In this document: positions 1 to 47,245 of the stretch, piece by piece | Layout of the letters: the number at the start of each line of letters is the position of its first letter | Numbering within the stretch: position 1 is the first letter of the stretch | Source: a virus | Virus record (IMG/VR): IMGVR_UViG_3300024346_000118 | Span: 1 to 47,245 of that record | Length of the DNA stretch: 47,245 nt | Strand: one strand, 5' to 3' | Notes under the pieces: model-generated | Databases searched by the model: none | What the model saw: only the letters and a program-made list of their open reading frames with translations | Told to the model about the DNA's origin: nothing | Position numbers and translations under genes: made by a program

Positions 1-74
1 ATTCGTTCGTCGGTTTTTTTCATTACTTCATTTATTTTACGCCGTACGTTGTTGATTGCATCATGATCTGCCAT
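1..74 (-). CDS. Start of an unidentified gene, truncated by the window edge
   Basis: An ATG on the minus strand at 74 opens a frame that runs off the left edge without a stop. It reads about 24 residues, beginning MADHDAINNVRRKINEVM. An AAGGGG ribosome binding site lies 6 bases upstream, between this ATG and the stop codon of the 1432-aa gene, so it is co-transcribed with that gene. The visible part is a charged, probably helical N terminus. No family can be recognised from so little sequence. Confidence 0.6.
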   Translation of the reverse strand, partial: MADHDAINNVRRKINEVMKKTDER

Positions 75-83
75 AATAACCCC

Positions 84-3000
84 TTAGTCATTTCTATTTT
101 TTGGTATACCTGCTCGGTTTGATATTCCCTTCATATGCTGACGAATAAACGCCATTGCCGCAGTATGTGCTGGATGTTCTTTACTGTAATCCATTGCAGT
201 ATCTACTTTTACTTGATTACCTGTTTCTGGATTGACAATTCGCATCTGCATCAATTTTTTAAATAAATCCTTGTTTCCAGACTTTTTCTGCTTACCCTTC
301 TTTTCATTACCCGACGTTCCTTGAATAAATGGAGACGGGTATGGATTTCCGTGCCCCAATACTTTCACAGGCATTGTATGTCCAATTGCCGCCAACACGG
401 ATAATCGTGTATTACCGCCTAATAAATAATATCCATCAATATGTTTAATTACGATTGGCATTGCTATAGGTTTTTGTGCTTTAATATCTTTTAATAAGCC
501 GGTTACATCTTGCTTACGTCCTAATAAGTTTTTAAGGATTTGCATTTTATTTTTTCCACTTAACACATCCGGTACATCGCTGTTTGTCAAGTTATTTAGT
601 TCATCACGCGTCAATACCTCACTGGGAGCCTTTGTAATCATATCTTTTAATTCTGCAGAACTATCGGCAATGTTGGGAAATGCTTCCAAAGTTCGTTCGT
701 TCTTAAAATATTCATCTGCTTCATCATCTAAATCTTCGTCCGTATATTCACGTATAGATACATAGACTTTTAATTTATCAGACTTCGTATTTTCGGTTAG
801 TATGGATTCATTTGCATTCATTGCAGCTTGTACTATTTTTTCTGCTGCTTTTCTTACCGGTTCGTCTTCTGGATATTTTAGTGCAGTTGCTACCAAGATA
901 TCCCGATTTGTTTTTGGATTACGAACTTTTTGACCAAGTACTGATTTTGCCCGACCAAGTGCCTCTGCATCTGGCTTTTTCTTACCCTGCTTCGTACCAG
1001 CATCTGGCGCCGCTTTCTTACCAGACTTTTTTGCTTTTCCATGCATATCCGTAAGTTTACGAGCTTCTTCTGCGTCGGAAGCTTTCTTAACAACTTTATC
1101 AAAAATCTTCTTATCAAATTTACCATATACCTTCGTAAAAATTTCTTGTTTTGCTCTATCGGTAATATTTGGGTCACCCATTACTGAACGAAGTTGTGAA
1201 CCACTAATTTCTTTACCATTTACTTCCAAATTCGGTGGGGGACCAATCCAGATATACCCAGCAGTTCTAAACCCCGTCATTTTTTCGTTAGGGTCATATT
1301 TTTGAAAATATTTTCCGCCTAATCGTTCAGCATCTTTTTCTCCAACTGCAAATACAACAGGAGTATTTTCTGGAAAATTCTGTGTTATTTCTACTGGACT
1401 ATATGGATTTTTTGTTTGTACAATGCGGTCTTCTGGTATACCAAACATTGCCATCATAATTTCTTGTTTTTCTTTAAACGAGAACGGTGATGTAACACTG
1501 TCTTGTTTATCGGAAGTGGCTATATATACATTTTCTTTTCCAAACTTTTCTACCAACGCATTATATGTAACTTGATGTCCTGCATGATATGGTTGGAACC
1601 GTCCTGGATAAATTGCAATTGGTTTTGCTGGTTCGGTTGGTGTTTCTGGTTGTGGCGGTTCTTCTGATTTTTTTGGAGCGTCTGGTAAATTATAAGTTAT
1701 TTCGTATTCCTTTTTAGCAATACGATAGAACCCGTCACCATCTTTCACCAAATAATCACCGGGCTTCAATACCATTTGTTCTCCCCACGGAGCAGTAAAC
1801 GTTACTTCGTCGGTTCCGTCATAGCGTGCAACTTGTCTCGGAGATTGTTCTGGTATTACTGTACCATCTTCTTGTTTCGTATATAATTTTTCAAACTTTG
1901 CTGATTTTACTACATATTTTTCTCCACTTGGACCAGACATAATAATATCACCTGGTACTGCGGTATTTTCTGTTTCTTTACCGTCTGCCGTAATGGTTAC
2001 TACCTTCATCTCAGATGTAGCAGTAGCAAATGTCATAGGTTCCATACCTTCTAAGGCGGAACTATCGGCAATTTCTCCATGTGGTTTATATGGTAATGCT
2101 TTTTTAGTGACAGGTGTAAACTCTAATTTATCGGTCACTGATTTAATATCTTTTGGTGTTTCGGATGGTTTTGGCTCTTCTACTTTTTCTGGTGCTCTAT
2201 TGTACTTCATGGTTCCTATGATTTGATTCACTGGAGCAAATGCACCCGTCAATTTATATGGATTGCCGTTGTACGTGAAAATTAATCCTTCACTTGGAAC
2301 GACATTATCAATGCCCAATTCTTTTAATCGAGCCAATTCATATTCTAACTTCTGTAGCTTTTCAGGTCCACCTGCTTGTTGTATACCACGAATACTGTCA
2401 GCAAATTCTTTCTTCAATTCCTCGGCCATTACTGGATTATTTGCCGATAAGAATTCAACAACTCGTTTTAATGCATACACACCTGCTGATAAAAATACCT
2501 GCTCCATTGGTCTAACTGATTGTTTTAACAGTGGTTTTAAACTTGTTTTTTCAAACTCTCTAAACCATTCTTTTTTCTCGTCCGATAAATTTTTTACACC
2601 AAATTTTTTATCGCTGTCAACCCATCTGCTAACAAGACCTGCTCTTTCTGCACCAGTAAATTTAAACCCTTGTTCACTTTCTATAGTGTTCAATTGCTCA
2701 TTCCACCATTCCTTTAAATAATCTTGTAACGTATCGGTGGGTTTTAAATTATATTGACTTCTAATGTCTTCTAACTTAGCAGACAATGTATCGTATGCTT
2801 GTTGCGTTTCTTCCGTTACTTTATCAGAAATAGCAACAGTTCGTGGGCCTGATATACCAAAGGTACGTTGTTTATCAGCATTTACTTTAGTAACTGCGTC
2901 AGAAATTACTTTTCCATTTTGAGTATTTTGTACACCAACTTTTTCTCCGTCATCATCGTGTTCTAATGTACCATGAAATACTAATACCGTCTTATCGTAT

Positions 3001-4382
3001 GGAATTACATTACGAGTGCCTGGGTAAATAATTTCTGTACTCATCACACTACGTCCATTTCCAAACACTTGTTCAATTTGTTCTGGTGATAATTTGCTCA
3101 TTGCTTCTTGAATGTCTTCTGCTGCTTTTGTAAACGCATCAGAAATTTCTCCACGACCAGCAAACATAGCAGACAATTCTTCAACACTTAATGCTTTCTC
3201 TGCACGATTTTTTAAGTGTCCTTTGTTTCGTGCAAATACAACTTTTCCATCACGAATAGTAAATGCAATATTTTGACCGTCCATTTTTTCTACCACTGGT
3301 CCTTCTTTTTCTAAATTACCAACCAATGAACGATTAAGCATTTCATCAAAATCTTGAAACGATAAGTCGGTGTCTTCAAATGGATGCGCCAAATGTCCGT
3401 GTGCACCGCCTTCCATGAGGTATTTTCCGGTTTGATTCCAGCACTTATGGCACATGAATGGATGTTTGCCACCCTTTTCTGCAGCCCATTTCCAACCACA
3501 CGCTCTACATTGAATCGTATTTTCTGATAGGTATATATTACGGTCTAGCTTCCCATAATCACGAAGTAAAATACCGGCAATAATATTTGCACTATTTTCA
3601 ATACGTGACCCCGTTGCGCCGTCAATTTCGGGATTCGTAATATACCCCATTTCATTTTGTTTTTGATGTGCCATTTCATGGGCAATCGTTCGTAGAATAT
3701 CGGCCAACAATCGTCCACGTGCAATCACACTAATAGTATTGGTTAATACATCATATGAACCCAACGAAGTCATACCGGCAGTTGGTTCTAATACTACAAT
3801 TTTAGGCATACTACGAAGATTTAATCGGCGTACGGTATATTCTACAAATTGATAAATATTGTGTAAGTTGGTACTTTCCACAACCAACTCAAAAATTTCA
3901 TTAACTTTATCTCGTCCATGATCTTTTTTTGCCAGTTTCCATGACCCACCATTTGGACCCTTTGGGTGATGTACATCGTGATTTTTCATTTTACTTTTGC
4001 CGTGCTTCTTGACTGCCTTTGCACGGTCACGATTACGGGCAACTCTATCTTTTACGGTATCTTTTAAATATTTACGAACTTTTTCTGGATGGCGCTTATA
4101 ATATTTACGAACTCGCTCCGTACTGGATTTTTCTTCTTTTTGTATGAATTCATCATCCTGTTCTGGGCCTATGGAATCAGGATAAATAAAGCCCGGTTTT
4201 GGATGATAGTCGGGCTTGTTTGGGTCATCATCAAATGATGGTTGTTTCTCATCAGAATCATTATAATTGGCAAACCGAGACGTTAATGTCGGAGTAACGG
4301 GCTTTATGGGTTTTTTATGTGACCCATTATAGCCGTTTAATGCGTAATCCGGAGAATCATATGCGTTATATTCTTCATTCAT
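84..4382 (-). CDS. Giant multidomain enzyme polyprotein (HNH-like, HEXXH zincin, KxDG nucleotidyltransferase, HxGH nucleotidylyltransferase, ParB-like)
   Basis: This 1432-residue protein strings together several enzyme-like domains. Residues about 100-160 form a basic HNH-like segment (NHDVHHP, then GPNGGSW). Residues 190-320 look like a zinc metallopeptidase with HEMAH at 235-239, followed by a four-cysteine zinc ribbon (CRAC 292-295, CHKC 311-314). Residues 335-720 resemble a covalent nucleotidyltransferase of the RNA/DNA-ligase type, with KMDG at 366-369, EGLIF at 698-702 and a lysine at 710. Residues 920-1100 are an HxGH nucleotidylyltransferase (GRFQPYHAGH 927-936, ISGSQLR 1059-1065). 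Residues 1300-1342 are ParB-like (LLGGNTRLSVLAAIGH). A 34-residue motif occurs twice (1151-1184 and 1381-1414). Pro/Lys-rich linkers separate the parts. No clear ribosome binding site precedes the ATG. The domain calls are by eye; the overall role (virion-injected enzyme, NAD or nucleic-acid repair, processed polyprotein) is unknown. Confidence 0.8.
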   Translation of the reverse strand: MNEEYNAYDSPDYALNGYNGSHKKPIKPVTPTLTSRFANYNDSDEKQPSFDDDPNKPDYHPKPGFIYPDSIGPEQDDEFIQKEEKSSTERVRKYYKRHPEKVRKYLKDTVKDRVARNRDRAKAVKKHGKSKMKNHDVHHPKGPNGGSWKLAKKDHGRDKVNEIFELVVESTNLHNIYQFVEYTVRRLNLRSMPKIVVLEPTAGMTSLGSYDVLTNTISVIARGRLLADILRTIAHEMAHQKQNEMGYITNPEIDGATGSRIENSANIIAGILLRDYGKLDRNIYLSENTIQCRACGWKWAAEKGGKHPFMCHKCWNQTGKYLMEGGAHGHLAHPFEDTDLSFQDFDEMLNRSLVGNLEKEGPVVEKMDGQNIAFTIRDGKVVFARNKGHLKNRAEKALSVEELSAMFAGRGEISDAFTKAAEDIQEAMSKLSPEQIEQVFGNGRSVMSTEIIYPGTRNVIPYDKTVLVFHGTLEHDDDGEKVGVQNTQNGKVISDAVTKVNADKQRTFGISGPRTVAISDKVTEETQQAYDTLSAKLEDIRSQYNLKPTDTLQDYLKEWWNEQLNTIESEQGFKFTGAERAGLVSRWVDSDKKFGVKNLSDEKKEWFREFEKTSLKPLLKQSVRPMEQVFLSAGVYALKRVVEFLSANNPVMAEELKKEFADSIRGIQQAGGPEKLQKLEYELARLKELGIDNVVPSEGLIFTYNGNPYKLTGAFAPVNQIIGTMKYNRAPEKVEEPKPSETPKDIKSVTDKLEFTPVTKKALPYKPHGEIADSSALEGMEPMTFATATSEMKVVTITADGKETENTAVPGDIIMSGPSGEKYVVKSAKFEKLYTKQEDGTVIPEQSPRQVARYDGTDEVTFTAPWGEQMVLKPGDYLVKDGDGFYRIAKKEYEITYNLPDAPKKSEEPPQPETPTEPAKPIAIYPGRFQPYHAGHQVTYNALVEKFGKENVYIATSDKQDSVTSPFSFKEKQEIMMAMFGIPEDRIVQTKNPYSPVEITQNFPENTPVVFAVGEKDAERLGGKYFQKYDPNEKMTGFRTAGYIWIGPPPNLEVNGKEISGSQLRSVMGDPNITDRAKQEIFTKVYGKFDKKIFDKVVKKASDAEEARKLTDMHGKAKKSGKKAAPDAGTKQGKKKPDAEALGRAKSVLGQKVRNPKTNRDILVATALKYPEDEPVRKAAEKIVQAAMNANESILTENTKSDKLKVYVSIREYTDEDLDDEADEYFKNERTLEAFPNIADSSAELKDMITKAPSEVLTRDELNNLTNSDVPDVLSGKNKMQILKNLLGRKQDVTGLLKDIKAQKPIAMPIVIKHIDGYYLLGGNTRLSVLAAIGHTMPVKVLGHGNPYPSPFIQGTSGNEKKGKQKKSGNKDLFKKLMQMRIVNPETGNQVKVDTAMDYSKEHPAHTAAMAFIRQHMKGISNRAGIPKNRND

Positions 4383-4477
4383 AAATAATATTGGGTAAAT
4401 ATTTGAACTTCTTATAAATATCTATACAGTATTCAATTATGTTTAATCTGTATGGATCTGGTGACGCAGTTTCAATA

Positions 4478-4741
4478 TTATTGGCGATTGCCACGAGGCC
4501 AAATTTGTCCGATGGTCGGAACTACTACACCGCCACCGATTGATTGTGTCGGTAACTGCGTAATTTCTCGCACAACACTTCCAGAATAACCAATAGTTAC
4601 AGGATATGTGAGTAGATATAAAATTGATGAATTAACGTTCGTGGTTAATTTTTGCGAGGTCATACTTGCACTATAGAAAATCGTTAACGGTTGGACTGAC
4701 GCCGTTAATATACCCGCATCTATGTATGACCCCGATGGCAT
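4478..4741 (-). CDS. Small tail-fibre-region protein, unidentified
   Basis: This is an 87-residue protein rich in Ser, Thr, Val and Ile, with the beta-strand-like composition of its neighbours. It begins MPSGSYIDAG directly after the stop of the upstream gene, so it is the last cistron of the tail-fibre run. The 95-base spacer that follows holds no other gene. It may be a short distal fibre subunit or a chaperone/tip piece. No family is recognised. Confidence 0.6.
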   Translation of the reverse strand: MPSGSYIDAGILTASVQPLTIFYSASMTSQKLTTNVNSSILYLLTYPVTIGYSGSVVREITQLPTQSIGGGVVVPTIGQIWPRGNRQ

Positions 4742-4742
4742 A

Positions 4743-5681
4743 TTACTCGCTTCTCATCATTAAACGAGTATTAGTAGTAATATTATTGTTGGTAGACAAT
4801 AAATAACTTTCAAATGCAGTGTTTGCCGACACAAAATATGTACTAGCTGTATTGTACACTTCAAGCGTATGCGTTGCATTGGTTGGTAAATCGGATGCTT
4901 TGGTAAATCCCATCATTCGCAATGGATTATGTGGTCCGTATGATACCATCGGTATAAATAATCCAACCGACAGGAAATTATCTGCCACAGAAGTTGCTTG
5001 TCCGCTGTGAACATAATTTTGGAATGTTTCTGGGGATGGCGCTTGTCCCGAACTAGATTGATTATACATCAAGTACGACTGTCTATATGCTGGCGCAGCA
5101 TCGTCCCATTGTCCGACTATAATTCCATCGGTGGATGGGTTTCCAAATACATCTTTTGTTCTTTCTACAAACCCAAATGTAGCATTTGTGGCAAAATTAT
5201 TTGCAAGAATTATTCCCATATCACCGCCAGAAATTACACAGATTCTATGATCGTATAACGTCCCAGATACAGCAACTGCTCCTATGGATGTGTACATTGC
5301 AGAGTTTCCCGTATTATTGTATCCTAATGCAACGCCCCCCACACTTCCACTTCCGTCGTGTGTAAACCCCACCGTAAATGCAATACTCGTTAAGTTAGCT
5401 GTTGACGATGCATTTCCATAATCTATTCGGGTAAATACCGGATATCCTGTGTTATGTAGTGTGTCATTCATTTGAAATACTTGATATCCCATAGAACGAG
5501 CAAGTGCCCCAGGTGGTGGCGTAATTGATCCCGTGTTCAGTGCACCAACTGCATTAGTATCTATCCAACCTGCCTGCGCAAAACTGTCGCCAATTACTTT
5601 AACAAAACTTCTAAAAGATTCCGTTGCAACCGTACCGCCAGTGCTGGGCATCATCAACGATGCTGTTACAATTACCGTCAT
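4743..5681 (-). CDS. Putative tail-fibre/virion protein, paralogue of the gene upstream
   Basis: This 312-residue Ser/Thr/Asn/Gly-rich protein has no signal peptide or membrane segment. It aligns by eye with the 296-aa product of the gene immediately upstream: SFR near the N terminus, a QVFQMNDTL versus FAFNDALQ block, a DGSGSVGG versus DNSGSLTG block, a FGFVERTKD versus AVFERLYD block, and closely similar LMMR/LLRMS ends. The two are therefore a tandem duplication. GAGG lies 9 bases before the ATG, and the start overlaps the upstream stop (TAATG). A role as a fibre or decoration protein is inferred from context. Confidence 0.65.
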   Translation of the reverse strand: MTVIVTASLMMPSTGGTVATESFRSFVKVIGDSFAQAGWIDTNAVGALNTGSITPPPGALARSMGYQVFQMNDTLHNTGYPVFTRIDYGNASSTANLTSIAFTVGFTHDGSGSVGGVALGYNNTGNSAMYTSIGAVAVSGTLYDHRICVISGGDMGIILANNFATNATFGFVERTKDVFGNPSTDGIIVGQWDDAAPAYRQSYLMYNQSSSGQAPSPETFQNYVHSGQATSVADNFLSVGLFIPMVSYGPHNPLRMMGFTKASDLPTNATHTLEVYNTASTYFVSANTAFESYLLSTNNNITTNTRLMMRSE

Positions 5682-6571
5682 TATGACATCCTCAATAAAA
5701 ATCTACCATTGGTATATAACTGACAGTTTGCTACATTAAAATTACTTCCTAACGCCATATACAGTCGTTCTGCTCCATATACGGTGTATCGTACTGCTTG
5801 TAATGTATTAGGGAAGTCCGTAGAAGTTCCTACCAATATATTTGGTGATGGATTATATGGTTTCCCAAAAAATGGATAAATTAATCCTAAAACTAATCGT
5901 CCATCATACAATGACGGCGCTCGTGATGGTCTAGAGTTTGGTATCCAAATAGTTTCTCTCGTTGCCGGAGTCTTTCCAACCAATGCCATTTGTGAATGAA
6001 GTGTTTTAACAGTTCGGTTCACATCGGTTGCCAACATATGAAACCCACTGCCCGTGGGTTGGCCATTTATATCATACAATCGTTCAAATACTGCAAGTTG
6101 TGTATGTAGCATTTGCGGAAACACTACCAACGACATGTAACTACCATCACCACTTGCATTAATAGTACTTCCTGACACGATAGCAAAACTCGTGGCAGAG
6201 GCTATACCAACCTCGGTCAATGCATCAATACCAGTTAGTGACCCAGAGTTATCATGTGCAGTTCCCATTGAAGTCCATAATTGTATTCCATTACAACTGG
6301 GTGCGTTACCGCCAGAGCCACGATATCGTACTTTTATGAATAAAGGACTTGTACTCTGTAACGCATCATTGAATGCAAAAATATCATATGTAATTTGTTG
6401 ATCGTTTGTTATCGGTGGATTCAGTGCTGAAATGTTATCAATTGATCCCGACTGTACCGTGCGTGTGAAACTACATGATAGGAATGCATTCCGAATGTCT
6501 TCTACCGTCTCACGAAACGATGCGGTTAATTGTGTATTGGGATTGACAACTGCGGTATAGTACGATGGCAT
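5681..6571 (-). CDS. Putative tail-fibre/virion protein, tandem paralogue
   Basis: This 296-residue protein is rich in Ser, Thr, Asn and Pro and is the diverged tandem copy of the next gene downstream (312 aa). Shared blocks are SFRETV near residue 20, an FND motif near 85, a short Asp/Asn-Gly-Ser-Gly-Ser turn near 130 and an FERxxDxxGxPT block near 180. The stop overlaps the next start by one base. No enzymatic motif is visible. It lies in a run of adhesin-like genes and is most likely a virion surface or fibre protein. Confidence 0.65.
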   Translation of the reverse strand: MPSYYTAVVNPNTQLTASFRETVEDIRNAFLSCSFTRTVQSGSIDNISALNPPITNDQQITYDIFAFNDALQSTSPLFIKVRYRGSGGNAPSCNGIQLWTSMGTAHDNSGSLTGIDALTEVGIASATSFAIVSGSTINASGDGSYMSLVVFPQMLHTQLAVFERLYDINGQPTGSGFHMLATDVNRTVKTLHSQMALVGKTPATRETIWIPNSRPSRAPSLYDGRLVLGLIYPFFGKPYNPSPNILVGTSTDFPNTLQAVRYTVYGAERLYMALGSNFNVANCQLYTNGRFLLRMS

Positions 6572-6583
6572 TATATTACTCCT

Positions 6584-7738
6584 TTATTCTAATAACATTC
6601 TATTAAATGACATAGAAATATTTGCGGTTGTGCCGGATAAGTTAGTGACTGTATAATATATAGTTGGTGATATTGCAACATCCATGTTTGCACCTGCTAC
6701 AACAGGTGACATTGTGTAATTATATAATGTCGGAGAACCACTTAATATCAATTCCGTAATAAGTCCGGCATTTGATGCGGGATCTGTTCCAATTGGCCGA
6801 GATAAATCTGCAATCACATATGATTGTGAACCGTATAGTCTGATACGGGTGTCGGTGTTTACCGTCACGGAAGTTATGATAAAACTCTTACCAAACGTTG
6901 ATATACTACCGGTATATGTTTGATTATTGGTAAGACTTGCTATACTAGCAGAAACAGGTGATCTTGCTTCTAAAACGGCACTGGGTACATAACTGGCGGT
7001 TAACGCATAACTTGCAGATGTTGCCAGTGCGGCGGCAGGTCCACCTATACCATATAGTGTAAATGTACTTTCACTTACGAATTCACCTGCACTTGGATAA
7101 AGTTCAATTTTATTAACTGCCGATGAAGTATTACGCCACCAACTTTCTCCCATTTCATTAAAAACATTTCCAAGGGTGGGAGAAAATTTAAGTGGATTTT
7201 GCGTAGTAAATGTTTTTTGAGTTCCTATCGTTGTATATCCAGGAATTGTTATATCAACATGCGTATATACTCCAGCATCCGATGATTGTGCCGAGATTGC
7301 GTTTGACGCTGCGTAATTAGTACCAAACCCACTTGCTTGACCAAGCCGACTTTCGCGAACCCAATCGTAATTGCTGCCAGAATCTCCATTTATGCGAGTA
7401 TATAATAATACCGCAGTAGCAGCGGTTGTTCCCCGAGCAAAGGCAACTATTCGTAAATCACGATATGTATTTGGAATGTTGTCAAATGTAACAGTTGTTT
7501 GACTTGCACTTGTTGTTAATGTAGCAATTTCGCGCATTGCGCCAACTCCACTACCAGTTGTGATGCCCCCACTTCCACCGTTTAATGCGTATGATGCAGT
7601 TAACGCATATGAACTACTAATTGAGCTAGATGCCCACGAAGAACTAACGGCACTACCTCCACCACCTTCAGCGTTTAATGCATAACTTGCAGTTGTTGCA
7701 TAACTGGCACTGGAGAAACTACTAATAAAATATGGCAT
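6584..7738 (-). CDS. Tail-fibre protein with ASYALTASYALN linker repeats and a YGIGGP module
   Basis: This is a 384-residue fibre-like protein. The first 60 residues are short Ala-Ser-Tyr repeats (SASYATTASYALNAEGGG and similar) ending in a glycine linker. Residues about 62-230 form a module that starts GVGAMREIAT and ends FTLYGIGGP; the 858-aa protein two genes upstream carries a second copy. Residues 230-260 return to the Ala-Ser-Tyr repeat. A different beta-rich C-terminal domain (260-384) follows, which may be the tip. The start overlaps the upstream stop as TAATG. The repeat-module-repeat layout indicates domain shuffling. Confidence 0.75.
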   Translation of the reverse strand: MPYFISSFSSASYATTASYALNAEGGGGSAVSSSWASSSISSSYALTASYALNGGSGGITTGSGVGAMREIATLTTSASQTTVTFDNIPNTYRDLRIVAFARGTTAATAVLLYTRINGDSGSNYDWVRESRLGQASGFGTNYAASNAISAQSSDAGVYTHVDITIPGYTTIGTQKTFTTQNPLKFSPTLGNVFNEMGESWWRNTSSAVNKIELYPSAGEFVSESTFTLYGIGGPAAALATSASYALTASYVPSAVLEARSPVSASIASLTNNQTYTGSISTFGKSFIITSVTVNTDTRIRLYGSQSYVIADLSRPIGTDPASNAGLITELILSGSPTLYNYTMSPVVAGANMDVAISPTIYYTVTNLSGTTANISMSFNRMLLE

Positions 7739-8106
7739 TATATCAATATCTCATAACTAATAAGTGGTGTAATGGAAGCCGTTTGGCTTGCATAGGCATG
7801 TAATCCACATCCTTCTTCTAGCATGAATCTGGTATCTTGTGACATCACAACTAATGTAGTTTGTGCAGGGATAGATAGTTCATCGGCAATAAAATAATTT
7901 ACAGACGCACTATTATACATCAAACTAGCTAACACACTAGTTGTACTAATATTTGCATATGTCACTGAATTAATTTTATATACCGCATTTGATGCGACAG
8001 GATTAGTAATCAGAGACGCGGAGGTGGCTGATCCGGATGGTAAACTACCGGTCACATATGTCCGACCAGTAATTGAAGTAAGATTGCCTAAATTTGGAGA
8101 TGCCAT
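7738..8106 (-). CDS. Small virion protein of a type common beside phage fibres
   Basis: This 122-residue beta-rich protein begins MASPNLGNLTSITGRTY. Its middle and end (AVYKINSVTYANI, IPAQTTLVVMSQDTRFMLEEG, ITPLISYEIL) have the layout of a short structural protein often found between fibre genes in large phages. In those, a strand-rich core displays IPA-TTLVV and LEEG-L turns. It sits one base from both neighbours. A structural role is inferred; nothing suggests an enzyme. Confidence 0.65.
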   Translation of the reverse strand: MASPNLGNLTSITGRTYVTGSLPSGSATSASLITNPVASNAVYKINSVTYANISTTSVLASLMYNSASVNYFIADELSIPAQTTLVVMSQDTRFMLEEGCGLHAYASQTASITPLISYEILI

Positions 8107-8107
8107 A

Positions 8108-10684
8108 TTAGTATCCTATTACGTTAATGTTTCGACCAATGTCAGCACTTGCTGACGGGAAATATCTAATAAAATCAAATGCAGCTCTAGCATTGCCGGA
8201 AGAACTGAACGACTGTAATTTAATCCCAAATCTATCCGGTAAATTACCGCCCGTAAACCAAGTCCCAACTGCTTCATTATAGCCTCTGTTAACCCAGTGA
8301 ATGCCATCTGCCGACCACTCTGTGTAGATATTAGTTTCATCGTAGCAAATGCGAAGAAACGCAAATGGGTAGTAAAATGCGCCACCATCAACATAGCTAT
8401 TTCGTGTTGATAGATCTGTAAATTTTTCAATTGCAAGTGAGGGTAGTATTGTGGCGGTACCTGCACTTCTTGCAATAGCCATATCCATCATTCTACCGCT
8501 TACAGAGCTTCGTACATAGATACCTGCTTGATTGAAAGTACTCGTTGCAAGTGTAGAGGTATGAATTACTACTGTAAATGGGCCACTTGGTAAAGTTTTT
8601 TCTATTGCTGCTTGTTGTGCACTATTATTTAACGGAACGATCATATCCAAATTACTATATTTAATTGACCACGATGGTATTAATGTTCCTACACTTGTGA
8701 ACCCAGGTGGAGCAGCGGTACCAGACGCATCGGTAATAAATTCGTCGTTTAAACTAGACGAATTAAGAGGCGGGCAGAATGGATCATATCTCTGATATAA
8801 TACTGGCCCTGTCTCCGCATAACTAGCCGTAAGGATTGTCGTCGTCGTATTTACATAATCTTGTGCTATAGAAATTTTCTTGACGACCGCAGGAACTACT
8901 CCACCACTTCCACCGTTTAATGCGTATGATGCGGTTAACGCATAACTTGCAGATGTTGCTAACGAGGCAGATGGGCCGCCAATGCCGTATAGTGTAAATG
9001 TGGAACCAGTTTCCCAGTTACCAGATGATGGATAAAATGCGATACTTGATAGGGAGCCTGTATTTTTCCAAAACCCCGTTGCAGTTTGAGCAGCAATTGT
9101 TCCGCTAATACGCACATCAGAAAGAGCATGGACTTGCTTCATTCTATATGAATCGGCATAATCATGAATAAACGCAGTTACCGTAGAAAACTGGTTTGCC
9201 GGAATTGATGCACCTGGAACACTGAACAATTCCATGTACGTAGCCGTAAGAGTTACTGTTGTACCAAATCTATTTTCTCTCCCCCACTCGTAATTACTGC
9301 CACTATCTCCGTTAATAATGCCTCGTATAGTTACATCACCTGCAACAGCAGAACTTCGTCCATTAGCAGTAATCATCAACGATTTATATGTACTATCAAT
9401 ATTACTAAAGGTGACGGTATTCTGGGATTGACTCGTAACAATTGTTGCAATTTCTTGCATTGCACCAACACCACTACCACCAATACCCCCACCACTTCCA
9501 CCGTTTAATGCGTATGATGCGGTTAATGCATAACTTGCCGATATAGATGGCGAACCTGGTGCGTATGAAGCAGATACTGCGGTTAGTGCATACGATGCAC
9601 TTTGAATGCTACCCAATAACAGACTTGCCGTAGCTGCGTAACTTGAACTGATGCTTGAGGAGGCCCAACTAGCACTGACGGAACTTGAGGCAAACAAACC
9701 AGATCCGCCTCCAACACTTGGTGCCCATGACGCTGACACTGCAAATGAACTTGTTCCTACGAATCCTACTTGGTTGGACAATGAACTTGTGAATGAGTTT
9801 GCGGACATCTGTCCGTTTCTAGTAATTCTTGCTAGTAATGTTCCGCCTTGAAGTTGTATCGGACGTATCCCAAGATTATTTCTGAACTCAAAATCCGTGC
9901 TGGAATATTCAGCACCTATAACAAATTTATTATCGCTGGCGCTTCCGGTAACACCAAACATATTTGTAAAACGATTTGTTACTGCCAAAGTAAATACTAC
10001 ACTGGGTTTGGTAGATGTTCCCGATGTAAAATGATATGCTACTTGACTGGCATTGTTACTTGGATCGTAGTCTTCATTAACACTAAATCCATTAGTACTT
10101 TGCGGATAAAATATCTGACTACCCAGTGTTAATGTTCTAGGACTCGGTATTGTAACAGTACCATTATATGATCCCGCAAACGCACCTGTGAATGATCCTG
10201 TAAATGGATTAGTAATCGTTCTAAATTGTGCAGATGATGATACTACTCCCTCGGGTAATATAGCAACTGCCGACAATGCATAACTTGCAGTTGTTGCAAA
10301 GGAAGAACTTACACTAGCAGAACTTGAAACTGCTCTGCTGGCCGATATTGCCCAACTAGATGTTCCTAAAAACCCCAGTGTAGATGAAATGGTTCCTATA
10401 ACAGCAAGCGATCCGCTTACTCGCATAGATCCAGTATGGACGGCTGCATCGGCGGTGGTAATCAACGAACCACTTATAATTTGATTACCAATTAATAGCA
10501 ATGATCCGCTAATAGTTTGATTACCGGTCAATAATAGTGATCCGGTAATTCCCGCAGATCCGGTGAAGGGAAATCCTTTCGTCCCCCTTGCTATCCACGA
10601 TGTGCCATTCCACACATATGTTTTTCCATTTGCGGAGTATACATCGTTTAATGTCGGCGATGATGGAAAATTTAATGCAGCCAT
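8108..10684 (-). CDS. Large modular tail fibre with lectin-like C-terminal domain
   Basis: This is an 858-residue fibre protein. The N terminus (FPSSPTLNDVYSANGKTYVWNGTSW) is a typical phage-fibre attachment start. It is followed by short GSLLLTGNQTISGS-type repeats and many Ala-Ser-Tyr-Ala-Leu-Thr repeats up to residue 395. Residues about 400-572 are the GVGAM...YGIGGP module shared with the 384-aa protein downstream. After another repeat linker, residues about 630-845 read as a concanavalin-like jelly roll (ITDASGTAAPPGF, SADGIHWVNRG, FDFIRYFPS), a fold often used to bind sugars. It is probably a receptor-binding or side fibre. The DNA encoding the repeat linkers is nearly identical between copies. 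Confidence 0.8.
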   Translation of the reverse strand: MAALNFPSSPTLNDVYSANGKTYVWNGTSWIARGTKGFPFTGSAGITGSLLLTGNQTISGSLLLIGNQIISGSLITTADAAVHTGSMRVSGSLAVIGTISSTLGFLGTSSWAISASRAVSSSASVSSSFATTASYALSAVAILPEGVVSSSAQFRTITNPFTGSFTGAFAGSYNGTVTIPSPRTLTLGSQIFYPQSTNGFSVNEDYDPSNNASQVAYHFTSGTSTKPSVVFTLAVTNRFTNMFGVTGSASDNKFVIGAEYSSTDFEFRNNLGIRPIQLQGGTLLARITRNGQMSANSFTSSLSNQVGFVGTSSFAVSASWAPSVGGGSGLFASSSVSASWASSSISSSYAATASLLLGSIQSASYALTAVSASYAPGSPSISASYALTASYALNGGSGGGIGGSGVGAMQEIATIVTSQSQNTVTFSNIDSTYKSLMITANGRSSAVAGDVTIRGIINGDSGSNYEWGRENRFGTTVTLTATYMELFSVPGASIPANQFSTVTAFIHDYADSYRMKQVHALSDVRISGTIAAQTATGFWKNTGSLSSIAFYPSSGNWETGSTFTLYGIGGPSASLATSASYALTASYALNGGSGGVVPAVVKKISIAQDYVNTTTTILTASYAETGPVLYQRYDPFCPPLNSSSLNDEFITDASGTAAPPGFTSVGTLIPSWSIKYSNLDMIVPLNNSAQQAAIEKTLPSGPFTVVIHTSTLATSTFNQAGIYVRSSVSGRMMDMAIARSAGTATILPSLAIEKFTDLSTRNSYVDGGAFYYPFAFLRICYDETNIYTEWSADGIHWVNRGYNEAVGTWFTGGNLPDRFGIKLQSFSSSGNARAAFDFIRYFPSASADIGRNINVIGY
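8901..8950. repeat. Near-identical 50-bp repeat, copy A
   Basis: This 50-bp stretch encodes the ASYALTASYALNGGSGG linker (minus strand) in the 858-aa fibre. It matches 9489-9538 at 49 of 50 positions. A shorter match to its middle lies at 7571-7608 in the neighbouring fibre gene, and another to its 3' side near 6995-7024. Near-identity at DNA level, beyond what the protein repeat needs, suggests recent duplication or recombination. Confidence 0.85.
9489..9538. repeat. Near-identical 50-bp repeat, copy B
   Basis: This is the second copy of the 50-bp linker repeat, in the same gene, differing from 8901-8950 at a single base (TTAATGCAT versus TTAACGCAT). The two copies flank the YGIGGP module, so recombination between them would delete or exchange that module in frame. 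Confidence 0.85.
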
Positions 10685-10776
10685 TGGTGGTTGTGTGTAG
10701 GTGGATTAAGTTATGAAAGCTTTAAATATATCATGCAGTATAGACATAAATAGTTTAATAATGGTATAAAGGTGGT

Positions 10777-11397
10777 TTACAAACACGCAGACAAATTTGC
10801 AGTTTTACTACCCACATCATATATCAACGTTTGTATACAATCTCCTTCAATACAACTTGTAGTATCGGCCACTACATTCCCAGATACTTGTATACTATTT
10901 TTAAGTACACCACCTACATTGATAAAATCTAAACCGCTTGGCGTCATAACTCCACCTAAATATGTTTCAAACTCAAGTATAACATCGCCGGAGAATCGCT
11001 GCCCATACCACACGGCACTTAATTTAATTTCTATTTGTGACAGCAATGGAAAATCTGTAGAAATTACAGAAAAGTCTATAAGACACGCCTCTGGTCCAGT
11101 GTCCGAAGTATTGTCACCTCCCCACTCAATATAATAAGCAGTTGCTAATTGATTATAAATAATACTATCATAACAAAATCCAACTCGTTGTGAATCATAT
11201 GACGTTCCCGTATTTATTAAACCCGTTCGTGTATCAAGGTCGGTTCCTGACAACGAGTCCCATTTGTATCGCACAATTGCGTAATCAAACTCACGGAAGG
11301 TTGGGGTAGCAAATAACCATTCAGACCGCCCATCAATTCCAGGATTATCAATATTAGAAAATCCACCATTATTGTTTTGTGTTATATAAGAAAACAT
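10777..11397 (-). CDS. Putative fibre/virion protein, unidentified
   Basis: This 206-residue protein is rich in aromatic residues and Asp/Asn, with beta-rich segments (LSQIEIKLSAVWYGQRF, DVILEFETYLGG) and two close cysteines near residue 180 (SCIEGDC). No enzyme motif is visible. Its ATG has no clear ribosome binding site. A better site precedes a 33-codon frame that overlaps the start (11382-11483), so the true N terminus is uncertain. Context suggests a fibre component. Confidence 0.6.
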   Translation of the reverse strand: MFSYITQNNNGGFSNIDNPGIDGRSEWLFATPTFREFDYAIVRYKWDSLSGTDLDTRTGLINTGTSYDSQRVGFCYDSIIYNQLATAYYIEWGGDNTSDTGPEACLIDFSVISTDFPLLSQIEIKLSAVWYGQRFSGDVILEFETYLGGVMTPSGLDFINVGGVLKNSIQVSGNVVADTTSCIEGDCIQTLIYDVGSKTANLSACL

Positions 11398-11483
11398 AAT
11401 TTATTTAATGTCAGGAAGGTTGTTACGTATTTGTCAACTACGTTTTTTCCATTTGCAAAGTATGATTGATTTAATACTGCCAT
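11382..11483 (-). CDS. Short ORF or displaced N terminus of the fibre gene downstream
   Basis: A 33-codon frame starts with ATG at 11483, a few bases after AAGAGA. It begins MAVLNQSYFANGKNVVDKYV and stops 16 bases inside the next gene, in a different frame. ANGK also occurs near the N terminus of the 858-aa fibre (VYSANGKTYVWNG), which hints at a fibre-type start. It may be a real micro-gene, or the original N terminus separated from the 206-aa frame by a frameshift. Confidence 0.4.
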   Translation of the reverse strand: MAVLNQSYFANGKNVVDKYVTTFLTLNKLCFLI

Positions 11484-11498
11484 TTATATTCTCTTAGG

Positions 11499-11876
11499 TT
11501 AGTCTATTATATATGTGTATGATCTTGATAATAAATTAGTAACGTTTTGCATAATTATGTTTGTAAAAACAGATGATACATTTACTATTGATCCAGTGTT
11601 GGTATATAATATATTTTCAAAAACAGATGATACATTTACAACTGGCAATGGTGGGACAAATAGTACTGTAACTAAATCTTGCGTAATAAACGCATCGGAT
11701 GTATTTGCATCGGACGTTACAAGTATAGTAGATAAATCTTGCGTAACAAACGCATCAGATGGAACTTGTAACAGTAATGTAACTAAATCTTGCGTAATAA
11801 ACGCATCGGATGTATTTGCATCGGACGTTACAAGTATAGTAGATAAATCTTGCGTAACAAATAAATCAGTTGCCAT
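11499..11876 (-). CDS. Repeat-built small virion protein
   Basis: This 125-residue protein is almost entirely internal repeats. A unit of about 18-20 residues of the form SDAF(V/I)TQDL(S/V)T occurs four times in the first 75 residues. The shorter unit VNVSSVF(E/T)NI then occurs twice. The first four units come from an 84-bp perfect direct repeat in the DNA. There are no cysteines and no enzymatic motif. It starts by TAATG overlap with the upstream gene. A stacked-strand fibre segment is plausible. Confidence 0.65.
   Translation of the reverse strand: MATDLFVTQDLSTILVTSDANTSDAFITQDLVTLLLQVPSDAFVTQDLSTILVTSDANTSDAFITQDLVTVLFVPPLPVVNVSSVFENILYTNTGSIVNVSSVFTNIIMQNVTNLLSRSYTYIID
11667..11750. repeat. 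84-bp perfect direct repeat, copy 1
   Basis: This 84-base segment recurs without a mismatch at 11778-11861, a period of 111 bases (37 codons). It encodes 28 identical residues in the 125-aa virion protein. The lack of even synonymous differences indicates a recent duplication. Confidence 0.95.
11778..11861. repeat. 84-bp perfect direct repeat, copy 2
   Basis: This is the second copy of the 84-bp repeat that starts at 11667. It lies at the 5' end of the 125-aa gene, and the match ends about five codons inside the start codon. Confidence 0.95.
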
Positions 11877-12949
11877 TATGAATCTCGTCTAAAACCAACC
11901 TCCAAAGAAGTAATTTCAGATGGAAGAAACTTATTTCCGGTATTTGGGTTTAATTGCCAAGTATCAATAAATTGATTATATGTCATAGAAGCAGATATTG
12001 GTACACTTCCGGTGTAATCTGCACCATTTACTCGTAATAAATGATTCAGTCCACTAACTTCTACAACAGTTGCTCTTACCCGTGAATTTTTTATTACAGC
12101 TTCTATTACGGAATTGCTTGGTATGACCGTAAATGACGATGTTGTATTGGCGGGTTGCAATGTAAATGTTTCTCGTAAAGGAAACGTTCCTGAAGACGTT
12201 GCAATTAAATAACTGGTGTCATTATTTGGTGGACGCTCGTTGATTGCATTTGCATCGGTTGTTGCGCCCGAAGAAGTCATATCTGTATAAAATCCAGAAC
12301 TAGATGGTACAAAGCTCGTCATGAAAAAATTACCGGTTCCAATTGGTCCATTAAATGTTGAACCGGTAGTATTTAATATTAAAATATCATCTACCAAAAT
12401 TACGTTTCCATCCGTATCGTGCCCGAATGCACCAACTGCTGCATTAGCTATATTATTACCATTCGTATTTATATTACTGGCAGAAAATAATAAATTTCCA
12501 TTATTTTTTATTTGTACACTTCCACTAGTAAGATTAGTAGTACTAATAACTGAGCGTATTTCAAGAAAATTCCATGCATTAAATGGAATTGCAGCACTTG
12601 ACGAAAATACAGTTGTAACATTATTATCTACAAGAATTTGGGTAGAGGTAAACCGAATATTCATAAGTCCTTGGCTAGTATTATTCCAGAATCGTAAATA
12701 TGGTGCTCCACCAGGTATGTAAACCGCCACATATGTAATAGTTTCTCGGTGAGTGTTGCTGAATTGTGCATGAAAATCAGTATTTGAATACTGATCGTGC
12801 GCAAAAAATATTGATCCAGACGGTCTACCGGTTATACCAGCGTAATTTCTGGTTAAGGAATTGCCATTAGTACTCATCCCAACTTTCGTTAAATAAAATG
12901 CACTGGTTGTTCCATATCCATCAAATGGTTCGTGAAATAGTAAACTCAT
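11876..12949 (-). CDS. Lectin-like (concanavalin/LamG fold) virion protein
   Basis: This 357-residue protein begins MSLLFHEPFDGYG, a common opening for phage concanavalin-like proteins. Residues about 1-200 show the jelly-roll pattern: ITYVAVYIPGGAPYLRFWN, WNFLEIRSVIS, SGSVQIKNNGNLLF, ILVDDILILNT. A second beta domain (200-357) ends in LEVGFRRDS. The next gene upstream (356 aa) is a paralogue with the same two-domain layout and a similar end. A sugar-binding surface or fibre protein is inferred. Confidence 0.7.
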   Translation of the reverse strand: MSLLFHEPFDGYGTTSAFYLTKVGMSTNGNSLTRNYAGITGRPSGSIFFAHDQYSNTDFHAQFSNTHRETITYVAVYIPGGAPYLRFWNNTSQGLMNIRFTSTQILVDNNVTTVFSSSAAIPFNAWNFLEIRSVISTTNLTSGSVQIKNNGNLLFSASNINTNGNNIANAAVGAFGHDTDGNVILVDDILILNTTGSTFNGPIGTGNFFMTSFVPSSSGFYTDMTSSGATTDANAINERPPNNDTSYLIATSSGTFPLRETFTLQPANTTSSFTVIPSNSVIEAVIKNSRVRATVVEVSGLNHLLRVNGADYTGSVPISASMTYNQFIDTWQLNPNTGNKFLPSEITSLEVGFRRDS

Positions 12950-13022
12950 AATAATTTCCGTTATAAAATTGTATATTTAATTTGTGTATGTCATCTAACG
13001 TCAACTAATAACTTCATATAAA

Positions 13023-14093
13023 TTATCCCACTAGTTTAAAACCAACTTGTGAATTCACTGCATCTTGCAACGATCCCCATGCGGCGGATGTATTTGGGTT
13101 TGTATCAAACACATAACTATTCCATGTATAATTATTTGTTATTGATTGCGATGGCGAATATGCAACTGTGCTTCCACTTTTAACAGCAAGTGCTAAGTCA
13201 CGTACCCCTGCATCATCTTTTCTTACGTATGCATTTACACCAACCCCATATATATACGTAGATGTCCCAGTATATCCGAACATTCTATATAAATCCATGC
13301 TACCTGACGCAGATGCGGATACGTATGTAAGATCTCCGTCAGGAAGATTTCCATCATCAAGCATAAGTGCAGAATTTAAGGACGATGACAATGGTTTGAA
13401 ATCTACTTGATCACCTGATTGACTTGGGTTTAATGATACAATTCGTATATCACCCAAGAATGTATTAGTTCTGGGATTACTTCCTTGTGAATTACAGATA
13501 TACCAATCACTTGCACTGATTAATCCCGAATAATAACCAAGTCCGTTGTGTCGGGTTCTACCAACCAAAATATCAGTTACTAATGGAATTGCAGTATTTT
13601 GTGTATCCACATTAGAAGCACTTATTACAGTGGACCCGTTTAGTCTAACTTCGCAACTTCCACTAGTATTACTGATGACCGCACCCATTTCAATATAATA
13701 CCAATTAGACGTTGCAAACCCCGGTATTCCATATGTTCCTAATACTGCTCCACCACCGTTACGAAGATTTAATTCTGATACATTTATAGTTAAGTCTAAT
13801 TGTATAGTTCCCGCTTGTCTAAACTGAAACAAACTAAAACTATTTGCTGCAGAAGTATCTTGCATTTTAAATGCTATTCCAGAATATACAGTACCCGACC
13901 CCGTGATAGCATATATAACATATGCTGGGTCCAATTGCGTCCAGTTATCAGTATCGGGCGGCATAATAATTCCGCTTGAGTATACAGGAAACCGCGAACC
14001 CGATACTGTTATTCCTGCAGCAGTAAATCCAGAAAATTTCGTAGTAGCAAGTGCAGTAGTTAACCCATAAAAATTTTCGGCAAGTAAAATCAT
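13023..14093 (-). CDS. Lectin-like (concanavalin/LamG fold) virion protein, paralogue
   Basis: This 356-residue protein has the same plan as the 357-aa product downstream: an N-terminal jelly roll (WYYIEMGAVISNTSGSCEVRLNG, ISASDWYICNS) and a second domain starting at FLGDIRIVSLNPS and ending SQVGFKLVG. Its partner shows WNFLEIRSVIS in the jelly roll and LEVGFRRDS at the end. Conserved layout with low identity suggests an old duplication. It is likely a surface adhesin or fibre tip; no catalytic residues are apparent. Confidence 0.7.
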   Translation of the reverse strand: MILLAENFYGLTTALATTKFSGFTAAGITVSGSRFPVYSSGIIMPPDTDNWTQLDPAYVIYAITGSGTVYSGIAFKMQDTSAANSFSLFQFRQAGTIQLDLTINVSELNLRNGGGAVLGTYGIPGFATSNWYYIEMGAVISNTSGSCEVRLNGSTVISASNVDTQNTAIPLVTDILVGRTRHNGLGYYSGLISASDWYICNSQGSNPRTNTFLGDIRIVSLNPSQSGDQVDFKPLSSSLNSALMLDDGNLPDGDLTYVSASASGSMDLYRMFGYTGTSTYIYGVGVNAYVRKDDAGVRDLALAVKSGSTVAYSPSQSITNNYTWNSYVFDTNPNTSAAWGSLQDAVNSQVGFKLVG

Positions 14094-14124
14094 ATATACA
14101 TTCCGTGAGTAAAGAAAACAAATG

Positions 14125-16551
14125 TTATTGTGGTCGTAAAACTTCCAACGTTAAATTTAATCGTTGAATGGTACTACTTTCTGACACATAAAATTTTAAT
14201 GTATCATTTTTATTGATATTAGTAGTCCATCCAGTAAGTGTAGATGATGTATTTTTCATATTTGCTGAAATATTTGGTTTTGCTGACCCAACAATACTGC
14301 CGGCGGATGTTGGTGGATATAATGCATAAGTAGATTTCCAAATTTCAACTGTTGCGCTACCAGATCTATCAGCAAGTAATGCCCATGCCTGTATAGTACA
14401 ATTAAATGGTATTAGCATTTCTGCTTTTTCGCCGATTGTAATTGCACCACCACCGTCGTCAATTACTACACCGATAGTAGATGTACGTAAGTTGGCAGGT
14501 ACATTGTAATAAGACGCAGTTACTGCATATGAACTAGATATTGCATAATTTGCATTATCAACTTCTATACTACCACTTTCAAGAGATTCACCGGATGCAT
14601 CAACCCATTGATAGCTATCACCATCTGCATAATAAATTTTCAGTTGTCCTTCTTCTGAATTCCACCACAAATCTCCGATGGCGGGATCAAGCGGTGGAAT
14701 GGTATCTATTACTACGGACGTACCTCCTGTGGAAACTGCCAACTGCGAACCCGTAAAATACGTAGGTAACGATAACGTTGATACCCCAACGGAATTATTA
14801 TTAATATCTAAATAATCCGCCTTAAACGTTAAAATCTTTTGTCGGTAGTTAACGGTTGGTATTAATACATCCACTTCGTCGGGACTAAAAAATGGTTCCG
14901 TTGCAGTTTTTAGTGAAACATTTGCGAGACTCCACATACCACCATATACAACAAATCGTATACCCACCGAAGTAGATTCTTTGATGTTTGGTATAAAGTT
15001 AATCTGTGTGTTTTCAAAGTTTTGCTTGGTAAACCCAGAGTTAGGTGTTAATACTCCAATTAGTTGTCCACGAGTGTCCGCATTTAATATCCGTGACCCG
15101 ACAGTTTCTTGAGAAACTAAATATACTTCCATTGAATAGTCGGATTGCACTAACTCAATCGAGGAAGAATACCGATTTACTATAGCATCCAACGTCAGTG
15201 TATATTCGCTGTTTGGAAATAACGTAATATAATTTAAAGACCGATTTCCAACAAAATAAGATACATCGTTTACATATTTATTACTTACTATTGGTGGCGT
15301 CACGTTTATTGCATTCAATAAATCTGAATGCGATGACGTGATTGCACGTGTGATCAATGAGGACGAATTATAATATGCAGGTAACATTGGGTCAATTTGA
15401 TTCTTCTGCAACGACATGGTTGCCGTGTACCAATAATTGCTAATGACCAAGTTACTATCAAACTTACCAGTTTCTACCACAGTACTGGCGCTGTCCACCG
15501 TGAATAGTTCATTCACTTCTGTTTTTATATCGCCTAATACGATATATTCACCTGGCTCGGACGTTGGTTTATATGAAAGTCTAACCTTGCGAATTTCGCC
15601 GGACAATGTACTCAAATTTACAATACGAATTTTTGCATACGAAATTGAATAACCTTTATTAAACGTTTCCAATTTATCGTATTCCAACGACAGTGATCCA
15701 GATGCTAAGACCGTGCCCAGTGAATCCAATTCAGTACTATAAATTTGACTGCTACTGAAAAATCCATTTAGTATTAATGTTTTATTTTGTGTGTATAGTA
15801 GAGAGCCCTTGCTTTCTGCCAATTGCTCATTAAAAATTCGGGTGACGGGTAAACTAACATTTAAACTTTCGGTGGTAGTTGAATTAACATACGTCAACGA
15901 CCCCGTTATTACACCTGAAGCGTAATCAGATATAAATTTAGATTGTGTAGTCGGCCCAGTAACTTTTAATAGATACCCATTGGGAAATACGTTTGCGTAT
16001 ATTGGTTCAAATTTAATATCAAGCGGTACTTGAATTCGTTGTGTGAATGCAGACGAACTTGGTTCTAGATAAAATTTTTCTTCAACAAGCAGAGTCGGTG
16101 ATTTAACAAACCGAATGGGTGTTTTATTTTCAACTCGCGGAGAAATAATAACATCCGTGGTCCAACGAACATTGAATTTATTTCTCCATTCAGCTGGAAT
16201 GGGCGTTCCGTTTTGATAAAAATCTGCACACCCCAATACAACAATTTTACCAGGACCAATTGGCGTGTCACTATAAACTTCCACTTGAACAAGCCGAGAA
16301 TTACCTTCAATGAACTGTGGAACTGGTGCGCTGTATACAGTTTTTCCGTCCTTATTTAGAATTTCTACTAAAATCTTTGAGTTCGGTCTTAGTACGCCAG
16401 CACCGGCAATAAGAAATGCGTTGCGACCACCGTAAAAATAGCCATCAAACTGGCTAATCTTAAAGTAGTCGGAACGCACCCCTTGGTCTTCTATTAATAC
16501 ATCGTATTTATATAAATTTAATGCTAATGTGGACTTTCTAGTTCTTGCCAT
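14125..16551 (-). CDS. Large proximal tail-fibre/virion protein
   Basis: This 808-residue protein starts MARTRKSTLALNLYKYD and has long beta-rich Ig-like stretches. Residues about 617-655 carry the phage-structural signature IPPLDPAIGDLWWNSEEGQL followed by a tryptophan repeat, seen in many fibre and baseplate-attached proteins. A short Ala-Ser-Tyr linker (NYAISSSYAVTASYY) follows, leading to a C-terminal domain of about 110 residues. GAGAG lies shortly before the ATG. It is the first of the fibre genes after the recombination cassette. It may link the fibres to the baseplate; that is inference. Confidence 0.7.
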   Translation of the reverse strand: MARTRKSTLALNLYKYDVLIEDQGVRSDYFKISQFDGYFYGGRNAFLIAGAGVLRPNSKILVEILNKDGKTVYSAPVPQFIEGNSRLVQVEVYSDTPIGPGKIVVLGCADFYQNGTPIPAEWRNKFNVRWTTDVIISPRVENKTPIRFVKSPTLLVEEKFYLEPSSSAFTQRIQVPLDIKFEPIYANVFPNGYLLKVTGPTTQSKFISDYASGVITGSLTYVNSTTTESLNVSLPVTRIFNEQLAESKGSLLYTQNKTLILNGFFSSSQIYSTELDSLGTVLASGSLSLEYDKLETFNKGYSISYAKIRIVNLSTLSGEIRKVRLSYKPTSEPGEYIVLGDIKTEVNELFTVDSASTVVETGKFDSNLVISNYWYTATMSLQKNQIDPMLPAYYNSSSLITRAITSSHSDLLNAINVTPPIVSNKYVNDVSYFVGNRSLNYITLFPNSEYTLTLDAIVNRYSSSIELVQSDYSMEVYLVSQETVGSRILNADTRGQLIGVLTPNSGFTKQNFENTQINFIPNIKESTSVGIRFVVYGGMWSLANVSLKTATEPFFSPDEVDVLIPTVNYRQKILTFKADYLDINNNSVGVSTLSLPTYFTGSQLAVSTGGTSVVIDTIPPLDPAIGDLWWNSEEGQLKIYYADGDSYQWVDASGESLESGSIEVDNANYAISSSYAVTASYYNVPANLRTSTIGVVIDDGGGAITIGEKAEMLIPFNCTIQAWALLADRSGSATVEIWKSTYALYPPTSAGSIVGSAKPNISANMKNTSSTLTGWTTNINKNDTLKFYVSESSTIQRLNLTLEVLRPQ

Positions 16552-16563
16552 CCATTCTCTCTA

Positions 16564-19500
16564 TTATACCGAGATTTGCGAATACCCATCTTCCTTTCGG
16601 ATTTCTATGAGACTATCCACCATATCTCGTGCAGTATCTAAGTGACTTACTATAAGTATGAAGTCAAACTGCGTTTTAAGTAAATTAAACAAGGTTTGCA
16701 TAGAATGCATATGCTCTGCATCAAGAACACCGAACCCCTCATCAATAATTAACATATTAGACTTTGGAAGGTTACTTGCGTTCAATAGTGCCACCCGAAT
16801 CGCCAAACTACTAACGAACCGTTCCATTCCCGAACTGTTCTCTAATGGCCAGATTCTATCAAAATCATAGTTTAATTTACCATTAATATTTTTCCCGTCA
16901 ACTTCCAACGATACTGTAAAATCCACGATCTGTGATAGTATACCATTAATTTCTGCTTCCATGTTAGGAATTGCCTTGCTCATCAGTTCATATGGGATAC
17001 CGTCCCGACCCACTGCTAGCATATAATGATTGTATGCTTCATACGTGAGTTCCAGTTCTTCGGCTTCCTTCAACTTATTCAGCAGTTCTTGCTTCTTTGA
17101 TTCCAATACACTAATATTGCCGTGCGATGTCCGAAGTTTTTGTTCAACGGTTTGCATCATCTTTTTATTCGTGGTAATCTTTTCTTGAATTTGTGCAATA
17201 TCAATATCAATTGCTTGATTATGTAGAATATTTTCTTCGTTGGTTTTATAAATAAGAATTTCATTCTCAATATTAGGAATAGAAATTTCTATTTTTTCAA
17301 GAACGACCTTACAACTTGCCAACACGGTTTTTGACTTTTCTACGTCAAAACCACATGATTCAATTTCTTTCTGGGCAACCAGTGCTTCCTCATATATTTC
17401 CTTATCCATTTCCAAAGGTTTCATCTTATCAATAATCTGTGTAATGGAATCTTCTTGGATTAATCGTTTTGCATTTAACTCGTCCAGTTCATTATTTACT
17501 GCTGCCAAATCTTCAATAACCGATGCATTGTTGGTGACGCACACATCACAATTTAAGTTATATTTGTAACTTGATAGTTTATTCTTAAATTTTGTTTTTT
17601 CATCAATTTTAGTATTCACAACACGAAGAGCACTATTTCCCTTTACCAAAATGTCATTTAACTTATTCCAGTTAGCTACTGATTCTTTAAGAGCACCCAT
17701 ATCATATTGCTCAAAGTCACTTAACGCATCAGTTAAATTCATTTCACTATCAGTCAATGCATATTGTGCAATTGCTACGTCTTCTTGTGCCTTCTTACGA
17801 TTGGTTGTTGCATTAGTTAATGCCTTGGTTAAGTCATCAAGATTACCAGACGTTGGTGGAACGGGACGTTTTAATTCTTGTGTAGAAATTAATACATCAT
17901 CAAGTAACTCACGACTTTCCTTAAGTTCCATGTGTTCTACTTCAATATGAGAAACTTCGTCCTGCGCTGCGTTCAGTTGATTGTGAGTAGATGCAATATT
18001 ATCAGTGACATCCGACTTCTTAAATCGTTTGAGAACTCCCGTAATTTCTTTTGCTTCACCGTGTGCTGCATCAAACAACTTATCAAAGATATTCAATCCC
18101 ATGAACTGAATGAGTAAATCTTTCCGTTCGGAATGGGACTTGTCAATAAAGAGGGCATTACTATTCTGACTACTCAGTGCCGTCATGATGAAATCTTCAT
18201 AAGTACCGACATAAGACCGAATATTTGCGTTCGTATCTCGGCGATCTTCGCCATTTAAATTAAGAATGTCCCCAGTGTCCAACACCTTCCAGAAGGAAGC
18301 GTCAACCTTGACATCGCCATTCTTTTTACGAGTACCAATTCTTTTAATTCCAAAGATTTCATTATTGATTTCAAACGTCAATTCACATTCAAAACTGTCC
18401 TTTCTATTATTGATGATGTGATCACCCTTGAATGCACGCGGAGTCTTGTCATAGAGACAAAACATGATTGCATCCATAATAGAACTCTTACCACTTGCGT
18501 TTGCTGCAAAGATTCCATACACACCCTTCATATTACTAAAATCTATTTCGTTGTTTTCTCCGTATGAAAACATATTAGAAAACTTAAACTTCAGTGGACG
18601 CCAGTGAATATTTCTAGATTGATCGTCATTAATAATTTTATTATTAAGGTCTTTATTGATCGTTTCAATTGCCGTTAACACATCCGTGCCCAACGAAGAG
18701 TGATTACGGAACAACCAATCTGAAATCAATGTATTTTGCAATGATACATCCGTTAAGTTCAACGTGTCATGTACATGAGTAGATGTATTTGCATTGACGA
18801 ATTTACCGGAACGATTTTTATTTACTGACATTTCAATAATATTATACTTGTTTCGTATAGTCGTCACAAGTTTCTTGACTTCTGTATTATCCAAGTCTCC
18901 CGTAAATAATCGCACACGGGCATTGGTTGGCATATATGACGGATATGTAATATTTCCGTTAACAACCTCTAATGTTACATATCCATAATCATTATGAAGG
19001 GGGACAAATTCAAATGTGTGTGACTGCACATCCCACAAACACCATCCGTGGTTATCAAGACTTTCCCCGTGGTTTTGCTGGATAAGAGATGACGCATAGA
19101 CAATTACTGGATTGCTATCTTGGAGCACTTGATGCTTGTGAATGTCACCTAACAACACCATGTCAAATTCGTCAAACGTGGCTACGTGTACGTGTCTATT
19201 TGTAATCGTGAATCCCGCATCGGTCGTTGAACCGTGAACAGGTCCGTGATACAATGCAATTCTATGTGAAGAATCACATTCGTCTGCACGTGGCCATTCT
19301 GTTGCCTCATCAAGAATAGACATGACTGCAAAGTCGGTGTCTGCCACCGTAATAATAGCAGAGTTCTTAATATAATAAAGATTTGGATGTTGTAAACTAT
19401 TCACGATTGGAGTAAGACTATCCAATCTGTTTGTATTGGCAAGATTACAATCGTGGTTTCCTGCGATTAAAATTGTTGGGGCAATGTCGGCAATACTTAC

Positions 19501-19728
19501 CAGAAACTTGGAAGTAACTTCCACCATTTCTGGAGACATATCCGTCTTTGCATGCACGATATCTCCTGCCAATACAATGACAAAATTTTCAAGCTTCTTT
19601 GCACGAATGTCTGCATACAATGTCTTAAACGCTGCTTCATATTCTTCATGCCGACGAAACAACCGAATGTGAATATCGGCAATGTGAACAATAGATTCTA
19701 ATTTAGTAAACGGAACATTTATTTTCAT
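16564..19728 (-). CDS. Single-chain Mre11-Rad50 (SbcD-SbcC, T4 gp47-gp46) fusion
   Basis: This 1054-residue protein combines both halves of the Mre11-Rad50 DNA-end-processing complex. Residues 1-270 are a calcineurin-like nuclease with the full phosphoesterase set: DIH 18-20, GDIVH 55-59, GNHD 90-93, H161 and GDIHKHQ 194-200. From about 385 it is a Rad50/SbcC ATPase: Walker A AANASGKSS 408-416, long coiled coils from about 570 to 900 broken by a zinc hook CDVC 727-730, signature SSGMERF 965-971, Walker B MLIIDEGFGVLD 992-1003 and an SH switch at 1028-1029. No stop or frameshift separates the halves. AAGAAGG precedes the ATG, which overlaps the upstream stop by four bases. It should resect or open DNA ends for recombination-dependent replication. 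Confidence 0.93.
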   Translation of the reverse strand: MKINVPFTKLESIVHIADIHIRLFRRHEEYEAAFKTLYADIRAKKLENFVIVLAGDIVHAKTDMSPEMVEVTSKFLVSIADIAPTILIAGNHDCNLANTNRLDSLTPIVNSLQHPNLYYIKNSAIITVADTDFAVMSILDEATEWPRADECDSSHRIALYHGPVHGSTTDAGFTITNRHVHVATFDEFDMVLLGDIHKHQVLQDSNPVIVYASSLIQQNHGESLDNHGWCLWDVQSHTFEFVPLHNDYGYVTLEVVNGNITYPSYMPTNARVRLFTGDLDNTEVKKLVTTIRNKYNIIEMSVNKNRSGKFVNANTSTHVHDTLNLTDVSLQNTLISDWLFRNHSSLGTDVLTAIETINKDLNNKIINDDQSRNIHWRPLKFKFSNMFSYGENNEIDFSNMKGVYGIFAANASGKSSIMDAIMFCLYDKTPRAFKGDHIINNRKDSFECELTFEINNEIFGIKRIGTRKKNGDVKVDASFWKVLDTGDILNLNGEDRRDTNANIRSYVGTYEDFIMTALSSQNSNALFIDKSHSERKDLLIQFMGLNIFDKLFDAAHGEAKEITGVLKRFKKSDVTDNIASTHNQLNAAQDEVSHIEVEHMELKESRELLDDVLISTQELKRPVPPTSGNLDDLTKALTNATTNRKKAQEDVAIAQYALTDSEMNLTDALSDFEQYDMGALKESVANWNKLNDILVKGNSALRVVNTKIDEKTKFKNKLSSYKYNLNCDVCVTNNASVIEDLAAVNNELDELNAKRLIQEDSITQIIDKMKPLEMDKEIYEEALVAQKEIESCGFDVEKSKTVLASCKVVLEKIEISIPNIENEILIYKTNEENILHNQAIDIDIAQIQEKITTNKKMMQTVEQKLRTSHGNISVLESKKQELLNKLKEAEELELTYEAYNHYMLAVGRDGIPYELMSKAIPNMEAEINGILSQIVDFTVSLEVDGKNINGKLNYDFDRIWPLENSSGMERFVSSLAIRVALLNASNLPKSNMLIIDEGFGVLDAEHMHSMQTLFNLLKTQFDFILIVSHLDTARDMVDSLIEIRKEDGYSQISV

Positions 19729-19952
19729 AATACCTTCTTAGTAAGTAACCATCCTGCAAACAATCCCATTGAAATACCTTTGGGGTCTAACCAAACTGCA
19801 TCGTAACTTTTACAAAAATCTTTCCACGCCATACCCGCCTTTATTGGCGATATCAGTTCATTAGGGTCTATTAGGTCTAACAATTCTTCAATATCAATAA
19901 TATCAACCGCGGACCCTTTTGCTATAAGTTCTATTTCTTCCTTGCGTGTCAT
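19725..19952 (-). CDS. Small acidic protein, unidentified
   Basis: This 75-residue protein has an acidic first half (IDIEELLDLIDPNEL) and a hydrophobic C terminus (GLFAGWLLTKKVL). It is translationally coupled on both sides by four-base ATGA overlaps, between the primase and the Mre11-Rad50 fusion. That position suggests a small accessory factor for the primase or nuclease, but no family is recognised. Confidence 0.65.
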   Translation of the reverse strand: MTRKEEIELIAKGSAVDIIDIEELLDLIDPNELISPIKAGMAWKDFCKSYDAVWLDPKGISMGLFAGWLLTKKVL

Positions 19953-20854
19953 ACGGTAGATAACCTCTGTCCAATAAATTCTTTAAACGTGGTACTACGA
20001 GAATTACTAATTTCTTCCCATGCAGTTTCAAATCCCATTTCCGACGCGTCTTTACCGCGGGTTAAAACCACACGTACATCTATTTCATATTGACGTAATC
20101 GTTGTTCAAGTTTTAACGCGTCGGGTCTGGCATCTTCGTCAAGAAAAATAATTATATTGGATACTTTTTCTTCTAAGATTTTTTGCTCAAGTGATGCCGG
20201 TAACGTTTTACCAAGTAACGGTATAGCATTGCGGCGAAGTGTGATAGCATCAAACATACCCTCACATAAAATTATTTGCTCACTCCAATCTACCATGTTT
20301 TCAAAACAGATAACATTTTTTGATACTGGAGGATTCTTATATTTCATTCCTTCTTCGTAAAAGAGTCGGGCCGTGAAGTAATTGAGCTGGTTGTCTCTAT
20401 CATATGAAGGAAGTATAATTCTATTAGCGTACGGACCTTCTGTGCAAAACCCCATGCGGTATCGTAAAATGTCATTTGATGTAATTCCCCGATGTTTAAG
20501 ATAACTAATTGCGTGATAATATGAGTAATTTTTTTCTACTTTCCACAATGGTTTATACTCGGGTGGAAGCCGAAGTGCTACTTCTGCGGTGGTGGTCTTA
20601 AACTTATGAAGATCAACGTCCCCGAATTCATTTCTAAATTTGTTTAAAAGATCTTTAGAGATATTGAGTTTCTTTAATAACCAAATAATATGACCACCCT
20701 TACTACCGCATATCCAGCATTTCCATTTATTACTTAATATATTAATAGATAATTTCTTTTTGTGCGTATGACAAAAAGGACAAGCAAATAAATACTCGTC
20801 CTTTTGTTGGGTGTAATTACCTAATATTTCTTGTAGAAGTGTAAGTATAGTCAT
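19949..20854 (-). CDS. DnaG-type DNA primase
   Basis: This 301-residue primase makes RNA primers for lagging-strand synthesis. It has a CHC2-type zinc-binding domain (C25, C28, H29 and C46, C49) and a TOPRIM domain with CEGMFDAITL around E198 and the acidic FLDEDARPD around 237-245. It is short compared with bacterial DnaG (about 580 residues) because the C-terminal helicase-interaction domain is missing, as in many phage primases. The start codon lies inside a perfect 8-bp inverted repeat. The gene is coupled downstream to a 75-aa protein and then to Mre11-Rad50, and follows a PD-(D/E)XK nuclease gene. Confidence 0.88.
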   Translation of the reverse strand: MTILTLLQEILGNYTQQKDEYLFACPFCHTHKKKLSINILSNKWKCWICGSKGGHIIWLLKKLNISKDLLNKFRNEFGDVDLHKFKTTTAEVALRLPPEYKPLWKVEKNYSYYHAISYLKHRGITSNDILRYRMGFCTEGPYANRIILPSYDRDNQLNYFTARLFYEEGMKYKNPPVSKNVICFENMVDWSEQIILCEGMFDAITLRRNAIPLLGKTLPASLEQKILEEKVSNIIIFLDEDARPDALKLEQRLRQYEIDVRVVLTRGKDASEMGFETAWEEISNSRSTTFKEFIGQRLSTV

Positions 20855-20860
20855 ACTTAC
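20841..20860 (-). promoter_or_regulatory. Perfect hairpin across the primase start codon
   Basis: Bases 20841-20860 form an 8-bp perfect inverted repeat with a 4-base loop (GTAAGTAT-GACT-ATACTTAC on the minus strand). The primase ATG at 20854 sits at the end of the first arm. In mRNA this would partly hide the start codon. A translational control role is possible but unproven; chance or a protein operator are alternatives. Confidence 0.4.
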
Positions 20861-20869
20861 AATCTAACA

Positions 20870-21235
20870 TCAAACACCACCTTTGTCAACTGGTATAGCT
20901 TTTGTTGTTAACTCAAAAAAATGTTCTACGTCCATTACTACATATGTTTTACTACGATTTCTTTTAAAGAATAGCAATGGTTGGGTACCATCTTTAACAT
21001 TTTTTTCTGCCTGTTCCAACGAGGCCCAGACGTTTAATTTTTCTTGGTTTTTACACTCAGGAGAATACGGAAACACTTTCCGTGCAGCAGGAGATAGTTT
21101 AATATCAGTCCCCGAGTCACCCATGAGCGTAGATACTACGTCATCTGGTTCTAGCTGTGGAAAGTGTTCCAGTATTAAGTCCCGTACAGCGTTTTGTAAA
21201 CGCTTGCCCTTATTTTTGGCCGAACGAGTTTTCAT
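20870..21235 (-). CDS. PD-(D/E)XK-type nuclease, possibly Holliday-junction resolvase-like
   Basis: This 121-residue protein has the small PD-(D/E)XK nuclease layout: a basic helical N terminus (KTRSAKNKGKRLQ), then GDSGTDIKLS with D44, a strand with E60 and K62 (SPECKNQ), and a helix with E74 (WASLEQAEKN). A final strand-helix element follows. The size and the GTDI...ECKNQ spacing fit phage resolvase or replication endonucleases. It precedes the primase by 15 bases and starts the recombination cassette. The exact substrate cannot be told. Confidence 0.7.
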   Translation of the reverse strand: MKTRSAKNKGKRLQNAVRDLILEHFPQLEPDDVVSTLMGDSGTDIKLSPAARKVFPYSPECKNQEKLNVWASLEQAEKNVKDGTQPLLFFKRNRSKTYVVMDVEHFFELTTKAIPVDKGGV

Positions 21236-21256
21236 ATAACCTCTTTAATTATTTAA

Positions 21257-21727
21257 TTAACCGTTTAATCCCGCGGGCGATGGTCCGGCGGCTGAGCCAT
21301 TTACTCTACCCTTTGATAACTGTGGTAGTTTACCAGCAAACGTACTATCTTCTTTTAACCAATTATATTTTTGAAGTAGCGTACTTGCATTACGTGTATC
21401 GCTAACCGTTGTGAAACGATTGTTTGATAAGTACGTATCACCTTTTACAACACCCTTGTCCAACCAACGACTCAATGAATACGTATTGTCAGGACTTCCA
21501 GGCACTTTACCGCCACCGCCGTAACGGAATGCACCTTCTACATTTCGCTTAAATTCCGTTTGCACTTGGTCAGGCGCCGAGGTAGATCCGGCTGACCACG
21601 AATTACGTGCTTCACCATCCAAAAAGTTCACACCATCCTTTGCACCGACTTCAGCAGCTTGTAGACTACGTACGCGTCCAACGTACGTGTTTGCACCTGC
21701 CCCGTTGTATCTTTCTTCCAATGTCAT
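21257..21727 (-). CDS. Unidentified virion-region protein
   Basis: This 156-residue protein is rich in Gly, Ser and Asn. It begins MTLEERYNGAGANTYVGRV and has a Gly/Pro-rich C terminus (GSAAGPSPAGLNG). No catalytic motif, membrane segment or cysteine pair is visible. It follows a structural gene and precedes the replication cassette, so it may be the last gene of the structural set. The function is unknown. Confidence 0.6.
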   Translation of the reverse strand: MTLEERYNGAGANTYVGRVRSLQAAEVGAKDGVNFLDGEARNSWSAGSTSAPDQVQTEFKRNVEGAFRYGGGGKVPGSPDNTYSLSRWLDKGVVKGDTYLSNNRFTTVSDTRNASTLLQKYNWLKEDSTFAGKLPQLSKGRVNGSAAGPSPAGLNG

Positions 21728-21741
21728 ATTATTCTCCGTAA

Positions 21742-22674
21742 TTAGGTATCAAACCTAATAATAAATATCTGGTTAATATCAAAAGTACGTTGTATTGGGT
21801 TTGCAAATTTTGCAACTGCCAGTAATTCATACTTATCATTATATAACCCAACCGATGTTACATACGGTTTTATTATTCTAGACGACATCAAATTGTATAA
21901 ACTATATATATTACTACCACTTATTGGTTTTATATTCTCTCGTATCAGTGATGCCGTTATTTCCCCAGTAGCTTGATATGAGGCGTTCATAGATGGATTA
22001 AACACGGACATATTATAATCGGTGGGTTTTAATGTAACTATTGCTTCATGACGATAGTATTTGACATCACTTTCGTAATCTACATACAGTACTGACCCAC
22101 TTATTAACTTCATTCCCTGCAATCCGATATTCGTGCTAACCGAACCGGTATCATGTTTAATAACTGCTATCCCTTTAGAATAGAATATATTTCCCACAAA
22201 CGTACCTGTGCCCGATTGACTCACGTAGAGATTCCCTACCGAGTCGTCCAAGACGACCTTTCCTGCCTCATCTATAGTTAACGAAAAACTACCTGGACGT
22301 ATTCTATCGCCATAAAATGTTTGACTAACACTTACCACAAATAAATCGTCAGGCAATCCGCTCATACTAGACGTGCTAAATTCGCCATTACTATAAAAAT
22401 ATCCTCTGTCATAAAACAAATGTTTTATGGATCTATGTAAAGAATATTCAAGAAATCCGGTATCCTCGTTTTCTGCCCCAACGGTGTATCTATCGGACGA
22501 ATCGTAATACGAATTTAGACTTGCACGATTTACAACAACTGCACCTTGTAAATAATCAGGAGAAGTTATTTCCATGCCGTACGACGAAGACACCATTTCC
22601 CATGACATGGGAGCCGAATTGTATACGTCTTGTACGGAGTAATCTTTTTTTCCAACAGTCCCGAACATTTTCAT
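21742..22674 (-). CDS. Virion structural protein with shared C-terminal domain
   Basis: This 310-residue protein begins MKMFGTVGKKDYSVQDVYNS and is mostly beta structure rich in Ser, Gly and Tyr. Its last 45 residues, including TSVGLYNDKYELLAVAKFA, match the end of the 390-aa gene upstream (TTVGLYNQENELLAVAKLS), so the two share a C-terminal domain. It is separated from that gene by a strong hairpin at 22694-22738. A structural role, perhaps tail or baseplate decoration, is inferred. Confidence 0.68.
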   Translation of the reverse strand: MKMFGTVGKKDYSVQDVYNSAPMSWEMVSSSYGMEITSPDYLQGAVVVNRASLNSYYDSSDRYTVGAENEDTGFLEYSLHRSIKHLFYDRGYFYSNGEFSTSSMSGLPDDLFVVSVSQTFYGDRIRPGSFSLTIDEAGKVVLDDSVGNLYVSQSGTGTFVGNIFYSKGIAVIKHDTGSVSTNIGLQGMKLISGSVLYVDYESDVKYYRHEAIVTLKPTDYNMSVFNPSMNASYQATGEITASLIRENIKPISGSNIYSLYNLMSSRIIKPYVTSVGLYNDKYELLAVAKFANPIQRTFDINQIFIIRFDT

Positions 22675-22693
22675 ATTTTATTTCCCAATAAAT

Positions 22694-22738
22694 AACTGAC
22701 CACTTCCCATATACATAGTATACAAGTTGTGGTCAGTT
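22694..22738 (-). terminator. Long intergenic hairpin, probable terminator or attenuator
   Basis: The ten bases AACTGACCAC at 22694-22703 pair perfectly with GTGGTCAGTT at 22729-22738. The 25-base loop contains a further short self-complementary stem (TATAC/GTATA). On the minus strand ATTTATT follows; on the plus strand AATTTTTA follows. It lies just after the stop of the 390-aa gene, so it may end or thin out baseplate transcription there. Confidence 0.6.
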
Positions 22739-22761
22739 AATTTTTATGGCTTAGTTACCAA

Positions 22762-23934
22762 TTAGAAATCAAGACGAACCCTCAATAAAACTTCCTCGTC
22801 AAAACTCTTTGGCACAGGCTTGCTTAATTTTGCAACTGCCAACAATTCGTTTTCTTGATTGTACAAACCAACAGTTGTTATGTATACTTTTGGACTATTT
22901 TTAAAGTCTGCATAAATTAACGCACCCGTATCTGGGTTATAGAATGTCGGATTGTTTGAATAGTTGTACTGTTTATTTCTCAACCGAACGAAATAATGGG
23001 TTGATGAGATAGTTTCTGCTGAACGTGCTTTGAATGCCCGTCCGCCCTTTGTTGCCAAATTAAGAGAGATAAATAATCCTGCGTGGTTAAACGCAGACTT
23101 TTCAGCTCCATACGTAATATTTGATGAGTGCGTAACTGGCGCCATTGGACGGATAGCAATAATTTTATTAGCCGAGAAAATATTACTATCATAAAATGGA
23201 GTGGCCAGTTCTATAGTATTCGGACCAACCGTATTTCCCGATGTATTAGCATATAATCCTACGTCACTACAAACTGCATTTGGGTTTAATACAATCAGTC
23301 CAAGATCTGGGTATGCAATCCCGAATCCAGATCCACTAAACGCAGTGGAACTCGTGGCCGAACCAGCAGTACCGTCTAATGCACCGGAAATAATTGCAAA
23401 TGCTCTTCCGGCCTTGGTAGTTGACGTAAGTGTTGCAGATAAACGAGCCTCCCCACTGTTGTCAATATATGTACGAATTCCGTTTGCGCCAGACAATGGA
23501 AGTTCCCAATTACCTGGGTCCAGTTGTTCACGCATTCTTGCTCGTTGAATATTGATGACATAGATGTGGTCGGATTCTACACCATTGAACGTAAACTTAG
23601 TATCACTTGGATCAAGTAGTAAGTTTCTATATTGACTATAGATTGCCTTTGATGCAAGTGTGGATACTTGATTTTCTGCTAAACTGGGCGATCCACCGCC
23701 GTTAATGTGTCCGTATGCAATTGAAAACTGTACTTCTGCGGTAGCAGACGATTCACTTGGATTCAAATTATATACGTCAAAATAATACTCTTTACTGAAC
23801 GGAATCTGATTTTGTGTGTCAATATATAATTCAGATGTTAATGACCCCGTATCACTTGACCACATCCCAGTTGTAATAACTGTTGGATAGGCCTTTACGA
23901 TATCATCCGGTGAAAATGTAGTATAAATACTCAT
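22762..23934 (-). CDS. Virion structural protein with shared C-terminal domain
   Basis: This 390-residue protein starts MSIYTTFSPDDIVKAYPTV. The composition is typical of virion proteins, with many Ser, Asn and Tyr and one cysteine. The region VSTLASKAIYSQYRNLLLD followed by HIYVINIQRARMREQLDPGN looks like a conserved core. The C-terminal domain (TTVGLYNQENELLAVAKLS) is repeated in the 310-aa gene downstream. It is the last gene before a strong hairpin. A tail or baseplate structural role is inferred. Confidence 0.7.
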   Translation of the reverse strand: MSIYTTFSPDDIVKAYPTVITTGMWSSDTGSLTSELYIDTQNQIPFSKEYYFDVYNLNPSESSATAEVQFSIAYGHINGGGSPSLAENQVSTLASKAIYSQYRNLLLDPSDTKFTFNGVESDHIYVINIQRARMREQLDPGNWELPLSGANGIRTYIDNSGEARLSATLTSTTKAGRAFAIISGALDGTAGSATSSTAFSGSGFGIAYPDLGLIVLNPNAVCSDVGLYANTSGNTVGPNTIELATPFYDSNIFSANKIIAIRPMAPVTHSSNITYGAEKSAFNHAGLFISLNLATKGGRAFKARSAETISSTHYFVRLRNKQYNYSNNPTFYNPDTGALIYADFKNSPKVYITTVGLYNQENELLAVAKLSKPVPKSFDEEVLLRVRLDF

Positions 23935-23946
23935 ATGGATTTCCTA

Positions 23947-24588
23947 TTAGGTAATAGTTGCTGGATTGATTGTCACTGGGATAGTGATTGTTGCTCCCGT
24001 CTGATTTCCAATGATTACCAACTGTGTTTCAGTCCGTTGAGTTACGTCACGTGGTCTAATGGTAAAGTCTAGTCCTCTTACAACCACTGCATTGGTCATT
24101 GGGATGTCACCAAAGAATACAGGAACCGTACTTGTTCCAGGTACCGGAGTACTACTTAGTACCGCGGCTTCTCCATCGTACAATATTGCAGTGTATCCAA
24201 ACGTCGGACCATTCAATGTACCGTCACTGGTCGTTGGCTTAATGTTAAACGATGGGTTTGCAGTTGAACTGTATGTGAGTGTAATAGCCGCAGTTCCCAC
24301 TTGAATTGTCGGAATTGCGTTTGTACCTCTGTCAAGCGTTACCAATTTATATCTCAAATTCTGAGTTTCGTCTGGTGAAGCTTCAACAATTGGCATACGT
24401 TCAATTGCACTACCATAATATGCAGTTCCAAGTGGATGTGCAGTATCATACAATCCGTAGTCAATTTCATCATCTGCGACTGCAAACTGTGTGACGTTAA
24501 AGGCCGACCGACCCATTGCCAATAACTCTCTGCCCTTTTTGGTTAAAATAGCATCCACGGTAATTTCATTTCCCGTTAAATATCCCAT
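23947..24588 (-). CDS. Virion structural protein
   Basis: This 213-residue protein starts at the ATG at 24588 (MGYLTGNEITVDAIL), which has GGAG 9 bases upstream; an in-frame TTG three codons earlier is too close to that site. The N terminus (DAILTKKGRELLAMG, FAVADDEIDYGLY) is a pattern seen in virion proteins of large phages. The rest is Thr/Pro-rich beta structure. It follows the 1558-aa baseplate protein and precedes the 390-aa virion protein. The function is not further defined. Confidence 0.7.
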   Translation of the reverse strand: MGYLTGNEITVDAILTKKGRELLAMGRSAFNVTQFAVADDEIDYGLYDTAHPLGTAYYGSAIERMPIVEASPDETQNLRYKLVTLDRGTNAIPTIQVGTAAITLTYSSTANPSFNIKPTTSDGTLNGPTFGYTAILYDGEAAVLSSTPVPGTSTVPVFFGDIPMTNAVVVRGLDFTIRPRDVTQRTETQLVIIGNQTGATITIPVTINPATIT

Positions 24589-24640
24589 ACGTATCAACTC
24601 CGATTATAAGAGGTCTAATATAAATATATAGTGTTACAAT

Positions 24641-27600
24641 TTAAGTAACATTTAATTGTCCACCGCCGCCCGTAATTATTTCTTCATTGGTTTGCGTGGA
24701 AGCGACAACCAGATCAGTTCCTTCACTCAAGAATACTTGAATTGGCGGGAGTCCGTCAATTGTAGTATTTATGGTATTTTTACAACCCAAATAGTTTCTT
24801 CGTTTTGTTGCAGTTGTATTACTTCTAAAATACCTATAATGCTTTCTAAGATATCCCCACGGAACTCTGCGTTGGATTTGAATTGCAAAATAATACATTG
24901 ATATAACGAATCCAATTTTCTCTACAGGCGTTAAATTATTTATAGTGTAATATAAACGACCTTCCAGTGGCAAAGAATCTGATATTAACGTTACTATAGG
25001 ATCAACGACCTGTGCTATATTTGGTGTATCTATCGTAACATCTATGAGCACCCCGTCATTGATATCGGGCGCTTGATTTAATCCACGGTTGACATCCGCA
25101 TCTCTGGCTTCCGACGATCTATACAGTCGTATTCTAATCCCCGACGTATTTGCCTGTACTGCTAGTAATGCCGCTATATTTTGAACGATGAAATCGCCCT
25201 TGACGAAATAATTTGCGGATATATTCTCTATGTTATAATTATCAACGAATCTGTTTGGAAAATCAATTGCGGAATCAAGTGCAACATTCGTAAGTTTATA
25301 ATTTGTTAATACCGGATCTGGAATGGTGTACGTGTCAAATACCACCCGCCGTGGTTGATAATCAATTTCCGGTATAAATCGTATCAGTTCCCAGTTATTT
25401 CTATCTAACGACGGCGGCGTGAACGACGGAACACTGCCTGAATAGTATCTAACGTCTTCGTCAGGTTTAACGTATGCGGGGCGTGTGGTAAATGCATAGT
25501 ATTTTTTATTACCGGCACGTGAAGCTATAACGGTTTCTTGCCGCAAACTACCCGTGTCGCTTGGTAAAACGTCTTGTAATACTACATCATAAATATTGTA
25601 GGATGTACCAAACGACCACGTAGTGATACCTTCAAAATATTGTTCTTCATAATTCCATGCTTGATTTAATGGACGAATGTATGCAAGTTTCTTATTGACT
25701 ATAGGAAACTTATATACCCCCTCTGGATGGTTGAAAAATGTGTATACACCCATATCTCTAAAATCTGCGGTGGGTGGTATGTCGTATACCGCAGGTAGAT
25801 ATATACTTCTCGTGCCACCATAACGAGCCTTTTCAATTTCTAACGCCAATAGTTTTCTTGGATAAATTCTGTCAAACGGTTCCGCACCAGGTGATCCATT
25901 GTGCTTGTCGTTATACGGAATTTTATTCATTTCATAAAAATTTTGGTCAATCGTAGCAGTTATTGTATTATAATCAGTTGCTATAATAATGTTATCTGCG
26001 GTATTGAGTGTGCCCTCTATTTGTGAAATATCACCACTAAGTACGTCAGTTGTCATGCCAATTGATGATGTAAGCAGTGACGTTGTACCAGTGATTTGTA
26101 GTGTACGATCAATCTCGGTTTCTAATAACGTGTAGGTTCCAATCGTTTCTGGTTGCGGTTCTACCAAACCAGATACCGTATATGTAGCGCTGTAGTCTGG
26201 ATTACTACCCGTGAGGGAACCTGCTGCGCGCAATGTTCTTCTTGATTTATTACCGTATAACCGCGTATCTTTTACAAGAGGAATTCTTGTTTGTTCAAGT
26301 ATAGATTGTTCAATGATAATCCCCTTCAACACAGAGGCACGTGATGGTATAAAATAATCTACCACTTGATCCATTACCGACGAAACTTCCGATAAAATTC
26401 GGATATATTGATTCATATCCACGTCTACATAATAGTATCTATTATAGTATTTCCGCAGAGATTCTAATGATCGTCCAAAATTCTTATAAAGAGTTGTTGG
26501 AACTCCAAGCGCAGTATTGATATTTTCTATACCAAAATTACGAATTATATTTTGATTTATAATTTCAGTGGGGGAATTGGCCAAAACTATTTTATTTCGT
26601 CCTCTAGCAATCTTTTTATCGTGTGGACGGAACACGCTCTTTGTTTTATGAAGTCTCTTTACTCCATTCTTATCGGAGAAATTGGTAGGATGATCTACTA
26701 ATTTAATTTTATTAGAAACATATGATGTCACGCCAATTGTAGGAACTAACTGACGAATCGTTCTATTAAATCTTGCAATACTCCCCGTAGAAACATTTGA
26801 TGCTGAGATGTATCGTAATTCCACCGATGAGGATGGCGCTTCATTTAATAGGAGTGAACCGGTTGCAAGAGAACCTGTATCAATTTTGTTGAATGATAAC
26901 TGTACGAGTAGGTTATCTACCGCCGATGTATATGTGTCGCCTGCATTGGATCCTGGGTCAAATGCCGTATTGATTATGACTTCATCGGAGAGTAGGTCGT
27001 CCCACAGTCGTATTTCGTCTATAGTTCCTACGAACGACGAACTACCAAAAAACGATCCACTTCCACCAATATACAACTCATTCGTATTTTGCCAGTCGGC
27101 GTTGAATGAAGCAGATTCAGTTGCAAACGAATCAAAGAATATATCCGACTCTTCTGTTTTTACAATTCGGAGACTAGACTCTTCCGTACTAGATCTTATT
27201 GCAACACTAAATAACTCATTATTAAATATTTCTTCGTACCCCGTCGTCATCACGGTGCCACCAAGATTATCAAATAGTACTACTTTTCCAATTGCAGGGA
27301 TCGTCGGATGTGGGATTGCCGCAAGTTCCCAGCCAAGATCACTATTAACAATTGTGGTAAACTTATTATTATCTAATGCCACGTGCATCTGCAACGTCTT
27401 TGCGCCCGTTGCCATAGGAATTGTTATATATGGCGAAACAGAACTACTTTGCGCAATCGTCGTCTCACCAAAATATATTCCGTTTGAATACTCATCAAAT
27501 ATACGGAATGACCCAGATGTTGCAATTCCCGTTTCTTTAGCTGAGATCAGTGAATTGTTAAATCCAAGAACTTTAATTAATGTTAGTAGTGATGTTCGTG

Positions 27601-29317
27601 ATCCTTTTGATTTTGCAAAAAACGGAAGATTGTGTAGTAATCTTTTATAGATTTCTGCCGTAAGATCTCGGCGAGGTTCGTCTGCTTCCGTACCAAGTAT
27701 GTTATCCGCTAGATTATAGATAGAGTTAATAGTCGGCATCGTGAACCCAACGGATTCAGCAATTTCATTAATTAAATCCTTTGACAATCCAGTATTCGGG
27801 TCTAGTCCACGGTCATATATGTACGGGAAATGATCCACATATGGTTTTAGCGTGTCAAAGAAATGTCCAATCATTGTAACAAATGTTATATACGAAGAGT
27901 TTTCTTCGTGCTCTCGCACATGTGTTGGAATCGTATTAACTAAATTATTTTCGTTGAATTCATCGTACCGTTGCCCAATCTCAATTTGCGTAGTATACCA
28001 TTCTTCGGCAACTTCACTATACACAGGTGCTATACTATTCCCTATCTTCGGCCAGTATGATGACGAATTAAACTCCGTTGCATTATCTGCATACCACGCA
28101 GATGCCGTATATTGCGAGTTTGCTCCCGATGTAAAATATAAATGTTGCTCATACCGATCAAACGAACGAATGATATCTTCCTTTTCCTTTGCATATTGAG
28201 CACTTTTATCTTGAATAAATACTGCGGCAGCAGAGGAAGTTTGCATTGAATACACCGATGACGATAAAAATTGTTGTCGGTTATATTCGGTAGTTTCTAT
28301 AAGTTTTAGTTTTTCACGGAATGCCGATACCCGCATAGCAGCAGATCCATAAAATACAAATTTATTATAATCGGTAAAATCTAGATTTAGTTCTGCTGAC
28401 TTGAAATCGTACGAGTACCATCGTCTAAAGATTTGATCCTCAAACGTTCTATTTTTGTAGATGTCTTCTGAACCAACTGAACCAGTTTGTAGAGATAATA
28501 AATTCAGTGTAACATTATTTAGTACTTTACCTAAATTCAAGTCAGTGTTTACTGCTAAATTTTTCGGCCGGAGGTATGGTGTTTCGTCTATTGCCGGTGC
28601 AAATCTTACTCTAATTTTATCAATTAAAGTTTTTGCAACTTCTCTACTTAAAAATACAGACGTTTGTGGCTCTATTTCTTCGGGAACCGGTTGAAGTAAT
28701 TTCAATTGAATCGTCTGTACGCCGTTTATATCCGGTGCACCATATCTATACGCCAGTGCCACGGTTTGTTTATCTTCACCGTAGTTTAATAACGTTTTCA
28801 GCTCTCGTTCTTCATCAACGTAATTGGTTAGTATAGAACTTAAAAATGCATACGATGCACTGATTAAGGGCTCTGAGATATTTACATCAATTAAGTTTGT
28901 TTTAACTTCAAACGGATAGTTTAATGTTATATTTTGTTCTTGGGTAGAGACAGGAAGTACTCTTATGTTTATGGGATAATTAAGTCCGATTTTTATTGGT
29001 TCGGAGTTATAATTAACATTACCTGCAACTGGATTTAATGGTATTGTGTCGTACTGAACGGGCTGTAATTCTGAGGGATTGACAGCTAAGTATGTTCCAT
29101 CCAATACACCGCCGCCTTCGGTACGGACGACTCCTGCCCTATATGCAGCTGCTGTTGCTGGGTAGCCAACTTCGTCCACCCACACATATCCGCCATCTGC
29201 TCTGGCTATTCTAACGTATTTATCCGGTATGTTATTTCCCACCTCAAAGGCAACGGCTTCTTGTAAGGATATACGTCGGTATCTACGATTATTATAAAAA
29301 ATTTCGTCGTCTGCCAT
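24641..29317 (-). CDS. Giant baseplate wedge protein (gp7-like candidate) with gpI-like segment and LamG-like insertion
   Basis: This 1558-residue protein lies in the baseplate operon where T4-like phages carry large wedge proteins. Around residues 480-590 it shows the pattern of P2 gpI-type tail proteins: FFDTLKPYVDHFPYIYDRG, then a YKRLLHNLPFFAKSKGSR helix leading to LIKVLGF. Residues about 620-785 read as a LamG/concanavalin jelly roll ending FVGTIDEIRLWDDLLSDE. The C-terminal third is Tyr/Arg-rich and beta-like. There is no enzyme motif. An internal lectin-like insertion could place a sugar-binding face on the baseplate rim. Equivalence to T4 gp7 is inferred from position and size, not from sequence identity. 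Confidence 0.72.
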   Translation of the reverse strand: MADDEIFYNNRRYRRISLQEAVAFEVGNNIPDKYVRIARADGGYVWVDEVGYPATAAAYRAGVVRTEGGGVLDGTYLAVNPSELQPVQYDTIPLNPVAGNVNYNSEPIKIGLNYPINIRVLPVSTQEQNITLNYPFEVKTNLIDVNISEPLISASYAFLSSILTNYVDEERELKTLLNYGEDKQTVALAYRYGAPDINGVQTIQLKLLQPVPEEIEPQTSVFLSREVAKTLIDKIRVRFAPAIDETPYLRPKNLAVNTDLNLGKVLNNVTLNLLSLQTGSVGSEDIYKNRTFEDQIFRRWYSYDFKSAELNLDFTDYNKFVFYGSAAMRVSAFREKLKLIETTEYNRQQFLSSSVYSMQTSSAAAVFIQDKSAQYAKEKEDIIRSFDRYEQHLYFTSGANSQYTASAWYADNATEFNSSSYWPKIGNSIAPVYSEVAEEWYTTQIEIGQRYDEFNENNLVNTIPTHVREHEENSSYITFVTMIGHFFDTLKPYVDHFPYIYDRGLDPNTGLSKDLINEIAESVGFTMPTINSIYNLADNILGTEADEPRRDLTAEIYKRLLHNLPFFAKSKGSRTSLLTLIKVLGFNNSLISAKETGIATSGSFRIFDEYSNGIYFGETTIAQSSSVSPYITIPMATGAKTLQMHVALDNNKFTTIVNSDLGWELAAIPHPTIPAIGKVVLFDNLGGTVMTTGYEEIFNNELFSVAIRSSTEESSLRIVKTEESDIFFDSFATESASFNADWQNTNELYIGGSGSFFGSSSFVGTIDEIRLWDDLLSDEVIINTAFDPGSNAGDTYTSAVDNLLVQLSFNKIDTGSLATGSLLLNEAPSSSVELRYISASNVSTGSIARFNRTIRQLVPTIGVTSYVSNKIKLVDHPTNFSDKNGVKRLHKTKSVFRPHDKKIARGRNKIVLANSPTEIINQNIIRNFGIENINTALGVPTTLYKNFGRSLESLRKYYNRYYYVDVDMNQYIRILSEVSSVMDQVVDYFIPSRASVLKGIIIEQSILEQTRIPLVKDTRLYGNKSRRTLRAAGSLTGSNPDYSATYTVSGLVEPQPETIGTYTLLETEIDRTLQITGTTSLLTSSIGMTTDVLSGDISQIEGTLNTADNIIIATDYNTITATIDQNFYEMNKIPYNDKHNGSPGAEPFDRIYPRKLLALEIEKARYGGTRSIYLPAVYDIPPTADFRDMGVYTFFNHPEGVYKFPIVNKKLAYIRPLNQAWNYEEQYFEGITTWSFGTSYNIYDVVLQDVLPSDTGSLRQETVIASRAGNKKYYAFTTRPAYVKPDEDVRYYSGSVPSFTPPSLDRNNWELIRFIPEIDYQPRRVVFDTYTIPDPVLTNYKLTNVALDSAIDFPNRFVDNYNIENISANYFVKGDFIVQNIAALLAVQANTSGIRIRLYRSSEARDADVNRGLNQAPDINDGVLIDVTIDTPNIAQVVDPIVTLISDSLPLEGRLYYTINNLTPVEKIGFVISMYYFAIQIQRRVPWGYLRKHYRYFRSNTTATKRRNYLGCKNTINTTIDGLPPIQVFLSEGTDLVVASTQTNEEIITGGGGQLNVT

Positions 29318-29318
29318 A

Positions 29319-29840
29319 TTATTCTATTCTCACGCTGCGTGGAAAATACAGTGGTTGATACTTCTGCGTTATTGGATTTTTAGTTACGAGTTTTCCGTTT
29401 ACTAAATTTCTGGCAGTTATAGATATGTCCGTAAATACTTCTCTACTAAACCCCAAATCCATCAAGGAATTATTTAATAAAATATCAATTTTTACATTTT
29501 CCATCGGTTTCAATATTTTAGTAACTTCTCTACTGTCAATTCCTGTGTCACGGGTTGGTACATCTACCCCAAAATTCAAATAAAACACAAGATGCGAATA
29601 CGTTAATTTTAATTCTATATCAGCATTACTTGTTATATTTTTTATGTTCAATGTTTTGATATACAAATCAGTTGATCCCAACTTATACTGTATTTGCGTT
29701 GGGGAAAAACTTGGAGTTAAATCATACGTTATCATATCTGCTATATTTACCACCTCAACCTGATTGGTGGTAGATAATTTGTACGGGGTATATTGTTCTA
29801 AATACGGAATTTGACCAGTGGTAGAATTTTTTATTGGCAT
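29319..29840 (-). CDS. Small baseplate-operon protein, unidentified
   Basis: This 173-residue protein begins MPIKNSTTGQIPYLEQYTPY. It has alternating hydrophobic strands (LYIKTLNIKNI, IELKLTYSHLVFYLNFG) consistent with an Ig-like beta sandwich. It is packed within three bases of both neighbours in the baseplate operon. No homologue is recognised. It is probably a structural adaptor. Confidence 0.62.
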   Translation of the reverse strand: MPIKNSTTGQIPYLEQYTPYKLSTTNQVEVVNIADMITYDLTPSFSPTQIQYKLGSTDLYIKTLNIKNITSNADIELKLTYSHLVFYLNFGVDVPTRDTGIDSREVTKILKPMENVKIDILLNNSLMDLGFSREVFTDISITARNLVNGKLVTKNPITQKYQPLYFPRSVRIE

Positions 29841-29842
29841 AT

Positions 29843-32173
29843 TTAAATTTCCGTTATATTAACATTTAGTTTAACAACAGAATCTCCGTCACCCAACTTA
29901 TCATACAATGGCGGCGTTACGTTTAAAGTAAATGTAGTTGAATTTCTAGCGTCTACTACAAACTTAGGCGGGTTTATAAAAACTTCAGAGTTTGTTTCAA
30001 ACGAAATTTCAAACGTGGTTGCATAAGAAGGATTTACTGCTTTTATAGACACCGCCATTGGATATTGATCTGATCCTCGTTGATACACAAAGTTAAGTGC
30101 TGTGCGTAGATCAGGCTCAAAACTTACCAGTGTGACAGGTTCCCAACAAACCCCACCACCGGAATACTTGCTACTTTTATAATTGGCGGGAATTGGTTGT
30201 GGTTTTGAACTTCCATCGACACAGTTTCTCCATAATACTGGCTCGGGTACCACCTGCGGAGGTACTATAGGAGCAGGTGCTATAGGAGCAGGTACTATAG
30301 GAGCAGGTACTATAGGAGCAGGTGCTATAGGAGCAGGTGTTGATACACCGGACGACGGTGGACAGAGCCTACTATTTGGTGAAGGGATTTGTATGCAACC
30401 GTCATATAATATTGCCGTAGTTCCTTGACATTCTATGAATGCCGGCGGAAATATGGAGCTGTTACATGGCGTTGGCGTCGGACGTGGCTGCGGTGGCTGC
30501 GGTGGTGGTGGCGGTGGTGGTGGTGGTGGTGGCGGATCACCCACGCATCTACCATCATTGATTACCGTTCTTGTTCTACATGTTGTTTCCGGCGTTCCTT
30601 GCCCCGTGTAATATACAGCGTCACGTCCCGTGCACTCTATAAATGTCCCGTCCAGTGGACATTTACCATCCGGTGGTGGTTGAATGACTTCGCATTTCTG
30701 GCTGTTTTGTAAAATCCCATTTGCATAATAGAATGAGATTCCATTTACACTAAAATATCCTGTGTGTGGTTGTGTACAGGTGGGCGTACCATTAAGATCT
30801 CCATTATGTGCATGAAGAATCCCGTTACAATCTTTATTAAATTGTACCACTGTACTACTATCACACGCAGATTGGTGCGAAGTTCCAACTGCACCATGCT
30901 CAAACCGTTCACAGGTACATTCTGTTATTTTAATACAGCGCTGGTCGTTTAGTACTCGGTTGACTACACAACTTTTGCCATCTTGAGTTTTTGTACCAGT
31001 ATACACAACAGCCGTTGTTCCTTCACACTGATATCCTGCTTCACATTCAATAATATCTACTATTACACAGTTTAAATCATTTAGTTGAATTCTCTCGTTA
31101 CACCCATCGGAATACACACCCGCAGTTCCCTTACAACCTTTGAATTGTTCTTCCGTTGGTTCACAAATGTAACATGTGGGGTCGTTTGCAATATATTCAA
31201 TTCCGCAGTTACCGTCCGCATATTTACCTGCATTTTTTGGTATGCCAGTACCATCCTCCCGAACCCCACCGACCTCAGTACATCCTAAAAACGTTCCTTT
31301 CGGCGTACATTTACACTGTGCGTTTTCGCATCCCTGTGTACAGGTGTCTATTATTCTATTTTCCGTACTACAATCAGTATTTCTAAACGTTCGTACGATA
31401 TTGTTTCCCAAGCACCGTGGTTCGCCTACAAATTCTGCCGTACACGTTACGGTAGTTTCACATTTACCACCCACACACTTTTCTGCGCACGTTTCAACAG
31501 TGCGCAACTCTTCCGAGCAATCTGTTTTTCTATAGGTTTGAACTACATTAGAACCGTTGCATTCAGTTGGTCCCGTAAACCCCTCAATACACGTTTTTGG
31601 ATTACATATATCGGATACTGCTGTGTAAGAAGAACATTGTCCGTATTGTAATCCATTTGAAAATTCTGCAATAGTTCCAATTGCCGTAACCAGTTCGGTA
31701 CAGCGAATAAACGTGCCGACCGGTGGGCATGTTACCTCGGACTTACATTGATCCGCTGCCGCAGTGAATGTGTTACATGGTTGGCCCGGCGGTGATTCCC
31801 CTCCCGCAAATAAACCAAGTCCATTAGCATCAGTACAACGTATAAACGTTCCTTGCTGTGGGCAGGTATTTCCAGTTGGCGTAGGCGTAGGAGTTGCTAC
31901 TGGTATCTGTACACATTTTGCCGTATACGTAGGAACTGCATAAAATCCTAGTCCGCCACTAAAACTCTCTACTATTTGGCAAACGTATCCAGCAGGACAG
32001 TCGTTTTCAATTATTGAACAGCCACCAGCCGTCACTACGGGAGTGGGAGTGGGCGTGGGAGTTGGATTATCACCCCCGCCACCGCCGCCACCGCCGGTGC
32101 CGTTAGTAAACTGCGACAGTTCATCTTCTTCTATTAGTGGATTAACTAGTCTGCCTAAATTAAGACGTTTCAT
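29843..32173 (-). CDS. Cys-rich, Pro-rich repeat protein of the baseplate/tail
   Basis: This 776-residue protein has an odd composition. A Gly-rich then Thr-Pro repeat stretch (TPTPTPTP) lies at about 35-46. A long array of short cysteine-containing units (C-x-G/C-E-G-T types, such as CPPVGTFIRCTE and CPLDGTFIECTG) covers about 50-610. A run of twelve prolines, then PQPPQPRPTPTP, lies around 550-570, followed by PAPIVPAPIAP repeats near 625-645. An Ig-like C-terminal domain of about 90 residues ends the chain. The many regularly spaced cysteines suggest disulfides, which would form outside the cell. It may be a flexible fibre or adhesin on the baseplate. Confidence 0.72.
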   Translation of the reverse strand: MKRLNLGRLVNPLIEEDELSQFTNGTGGGGGGGGDNPTPTPTPTPVVTAGGCSIIENDCPAGYVCQIVESFSGGLGFYAVPTYTAKCVQIPVATPTPTPTGNTCPQQGTFIRCTDANGLGLFAGGESPPGQPCNTFTAAADQCKSEVTCPPVGTFIRCTELVTAIGTIAEFSNGLQYGQCSSYTAVSDICNPKTCIEGFTGPTECNGSNVVQTYRKTDCSEELRTVETCAEKCVGGKCETTVTCTAEFVGEPRCLGNNIVRTFRNTDCSTENRIIDTCTQGCENAQCKCTPKGTFLGCTEVGGVREDGTGIPKNAGKYADGNCGIEYIANDPTCYICEPTEEQFKGCKGTAGVYSDGCNERIQLNDLNCVIVDIIECEAGYQCEGTTAVVYTGTKTQDGKSCVVNRVLNDQRCIKITECTCERFEHGAVGTSHQSACDSSTVVQFNKDCNGILHAHNGDLNGTPTCTQPHTGYFSVNGISFYYANGILQNSQKCEVIQPPPDGKCPLDGTFIECTGRDAVYYTGQGTPETTCRTRTVINDGRCVGDPPPPPPPPPPPPQPPQPRPTPTPCNSSIFPPAFIECQGTTAILYDGCIQIPSPNSRLCPPSSGVSTPAPIAPAPIVPAPIVPAPIAPAPIVPPQVVPEPVLWRNCVDGSSKPQPIPANYKSSKYSGGGVCWEPVTLVSFEPDLRTALNFVYQRGSDQYPMAVSIKAVNPSYATTFEISFETNSEVFINPPKFVVDARNSTTFTLNVTPPLYDKLGDGDSVVKLNVNITEI
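30261..30335. repeat. Five tandem 15-bp units (minisatellite)
   Basis: Five copies of a 15-base unit, GGTACTATAGGAGCA or GGTGCTATAGGAGCA on the plus strand, run without gaps. On the minus strand they encode alternating APIVP/APIAP pentapeptides in the 776-aa protein. The copies differ only at one position (A/G), so copy number can change by slippage without breaking the frame. Confidence 0.95.
30491..30535. repeat. GGT/GGC triplet tract encoding polyproline
   Basis: A run of mostly GGT triplets on the plus strand (CCA/ACC-type on the coding strand) encodes a polyproline stretch in the 776-aa protein. It is a second length-variable tract in the same gene. Confidence 0.85.
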
Positions 32174-32176
32174 ATA

Positions 32177-33034
32177 TTAACTTATTTGAATTCGGGAGTC
32201 TACCGTTTTACGTAGATTTTCAAGCGTATCTTTTACTGCATTCTCAATGATTGTCCGATATTCGTCTTCTTGAATTCTTTCGTCATTAACAATAACTATT
32301 TCTTCTACTATAGTTTTGTATAAATCTAGTATGAAATCGTTCAAATCTTTTTCAAATTCAGTGCGAATCCCAACTTTATCTATTCTGCCGATGGTGTTAT
32401 CGTATGTTTGCCCGCCAATTTCTATATTTTGTATTACATTAACTGACGTAACTCCTTCCGTTGGGTCAGCTTGTTCAACGCCAGTTTGAAATATCTTTTC
32501 TGCTACTCCGATTGCATCCACCTTACTGAATGATTTTTCTATGAATTCCTTTGCCAATCGGTTATTTTCTACTATGGTTGGTTCATCAATAGTATTATTA
32601 AATGATAATTGAACTTCGGTTCTAGAGTCGGATATTACATCCAATCGTAGAATCTTATTATTGTACGTCCCAATTTCATCAGAAAAAAAGTTGATTACTA
32701 CTCTATAATCACTGGGGATCAGTACCAAATTTTTATCTATGAATAATTTCGTAAAATCCAGACGTACATAGTTTTTGTAAGTCTTATCAGTATATTCCAC
32801 CAAATGCGATTTTATTACGTCATCCGACAACTTAACTACCGTGCTTAATATTAACTGGTTGGATGGTATGGAATAAAAATGTAACTCTATGTTGTCGTCT
32901 TTATCATACGCAAAACTTGCAGGAATTTCTTCGTATAATACCAGTTCTCCAGGCACTCTAACTATTCGTGATGCTAGAAATCGTGGATCGGTATTTGTAG
33001 TTATGTCACTTCTAAAATTAATTTGATTAGGCAT
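32177..33034 (-). CDS. Baseplate-operon protein, unidentified
   Basis: This 285-residue protein has a beta-rich first half (LASRIVRVPGELVLYEEIPASF, LVLIPSDYRVVINFF) and a helical, charged C terminus. The C-terminal segment LYKTIVEEIVIVNDERIQEDE recalls the IRTIVEEEV helix at the start of the 110-aa protein encoded at 36888-37220. It sits between two structural genes with 3-base spacers. It could be a wedge or fibre-attachment protein; the family is not recognised. Confidence 0.63.
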   Translation of the reverse strand: MPNQINFRSDITTNTDPRFLASRIVRVPGELVLYEEIPASFAYDKDDNIELHFYSIPSNQLILSTVVKLSDDVIKSHLVEYTDKTYKNYVRLDFTKLFIDKNLVLIPSDYRVVINFFSDEIGTYNNKILRLDVISDSRTEVQLSFNNTIDEPTIVENNRLAKEFIEKSFSKVDAIGVAEKIFQTGVEQADPTEGVTSVNVIQNIEIGGQTYDNTIGRIDKVGIRTEFEKDLNDFILDLYKTIVEEIVIVNDERIQEDEYRTIIENAVKDTLENLRKTVDSRIQIS

Positions 33035-33037
33035 ATA

Positions 33038-33463
33038 TTAACCGAGTCCGAGTGGGACCGCATCTCCTGTGTCACCCACGGTCAGTATCGTAAGTTCTGT
33101 AAACTGTTTATCTATGTTATTTACTACGTCTAGATTATAACGTTCAAAATAAATTGGTACATAGTAACCTTGCGATGCAGTTGGCGCCGTATTTATACTT
33201 GGACTTATTATAATTGTAGCTCCATCATAATCCACGGGAGTGACTATTTTAAATGGATATGTATATGAAATCTCCGGTTGTAACTCTTGTAGTGACTGTG
33301 TGGTTTGTATAACACTCGGTGATACCACCCGTGTATCTATCGTAAACACATCCCCGTCCGAAGAAAAATTTTTCGTAGAAACCGTAATGATATCTTCGTT
33401 ATTTTTCTTAAGATTTACCAAGTATTTTGGTACAAACGAATCCGAAAAATTACTCATTGGCAT
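33038..33463 (-). CDS. Small baseplate-operon protein, unidentified
   Basis: This 141-residue beta-rich protein (MPMSNFSDSFVPKYLVNL) has no cysteines and no catalytic motif. Its 5' end overlaps the 346-aa gene upstream by 14 bases, implying coupled translation. A second in-frame ATG two codons in is an alternative start. It probably has a structural role in the tail or baseplate. Confidence 0.6.
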   Translation of the reverse strand: MPMSNFSDSFVPKYLVNLKKNNEDIITVSTKNFSSDGDVFTIDTRVVSPSVIQTTQSLQELQPEISYTYPFKIVTPVDYDGATIIISPSINTAPTASQGYYVPIYFERYNLDVVNNIDKQFTELTILTVGDTGDAVPLGLG

Positions 33464-34490
33464 CTACTTTAAAGGTATAATTAAACTCAGGAAAAAACAC
33501 TAAATTATCCGATTTAATTTTTAAGTCAATATTATAGTATCGGTTTATCTCAAACGCCGACGTGTCTAGAACGAAATATGAACCGGATACATCGCAACTA
33601 ATAGTAGAATATTCATCAAAATTATATAAAACCACACCAGATACTTGATCCGTTATTCGGAAGTATGACTGCGAGGGTAGATAATATACGTTCTTGTATC
33701 GTTGTACTGCATCATATTTTTTGTCTGGGTATAAATCGCGTGTGACCAAGTATACCTTATCAATCTCTCCGCTTGTATACGCTTCCTTCAAATTTTTTGG
33801 AATGATTGAAATATTACTTCCGCGTATTGGCTTTAAACTACCTGTATTAAACTGCTGGTCTACCCATGCAATTTCTAATGTTGGGGCAAATACCGTGTGT
33901 GTATTTCCAGAAAATACCTTTATGTTTCCTTTGTTGGTGGAATCTAATTCATCAACGGTGGGGTATTTAAGTAGTAAACCATTCCACGAAAATTGATTTG
34001 ACCCCGATACCACTGGAGCAATGATATTGGTTACATCTAGTCTGATATCTTCTATTGGAACTTTGGTGAAAGTATACGACGAACTGGGCGTGGTGATATA
34101 ATCACTACCCGAAGTAGCCCAGTATTGCGTGTCACTTGCGTCGGTCCATGTAATTCCATCACTCGCATTTCTAACATTTTGATAAAAATAACCACTTCCT
34201 TCTATCCAACTACGAGACACTGGATATACTTCTAACTTCTGATATCGTTTTATATTGGATGCATTTGCTATACGTAAGTTTAAATAGTATTTTGCACCGG
34301 CTGGATACTGTTGTTGCGACGGAACATCAAAATAAATAAGTGCTCTGGCAGACGAAGATGCATACATTACATCACCGTCCAGTGGTTTTATAGTTTTACC
34401 AACTTCTAAAATTTCATCCAAACCGGTATTGTTTGTTGGATATCGTTGATATATTGATGCATCTTGTGTAGAAGATAGAAATGTTCGCAT
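33450..34490 (-). CDS. DNRLRE-like beta-sandwich virion protein
   Basis: This 346-residue protein starts RTFLSSTQDASIYQRYPTNN and contains the pattern of DNRLRE/carbohydrate-binding beta sandwiches. That pattern is early SARALIYFD and a strand YYLNLRIANAS, then VYPVSRSWIEGSG, GITWTDASDTQYW and a VTNII strand at about 170. The remaining 150 residues form another beta domain. It follows gp6 immediately. This sandwich is frequent in surface and adhesive proteins, so a baseplate-mounted binding protein is likely. The fold call is by pattern only. Confidence 0.65.
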   Translation of the reverse strand: MRTFLSSTQDASIYQRYPTNNTGLDEILEVGKTIKPLDGDVMYASSSARALIYFDVPSQQQYPAGAKYYLNLRIANASNIKRYQKLEVYPVSRSWIEGSGYFYQNVRNASDGITWTDASDTQYWATSGSDYITTPSSSYTFTKVPIEDIRLDVTNIIAPVVSGSNQFSWNGLLLKYPTVDELDSTNKGNIKVFSGNTHTVFAPTLEIAWVDQQFNTGSLKPIRGSNISIIPKNLKEAYTSGEIDKVYLVTRDLYPDKKYDAVQRYKNVYYLPSQSYFRITDQVSGVVLYNFDEYSTISCDVSGSYFVLDTSAFEINRYYNIDLKIKSDNLVFFPEFNYTFKVDANE

Positions 34491-34502
34491 GGGTTATCTC
34501 AA

Positions 34503-36488
34503 TTATTGTCTGGCATATCCAACGATATCCGTTTCTGGGTATCGTATTTCAAACACACACGGATCAAGCGACGGGTATACAATGTCGTCATCCATTGCTT
34601 CATCCATTGGATAGCGATATTCAAAATAATCACGCCCGTCTTTAAACTTATATTTATTCGTCATGATAACATCCGATACCGTTTGAACTCCTTCAACCGA
34701 TCCAATGGTTAATCTTAAATCATTCATAATAATTGGTTGGTTAATTTGCCATTTTGCAATGTCAAAGAAATCTTTAATTACATCAATGCAACGAGCTACC
34801 ACATCGTTCATGTTATAATTTCTATATACAACAATATGAAATTCTACTGCAATGTTAACAACGAATGCATCAATAATATTTACATCGTCGGTTAACATAC
34901 GGTATTGCTCTAGATACTTTGCTAAATTTTTCTTAACTAACGTATTAAGCGGAGCCAATCTACCATCGGCATTATATCCCAATACATATAAATTAATTGA
35001 ATTGGGTGCAACGGGATCGTACACATACGTTCGGTTGTTAAATGGATTGGTGTCATTATTAACCAACAATGATCCAGAATCCTGCGACTCAATTTGACTA
35101 ATTTGTTCGTCACGAACCACGAATACTTTTGATATTTGTCCAAATTTTGAAGGCATTGCCAATGAACGAACCACGTAATCCTTATCGGTAACTACACGGT
35201 TTTGTGCGTTAAAGAACGCCAATGCATTTTGACGAATTTCTTCAACACTTTCTATGTCACCACCGCCTCGGGCAGGTTCTTCGTTTTTAACTGCTAAACT
35301 AGAAACCACTTGGGCAAATAAGTTTTGTTCTGCCGATGTGTAATCAGTGCCTAGATTTCCAATCAATGGACTATCTACTTGATTGATAGTATTGGACGGT
35401 ACGTTAGATTCTACACCACCGCCAACCAAATATGTCACGGTTAATGTAGTATTTGCGGGTGCTAATCCGAACGTATCACTTGCAATGAAATCGGATGGAT
35501 CTAAACTAACATTTGCAATACCTTGGTTGTATTTGGAATTTGCAATTTGTCCAGAATTTAAGGTTACTAAGTCATCGTCCAAATTATTAGTTCCTGACCC
35601 AAACCATAGTTCCATTTTTAAATTTGAGTTTATTCGTGTAGTAAAACGACGAGGTTTTTTTCTTAATACCGCAAGTTTTGCCGGTGGTAGTGCATTTAAT
35701 TCCATTGTGTCTTGCGAAATAAATCCGTCTGAATTTCTAGTCACCACATTCCGTTCTTCAAGAATTAGATCTTGGCCGAGATAGTCCACTTCGTACCATA
35801 AATTATTTTCTGCATCGGTCACACTCACAATAGAAACAATATTTGGATCAGGTACTTCTACTTTAGAAAACTTCTGTGGTGATCCAAACGTATAGGTGAT
35901 TGTTTTAAGATCAGCAGATACTAGTTTTATTGTTTTAGATACGACATACATTGTTGGAGCGTTATTAGAATCTCTTGCCAAAATTCTAATTGATCTACCG
36001 GACGCATCTGCAAAATCTACATCTTGTATAGATCTAAATGATTGAATCGGCGGCGTGTCCGTGGAGAATTTAGAATTTGACAATACCCGTAAGAAAAATC
36101 TCTTATCTGGTTCGTAGTTATTTAACGCACCCATTGCAGGAACCATTTGGTATATGGTTGCCTCTACCGTAGAAGTTGCGGTAAGTTTGGGTTTGTACCC
36201 CAATGCTTGCGATATTGCTATAACGTTTTGACGTTCTTTAGCAAATAATAATAGATTTTCTTTATATTGGTTGTCAACATAAAATGACATTACATCGCCA
36301 ACGTATGCCGCCATTTCCATAAACATCATACCAGGAGATGCTTCGTTAAAATCGGTATACGTGTTTGGGTAATACGCTTTGGCAAATTCAATCAAATTTT
36401 GACGGAATTCGGAAAAGTTTTTTGATAGATAATTTACATCTTTAAAATTAGGTGTAAATTTTTTCGTGATTGATTGATTCACCGCCAT
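34503..36488 (-). CDS. Baseplate wedge protein gp6-like (J family)
   Basis: This 661-residue protein matches the T4 gp6/phage J-type baseplate wedge family, whose subunits form the ring that opens on contraction. The N terminus is characteristic: a helical LSKNFSEFRQNLIEFAKAYYPN, then TDFNEASPGMMFMEMAAYVGD, then YKENLLLFAKERQNVIAISQ with ALGYKP. The C-terminal third (RNALAFFNAQNRVVTDKDYVV, NDVVARCIDVIKDFFD) also fits. GGAG lies 7-8 bases before the ATG. The gene directly follows gp25, as in T4-related baseplate operons. Confidence 0.88.
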   Translation of the reverse strand: MAVNQSITKKFTPNFKDVNYLSKNFSEFRQNLIEFAKAYYPNTYTDFNEASPGMMFMEMAAYVGDVMSFYVDNQYKENLLLFAKERQNVIAISQALGYKPKLTATSTVEATIYQMVPAMGALNNYEPDKRFFLRVLSNSKFSTDTPPIQSFRSIQDVDFADASGRSIRILARDSNNAPTMYVVSKTIKLVSADLKTITYTFGSPQKFSKVEVPDPNIVSIVSVTDAENNLWYEVDYLGQDLILEERNVVTRNSDGFISQDTMELNALPPAKLAVLRKKPRRFTTRINSNLKMELWFGSGTNNLDDDLVTLNSGQIANSKYNQGIANVSLDPSDFIASDTFGLAPANTTLTVTYLVGGGVESNVPSNTINQVDSPLIGNLGTDYTSAEQNLFAQVVSSLAVKNEEPARGGGDIESVEEIRQNALAFFNAQNRVVTDKDYVVRSLAMPSKFGQISKVFVVRDEQISQIESQDSGSLLVNNDTNPFNNRTYVYDPVAPNSINLYVLGYNADGRLAPLNTLVKKNLAKYLEQYRMLTDDVNIIDAFVVNIAVEFHIVVYRNYNMNDVVARCIDVIKDFFDIAKWQINQPIIMNDLRLTIGSVEGVQTVSDVIMTNKYKFKDGRDYFEYRYPMDEAMDDDIVYPSLDPCVFEIRYPETDIVGYARQ

Positions 36489-36498
36489 TGATTATCTC

Positions 36499-36879
36499 CT
36501 AAAACGTCAGAATGATGGTGTCTCTGATGTTTGGGTTTTTCCTGAGTCTATATCCTACGTACAATTTAAGTCTATTATTATCCAACTCCGCAGGTTCCGC
36601 ATTAAGTTCAAACTGCACAAGTTCTAAAAACGGCATCCAACGTTCTACTGCATCCACAACAGACAGTCGCGCCCCTTCAATGTTTTCAGGAGTTAACTGT
36701 TCAAATAGATAATCGTGTATCCCGCACCCAAAATCAGGTTGATGAACACGTTCCCCCTTTCGAGTAAGTATCAAATTTATAAAGTTTGACTTCACTTGTG
36801 TGAGGGTATCAAAGGATTGTTGAAAATATCCCGTATTTCCCAACTGAATTGGTAGAGTAATCCCTATAGCTTGTGCCAT
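36499..36879 (-). CDS. Baseplate wedge protein gp25-like
   Basis: This 126-residue protein belongs to the gp25/lysozyme-like wedge family shared by phage tails and type VI secretion (TssE). Diagnostic features are LILTRKGERVHQPDFGCGIHDYLFE near 36-60 and RWMPFLELVQ near 90, followed by a strand-rich end. It is a core structural subunit despite the family's old lysozyme label. GAGATAG precedes the ATG, and it lies just before gp6. Confidence 0.92.
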   Translation of the reverse strand: MAQAIGITLPIQLGNTGYFQQSFDTLTQVKSNFINLILTRKGERVHQPDFGCGIHDYLFEQLTPENIEGARLSVVDAVERWMPFLELVQFELNAEPAELDNNRLKLYVGYRLRKNPNIRDTIILTF

Positions 36880-36887
36880 AAACTATC

Positions 36888-37220
36888 TCAAACGATCTTC
36901 ATCGCCTTCATTAATTGTGAATAATCTTTGGTAACTGCGTTTATTATCGCAGGATCTACGTCACGGGGAGCATTTTCTGGCAGTGGCACTACCATATTGT
37001 TGGTTGATGCTCGTAACGTTTCTCCATCATAAGAAATACCCATTAACTCAGCCAATCTTCCACGGTCAATAGAAGGTTTTTTAGACTGTGGTGCTGGAGA
37101 TTTTGTTTCAGATATCTGTTTGATCTCTGAAACCGCTTCTGCCAAGAGTGTTGGGAGAATTTTTGTAACTTCTTCTTCTACAATGGTACGAATGTACGCT
37201 TTTAATAGTTGTCTGTCCAT
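36888..37220 (-). CDS. Small helical baseplate-operon protein, unidentified
   Basis: This 110-residue protein starts MDRQLLKAYIRTIVEEEV and is mostly helical and acidic/basic. A Pro/Lys linker near 60 leads to GRLAELMGISYDGETL. The start helix resembles part of the 285-aa protein encoded at 32177-33034. It lies between the hub region and gp25. A small assembly factor or adaptor is plausible; no family is recognised. Confidence 0.6.
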   Translation of the reverse strand: MDRQLLKAYIRTIVEEEVTKILPTLLAEAVSEIKQISETKSPAPQSKKPSIDRGRLAELMGISYDGETLRASTNNMVVPLPENAPRDVDPAIINAVTKDYSQLMKAMKIV

Positions 37221-37235
37221 AGTAACGACCGGTGG

Positions 37236-37787
37236 TCAAGGGTTATTAGTTGGTAATTTTGGCAACGATGGAATACTAGGTATCGTTGGTAACTCTGGGA
37301 TTTGCGGAATTGCTGGAATATCTGATAACGACTTGGGAGGTTTCATGGGAAACGTAAAATTTTCCTTTGCCTTTTTTAAATTATCTTTACTAACTTTTTG
37401 TTTTAACTCACGTAGTTCTTTCTGAGCTTTTAGAAATGCAAGTGTTGCTAATATTTTTGGGTCCAGCACAGGTAGTTTTAAAAATAAAGATACACCCGCA
37501 GCTGCCAATGGAGCAAGTTTTGCAGCTTTATCTTTTAATTCTTCTATTTTTTTATCTTTTTCTTGTTGTAATTTCGTCTGTGCTTCACCCGTAAGTTTTT
37601 GAGCTTCAGCTTTTGCTTGCTGCTTTAACAACTCTGGGTCTTTTGTCGTGGGTAATTTTTTTAATTTTTCTGCGGCAGTATTTGCAGCAGGTGGGATTGC
37701 CGATGCAGCTGCGGTTGTAGCTGTATTTTTTATTCCACTTTTAGCTTGTTTTGTTAAATCGGTTGCGGCACTTATAGGATCTATCAT
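37236..37787 (-). CDS. Coiled-coil protein with an IP/LP triplet-repeat C terminus
   Basis: This 183-residue protein has an Ala/Lys-rich helical middle (residues 40-145, many KLQQEKDKKIEELKDK-type heptads) with a hydrophobic stretch around 92-122 (LAAAGVSLFLKLPVLD). The end, from 155, is a regular IP-x/LP-x series (IPAIPQIPELPTIPSIPSLP). It is placed directly after the gp5-like hub gene. A fibrous spike or tape-like role is possible, but unproven. Confidence 0.6.
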   Translation of the reverse strand: MIDPISAATDLTKQAKSGIKNTATTAAASAIPPAANTAAEKLKKLPTTKDPELLKQQAKAEAQKLTGEAQTKLQQEKDKKIEELKDKAAKLAPLAAAGVSLFLKLPVLDPKILATLAFLKAQKELRELKQKVSKDNLKKAKENFTFPMKPPKSLSDIPAIPQIPELPTIPSIPSLPKLPTNNP

Positions 37788-37788
37788 A

Positions 37789-39309
37789 TTAAACCACTCT
37801 ATAATAAGGATCGGTTAATGTCCATTTATTATTTTCTACAACTGTTACTTCGCCTGCTTTAAAGTCATTTTTTTGAATTTTTGGAACTTCATTTCCTAAA
37901 TTAATAAATACGTCACCGCTATTAAATGGTGCACCAGCAAACGGAAGTGGTATTTGTTGACCCGAATTTGGTTTTATAAGTTCCGAATATAATTTTACTA
38001 ATCCACCAACAATTTCTGGATTGAGTACTGCTGGACCCACTGGTGTGATAACGTGTGTAAACGTAGCTATTCCAGGAGTCGGTGGGGGTACAATTGTGCC
38101 CTTGGAAGTTGTCCACGGCAACACTTGTGCCGGAACTCCCAATAATGTTATTATAAGTCTAGCCAAAAATTTTGATAAACTAGTTCCACCAACAATTGGT
38201 TCATAGTCATCTCCCGCACTTCCTAAAAACATTTTATCTGCTAATACCGAGAAATTTTTAGTAGCAACAATAGTTATGTCATTACCAGTACTTATGGTAT
38301 AATCATTATCTGCAATATTGTCTATATTTCTGCTAGATAAATTTCGTATATCTATGTTTGCTGTTAAAATAATACTACTGTCAGTGTCTATTGATGTGTT
38401 TTTGAAACTGTTCAAATAAATTTCTTCTTGCGCAAATAACATGATGTGTGTTTTCTTAGAACCAAGAACTACACGGTCAGAATTTATAATGATAGATGCG
38501 CCATCGTACTGTTGCGGGGGATTTTTTAATGATCTGTACAATGATCCCGCATTGACGATGGTTGGTTCATATGGAACCACTTGATCGGAGGTCATCCAAA
38601 TAGAGGATACGTCTTTGTTCACATCCTCCAATATGAGTCCGAACACTTTATCACTCGTACATGCGTTAGTTTCTACGTCTTTTGCTTGCCCCGTTCTAAA
38701 TATTAGGTTCGGTGCCATTCCTTTACTACTTGGGTCAATTTGGCTTGAACCAAATCGCACAGAATGTCCCATTCTCCCCTGAATTAATACATCGCCTTCA
38801 AAATGTTTCAGCGGACGAACTCTGCTGTCAGGTTTGTAGTATCCACCAAATTCATGATCGGTTGGTGTAATTTCGTCATTACCCGACGTAATAGAAGAAT
38901 TTAATTTTTTGGTACGGTTATTGAGTGAACTATTTAACTTTAACATGGAACTTTCTTGCAGTCTATGTGCAAGATTTATTTTTCTCATGTAGAAAAAGTT
39001 ACCTAAAATTTTTTGTAATATAACCAACTCACCAATCAACGGCATCTCTTGTATGGTAGAGTCAAGGGGGTCTGCCCAATCCAATAATTCATCGTCTCTA
39101 CCATCATGAACAGAAAAAATTCTTACTTTAATTGCACCCACATTATATCCGTCGGCGGAATATTGGGGATGGAAGTGATCCAGTATAACATCCACCACAA
39201 TTGCTTCATAATTTGGGTTGGTTACTGACCGAGCAGAATCACCTGCATTGGAGGTTGCTAATAATCCTTCCGGTTTTCCTCGGTAAACATATTTGTTTCC
39301 TGATGCCAT
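37789..39309 (-). CDS. Baseplate hub/spike protein gp5-like, without a lysozyme domain
   Basis: This 506-residue protein reads as a gp5/VgrG-type hub. The N terminus (residues about 30-120) is an OB-fold-like stretch: VVDVILDHFHPQY, VGAIKVRIFSVHDG, PLIGELVILQKILGNFFYM. The middle (about 170-350) has regular short strands (FAQEEIYLNSF, SIILTANIDIRN, NDITIVATKNFSVLADKMF) as in a beta-helical needle. There is no obvious lysozyme domain, unlike T4 gp5, which is typical of related marine phages. A separate lytic enzyme lies about 1.5 kb upstream. Confidence 0.75.
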   Translation of the reverse strand: MASGNKYVYRGKPEGLLATSNAGDSARSVTNPNYEAIVVDVILDHFHPQYSADGYNVGAIKVRIFSVHDGRDDELLDWADPLDSTIQEMPLIGELVILQKILGNFFYMRKINLAHRLQESSMLKLNSSLNNRTKKLNSSITSGNDEITPTDHEFGGYYKPDSRVRPLKHFEGDVLIQGRMGHSVRFGSSQIDPSSKGMAPNLIFRTGQAKDVETNACTSDKVFGLILEDVNKDVSSIWMTSDQVVPYEPTIVNAGSLYRSLKNPPQQYDGASIIINSDRVVLGSKKTHIMLFAQEEIYLNSFKNTSIDTDSSIILTANIDIRNLSSRNIDNIADNDYTISTGNDITIVATKNFSVLADKMFLGSAGDDYEPIVGGTSLSKFLARLIITLLGVPAQVLPWTTSKGTIVPPPTPGIATFTHVITPVGPAVLNPEIVGGLVKLYSELIKPNSGQQIPLPFAGAPFNSGDVFINLGNEVPKIQKNDFKAGEVTVVENNKWTLTDPYYRVV

Positions 39310-39310
39310 A

Positions 39311-39697
39311 TTATGTCTTCAGTCGTTGTATAGAATGATCCAGATCATCTTGCTCAGAAATAACTGTTTCAAAGTCAGTTTTTATATTAGTTAATAACTG
39401 TAACTTCTCTTCTTCACTTAGCATATCCCCTGTAGTAGTACTTTTGGTGGATATTGATACCAATCTTTGTGCAATCTGCGCCAGTCGTACTAGATGCTCG
39501 TCATTTTTAACGTTAACATCTAAGAAATCTTTTATAACTGGTCCAAGAACTGCCGCATCTTCAGGCGTTTTTATCAGTTTAACAAAGCTAGCAATAAACT
39601 GATTAATCTGTTCTCGTTTTTTATCTGTGTTTTTATAGATATCCGAGAACAGATCAGCCAGTGTTTTTCCATCAAATAGTTCGGTGTCAAATGCCAT
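39311..39697 (-). CDS. Small helical protein of the baseplate operon, unidentified
   Basis: This 128-residue protein is strongly helical (LADLFSDIYKNTDKKREQINQFIASF) and charged. It lacks cysteines and catalytic motifs. It is adjacent to the gp5-like hub gene, one base away, and follows the late sigma gene after about 37 bases. It is perhaps a baseplate assembly factor or hub component. The function is not recognised. Confidence 0.6.
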   Translation of the reverse strand: MAFDTELFDGKTLADLFSDIYKNTDKKREQINQFIASFVKLIKTPEDAAVLGPVIKDFLDVNVKNDEHLVRLAQIAQRLVSISTKSTTTGDMLSEEEKLQLLTNIKTDFETVISEQDDLDHSIQRLKT

Positions 39698-39734
39698 AAT
39701 AATCTTTTAACGAGGAGGTGTATCCTATATATAG

Positions 39735-40499
39735 TTATTTTTCTTGGTTATAGACGAAAAGCATGGATGGGTCAGAAAGATATCCAGAACGACGATATTC
39801 TTTCATCTGTTCAAGAACATGTACTTTCATCTTATTAATAACTTTCGTAATATGAACTGTTTTATTGTTGGTCATTTCACGAATCAATAGATATAGTGCT
39901 TTTTTATTAAAATTTTCTATAGAATTTGCACGTTTCATTAGTTCTACCACGGCGTTGGCAATTTCTCTATCACGTTTTTTCTTAAAAATACGGTCTAGAT
40001 TAAAATCCCAGTATTGAATGAGTAACTCTACAAAATCACTGGTGTCTTTTTGTGAAGTCTCTGCATCTGGTTTGGTAGTTAATACTTCTTCTAACAGAAA
40101 AGACTCGTCGCTAGATGAATCCACGATGTGAGTTGATCGTAGTTCGTCTCGGTACGAGTTATTATTATGCAATACGAGATAATTTTTTGCAACCACTGAG
40201 AAATATGAGAACGCTTTACCTTTATTTTCCGTGAATTTATGTAAGTTCAACACTAAAAAGGACACTACTTGATTCTTAATATCTTCAAAATTTCCATCTA
40301 TATACGGAAACTTAAACCGATTAATAATATTCTCGGCCAGTTTGTCTATTGATGGGTGGATTCTTTCTCTAAAGATTGTATTCCGTTCGTCTTCATCCGT
40401 GGACTTATTATATTCAACAATTGCCCGTTCCGTATCTTCGGTGAAATATACCTTACCTAACTTTGCACGTCTAATTTCTAAATCAGTTTTTTTCTTCAT
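39735..40499 (-). CDS. Late-gene RNA polymerase sigma factor, gp55-like
   Basis: This 254-residue protein resembles T4 gp55-type late sigma factors, which direct host RNA polymerase to late promoters. Visible hallmarks are the helical core FEDIKNQVVSFLVLNLHKF, then KGKAFSYFSVVAKNYLVLHN (sigma region 2-like), and a long helical C terminus. The start is the ATG at 40499, which has AAGGAGC 6 bases upstream. Longer in-frame readings back to 40589 would bury that site. The gene overlaps the small membrane protein by 17 bases. A TATAAATA late promoter could not be placed with confidence. Confidence 0.8.
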   Translation of the reverse strand: MKKKTDLEIRRAKLGKVYFTEDTERAIVEYNKSTDEDERNTIFRERIHPSIDKLAENIINRFKFPYIDGNFEDIKNQVVSFLVLNLHKFTENKGKAFSYFSVVAKNYLVLHNNNSYRDELRSTHIVDSSSDESFLLEEVLTTKPDAETSQKDTSDFVELLIQYWDFNLDRIFKKKRDREIANAVVELMKRANSIENFNKKALYLLIREMTNNKTVHITKVINKMKVHVLEQMKEYRRSGYLSDPSMLFVYNQEK

Positions 40500-40761
40500 C
40501 TTGCTCCTTTCCATAAATAATAGGACGAAGCGTGAACAATATTTCGGCCATTTGCTGAAATACCGTCCCCACTTCGTCGTCGGATTCAAACATTTTTCGT
40601 TCGTCTAAGACTTGCATCGTATGCAGTACAAATGACAACGAAGTATAAAATTCTTCTATACTTTTTTCATAAACTTCTAGTTTTTTCAGTAAATTATAGG
40701 TTGTATATCCTAATGCAACAACCAATATACTTAAACTTACGATTATAATAACTAATATCAT
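40483..40761 (-). CDS. Small single-pass membrane protein
   Basis: This 92-residue protein has an N-terminal hydrophobic helix (residues 1-22, ILVIIIVSLSILVVALG) followed by a charged, coiled-coil-like cytoplasmic or periplasmic tail. Its start overlaps the upstream stop (TAATG), and its end overlaps the sigma-factor start. A lysis role (holin- or spanin-like) is possible because it follows a lytic enzyme, but its long soluble tail is not typical of a holin. Confidence 0.65.
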   Translation of the reverse strand: MILVIIIVSLSILVVALGYTTYNLLKKLEVYEKSIEEFYTSLSFVLHTMQVLDERKMFESDDEVGTVFQQMAEILFTLRPIIYGKEQDEEKN

Positions 40762-41285
40762 TAGATTTCCGGTAGGTGAAAATTACTAAATTTTGACATA
40801 TATTTTGCAACGGAGGTGCCGTTGGCATCAGTTCTATTACTTCCATTTCTAAAAAATGCTTTTACACCTTCACTACCCGCAAAATGTGCTCCGGCAAGGA
40901 CACCTGCACGGGTAATTTTTACGCCATTGACAATTCGTCCATTATATCGGTTGATATATCCAGACAACTCACGATTATTTACTTTCATATATCGTAACAT
41001 CACAGTATCTTGGATTTGCTTGTTATTCAAAAACTCACGTTGACTTACACGAAATCCTAAAACACGAACGGTTGACGGACTAAACTGATATCGTCCCATC
41101 ATACCGAACTGGTTTACCGTTCTGTGCGTACCACCTGGCGTTTCTATGGCTGCAACCCGATCCATAAACTGTTCAATTGGCGTAGGTTTAGACTTCGGAA
41201 TGGTTGTAATAGTAACACTCGGAAGTCTATTAGTAAGATACACCGTCGTAAATAAAATTACAAGTGGCAAAATTAATTTTTTCAT
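40761..41285 (-). CDS. Secreted lysozyme/transglycosylase-like enzyme, candidate endolysin
   Basis: This 174-residue protein has a hydrophobic signal or anchor at residues 4-18. The domain 36-150 has the pattern of lytic transglycosylase/lysozyme folds: a catalytic-type Glu at 48 (AAIETPGG), then GMMGRYQFSPSTVRVLGF at 61-78, where the G-YQF motif is common in such enzymes. GGAGG lies before the ATG, and a sigma70-like promoter candidate lies upstream. It probably cleaves host peptidoglycan, at lysis or at entry. The exact bond specificity is not visible. Confidence 0.68.
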   Translation of the reverse strand: MKKLILPLVILFTTVYLTNRLPSVTITTIPKSKPTPIEQFMDRVAAIETPGGTHRTVNQFGMMGRYQFSPSTVRVLGFRVSQREFLNNKQIQDTVMLRYMKVNNRELSGYINRYNGRIVNGVKITRAGVLAGAHFAGSEGVKAFFRNGSNRTDANGTSVAKYMSKFSNFHLPEI

Positions 41286-41305
41286 AATTTCCTCCGTATT
41301 CTAAT

Positions 41306-41334
41306 ACTATAATTAGTGGTTAATTCAGTTGCAA
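41306..41334 (-). promoter_or_regulatory. Candidate sigma70-type promoter upstream of the lytic gene
   Basis: On the minus strand, TTGCAA at 41334-41329 and TATAGT at 41311-41306 are separated by exactly 17 bases, a good host-sigma spacing. The gene start is at 41285 with GGAGG between, so the leader would be short. It lies in a 68-base gap after the glycosyltransferase gene. This is by pattern alone. Confidence 0.35.
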
Positions 41335-41353
41335 GGTCAATATTTTGACGACC

Positions 41354-41980
41354 TTACCTCTCAATCGTTGCATAGTAATCATTTTGCGTACGTTGCCGAT
41401 CAACATCCTTAATATGATACAGTGCCCATTCTTCTTCAGACGGGAGTGGCGCCATTGTTTTATAGCCTACAATCCGTTCATGGACCTTACCTTCCCATCG
41501 AATATCAGGTGAGTTTCTATATAGGCGTGTCTGATAGTCTGGGAACATGACCCATCCCTGTTCATTAACTTGCCATCCCCATCGTTTAATGTCTTCATCG
41601 GTTAGTCCGTTTACGACATTCACACGAGGAATTGCAAATAAATCAATGTTAGTATTATTTTCTACAATATCATGTAAATAAGTTAGCAAATTATTATTGA
41701 ACTTCTCGTCCGCATCTACTTGAAAAATATAATCTCCCGAACACTGTTCCGTCAGAAAGTTCTTGTGTTCCGCAAAATTATTGTTTAACGCATGTTTAAT
41801 TAACTTAATCTCACCGCCAGTTGCATATGCGTCCAACAATGCCACCGTAAATTCATCGGTTGAATAATCGTCAACGACCACAATCTCATCTCCAGTTTGT
41901 TCGCAAAATGGAACCAACTGACTTAGTAGGTTCTGGATATATTCACCTTCATTATGTGTTGTAATCGCGAAACTAATCAT
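41354..41980 (-). CDS. Family 2 glycosyltransferase
   Basis: This 208-residue GT-A-fold glycosyltransferase opens with MISFAITTHNEGEYI and has IVVVDDYSTD around 33-42 and the metal-binding DxD motif (VDADE) at 88-92. The segment WEGKVHERIVGY near the end is typical of short GT2 enzymes. The start at 41980 has GGAG 7 bases upstream; a TTG four codons earlier is not used. The ATG overlaps the UvdE stop by four bases. It may decorate phage DNA, a virion glycan or the host surface. Confidence 0.85.
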   Translation of the reverse strand: MISFAITTHNEGEYIQNLLSQLVPFCEQTGDEIVVVDDYSTDEFTVALLDAYATGGEIKLIKHALNNNFAEHKNFLTEQCSGDYIFQVDADEKFNNNLLTYLHDIVENNTNIDLFAIPRVNVVNGLTDEDIKRWGWQVNEQGWVMFPDYQTRLYRNSPDIRWEGKVHERIVGYKTMAPLPSEEEWALYHIKDVDRQRTQNDYYATIER

Positions 41981-42873
41981 GTTAAACTCCAATATTTAAA
42001 TAGGGCAAGTTCTTTGGCCTTGGCTTCTAGGTCAATGTCAATAGTCAGTCCAAAGTCGTCAATTTTATTGAACACATAATCTGCATGCGCACGAGGATTG
42101 CCCGTGACATTTTCATTTAAATTTTTAGATTCACTATAGTGAAATAGCGGCGTCATGTTTTTCCATGTAAATGTTGCAAGTATTGCTGCTTCTTTTGTAG
42201 TCAATCCATCGGGATGAAATTGATGATGAAAATAATCAAACGTAATGGGCAAGTATAATACTTTGTGCAAATGGTCAAACAATTGTTGTACTGAAAATCC
42301 CGATGCTTTGTCGTCATTTTCTACTACAAGCCGTGCTTTACAATTATCAGATAACCGATGATATGCTGCAATCCATCTATCGGCTACTTCCTTAGAAAAA
42401 TTCATACCAACATGAATATTTAGCGCATTATACGGAGTTGCCGTAAGACCCATAAGATCAAATATGGTAGAATGAAGTTCAAGATCTTTGATCGAATTCT
42501 CAACAACAGTAGGTTTAGCCGATGCAAGTTTTACGAAATGATCAGGGTGAGCAGTAATACGTTGTCCGTACTGCGTAGCAAGTTTACCGGCAGTTTGAAG
42601 AACTTTACAAATGTCATCGTATTGTGGCAAATCTGCAAGATTGTATTCAGTACCCCACGGAAAAATACCCGATCCCATTCGGAATACCTTGACATTGTTA
42701 TCCTCGTTCCATTGGATAATGCGAACGAGATCAATTGCATTGGCAAGAGCAAGTTCAGACGCATACGTCAAACCTTTTTGTTTAAAAGTGCGTTGAATCA
42801 TACCACGACCAGTGGTAATTTTTTGCTTTTGTAATGTTACATTAATACAACAATAACCGACTTGATGTGACAT
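41977..42873 (-). CDS. uvsE: UV-damage endonuclease (UvdE/UvsE family)
   Basis: This 298-residue enzyme matches the UVDE family, which nicks DNA 5' of UV photoproducts to start repair. Seen motifs are GYCCIN at the start, RMGSGIFPWGTE, AHPDHF, ALNIHVG, LVVENDD and FDYFHHQFHP, then HYSES. These carry the His, Glu and Asp residues that bind three metal ions in the TIM barrel. The start chosen is the ATG at 42873, with AAAGGT upstream; a reading from 42930 adds 19 non-homologous residues. It is coupled by ATGA to a glycosyltransferase. Confidence 0.9.
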   Translation of the reverse strand: MSHQVGYCCINVTLQKQKITTGRGMIQRTFKQKGLTYASELALANAIDLVRIIQWNEDNNVKVFRMGSGIFPWGTEYNLADLPQYDDICKVLQTAGKLATQYGQRITAHPDHFVKLASAKPTVVENSIKDLELHSTIFDLMGLTATPYNALNIHVGMNFSKEVADRWIAAYHRLSDNCKARLVVENDDKASGFSVQQLFDHLHKVLYLPITFDYFHHQFHPDGLTTKEAAILATFTWKNMTPLFHYSESKNLNENVTGNPRAHADYVFNKIDDFGLTIDIDLEAKAKELALFKYWSLT

Positions 42874-42933
42874 GTATGTAACCTTTGGTTGAGTTATCTT
42901 AAACTTAATACATTGACATGCAATTGTCAAGTA

Positions 42934-43935
42934 TTAAATACGTGAATTTATACGACTATTGTAGTAATTAACTGCATTTTGATCGTGTTCCCAGAGTTCT
43001 TTATTATTCCAATCAAATTCTGCACTGGTGAACTGTATAGGTTCTGGTGGTTTAATTTCTTCTACCTCAATTGTCGGGTAGAAAGATTGTTCGTTTATAA
43101 GTAAATCTTCTGTATTGTCTGGATACAGTGTGTATTGTTTATTTTCTACTGTGTTAGTAGTTGCAGTTTTATTCTTTATAAGAAAATTAACCGCTATTAC
43201 TAGTGCAACCGCCAACGGATCAAATACTAATACGATAACTAACGTAAACCATTTAACAACCGTGTCAAGGTCCGTTCCCAGTACTTTTGCAATGTAGACG
43301 AAAGTACCAATATCGCCGTTGGTTTCAATCTCGACACGTTTAGCAATACTAATTCCATTGAGACTATCCCTCTGTGCTGAAAGATTTGTGAGTTCTGTTT
43401 GTAGTAATGTAACATTCTTATCGGCCGTTGTCAGCACCGACTGCATACTTCTAATTGTTGTATTATTTCCAGAGGTTGACTTAGAAACTAAATTATCTAA
43501 ACGAGTTTCTTGTTGAGATCGTAGACTTATTAATTGATTAAGACGATCTTCTTTTCGCTTGATATCCTGCTCTAAACTACCAACCCTACCCTGTACCCTC
43601 TGGATGTCTGCACTCAACGCCAGTGGGGTGCTAGCGACCTTAGCGTAGGCAGATGAGAGGTACCCGTAGATACCAGCGGATGTGATAACCATTAATATTA
43701 CAGCAGCAGTTGACAAATAATATTTAAGAGTTTTTGGGATTTCTTTCCAGTATTGATATAAGAAAGATATACTCACAATCTTCCCCAATTCTAATGCCGA
43801 TGCCATTATTCCTGCGCTCAATGCTGCTCCAGCAAATAATTTTGCAATACCCGTCACCGAAAACACCGCGGCGCATAGTGCAACAAATGTTGCAGTTAAC
43901 GAGGTAATGGTAATTAATGATTTTTGTGTATTCAT
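42934..43935 (-). CDS. Multi-pass membrane protein with a coiled-coil domain
   Basis: This 333-residue protein has several membrane segments near the start (SLTATFVALCAAVFSVTG, LFAGAALSAGIMASALELG, YLSTAAVILMVITSAGIYG). A long coiled coil follows (about 110-195, RVQGRVGSLEQDIKRKEDRL), then another membrane hairpin near 220-250 (FTLVIVLVFDPLAVALVIAV). The tail is Pro/Glu-rich. The ATG at 43935 is chosen because a GTG at 43956 lies within a terminator hairpin. The function is unknown; exclusion, holin or sensor roles are possible. It is followed by the UvdE gene. Confidence 0.7.
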   Translation of the reverse strand: MNTQKSLITITSLTATFVALCAAVFSVTGIAKLFAGAALSAGIMASALELGKIVSISFLYQYWKEIPKTLKYYLSTAAVILMVITSAGIYGYLSSAYAKVASTPLALSADIQRVQGRVGSLEQDIKRKEDRLNQLISLRSQQETRLDNLVSKSTSGNNTTIRSMQSVLTTADKNVTLLQTELTNLSAQRDSLNGISIAKRVEIETNGDIGTFVYIAKVLGTDLDTVVKWFTLVIVLVFDPLAVALVIAVNFLIKNKTATTNTVENKQYTLYPDNTEDLLINEQSFYPTIEVEEIKPPEPIQFTSAEFDWNNKELWEHDQNAVNYYNSRINSRI

Positions 43936-43953
43936 ATAGGTCTCATGCGAAAA

Positions 43954-43985
43954 CACGACTAGAGAACGTGTGCTCCCTAGTCGTG
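43954..43985 (-). terminator. Probable transcription terminator
   Basis: A 9-bp perfect stem (CACGACTAG/CTAGTCGTG) with a 14-base loop is followed by TTTT on the minus strand, just before the membrane-protein gene. It would end the transcript that carries the Hsp20 and Cys-rich micro-ORF. The T run is short, so efficiency may be partial. Confidence 0.6.
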
Positions 43986-44018
43986 CAATTCTCCGTAATA
44001 TTAAGATTTACTAGTGAG

Positions 44019-44059
44019 ACGTAACTGTTAAGGATCACCCCCTAGTTAGTCAGTTACGT
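44019..44059 (-). promoter_or_regulatory. Inverted repeat overlapping the end of the Cys-rich micro-ORF
   Basis: ACGTAACTG at 44019-44027 pairs perfectly with CAGTTACGT at 44051-44059. The 23-base loop contains the micro-ORF stop. No T-run follows on either strand, so it is not a standard terminator. It may protect or regulate the 3' end of that mRNA, or be a protein-binding palindrome. Confidence 0.45.
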
Positions 44060-44102
44060 TAATGGTGGAACAGCCGCAATTACAATGATTACATCCACAC
44101 AT
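44046..44102 (-). CDS. 18-residue Cys-rich micropeptide, possibly metal-binding
   Basis: A short frame reads MCGCNHCNCGCSTINVTD, then TAA. It has a strong ribosome binding site (GGAGGT) 5 bases before the ATG, after an AAAAAAT stretch. Five cysteines and one histidine fall in the first 11 residues in a CxCxHCxCxC arrangement, dense enough to bind metal, as in metallothionein-like peptides. It lies between the Hsp20 gene and a terminator. A chance frame cannot be excluded, but the ribosome site and the density of cysteines argue for a real product. Confidence 0.6.
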   Translation of the reverse strand: MCGCNHCNCGCSTINVTD

Positions 44103-44129
44103 ACTAGACCTCCATTTTTTAAGTTTTAA

Positions 44130-44630
44130 TTACTTGATTACCACAGTTTTCGTTTTGTTCTCCTTAGTTTGAACTTTACGTGGAATAGTAATATAAAGTA
44201 ACCCATTATTAAATACTGCATCGACCTTATTGGGGTCAAGATGTTCGGTGAGTCTAAACGAACGACTGAACGAACTGCGCTTTAGTTCACGTAGTAAGTA
44301 AACCGATTTATCGCTTTGTTCACCTTGCTGTACAGTCTTTCCAACAATACTTAGTACATCATCTTCAATTTGAATTGAGATATCTTCCCTGCTATATCCC
44401 GCAATTTCTGCTTCAATTTGAACTTTGTCGTCAAATGATAAAACGTTAACTTTTGGATACGCCGCCTTACCAAATGGTTCAATTCCAAAATTTTTATATA
44501 CATCTGGGAATTGTCCACGGAAAGCTTCGTCAAAAAACCGGTCAAATGTATTCAAGAGATTATCCCGATTGAATTCCATTTCTCTTTCAATAACCGACTT
44601 AGGCACTCGCTGTACTGTCCACTTTGTCAT
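44130..44630 (-). CDS. Small heat-shock protein, Hsp20/alpha-crystallin family
   Basis: This 166-residue chaperone has the alpha-crystallin domain at about 58-155: YPKVNVLSFDDKVQIEAEIAG, IQIEDDVLSIVGK, SSFSRSFRLTEHLD and GLLYITIPRK, where the last also holds the family GxL element. The N-terminal arm contains FDRFFDEAF. It would hold unfolding proteins during infection. GGAG lies before the ATG. It follows a strong terminator, so it is probably a separate transcription unit shared with the micro-ORF. Hsp20 genes are known in several large phages. Confidence 0.9.
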   Translation of the reverse strand: MTKWTVQRVPKSVIEREMEFNRDNLLNTFDRFFDEAFRGQFPDVYKNFGIEPFGKAAYPKVNVLSFDDKVQIEAEIAGYSREDISIQIEDDVLSIVGKTVQQGEQSDKSVYLLRELKRSSFSRSFRLTEHLDPNKVDAVFNNGLLYITIPRKVQTKENKTKTVVIK

Positions 44631-44681
44631 AAATGTTCTCCATTATAAATTTTCCGTTTCCACTATTGGATAACGGTGATA

Positions 44682-44701
44682 AGGAACCCCGAGGGCGTTC
44701 C
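44682..44701. other. Short hairpin upstream of hsp20
   Basis: AGGAAC at 44682-44687 pairs with GTTCCT at 44696-44701, with an inner CCC/GGG pairing around a small loop. It lies in the 133-base spacer between the HD-protein and hsp20 genes. It may be a leader structure or a second terminator; no T-run follows on the minus strand. Confidence 0.35.
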
Positions 44702-44722
44702 TAAAAATAAGTATAAACAAAA

Positions 44723-44755
44723 GGACAAAAGTAAACGTTTTGTTTACCTTTGTCC
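44723..44755. terminator. Bidirectional rho-independent terminator
   Basis: GGACAAA at 44723 pairs with TTTGTCC ending at 44755, and GTAAAC with GTTTAC inside it, giving a 13-bp stem (one mismatch) with a short loop. The minus strand is followed by TTTTGTTTAT, the plus strand by GTTGTTTTTTAT. It sits just after the HD-protein stop and separates that operon from hsp20. Confidence 0.85.
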
Positions 44756-44763
44756 GTTGTTTT

Positions 44764-45399
44764 TTATAATCTACTTTTGTCGTTTTCCACCGAACATGCC
44801 ATGTGATCTGCCCAATGGATGATACGTGGTAGACTTGTTTTCATTGAATACGGTGCAAAATTAATCAGATAACTCTTTGTACCGTCATCATATAGTCCAT
44901 CGGAGAGTTTAATTGCCAACCATTCAGTTTGAGTGACTTGTACTCCATACTTCTGTAGAAGAAATAGCGCACGATCCGTAATTTTGAAATATTGTAGATT
45001 GTCATTCATCTTATACATCTCGCCGCGCTTTCTGTGCCAATCAGAGTCTTGATCTACGTAGTGTGGACCTTCTTCCGGATTTCCCAACTTACCAAGATCG
45101 TGGTGAAGTGCGGCAAAAATTAATTCCTGTTTAGTGAAATTAACGTCACCTTCAAGTGACTTGTACAATGACGCCATTTTCAGTGCAGTTTCCGTAACTC
45201 GTAAAACGTGATCAAGGTATCCACCTGGCCACGCATTATGGAAATGTGCCTTTCCTGACGCGGGCGCCATCATCAGTTCATCTTTCATTAATTCATACAT
45301 TGCCACAAGCTGATCAGCTCGTGGGTCTGCCTTAATATATTCCATGAACTTATTGTAATTTTGTTCAATAATTTCTTCTGAGTTCTGAATGGTAAACAT
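44764..45399 (-). CDS. HD-domain metal-dependent phosphohydrolase
   Basis: This 211-residue protein has the HD superfamily metal site: H64 in GGYLDHVLRV, H100-D101 in LHHDLGKLG and a later D198 in HWADHMAC. An HDxGK motif of this type is shared by nucleotidases and nucleotide-signal hydrolases. Its substrate is not visible from sequence. AAAGG precedes the ATG. It is the last gene before the strong terminator at 44723, and follows an HNH nuclease gene. Altering host nucleotide pools is a reasonable guess. Confidence 0.8.
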   Translation of the reverse strand: MFTIQNSEEIIEQNYNKFMEYIKADPRADQLVAMYELMKDELMMAPASGKAHFHNAWPGGYLDHVLRVTETALKMASLYKSLEGDVNFTKQELIFAALHHDLGKLGNPEEGPHYVDQDSDWHRKRGEMYKMNDNLQYFKITDRALFLLQKYGVQVTQTEWLAIKLSDGLYDDGTKSYLINFAPYSMKTSLPRIIHWADHMACSVENDKSRL

Positions 45400-45417
45400 A
45401 ATAACCTTTGGTTAAAT

Positions 45418-45948
45418 TTAAATTGTAATATGATGAAGTGATAACTTCTTTTGTGTGGTCTTCATCCACAGTTCAAACAGAGTTGGAGCAGTGGGTTTCT
45501 TCAGTAACGTCATGTTGATATTTTCAAGATCATTAGCTGCCTTTTTATTATTACAGGTAGAACATGCGGTGACCAAATTATCCCACGTTGATTTACCGCC
45601 CTTGCATTCGGGAATAACATGATCGCGTGTTAAGAACTCACTGGTACGAAGTTCTGAACGTGTTCTGGCGCAATATTGACATATGTAATTGTCTCGTATA
45701 AATAGATTGCGCTGACTTAGTGCTGCTGTTGTTCTGAAGATCTTTCTTCCTTTTACAAACATTTTTAATGCCACGATCAATGGTACTTTAAATGTTTGTT
45801 TTGGCGATCTTACTACCATATGCGGATGTTCTTCTACTATAATTGCCTTTCCTTCCAAGATCAAAAGAAGTGCTCTTTTAGATGTTATAATAGATATTGG
45901 TTCATACGTAGAATTTAGAACAACGCACCGTGTTGTCTCAAACTCCAT
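45418..45948 (-). CDS. HNH endonuclease
   Basis: This 176-residue nuclease has an N-terminal domain (VVLNSTYEPISIITSKRALLL) common to one bacterial/phage HNH family, then a zinc-bound HNH core. The core has C90 and C93 (CQYC), RDHVIP with D109-H110, WDNLV with N124 and CSTCNNKK with C129 and C132. AGAGG lies before the ATG. It is free-standing rather than within an intron. It may act in DNA packaging, host-DNA breakdown or as a homing nuclease; which one is not clear. Confidence 0.87.
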   Translation of the reverse strand: MEFETTRCVVLNSTYEPISIITSKRALLLILEGKAIIVEEHPHMVVRSPKQTFKVPLIVALKMFVKGRKIFRTTAALSQRNLFIRDNYICQYCARTRSELRTSEFLTRDHVIPECKGGKSTWDNLVTACSTCNNKKAANDLENINMTLLKKPTAPTLFELWMKTTQKKLSLHHITI

Positions 45949-45951
45949 AAG

Positions 45952-46269
45952 TCATTCCTCTATTTTCGTTGATTCTTCAATTACTTTATCAACTTTGTAT
46001 TTGATGATTACGTCTTTGGTTTTTTGAGCGTATTCGTATTCTTCCGCTTTCACAAAAATCTTAAATGCTTCTTCCAAAGTATCTAATATTTTGGGACGAG
46101 GAATCCATGCAAACATACTATTATCTTCAAATTTAAATAAATCAATCCGTTCGGTATTTACGGATAAATTTCTATTAATCTCACGCACTATGTACTTGTA
46201 GACAAGTACTTTGTTTTCGGTGATAAATTTTTCCCAAACCTGCGCCGATTTATTTGGTAGAACGAGCAT
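45952..46269 (-). CDS. Small hypothetical protein
   Basis: This 105-residue protein (MLVLPNKSAQVWEKFITEN) has mixed helix/strand features (DSSMFAWIPRP-like middle, KTKDVIIKYKVDKV end). It overlaps the zinc-ribbon gene upstream by 20 bases, implying coupled translation, and ends 3 bases before the HNH gene. No family is recognised and no catalytic motif is seen. Confidence 0.62.
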   Translation of the reverse strand: MLVLPNKSAQVWEKFITENKVLVYKYIVREINRNLSVNTERIDLFKFEDNSMFAWIPRPKILDTLEEAFKIFVKAEEYEYAQKTKDVIIKYKVDKVIEESTKIEE

Positions 46270-46687
46270 TCTTTTTACCTCTAACCGAAACTTTCTTCGG
46301 CGTCTTTTTTACCGTTTTTAGTTTACGAACTGCTTTCTTTGCAACCGTTTTATTTGTTTTTTTAATAACCGGCTCGCCAGTTCCACCATTTCTAAGACGT
46401 TTAATCTCCACTGGATCGGTTACTACCACCCCTCTGGAATACACCACACCGTTTTGCTCAAAGTATGACTTGAAGTGCCAGCCACGAGGCTTATCAGACT
46501 TTTCAGTTTTATAGCCAGACGGAGGGGCTATCATCTTCTGGACGCAGTATGCGCAGGTCACTCGAACAATTTCCTGCGGTACCTCTACCTCTTCGGCGCC
46601 ACACTCACTACAAACCAAATATTGCCGACCGACAACTTTACGAATTTCCGATTTAGACAACTTCTTGATTCTACGCTTTAGTGCCAT
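46250..46687 (-). CDS. Zinc-ribbon protein with a Lys-rich tail
   Basis: This 145-residue basic protein has a four-cysteine zinc ribbon (C26-C29 in CSECG, C45-C48 in CAYC). A middle segment (GWHFKSYFEQNGVVYSRG) and a Lys-rich tail from 107 to the end follow. GAGG precedes the ATG. The basic tail and the ribbon suggest nucleic-acid binding, or binding to RNA polymerase or ribosomes. A transcription regulator role is possible, but no family is recognised. Confidence 0.68.
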   Translation of the reverse strand: MALKRRIKKLSKSEIRKVVGRQYLVCSECGAEEVEVPQEIVRVTCAYCVQKMIAPPSGYKTEKSDKPRGWHFKSYFEQNGVVYSRGVVVTDPVEIKRLRNGGTGEPVIKKTNKTVAKKAVRKLKTVKKTPKKVSVRGKKNARSTK

Positions 46688-46688
46688 G

Positions 46689-46946
46689 TTAACCTCGTGA
46701 TTGGATCTTCCAGATACGATATTTAAAATTCCACCGGGACTCTAAAAACTTCACTCTGTGTTTGAAACTGTGTAACCTACCCTGCTCTTTAACTAGTTCT
46801 TGAAACTTAATCAACTCATTACGTGAATTGATTAACTGCCCTAGATGATCCGACTTATTTATACTAGTTAATACTCGTACGTATTCTTTAGTTACTTCGT
46901 CGTCACCAAAGAATTTTGCAAGGAAGCGTTGAATAATGTTATACAC
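46689..46946 (-). CDS. Small hypothetical basic protein
   Basis: This 85-residue helical, basic protein starts at a GTG at 46946, with AGAGA about 8 bases upstream. An overlapping ATG is in another frame. Features are FLAKFFGDDEVTKEYVRVL and a Lys/Arg/Trp-rich end (KFLESRWNFKYRIWKIQ). It is the first gene after the tmRNA. No family is recognised. Confidence 0.55.
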   Translation of the reverse strand: MYNIIQRFLAKFFGDDEVTKEYVRVLTSINKSDHLGQLINSRNELIKFQELVKEQGRLHSFKHRVKFLESRWNFKYRIWKIQSRG

Positions 46947-46990
46947 ATAAATTCTCTAATTAAATTATTAAACGCTAACCACGTTGCAAG

Positions 46991-47245
46991 TGGACGTGAG
47001 GGGAGTCGAACCCCTGTCCGAGATTGCTTCCTATTAAGTTTTTATGTACGTAGTCATTTTATTGTACTACACCGCGTTTAAACAAATGACGAACCCACGC
47101 AGCTTTGAGTTGGAGGATTCTTTACTGAATGTCAACTCATTCTTCAGTAATATATCATATGCGATTACAAATTACCTTATATGAATCAGTAACTTGTCAA
47201 GCAGCGGATCTAAAAGATCAGGCTGCTAAGGCTAAGTATTGGTTG
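46991..47245 (-). ncRNA. ssrA: Phage tmRNA (ssrA), 5' part missing at the window edge
   Basis: The minus strand here reads as a transfer-messenger RNA from the end of its tag frame to its tRNA-like 3' end. The tag frame is cut by the edge and ends NQYLALAA then TGA, matching the usual hydrophobic ALAA degradation tail. The stop lies in a short hairpin (GATC...GATC, with AGCAGC/GCTGCT). Near the 3' end GACTACGTACAT, AACTTAATAGGAAGCAATCTCGG and a T arm with AGGGG/CCCCT around TTCGACT are the conserved tRNA-like part. The acceptor strand is CACGTCC with discriminator A at 46991; CCA is not fully encoded. It should free stalled ribosomes and tag nascent proteins. The 5' half and tag start are off the window. 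Confidence 0.9.

What the first reader, a model, noticed from the sequence alone, without database searches (positions are those of the whole stretch)
84..4382. A 1432-residue phage protein joining a zincin, a ligase-like nucleotidyltransferase, an HxGH nucleotidylyltransferase and a ParB-like domain
Seen: HEMAH, two CxxC pairs, KMDG plus EGLIF plus a downstream Lys, GRFQPYHAGH plus ISGSQLR, and GGNTRLSVLAAIGH, all in one frame. Known: KxDG marks covalent nucleotidyltransferases (ligases), HxGH plus ISxxxxR marks NMNAT/cytidylyltransferase-type enzymes, and HEXXH marks metallopeptidases. Inference: the protein may be made as a polyprotein, cut by its own peptidase, or carried in the virion to repair or re-cap nucleic acid or NAD. 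I know of no described system with this combination.
Basis: partly seen in the sequence, partly recalled or inferred. Interest (0 to 1): 0.82.

Follow-up and report, generated by a model that had tools for sequence, protein, structure and literature searches.

The report
Phage polyprotein delivering packaged repair enzymes
This giant protein of a T4-like aquatic phage strings together a protease-like domain, an RNA-ligase-like domain and an NAD-synthesis-like domain, and its relatives carry the phage's own head-protease cutting signal exactly between the parts, so it is probably loaded into the virus head, cut into separate enzymes and injected to protect the phage's first minutes in the cell.

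Summary
The 1432-aa ORF (84-4382, minus strand) and its motifs are real. AlphaFold plus PDB comparison puts three of them in the right folds: a zincin (Wss1/Spartan/selecase-like, Z about 8.7), an RNA-ligase-type covalent nucleotidyltransferase (Z 9.7; every listed PDB match is a ligase) and an NMNAT (Z 11.9). The ParB-like part stays unproven. The ligase-like domain has no Pfam family but over 500 relatives in aquatic phages, where it is shuffled with other modules (P-loop kinase, CCA-enzyme-like). In 81 of 126 distinct relatives the residues just before it read (L/I)xE|GG, the published T4 gp21 prohead-protease signal. In 41 others the Glu is Met preceded by an in-frame Shine-Dalgarno (AAGGAG in 35), giving the same Gly-Gly start after Met removal; the tree needs about 11 switches. 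Similar sites precede other modules and end N-terminal leaders. The prohead protease gene lies downstream on the same strand in all 23 records where it was found. NMNAT-like relatives with capsid-targeting-like leaders were found in cyanophage virions. Best reading: a head-packaged, prohead-protease-cut multienzyme precursor. RNA repair plus NAD restoration is the likeliest, untested, job. New variant of a known kind.

The parts
84..4382 (-). ORF of the 1432-aa multienzyme precursor
   Evidence: same protein in a second IMG/VR contig, L002
3540..3869 (-). zincin metallopeptidase-like domain (res 172-281); HEMAH at 3666-3680; invariant Glu downstream
   Evidence: Wss1 Z 8.7, Spartan Z 8.7, selecase Z 8.8
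3519..3530 (-). possible extra LSE|N site (E287), also present in L007 and L008
   Evidence: weak, motif only
3441..3509 (-). zinc-ribbon-like two CxxC pairs (res 292-314)
   Evidence: sequence only
3405..3419 (-). predicted prohead-protease site LME|GG (cut after E324), in a low-confidence linker just before the ligase-like domain
2178..3410 (-). RNA-ligase-like covalent nucleotidyltransferase domain (res 325-735): KMDG 3276-3287, EGLIF 2277-2291, YKLTG 2244-2258
1692..1967 (-). PGDYG domain (res 806-897), function unknown
   Evidence: slightly below Pfam cut-off
1038..1625 (-). NMNAT-type nucleotidylyltransferase (res 920-1115): GRFQPYHAGH 1575-1604, ISGSQLR 1188-1208
   Evidence: Z 11.9 to bifunctional NMNAT 2r5w
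837..926 (-). repeat motif VRNPKTNRDILVATALKYPEDEPVRKAAEK, copy 1
789..806 (-). predicted prohead-protease site ILTE|N (cut after E1197) before the ParB-like region; the same place reads VISE|A in L007 and MLME|S in L008
348..785 (-). ParB-like region (res 1200-1345), GGNTRLSVLAAIGH at 378-419; assignment weak
156..239 (-). repeat motif IVNPETGNQVKVDTAMDYSKEHPAHTAA, copy 2

Best explanation
The protein is one member of a large family of multienzyme precursors of T4-like aquatic phages. They are made with the head genes, taken into the prohead, cut by the phage's prohead protease (gp21/Peptidase S77 type) at (L/I)xE sites between modules, and ejected with the DNA. Here the cuts would free (a) the zincin plus zinc ribbon, (b) the RNA-ligase-like + PGDYG + NMNAT segment, (c) the ParB-like tail. 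The ligase-like domain would be adenylated on K366 and seal RNA (for example tRNAs nicked by host defence), and the NMNAT domain would make NAD+ from NMN, countering NAD+ depletion. Shown here: the folds, motif conservation, site conservation, synteny with the protease. Shown by others: virion carriage of NMNAT-like relatives. Inferred: cleavage, packaging and injection of this very protein, and both substrates.
For: Folds: model of res 327-740 (pLDDT 89.9); all 50 listed PDB rows are nucleic-acid ligases, led by Naegleria RNA ligase Z 9.7, fungal tRNA ligase 9.1, T4 Rnl1 9.0; NMNAT Z 11.9 and zincin Z 8.7. Processing: of 126 distinct junctions 84 end in Glu, 81 of these with Leu/Ile at P3 and a variable P2; background (L/I)xE is 0.9% per residue; it directly precedes the kinase module in 14 of 16 and piles up in the first 20 residues; inside the ligase-like domain it is four times rarer than elsewhere. 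T4 gp21 cuts after (L/I)xE (PMC9026906). The same phages' major capsid proteins have (L/I)xE followed by Ala or Ser near residue 60 in 14 of 17. Peptidase S77 was found in 23 of 35 records: 7.2-21.5 kb downstream on the same strand in 22, about 40 kb in LR756500. Release matters: 41 junctions have Met instead, 35 with AAGGAG nine bases before it, against 20 of 478 Lys-Glu pairs elsewhere; L097 keeps the AGGAG in another codon phase; about 11 switches on the tree, at least 7 on supported branches. Virion: S-CREM2 gp154 and S-SCSM1 NMNAT, found in virions by mass spectrometry, begin MKNFSSFLTE|A and MKSFLQFLKE|A. RNA repair: relatives add a kinase (polynucleotide-kinase profile in 7 of 44) and tRNA-nucleotidyltransferase domains; HTVC008M has neighbouring KWDG (DUF6267), kinase and cytidyltransferase genes.
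Against: No protease or major capsid gene was found in this 47-kb record, a probable fragment. This protein's N-terminus shows no capsid-targeting leader. (L/I)xE is short: this protein holds 11, most inside domains. The Met-type relatives do not need cutting there. Motif V reads K-x-T rather than the usual K-x-K (from memory), so ligase activity is not assured, and no PDB sequence matches the ligase profile. The NMNAT first His is Gly in many relatives, though intact here. The authors of the virion proteomes note that carry-over contamination is possible.
Confidence: 0.62

Rival explanations
1. Auto-processing: the zincin domain cuts the protein, as proposed for polyvalent proteins, before packaging or after injection.
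For: The zincin active site is complete and conserved; Iyer et al. 2017 propose this for phage P1 DdrB.
Against: Most relatives with the conserved (L/I)xE|GG junction have no HExxH zincin motif in the protein, yet keep the site; the site matches the published gp21 signal and an S77 gene lies downstream where the contig reaches far enough. Zincin specificity for Glu is not expected from known families (own knowledge).
Confidence: 0.12
2. It is a stable, uncut multidomain enzyme working in the cell late in infection; (L/I)xEGG is only the start of the ligase-like fold.
For: GG-x-x-GH-x-x-HP directly after the site is itself conserved, so the Glu could be structural.
Against: P2 varies freely while P3 and P1 do not; Glu is replaced by Met together with a DNA-level Shine-Dalgarno, which only makes sense if a new N-terminus is needed there; the same motif precedes unrelated modules; the site sits in a low-pLDDT linker.
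Confidence: 0.17
3. On the activity rather than the processing: the KxDG domain is not an RNA ligase but another member of the superfamily (DNA nick ligase, RNA capping or RNA/protein-modifying nucleotidylyltransferase) working with the NMNAT on NAD-linked chemistry.
For: Fold similarity does not fix the substrate; motif V is unusual; pairing with an NMNAT-type domain in differing orders hints at a shared substrate such as NAD+.
Against: The best structural matches are RNA ligases, DNA ligases rank lower; partner modules in relatives are RNA-repair-like.
Confidence: 0.35

Closest known systems
Polyvalent proteins of phages and conjugative elements (Iyer et al. 2017, PMC5512222)
   Same: Large single polypeptides joining unrelated enzymes, zincin and ParB-like domains, predicted to be injected with the DNA
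   Different: RNA-ligase-like, cytidylyltransferase and PGDYG domains are not named in its main text; there processing is ascribed to the zincin, here to the prohead protease
T4 internal head proteins (IPI-III, Alt) with capsid targeting sequences
   Same: N-terminal leader ending in (L/I)xE, gp21 cleavage, ejection into the host (PMC9026906)
   Different: T4 ones are single proteins freed from a leader; here several enzymes are strung in one chain with sites between them
Virion NMNAT-like/cytidylyltransferases of cyanophages (S-SCSM1, S-CREM2, S-CBWM1)
   Same: HxGH nucleotidylyltransferase, CTS-like leader, found in virions
   Different: Stand-alone gene, not fused; in several cyanophages a separate DUF6267 KWDG gene is near
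RNA ligases of the covalent nucleotidyltransferase superfamily (Naegleria RNA ligase, Trl1, T4 Rnl1/Rnl2)
   Same: Fold; order of motifs KxDG - RNK - E - EGhhF - K
   Different: No detectable sequence match; a helical insert of about 170 residues before EGLIF; motif V K-x-T
DUF6267 family (PF19782) of Kyanoviridae
   Same: KWDG motif, neighbours kinase and cytidyltransferase genes
   Different: No significant profile match to this family

Membership tests
Covalent nucleotidyltransferase (RNA ligase) superfamily | nucleotidyltransferase fold | tested here: met
   all top PDB rows are ligases, Z up to 9.7 over 188 residues at 3.7 A
Covalent nucleotidyltransferase (RNA ligase) superfamily | KxDG lysine and EG motif conserved | tested here: met
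   E39-K40-D42-G43, E372-G373, K384 invariant
Covalent nucleotidyltransferase (RNA ligase) superfamily | motif V with two lysines (K-x-K) | tested here: not met
   K384-x-T386 invariant; so the claim is 'ligase-like', not 'RNA ligase'
Covalent nucleotidyltransferase (RNA ligase) superfamily | enzyme-AMP formation and RNA sealing | not testable with these tools
   needs assay
NMNAT / HxGH nucleotidylyltransferases | Rossmann-like fold with HxGH and ISxxxxR | tested here: met
NMNAT / HxGH nucleotidylyltransferases | NMN as substrate | not testable with these tools
   profiles match NMNATs best but far below equivalog cut-offs
Zincin metallopeptidases | HExxH plus downstream Glu in zincin fold | tested here: met
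ParB-like | ParB_N fold or profile | tested here: inconclusive
   no Pfam match in window protein; relative L004 20.7 bits, below cut-off 26.3; model poor
T4 gp21 substrates / internal head proteins | (L/I)xE site at module boundary | tested here: met
T4 gp21 substrates / internal head proteins | capsid targeting leader at N-terminus | tested here: not met
   window N-terminus lacks it; many relatives have a leader ending in LxE
T4 gp21 substrates / internal head proteins | S77 protease in same phage | tested here: inconclusive
   absent from the 47-kb fragment, present in 23 of 35 records of relatives
Polyvalent proteins | several unrelated enzymatic domains in one phage polypeptide | tested here: met
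Polyvalent proteins | injection into the host | not testable with these tools
   inferred

The most novel reading that the evidence does not exclude
A T4-like phage virion carries a modular, protease-matured polyprotein that delivers an RNA-repair and NAD-restoring enzyme kit, and evolution repeatedly swaps the prohead-protease site for an internal in-frame ribosome-binding site plus ATG at the very same residue, so that the ligase-like enzyme always starts with Gly-Gly.
Probability: 0.45. Interest if true: 0.88.

Novelty: new variant of a known kind. Interest (0 to 1): 0.76.

Why it matters
It gives a widespread but unnamed domain of aquatic phages a fold and a likely role, predicts that tailed phages use a polyprotein strategy (better known from eukaryotic RNA viruses) cut inside the head, and makes directly testable the question of which enzymes T4-like aquatic phages inject to beat tRNA-cutting and NAD-depleting defences. 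The interchange between protease site and internal start is an unusual natural experiment on how phages free an enzyme from a fusion.

Tried and rejected
Sequence-profile search of the ligase-like domain against PDB sequences: nothing sensible. Profiles of the ParB-like region and the zincin against PDB sequences: nothing significant. hhalign of the family with DUF6267: not significant, so I do not claim homology. Relatives in cellular genomes by exact-peptide scan: none. I considered that LxE-GG is merely structural and that the Met variants are chance; codon statistics and the tree argue against it. The DNA-pattern scan selects for AAGGAG and was left out of all statistics on the start site. 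I considered an NAD+-dependent ligase recycling its NMN through the fused NMNAT; nothing here tests it. A literature search for DUF6267 gave no paper.
Full report
WHAT IS THERE. The window is a 47,245-base IMG/VR virus record. The ORF 84-4382 on the minus strand encodes 1432 aa; the same protein is found in a second contig, L002. Pfam finds only weak matches: PGDYG at 806-897 and cytidylyltransferase-like at 924-1021, both just under the curated cut-offs; NCBIfam's best are NMN adenylyltransferases; PHROGs gives 'cytidyltransferase'. The KxDG region has no family.

FOLDS. The KxDG region was aligned with 57 relatives and modelled (pLDDT 89.9, pTM 0.85). VIA-align lists only nucleic-acid ligases: Naegleria RNA ligase Z 9.7, fungal tRNA ligase 9.1, T4 RNA ligase 1 9.0, T4 RNA ligase 2 and an editing ligase 7.8, DNA ligases lower; Foldseek's best rows are RNA ligases too, with E-values only around 0.002-0.01; the viral library gives its own relatives and then RNA ligases. 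The motif order (EKMDG, ARNK, E450, EGLIF, YKLTG) fits, but the last motif is K-x-T, so I call it ligase-like. A second model of residues 172-1371 gives an NMNAT fold (Z 11.9 to a bifunctional NMNAT) and a zincin (Wss1 Z 8.7, Spartan Z 8.7, selecase Z 8.8). The ParB-like region was modelled poorly and stays a lead.

THE FAMILY. Named phages give only distant matches: Microcystis phage Mel-JY01 and two uncultured huge phages. There the modules are in other orders: HxGH then KxDG in Mel-JY01; ParB, HxGH, KxDG in LR756508; two neighbouring genes in LR756500. Full-length relatives run from about 400 to 1846 aa; of 44 scanned, 30 have a cytidylyltransferase-like domain, 13 a P-loop kinase (Zeta_toxin/AAA_33; PHROG polynucleotide kinase in 7), 2 a poly(A)-polymerase/CCA-type head, and single members HD, RNase T and peptidases. 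Pelagibacter phage HTVC008M has a KWDG (DUF6267) protein, the P-loop kinase and a cytidyltransferase within four consecutive genes. Such repeated co-occurrence in different arrangements argues for a shared task.

CUT SITES. Directly before the ligase-like domain, 84 of 126 distinct junctions end in Glu, and 81 of these have Leu or Ile two residues earlier while the residue between varies over nine amino acids. This is the published T4 gp21 signal (PMC9026906). Background frequency is 0.9% per residue; the motif directly precedes the kinase module in 14 of 16 cases, a Glu precedes the PRKKGQHR module in 12 of 12, and the first 20 residues are strongly enriched (bins of five: 12, 21, 34, 9 against 2.4 expected). 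Related sequences are not independent, so these are not probabilities. The motif is four times rarer inside the ligase-like domain than outside it. In the window the two best sites are E324 (LME|GG) and E1197 (ILTE|N); both lie in low-pLDDT linkers, and the second is kept in place in L007 (VISE|A) and L008 (MLME|S). Calibration in the same phages: the major capsid proteins carry (L/I)xE followed by Ala or Ser near residue 60 in 14 of 17 sequences read; two more have LxE|N and VxE|A there, and LR756500 differs. The S77 prohead protease gene was found in 23 of 35 records: 7.2-21.5 kb downstream on the same strand in 22 of them (median 8.7 kb) and about 40 kb downstream in LR756500. It and the capsid gene were not found in this fragment.

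PROTEASE SITE OR START CODON. In 41 junctions the Glu is Met. In 35 of these the codons five and four places before the Met read AAG GAG, that is a Shine-Dalgarno nine bases before an in-frame ATG; elsewhere in these proteins only 20 of 478 Lys-Glu pairs use those codons, and none of 475 other in-frame Met codons in 22 such ORFs has a six-base match. In L097 the amino acids differ (Arg-Ser) but AGGAG is kept in another codon phase. The upstream frame stays open for 219 codons or more in all but one of 54 (this count includes loci chosen by pattern). Removal of the initiator Met before Gly (general knowledge) would leave the same Gly-Gly start as the protease. On a tree of 122 domains the state changes about 11 times, at least 7 on supported branches. 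I read this as selection for a free N-terminus at that residue.

VIRION EVIDENCE. Mass spectrometry found a cytidylyltransferase (gp154, 3 unique peptides) in S-CREM2 virions and an NMNAT in S-SCSM1 virions, and both papers note frequent detection in cyanophages while warning of carry-over (PMC10665884; PMC9602691). Their N-termini are MKNFSSFLTE|A and MKSFLQFLKE|A, with the (L/I)xE ending at residue 10, the length of the T4 capsid targeting sequence. These are distant relatives of the HxGH module, not of the whole protein.

MECHANISM. I propose: synthesis with late genes; uptake into the prohead; cutting by the S77 protease into zincin, ligase-like/PGDYG/NMNAT and ParB-like pieces; ejection with the DNA; repair of RNA cut by host defence and restoration of NAD+. 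Steps up to cutting are supported by conservation and synteny; the substrates are inference from folds and partners. The window protein has no recognisable leader, so how it would reach the prohead is open.

KNOWN OR NEW. The concept of injected multidomain proteins exists (polyvalent proteins, PMC5512222), as do T4 internal head proteins. Not found in the papers searched: the ligase-like family, prohead-protease sites between enzyme modules, and their interchange with internal translation starts. I rate it a new variant of a known kind.

Noticed in passing
window 16564-19728 (-): A 1054-aa ORF joins a calcineurin-like phosphoesterase (SbcD/gp47-like) and an SMC/AAA_23 ATPase (SbcC/gp46-like) in one polypeptide; these are usually two genes.
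   Followed up: no
window 41977-42930 (-): UvdE-type UV endonuclease (Pfam E 1.3e-48).
   Followed up: no
window 24641-29317 (-): 1558-aa protein with no PHROG match and only weak Pfam matches, near baseplate-like genes.
   Followed up: no
window 837-926 and 156-239 (-): A motif NPxTxxxIxVxTAxxYxxxxPxxxAA occurs twice in the C-terminal part; copy 1 belongs to a confidently modelled small helical unit. Function unknown.
   Followed up: partly
L065:1651-7188: 1846-aa relative joining NMNAT-like, zincin, CCA-adding-enzyme-like and ligase-like modules behind a leader MNKLSQFLVEQMLLE.
   Followed up: partly
L296:7013-7726 (S-CREM2 gp156): A protein detected in S-CREM2 virions is a Pol-beta-type nucleotidyltransferase (NTP_transf_2), two genes after the virion cytidylyltransferase.
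   Followed up: partly
L292, L294, L295, L297: DUF6267 (KWDG motif) genes lie beside or near cytidyltransferase genes in HTVC008M, P-HM1, syn9 and S-CRM01; DUF6267 may be a second ligase-like family with the same job.
   Followed up: partly
L014:3600 junction: A single relative has Cys (ILLLC|GG) where all others have Glu or Met before the ligase-like domain.
   Followed up: no
L206: A Met-type relative in which a stop lies 14 codons upstream, so the ligase-like gene stands alone and can start only at the conserved ATG.
   Followed up: no
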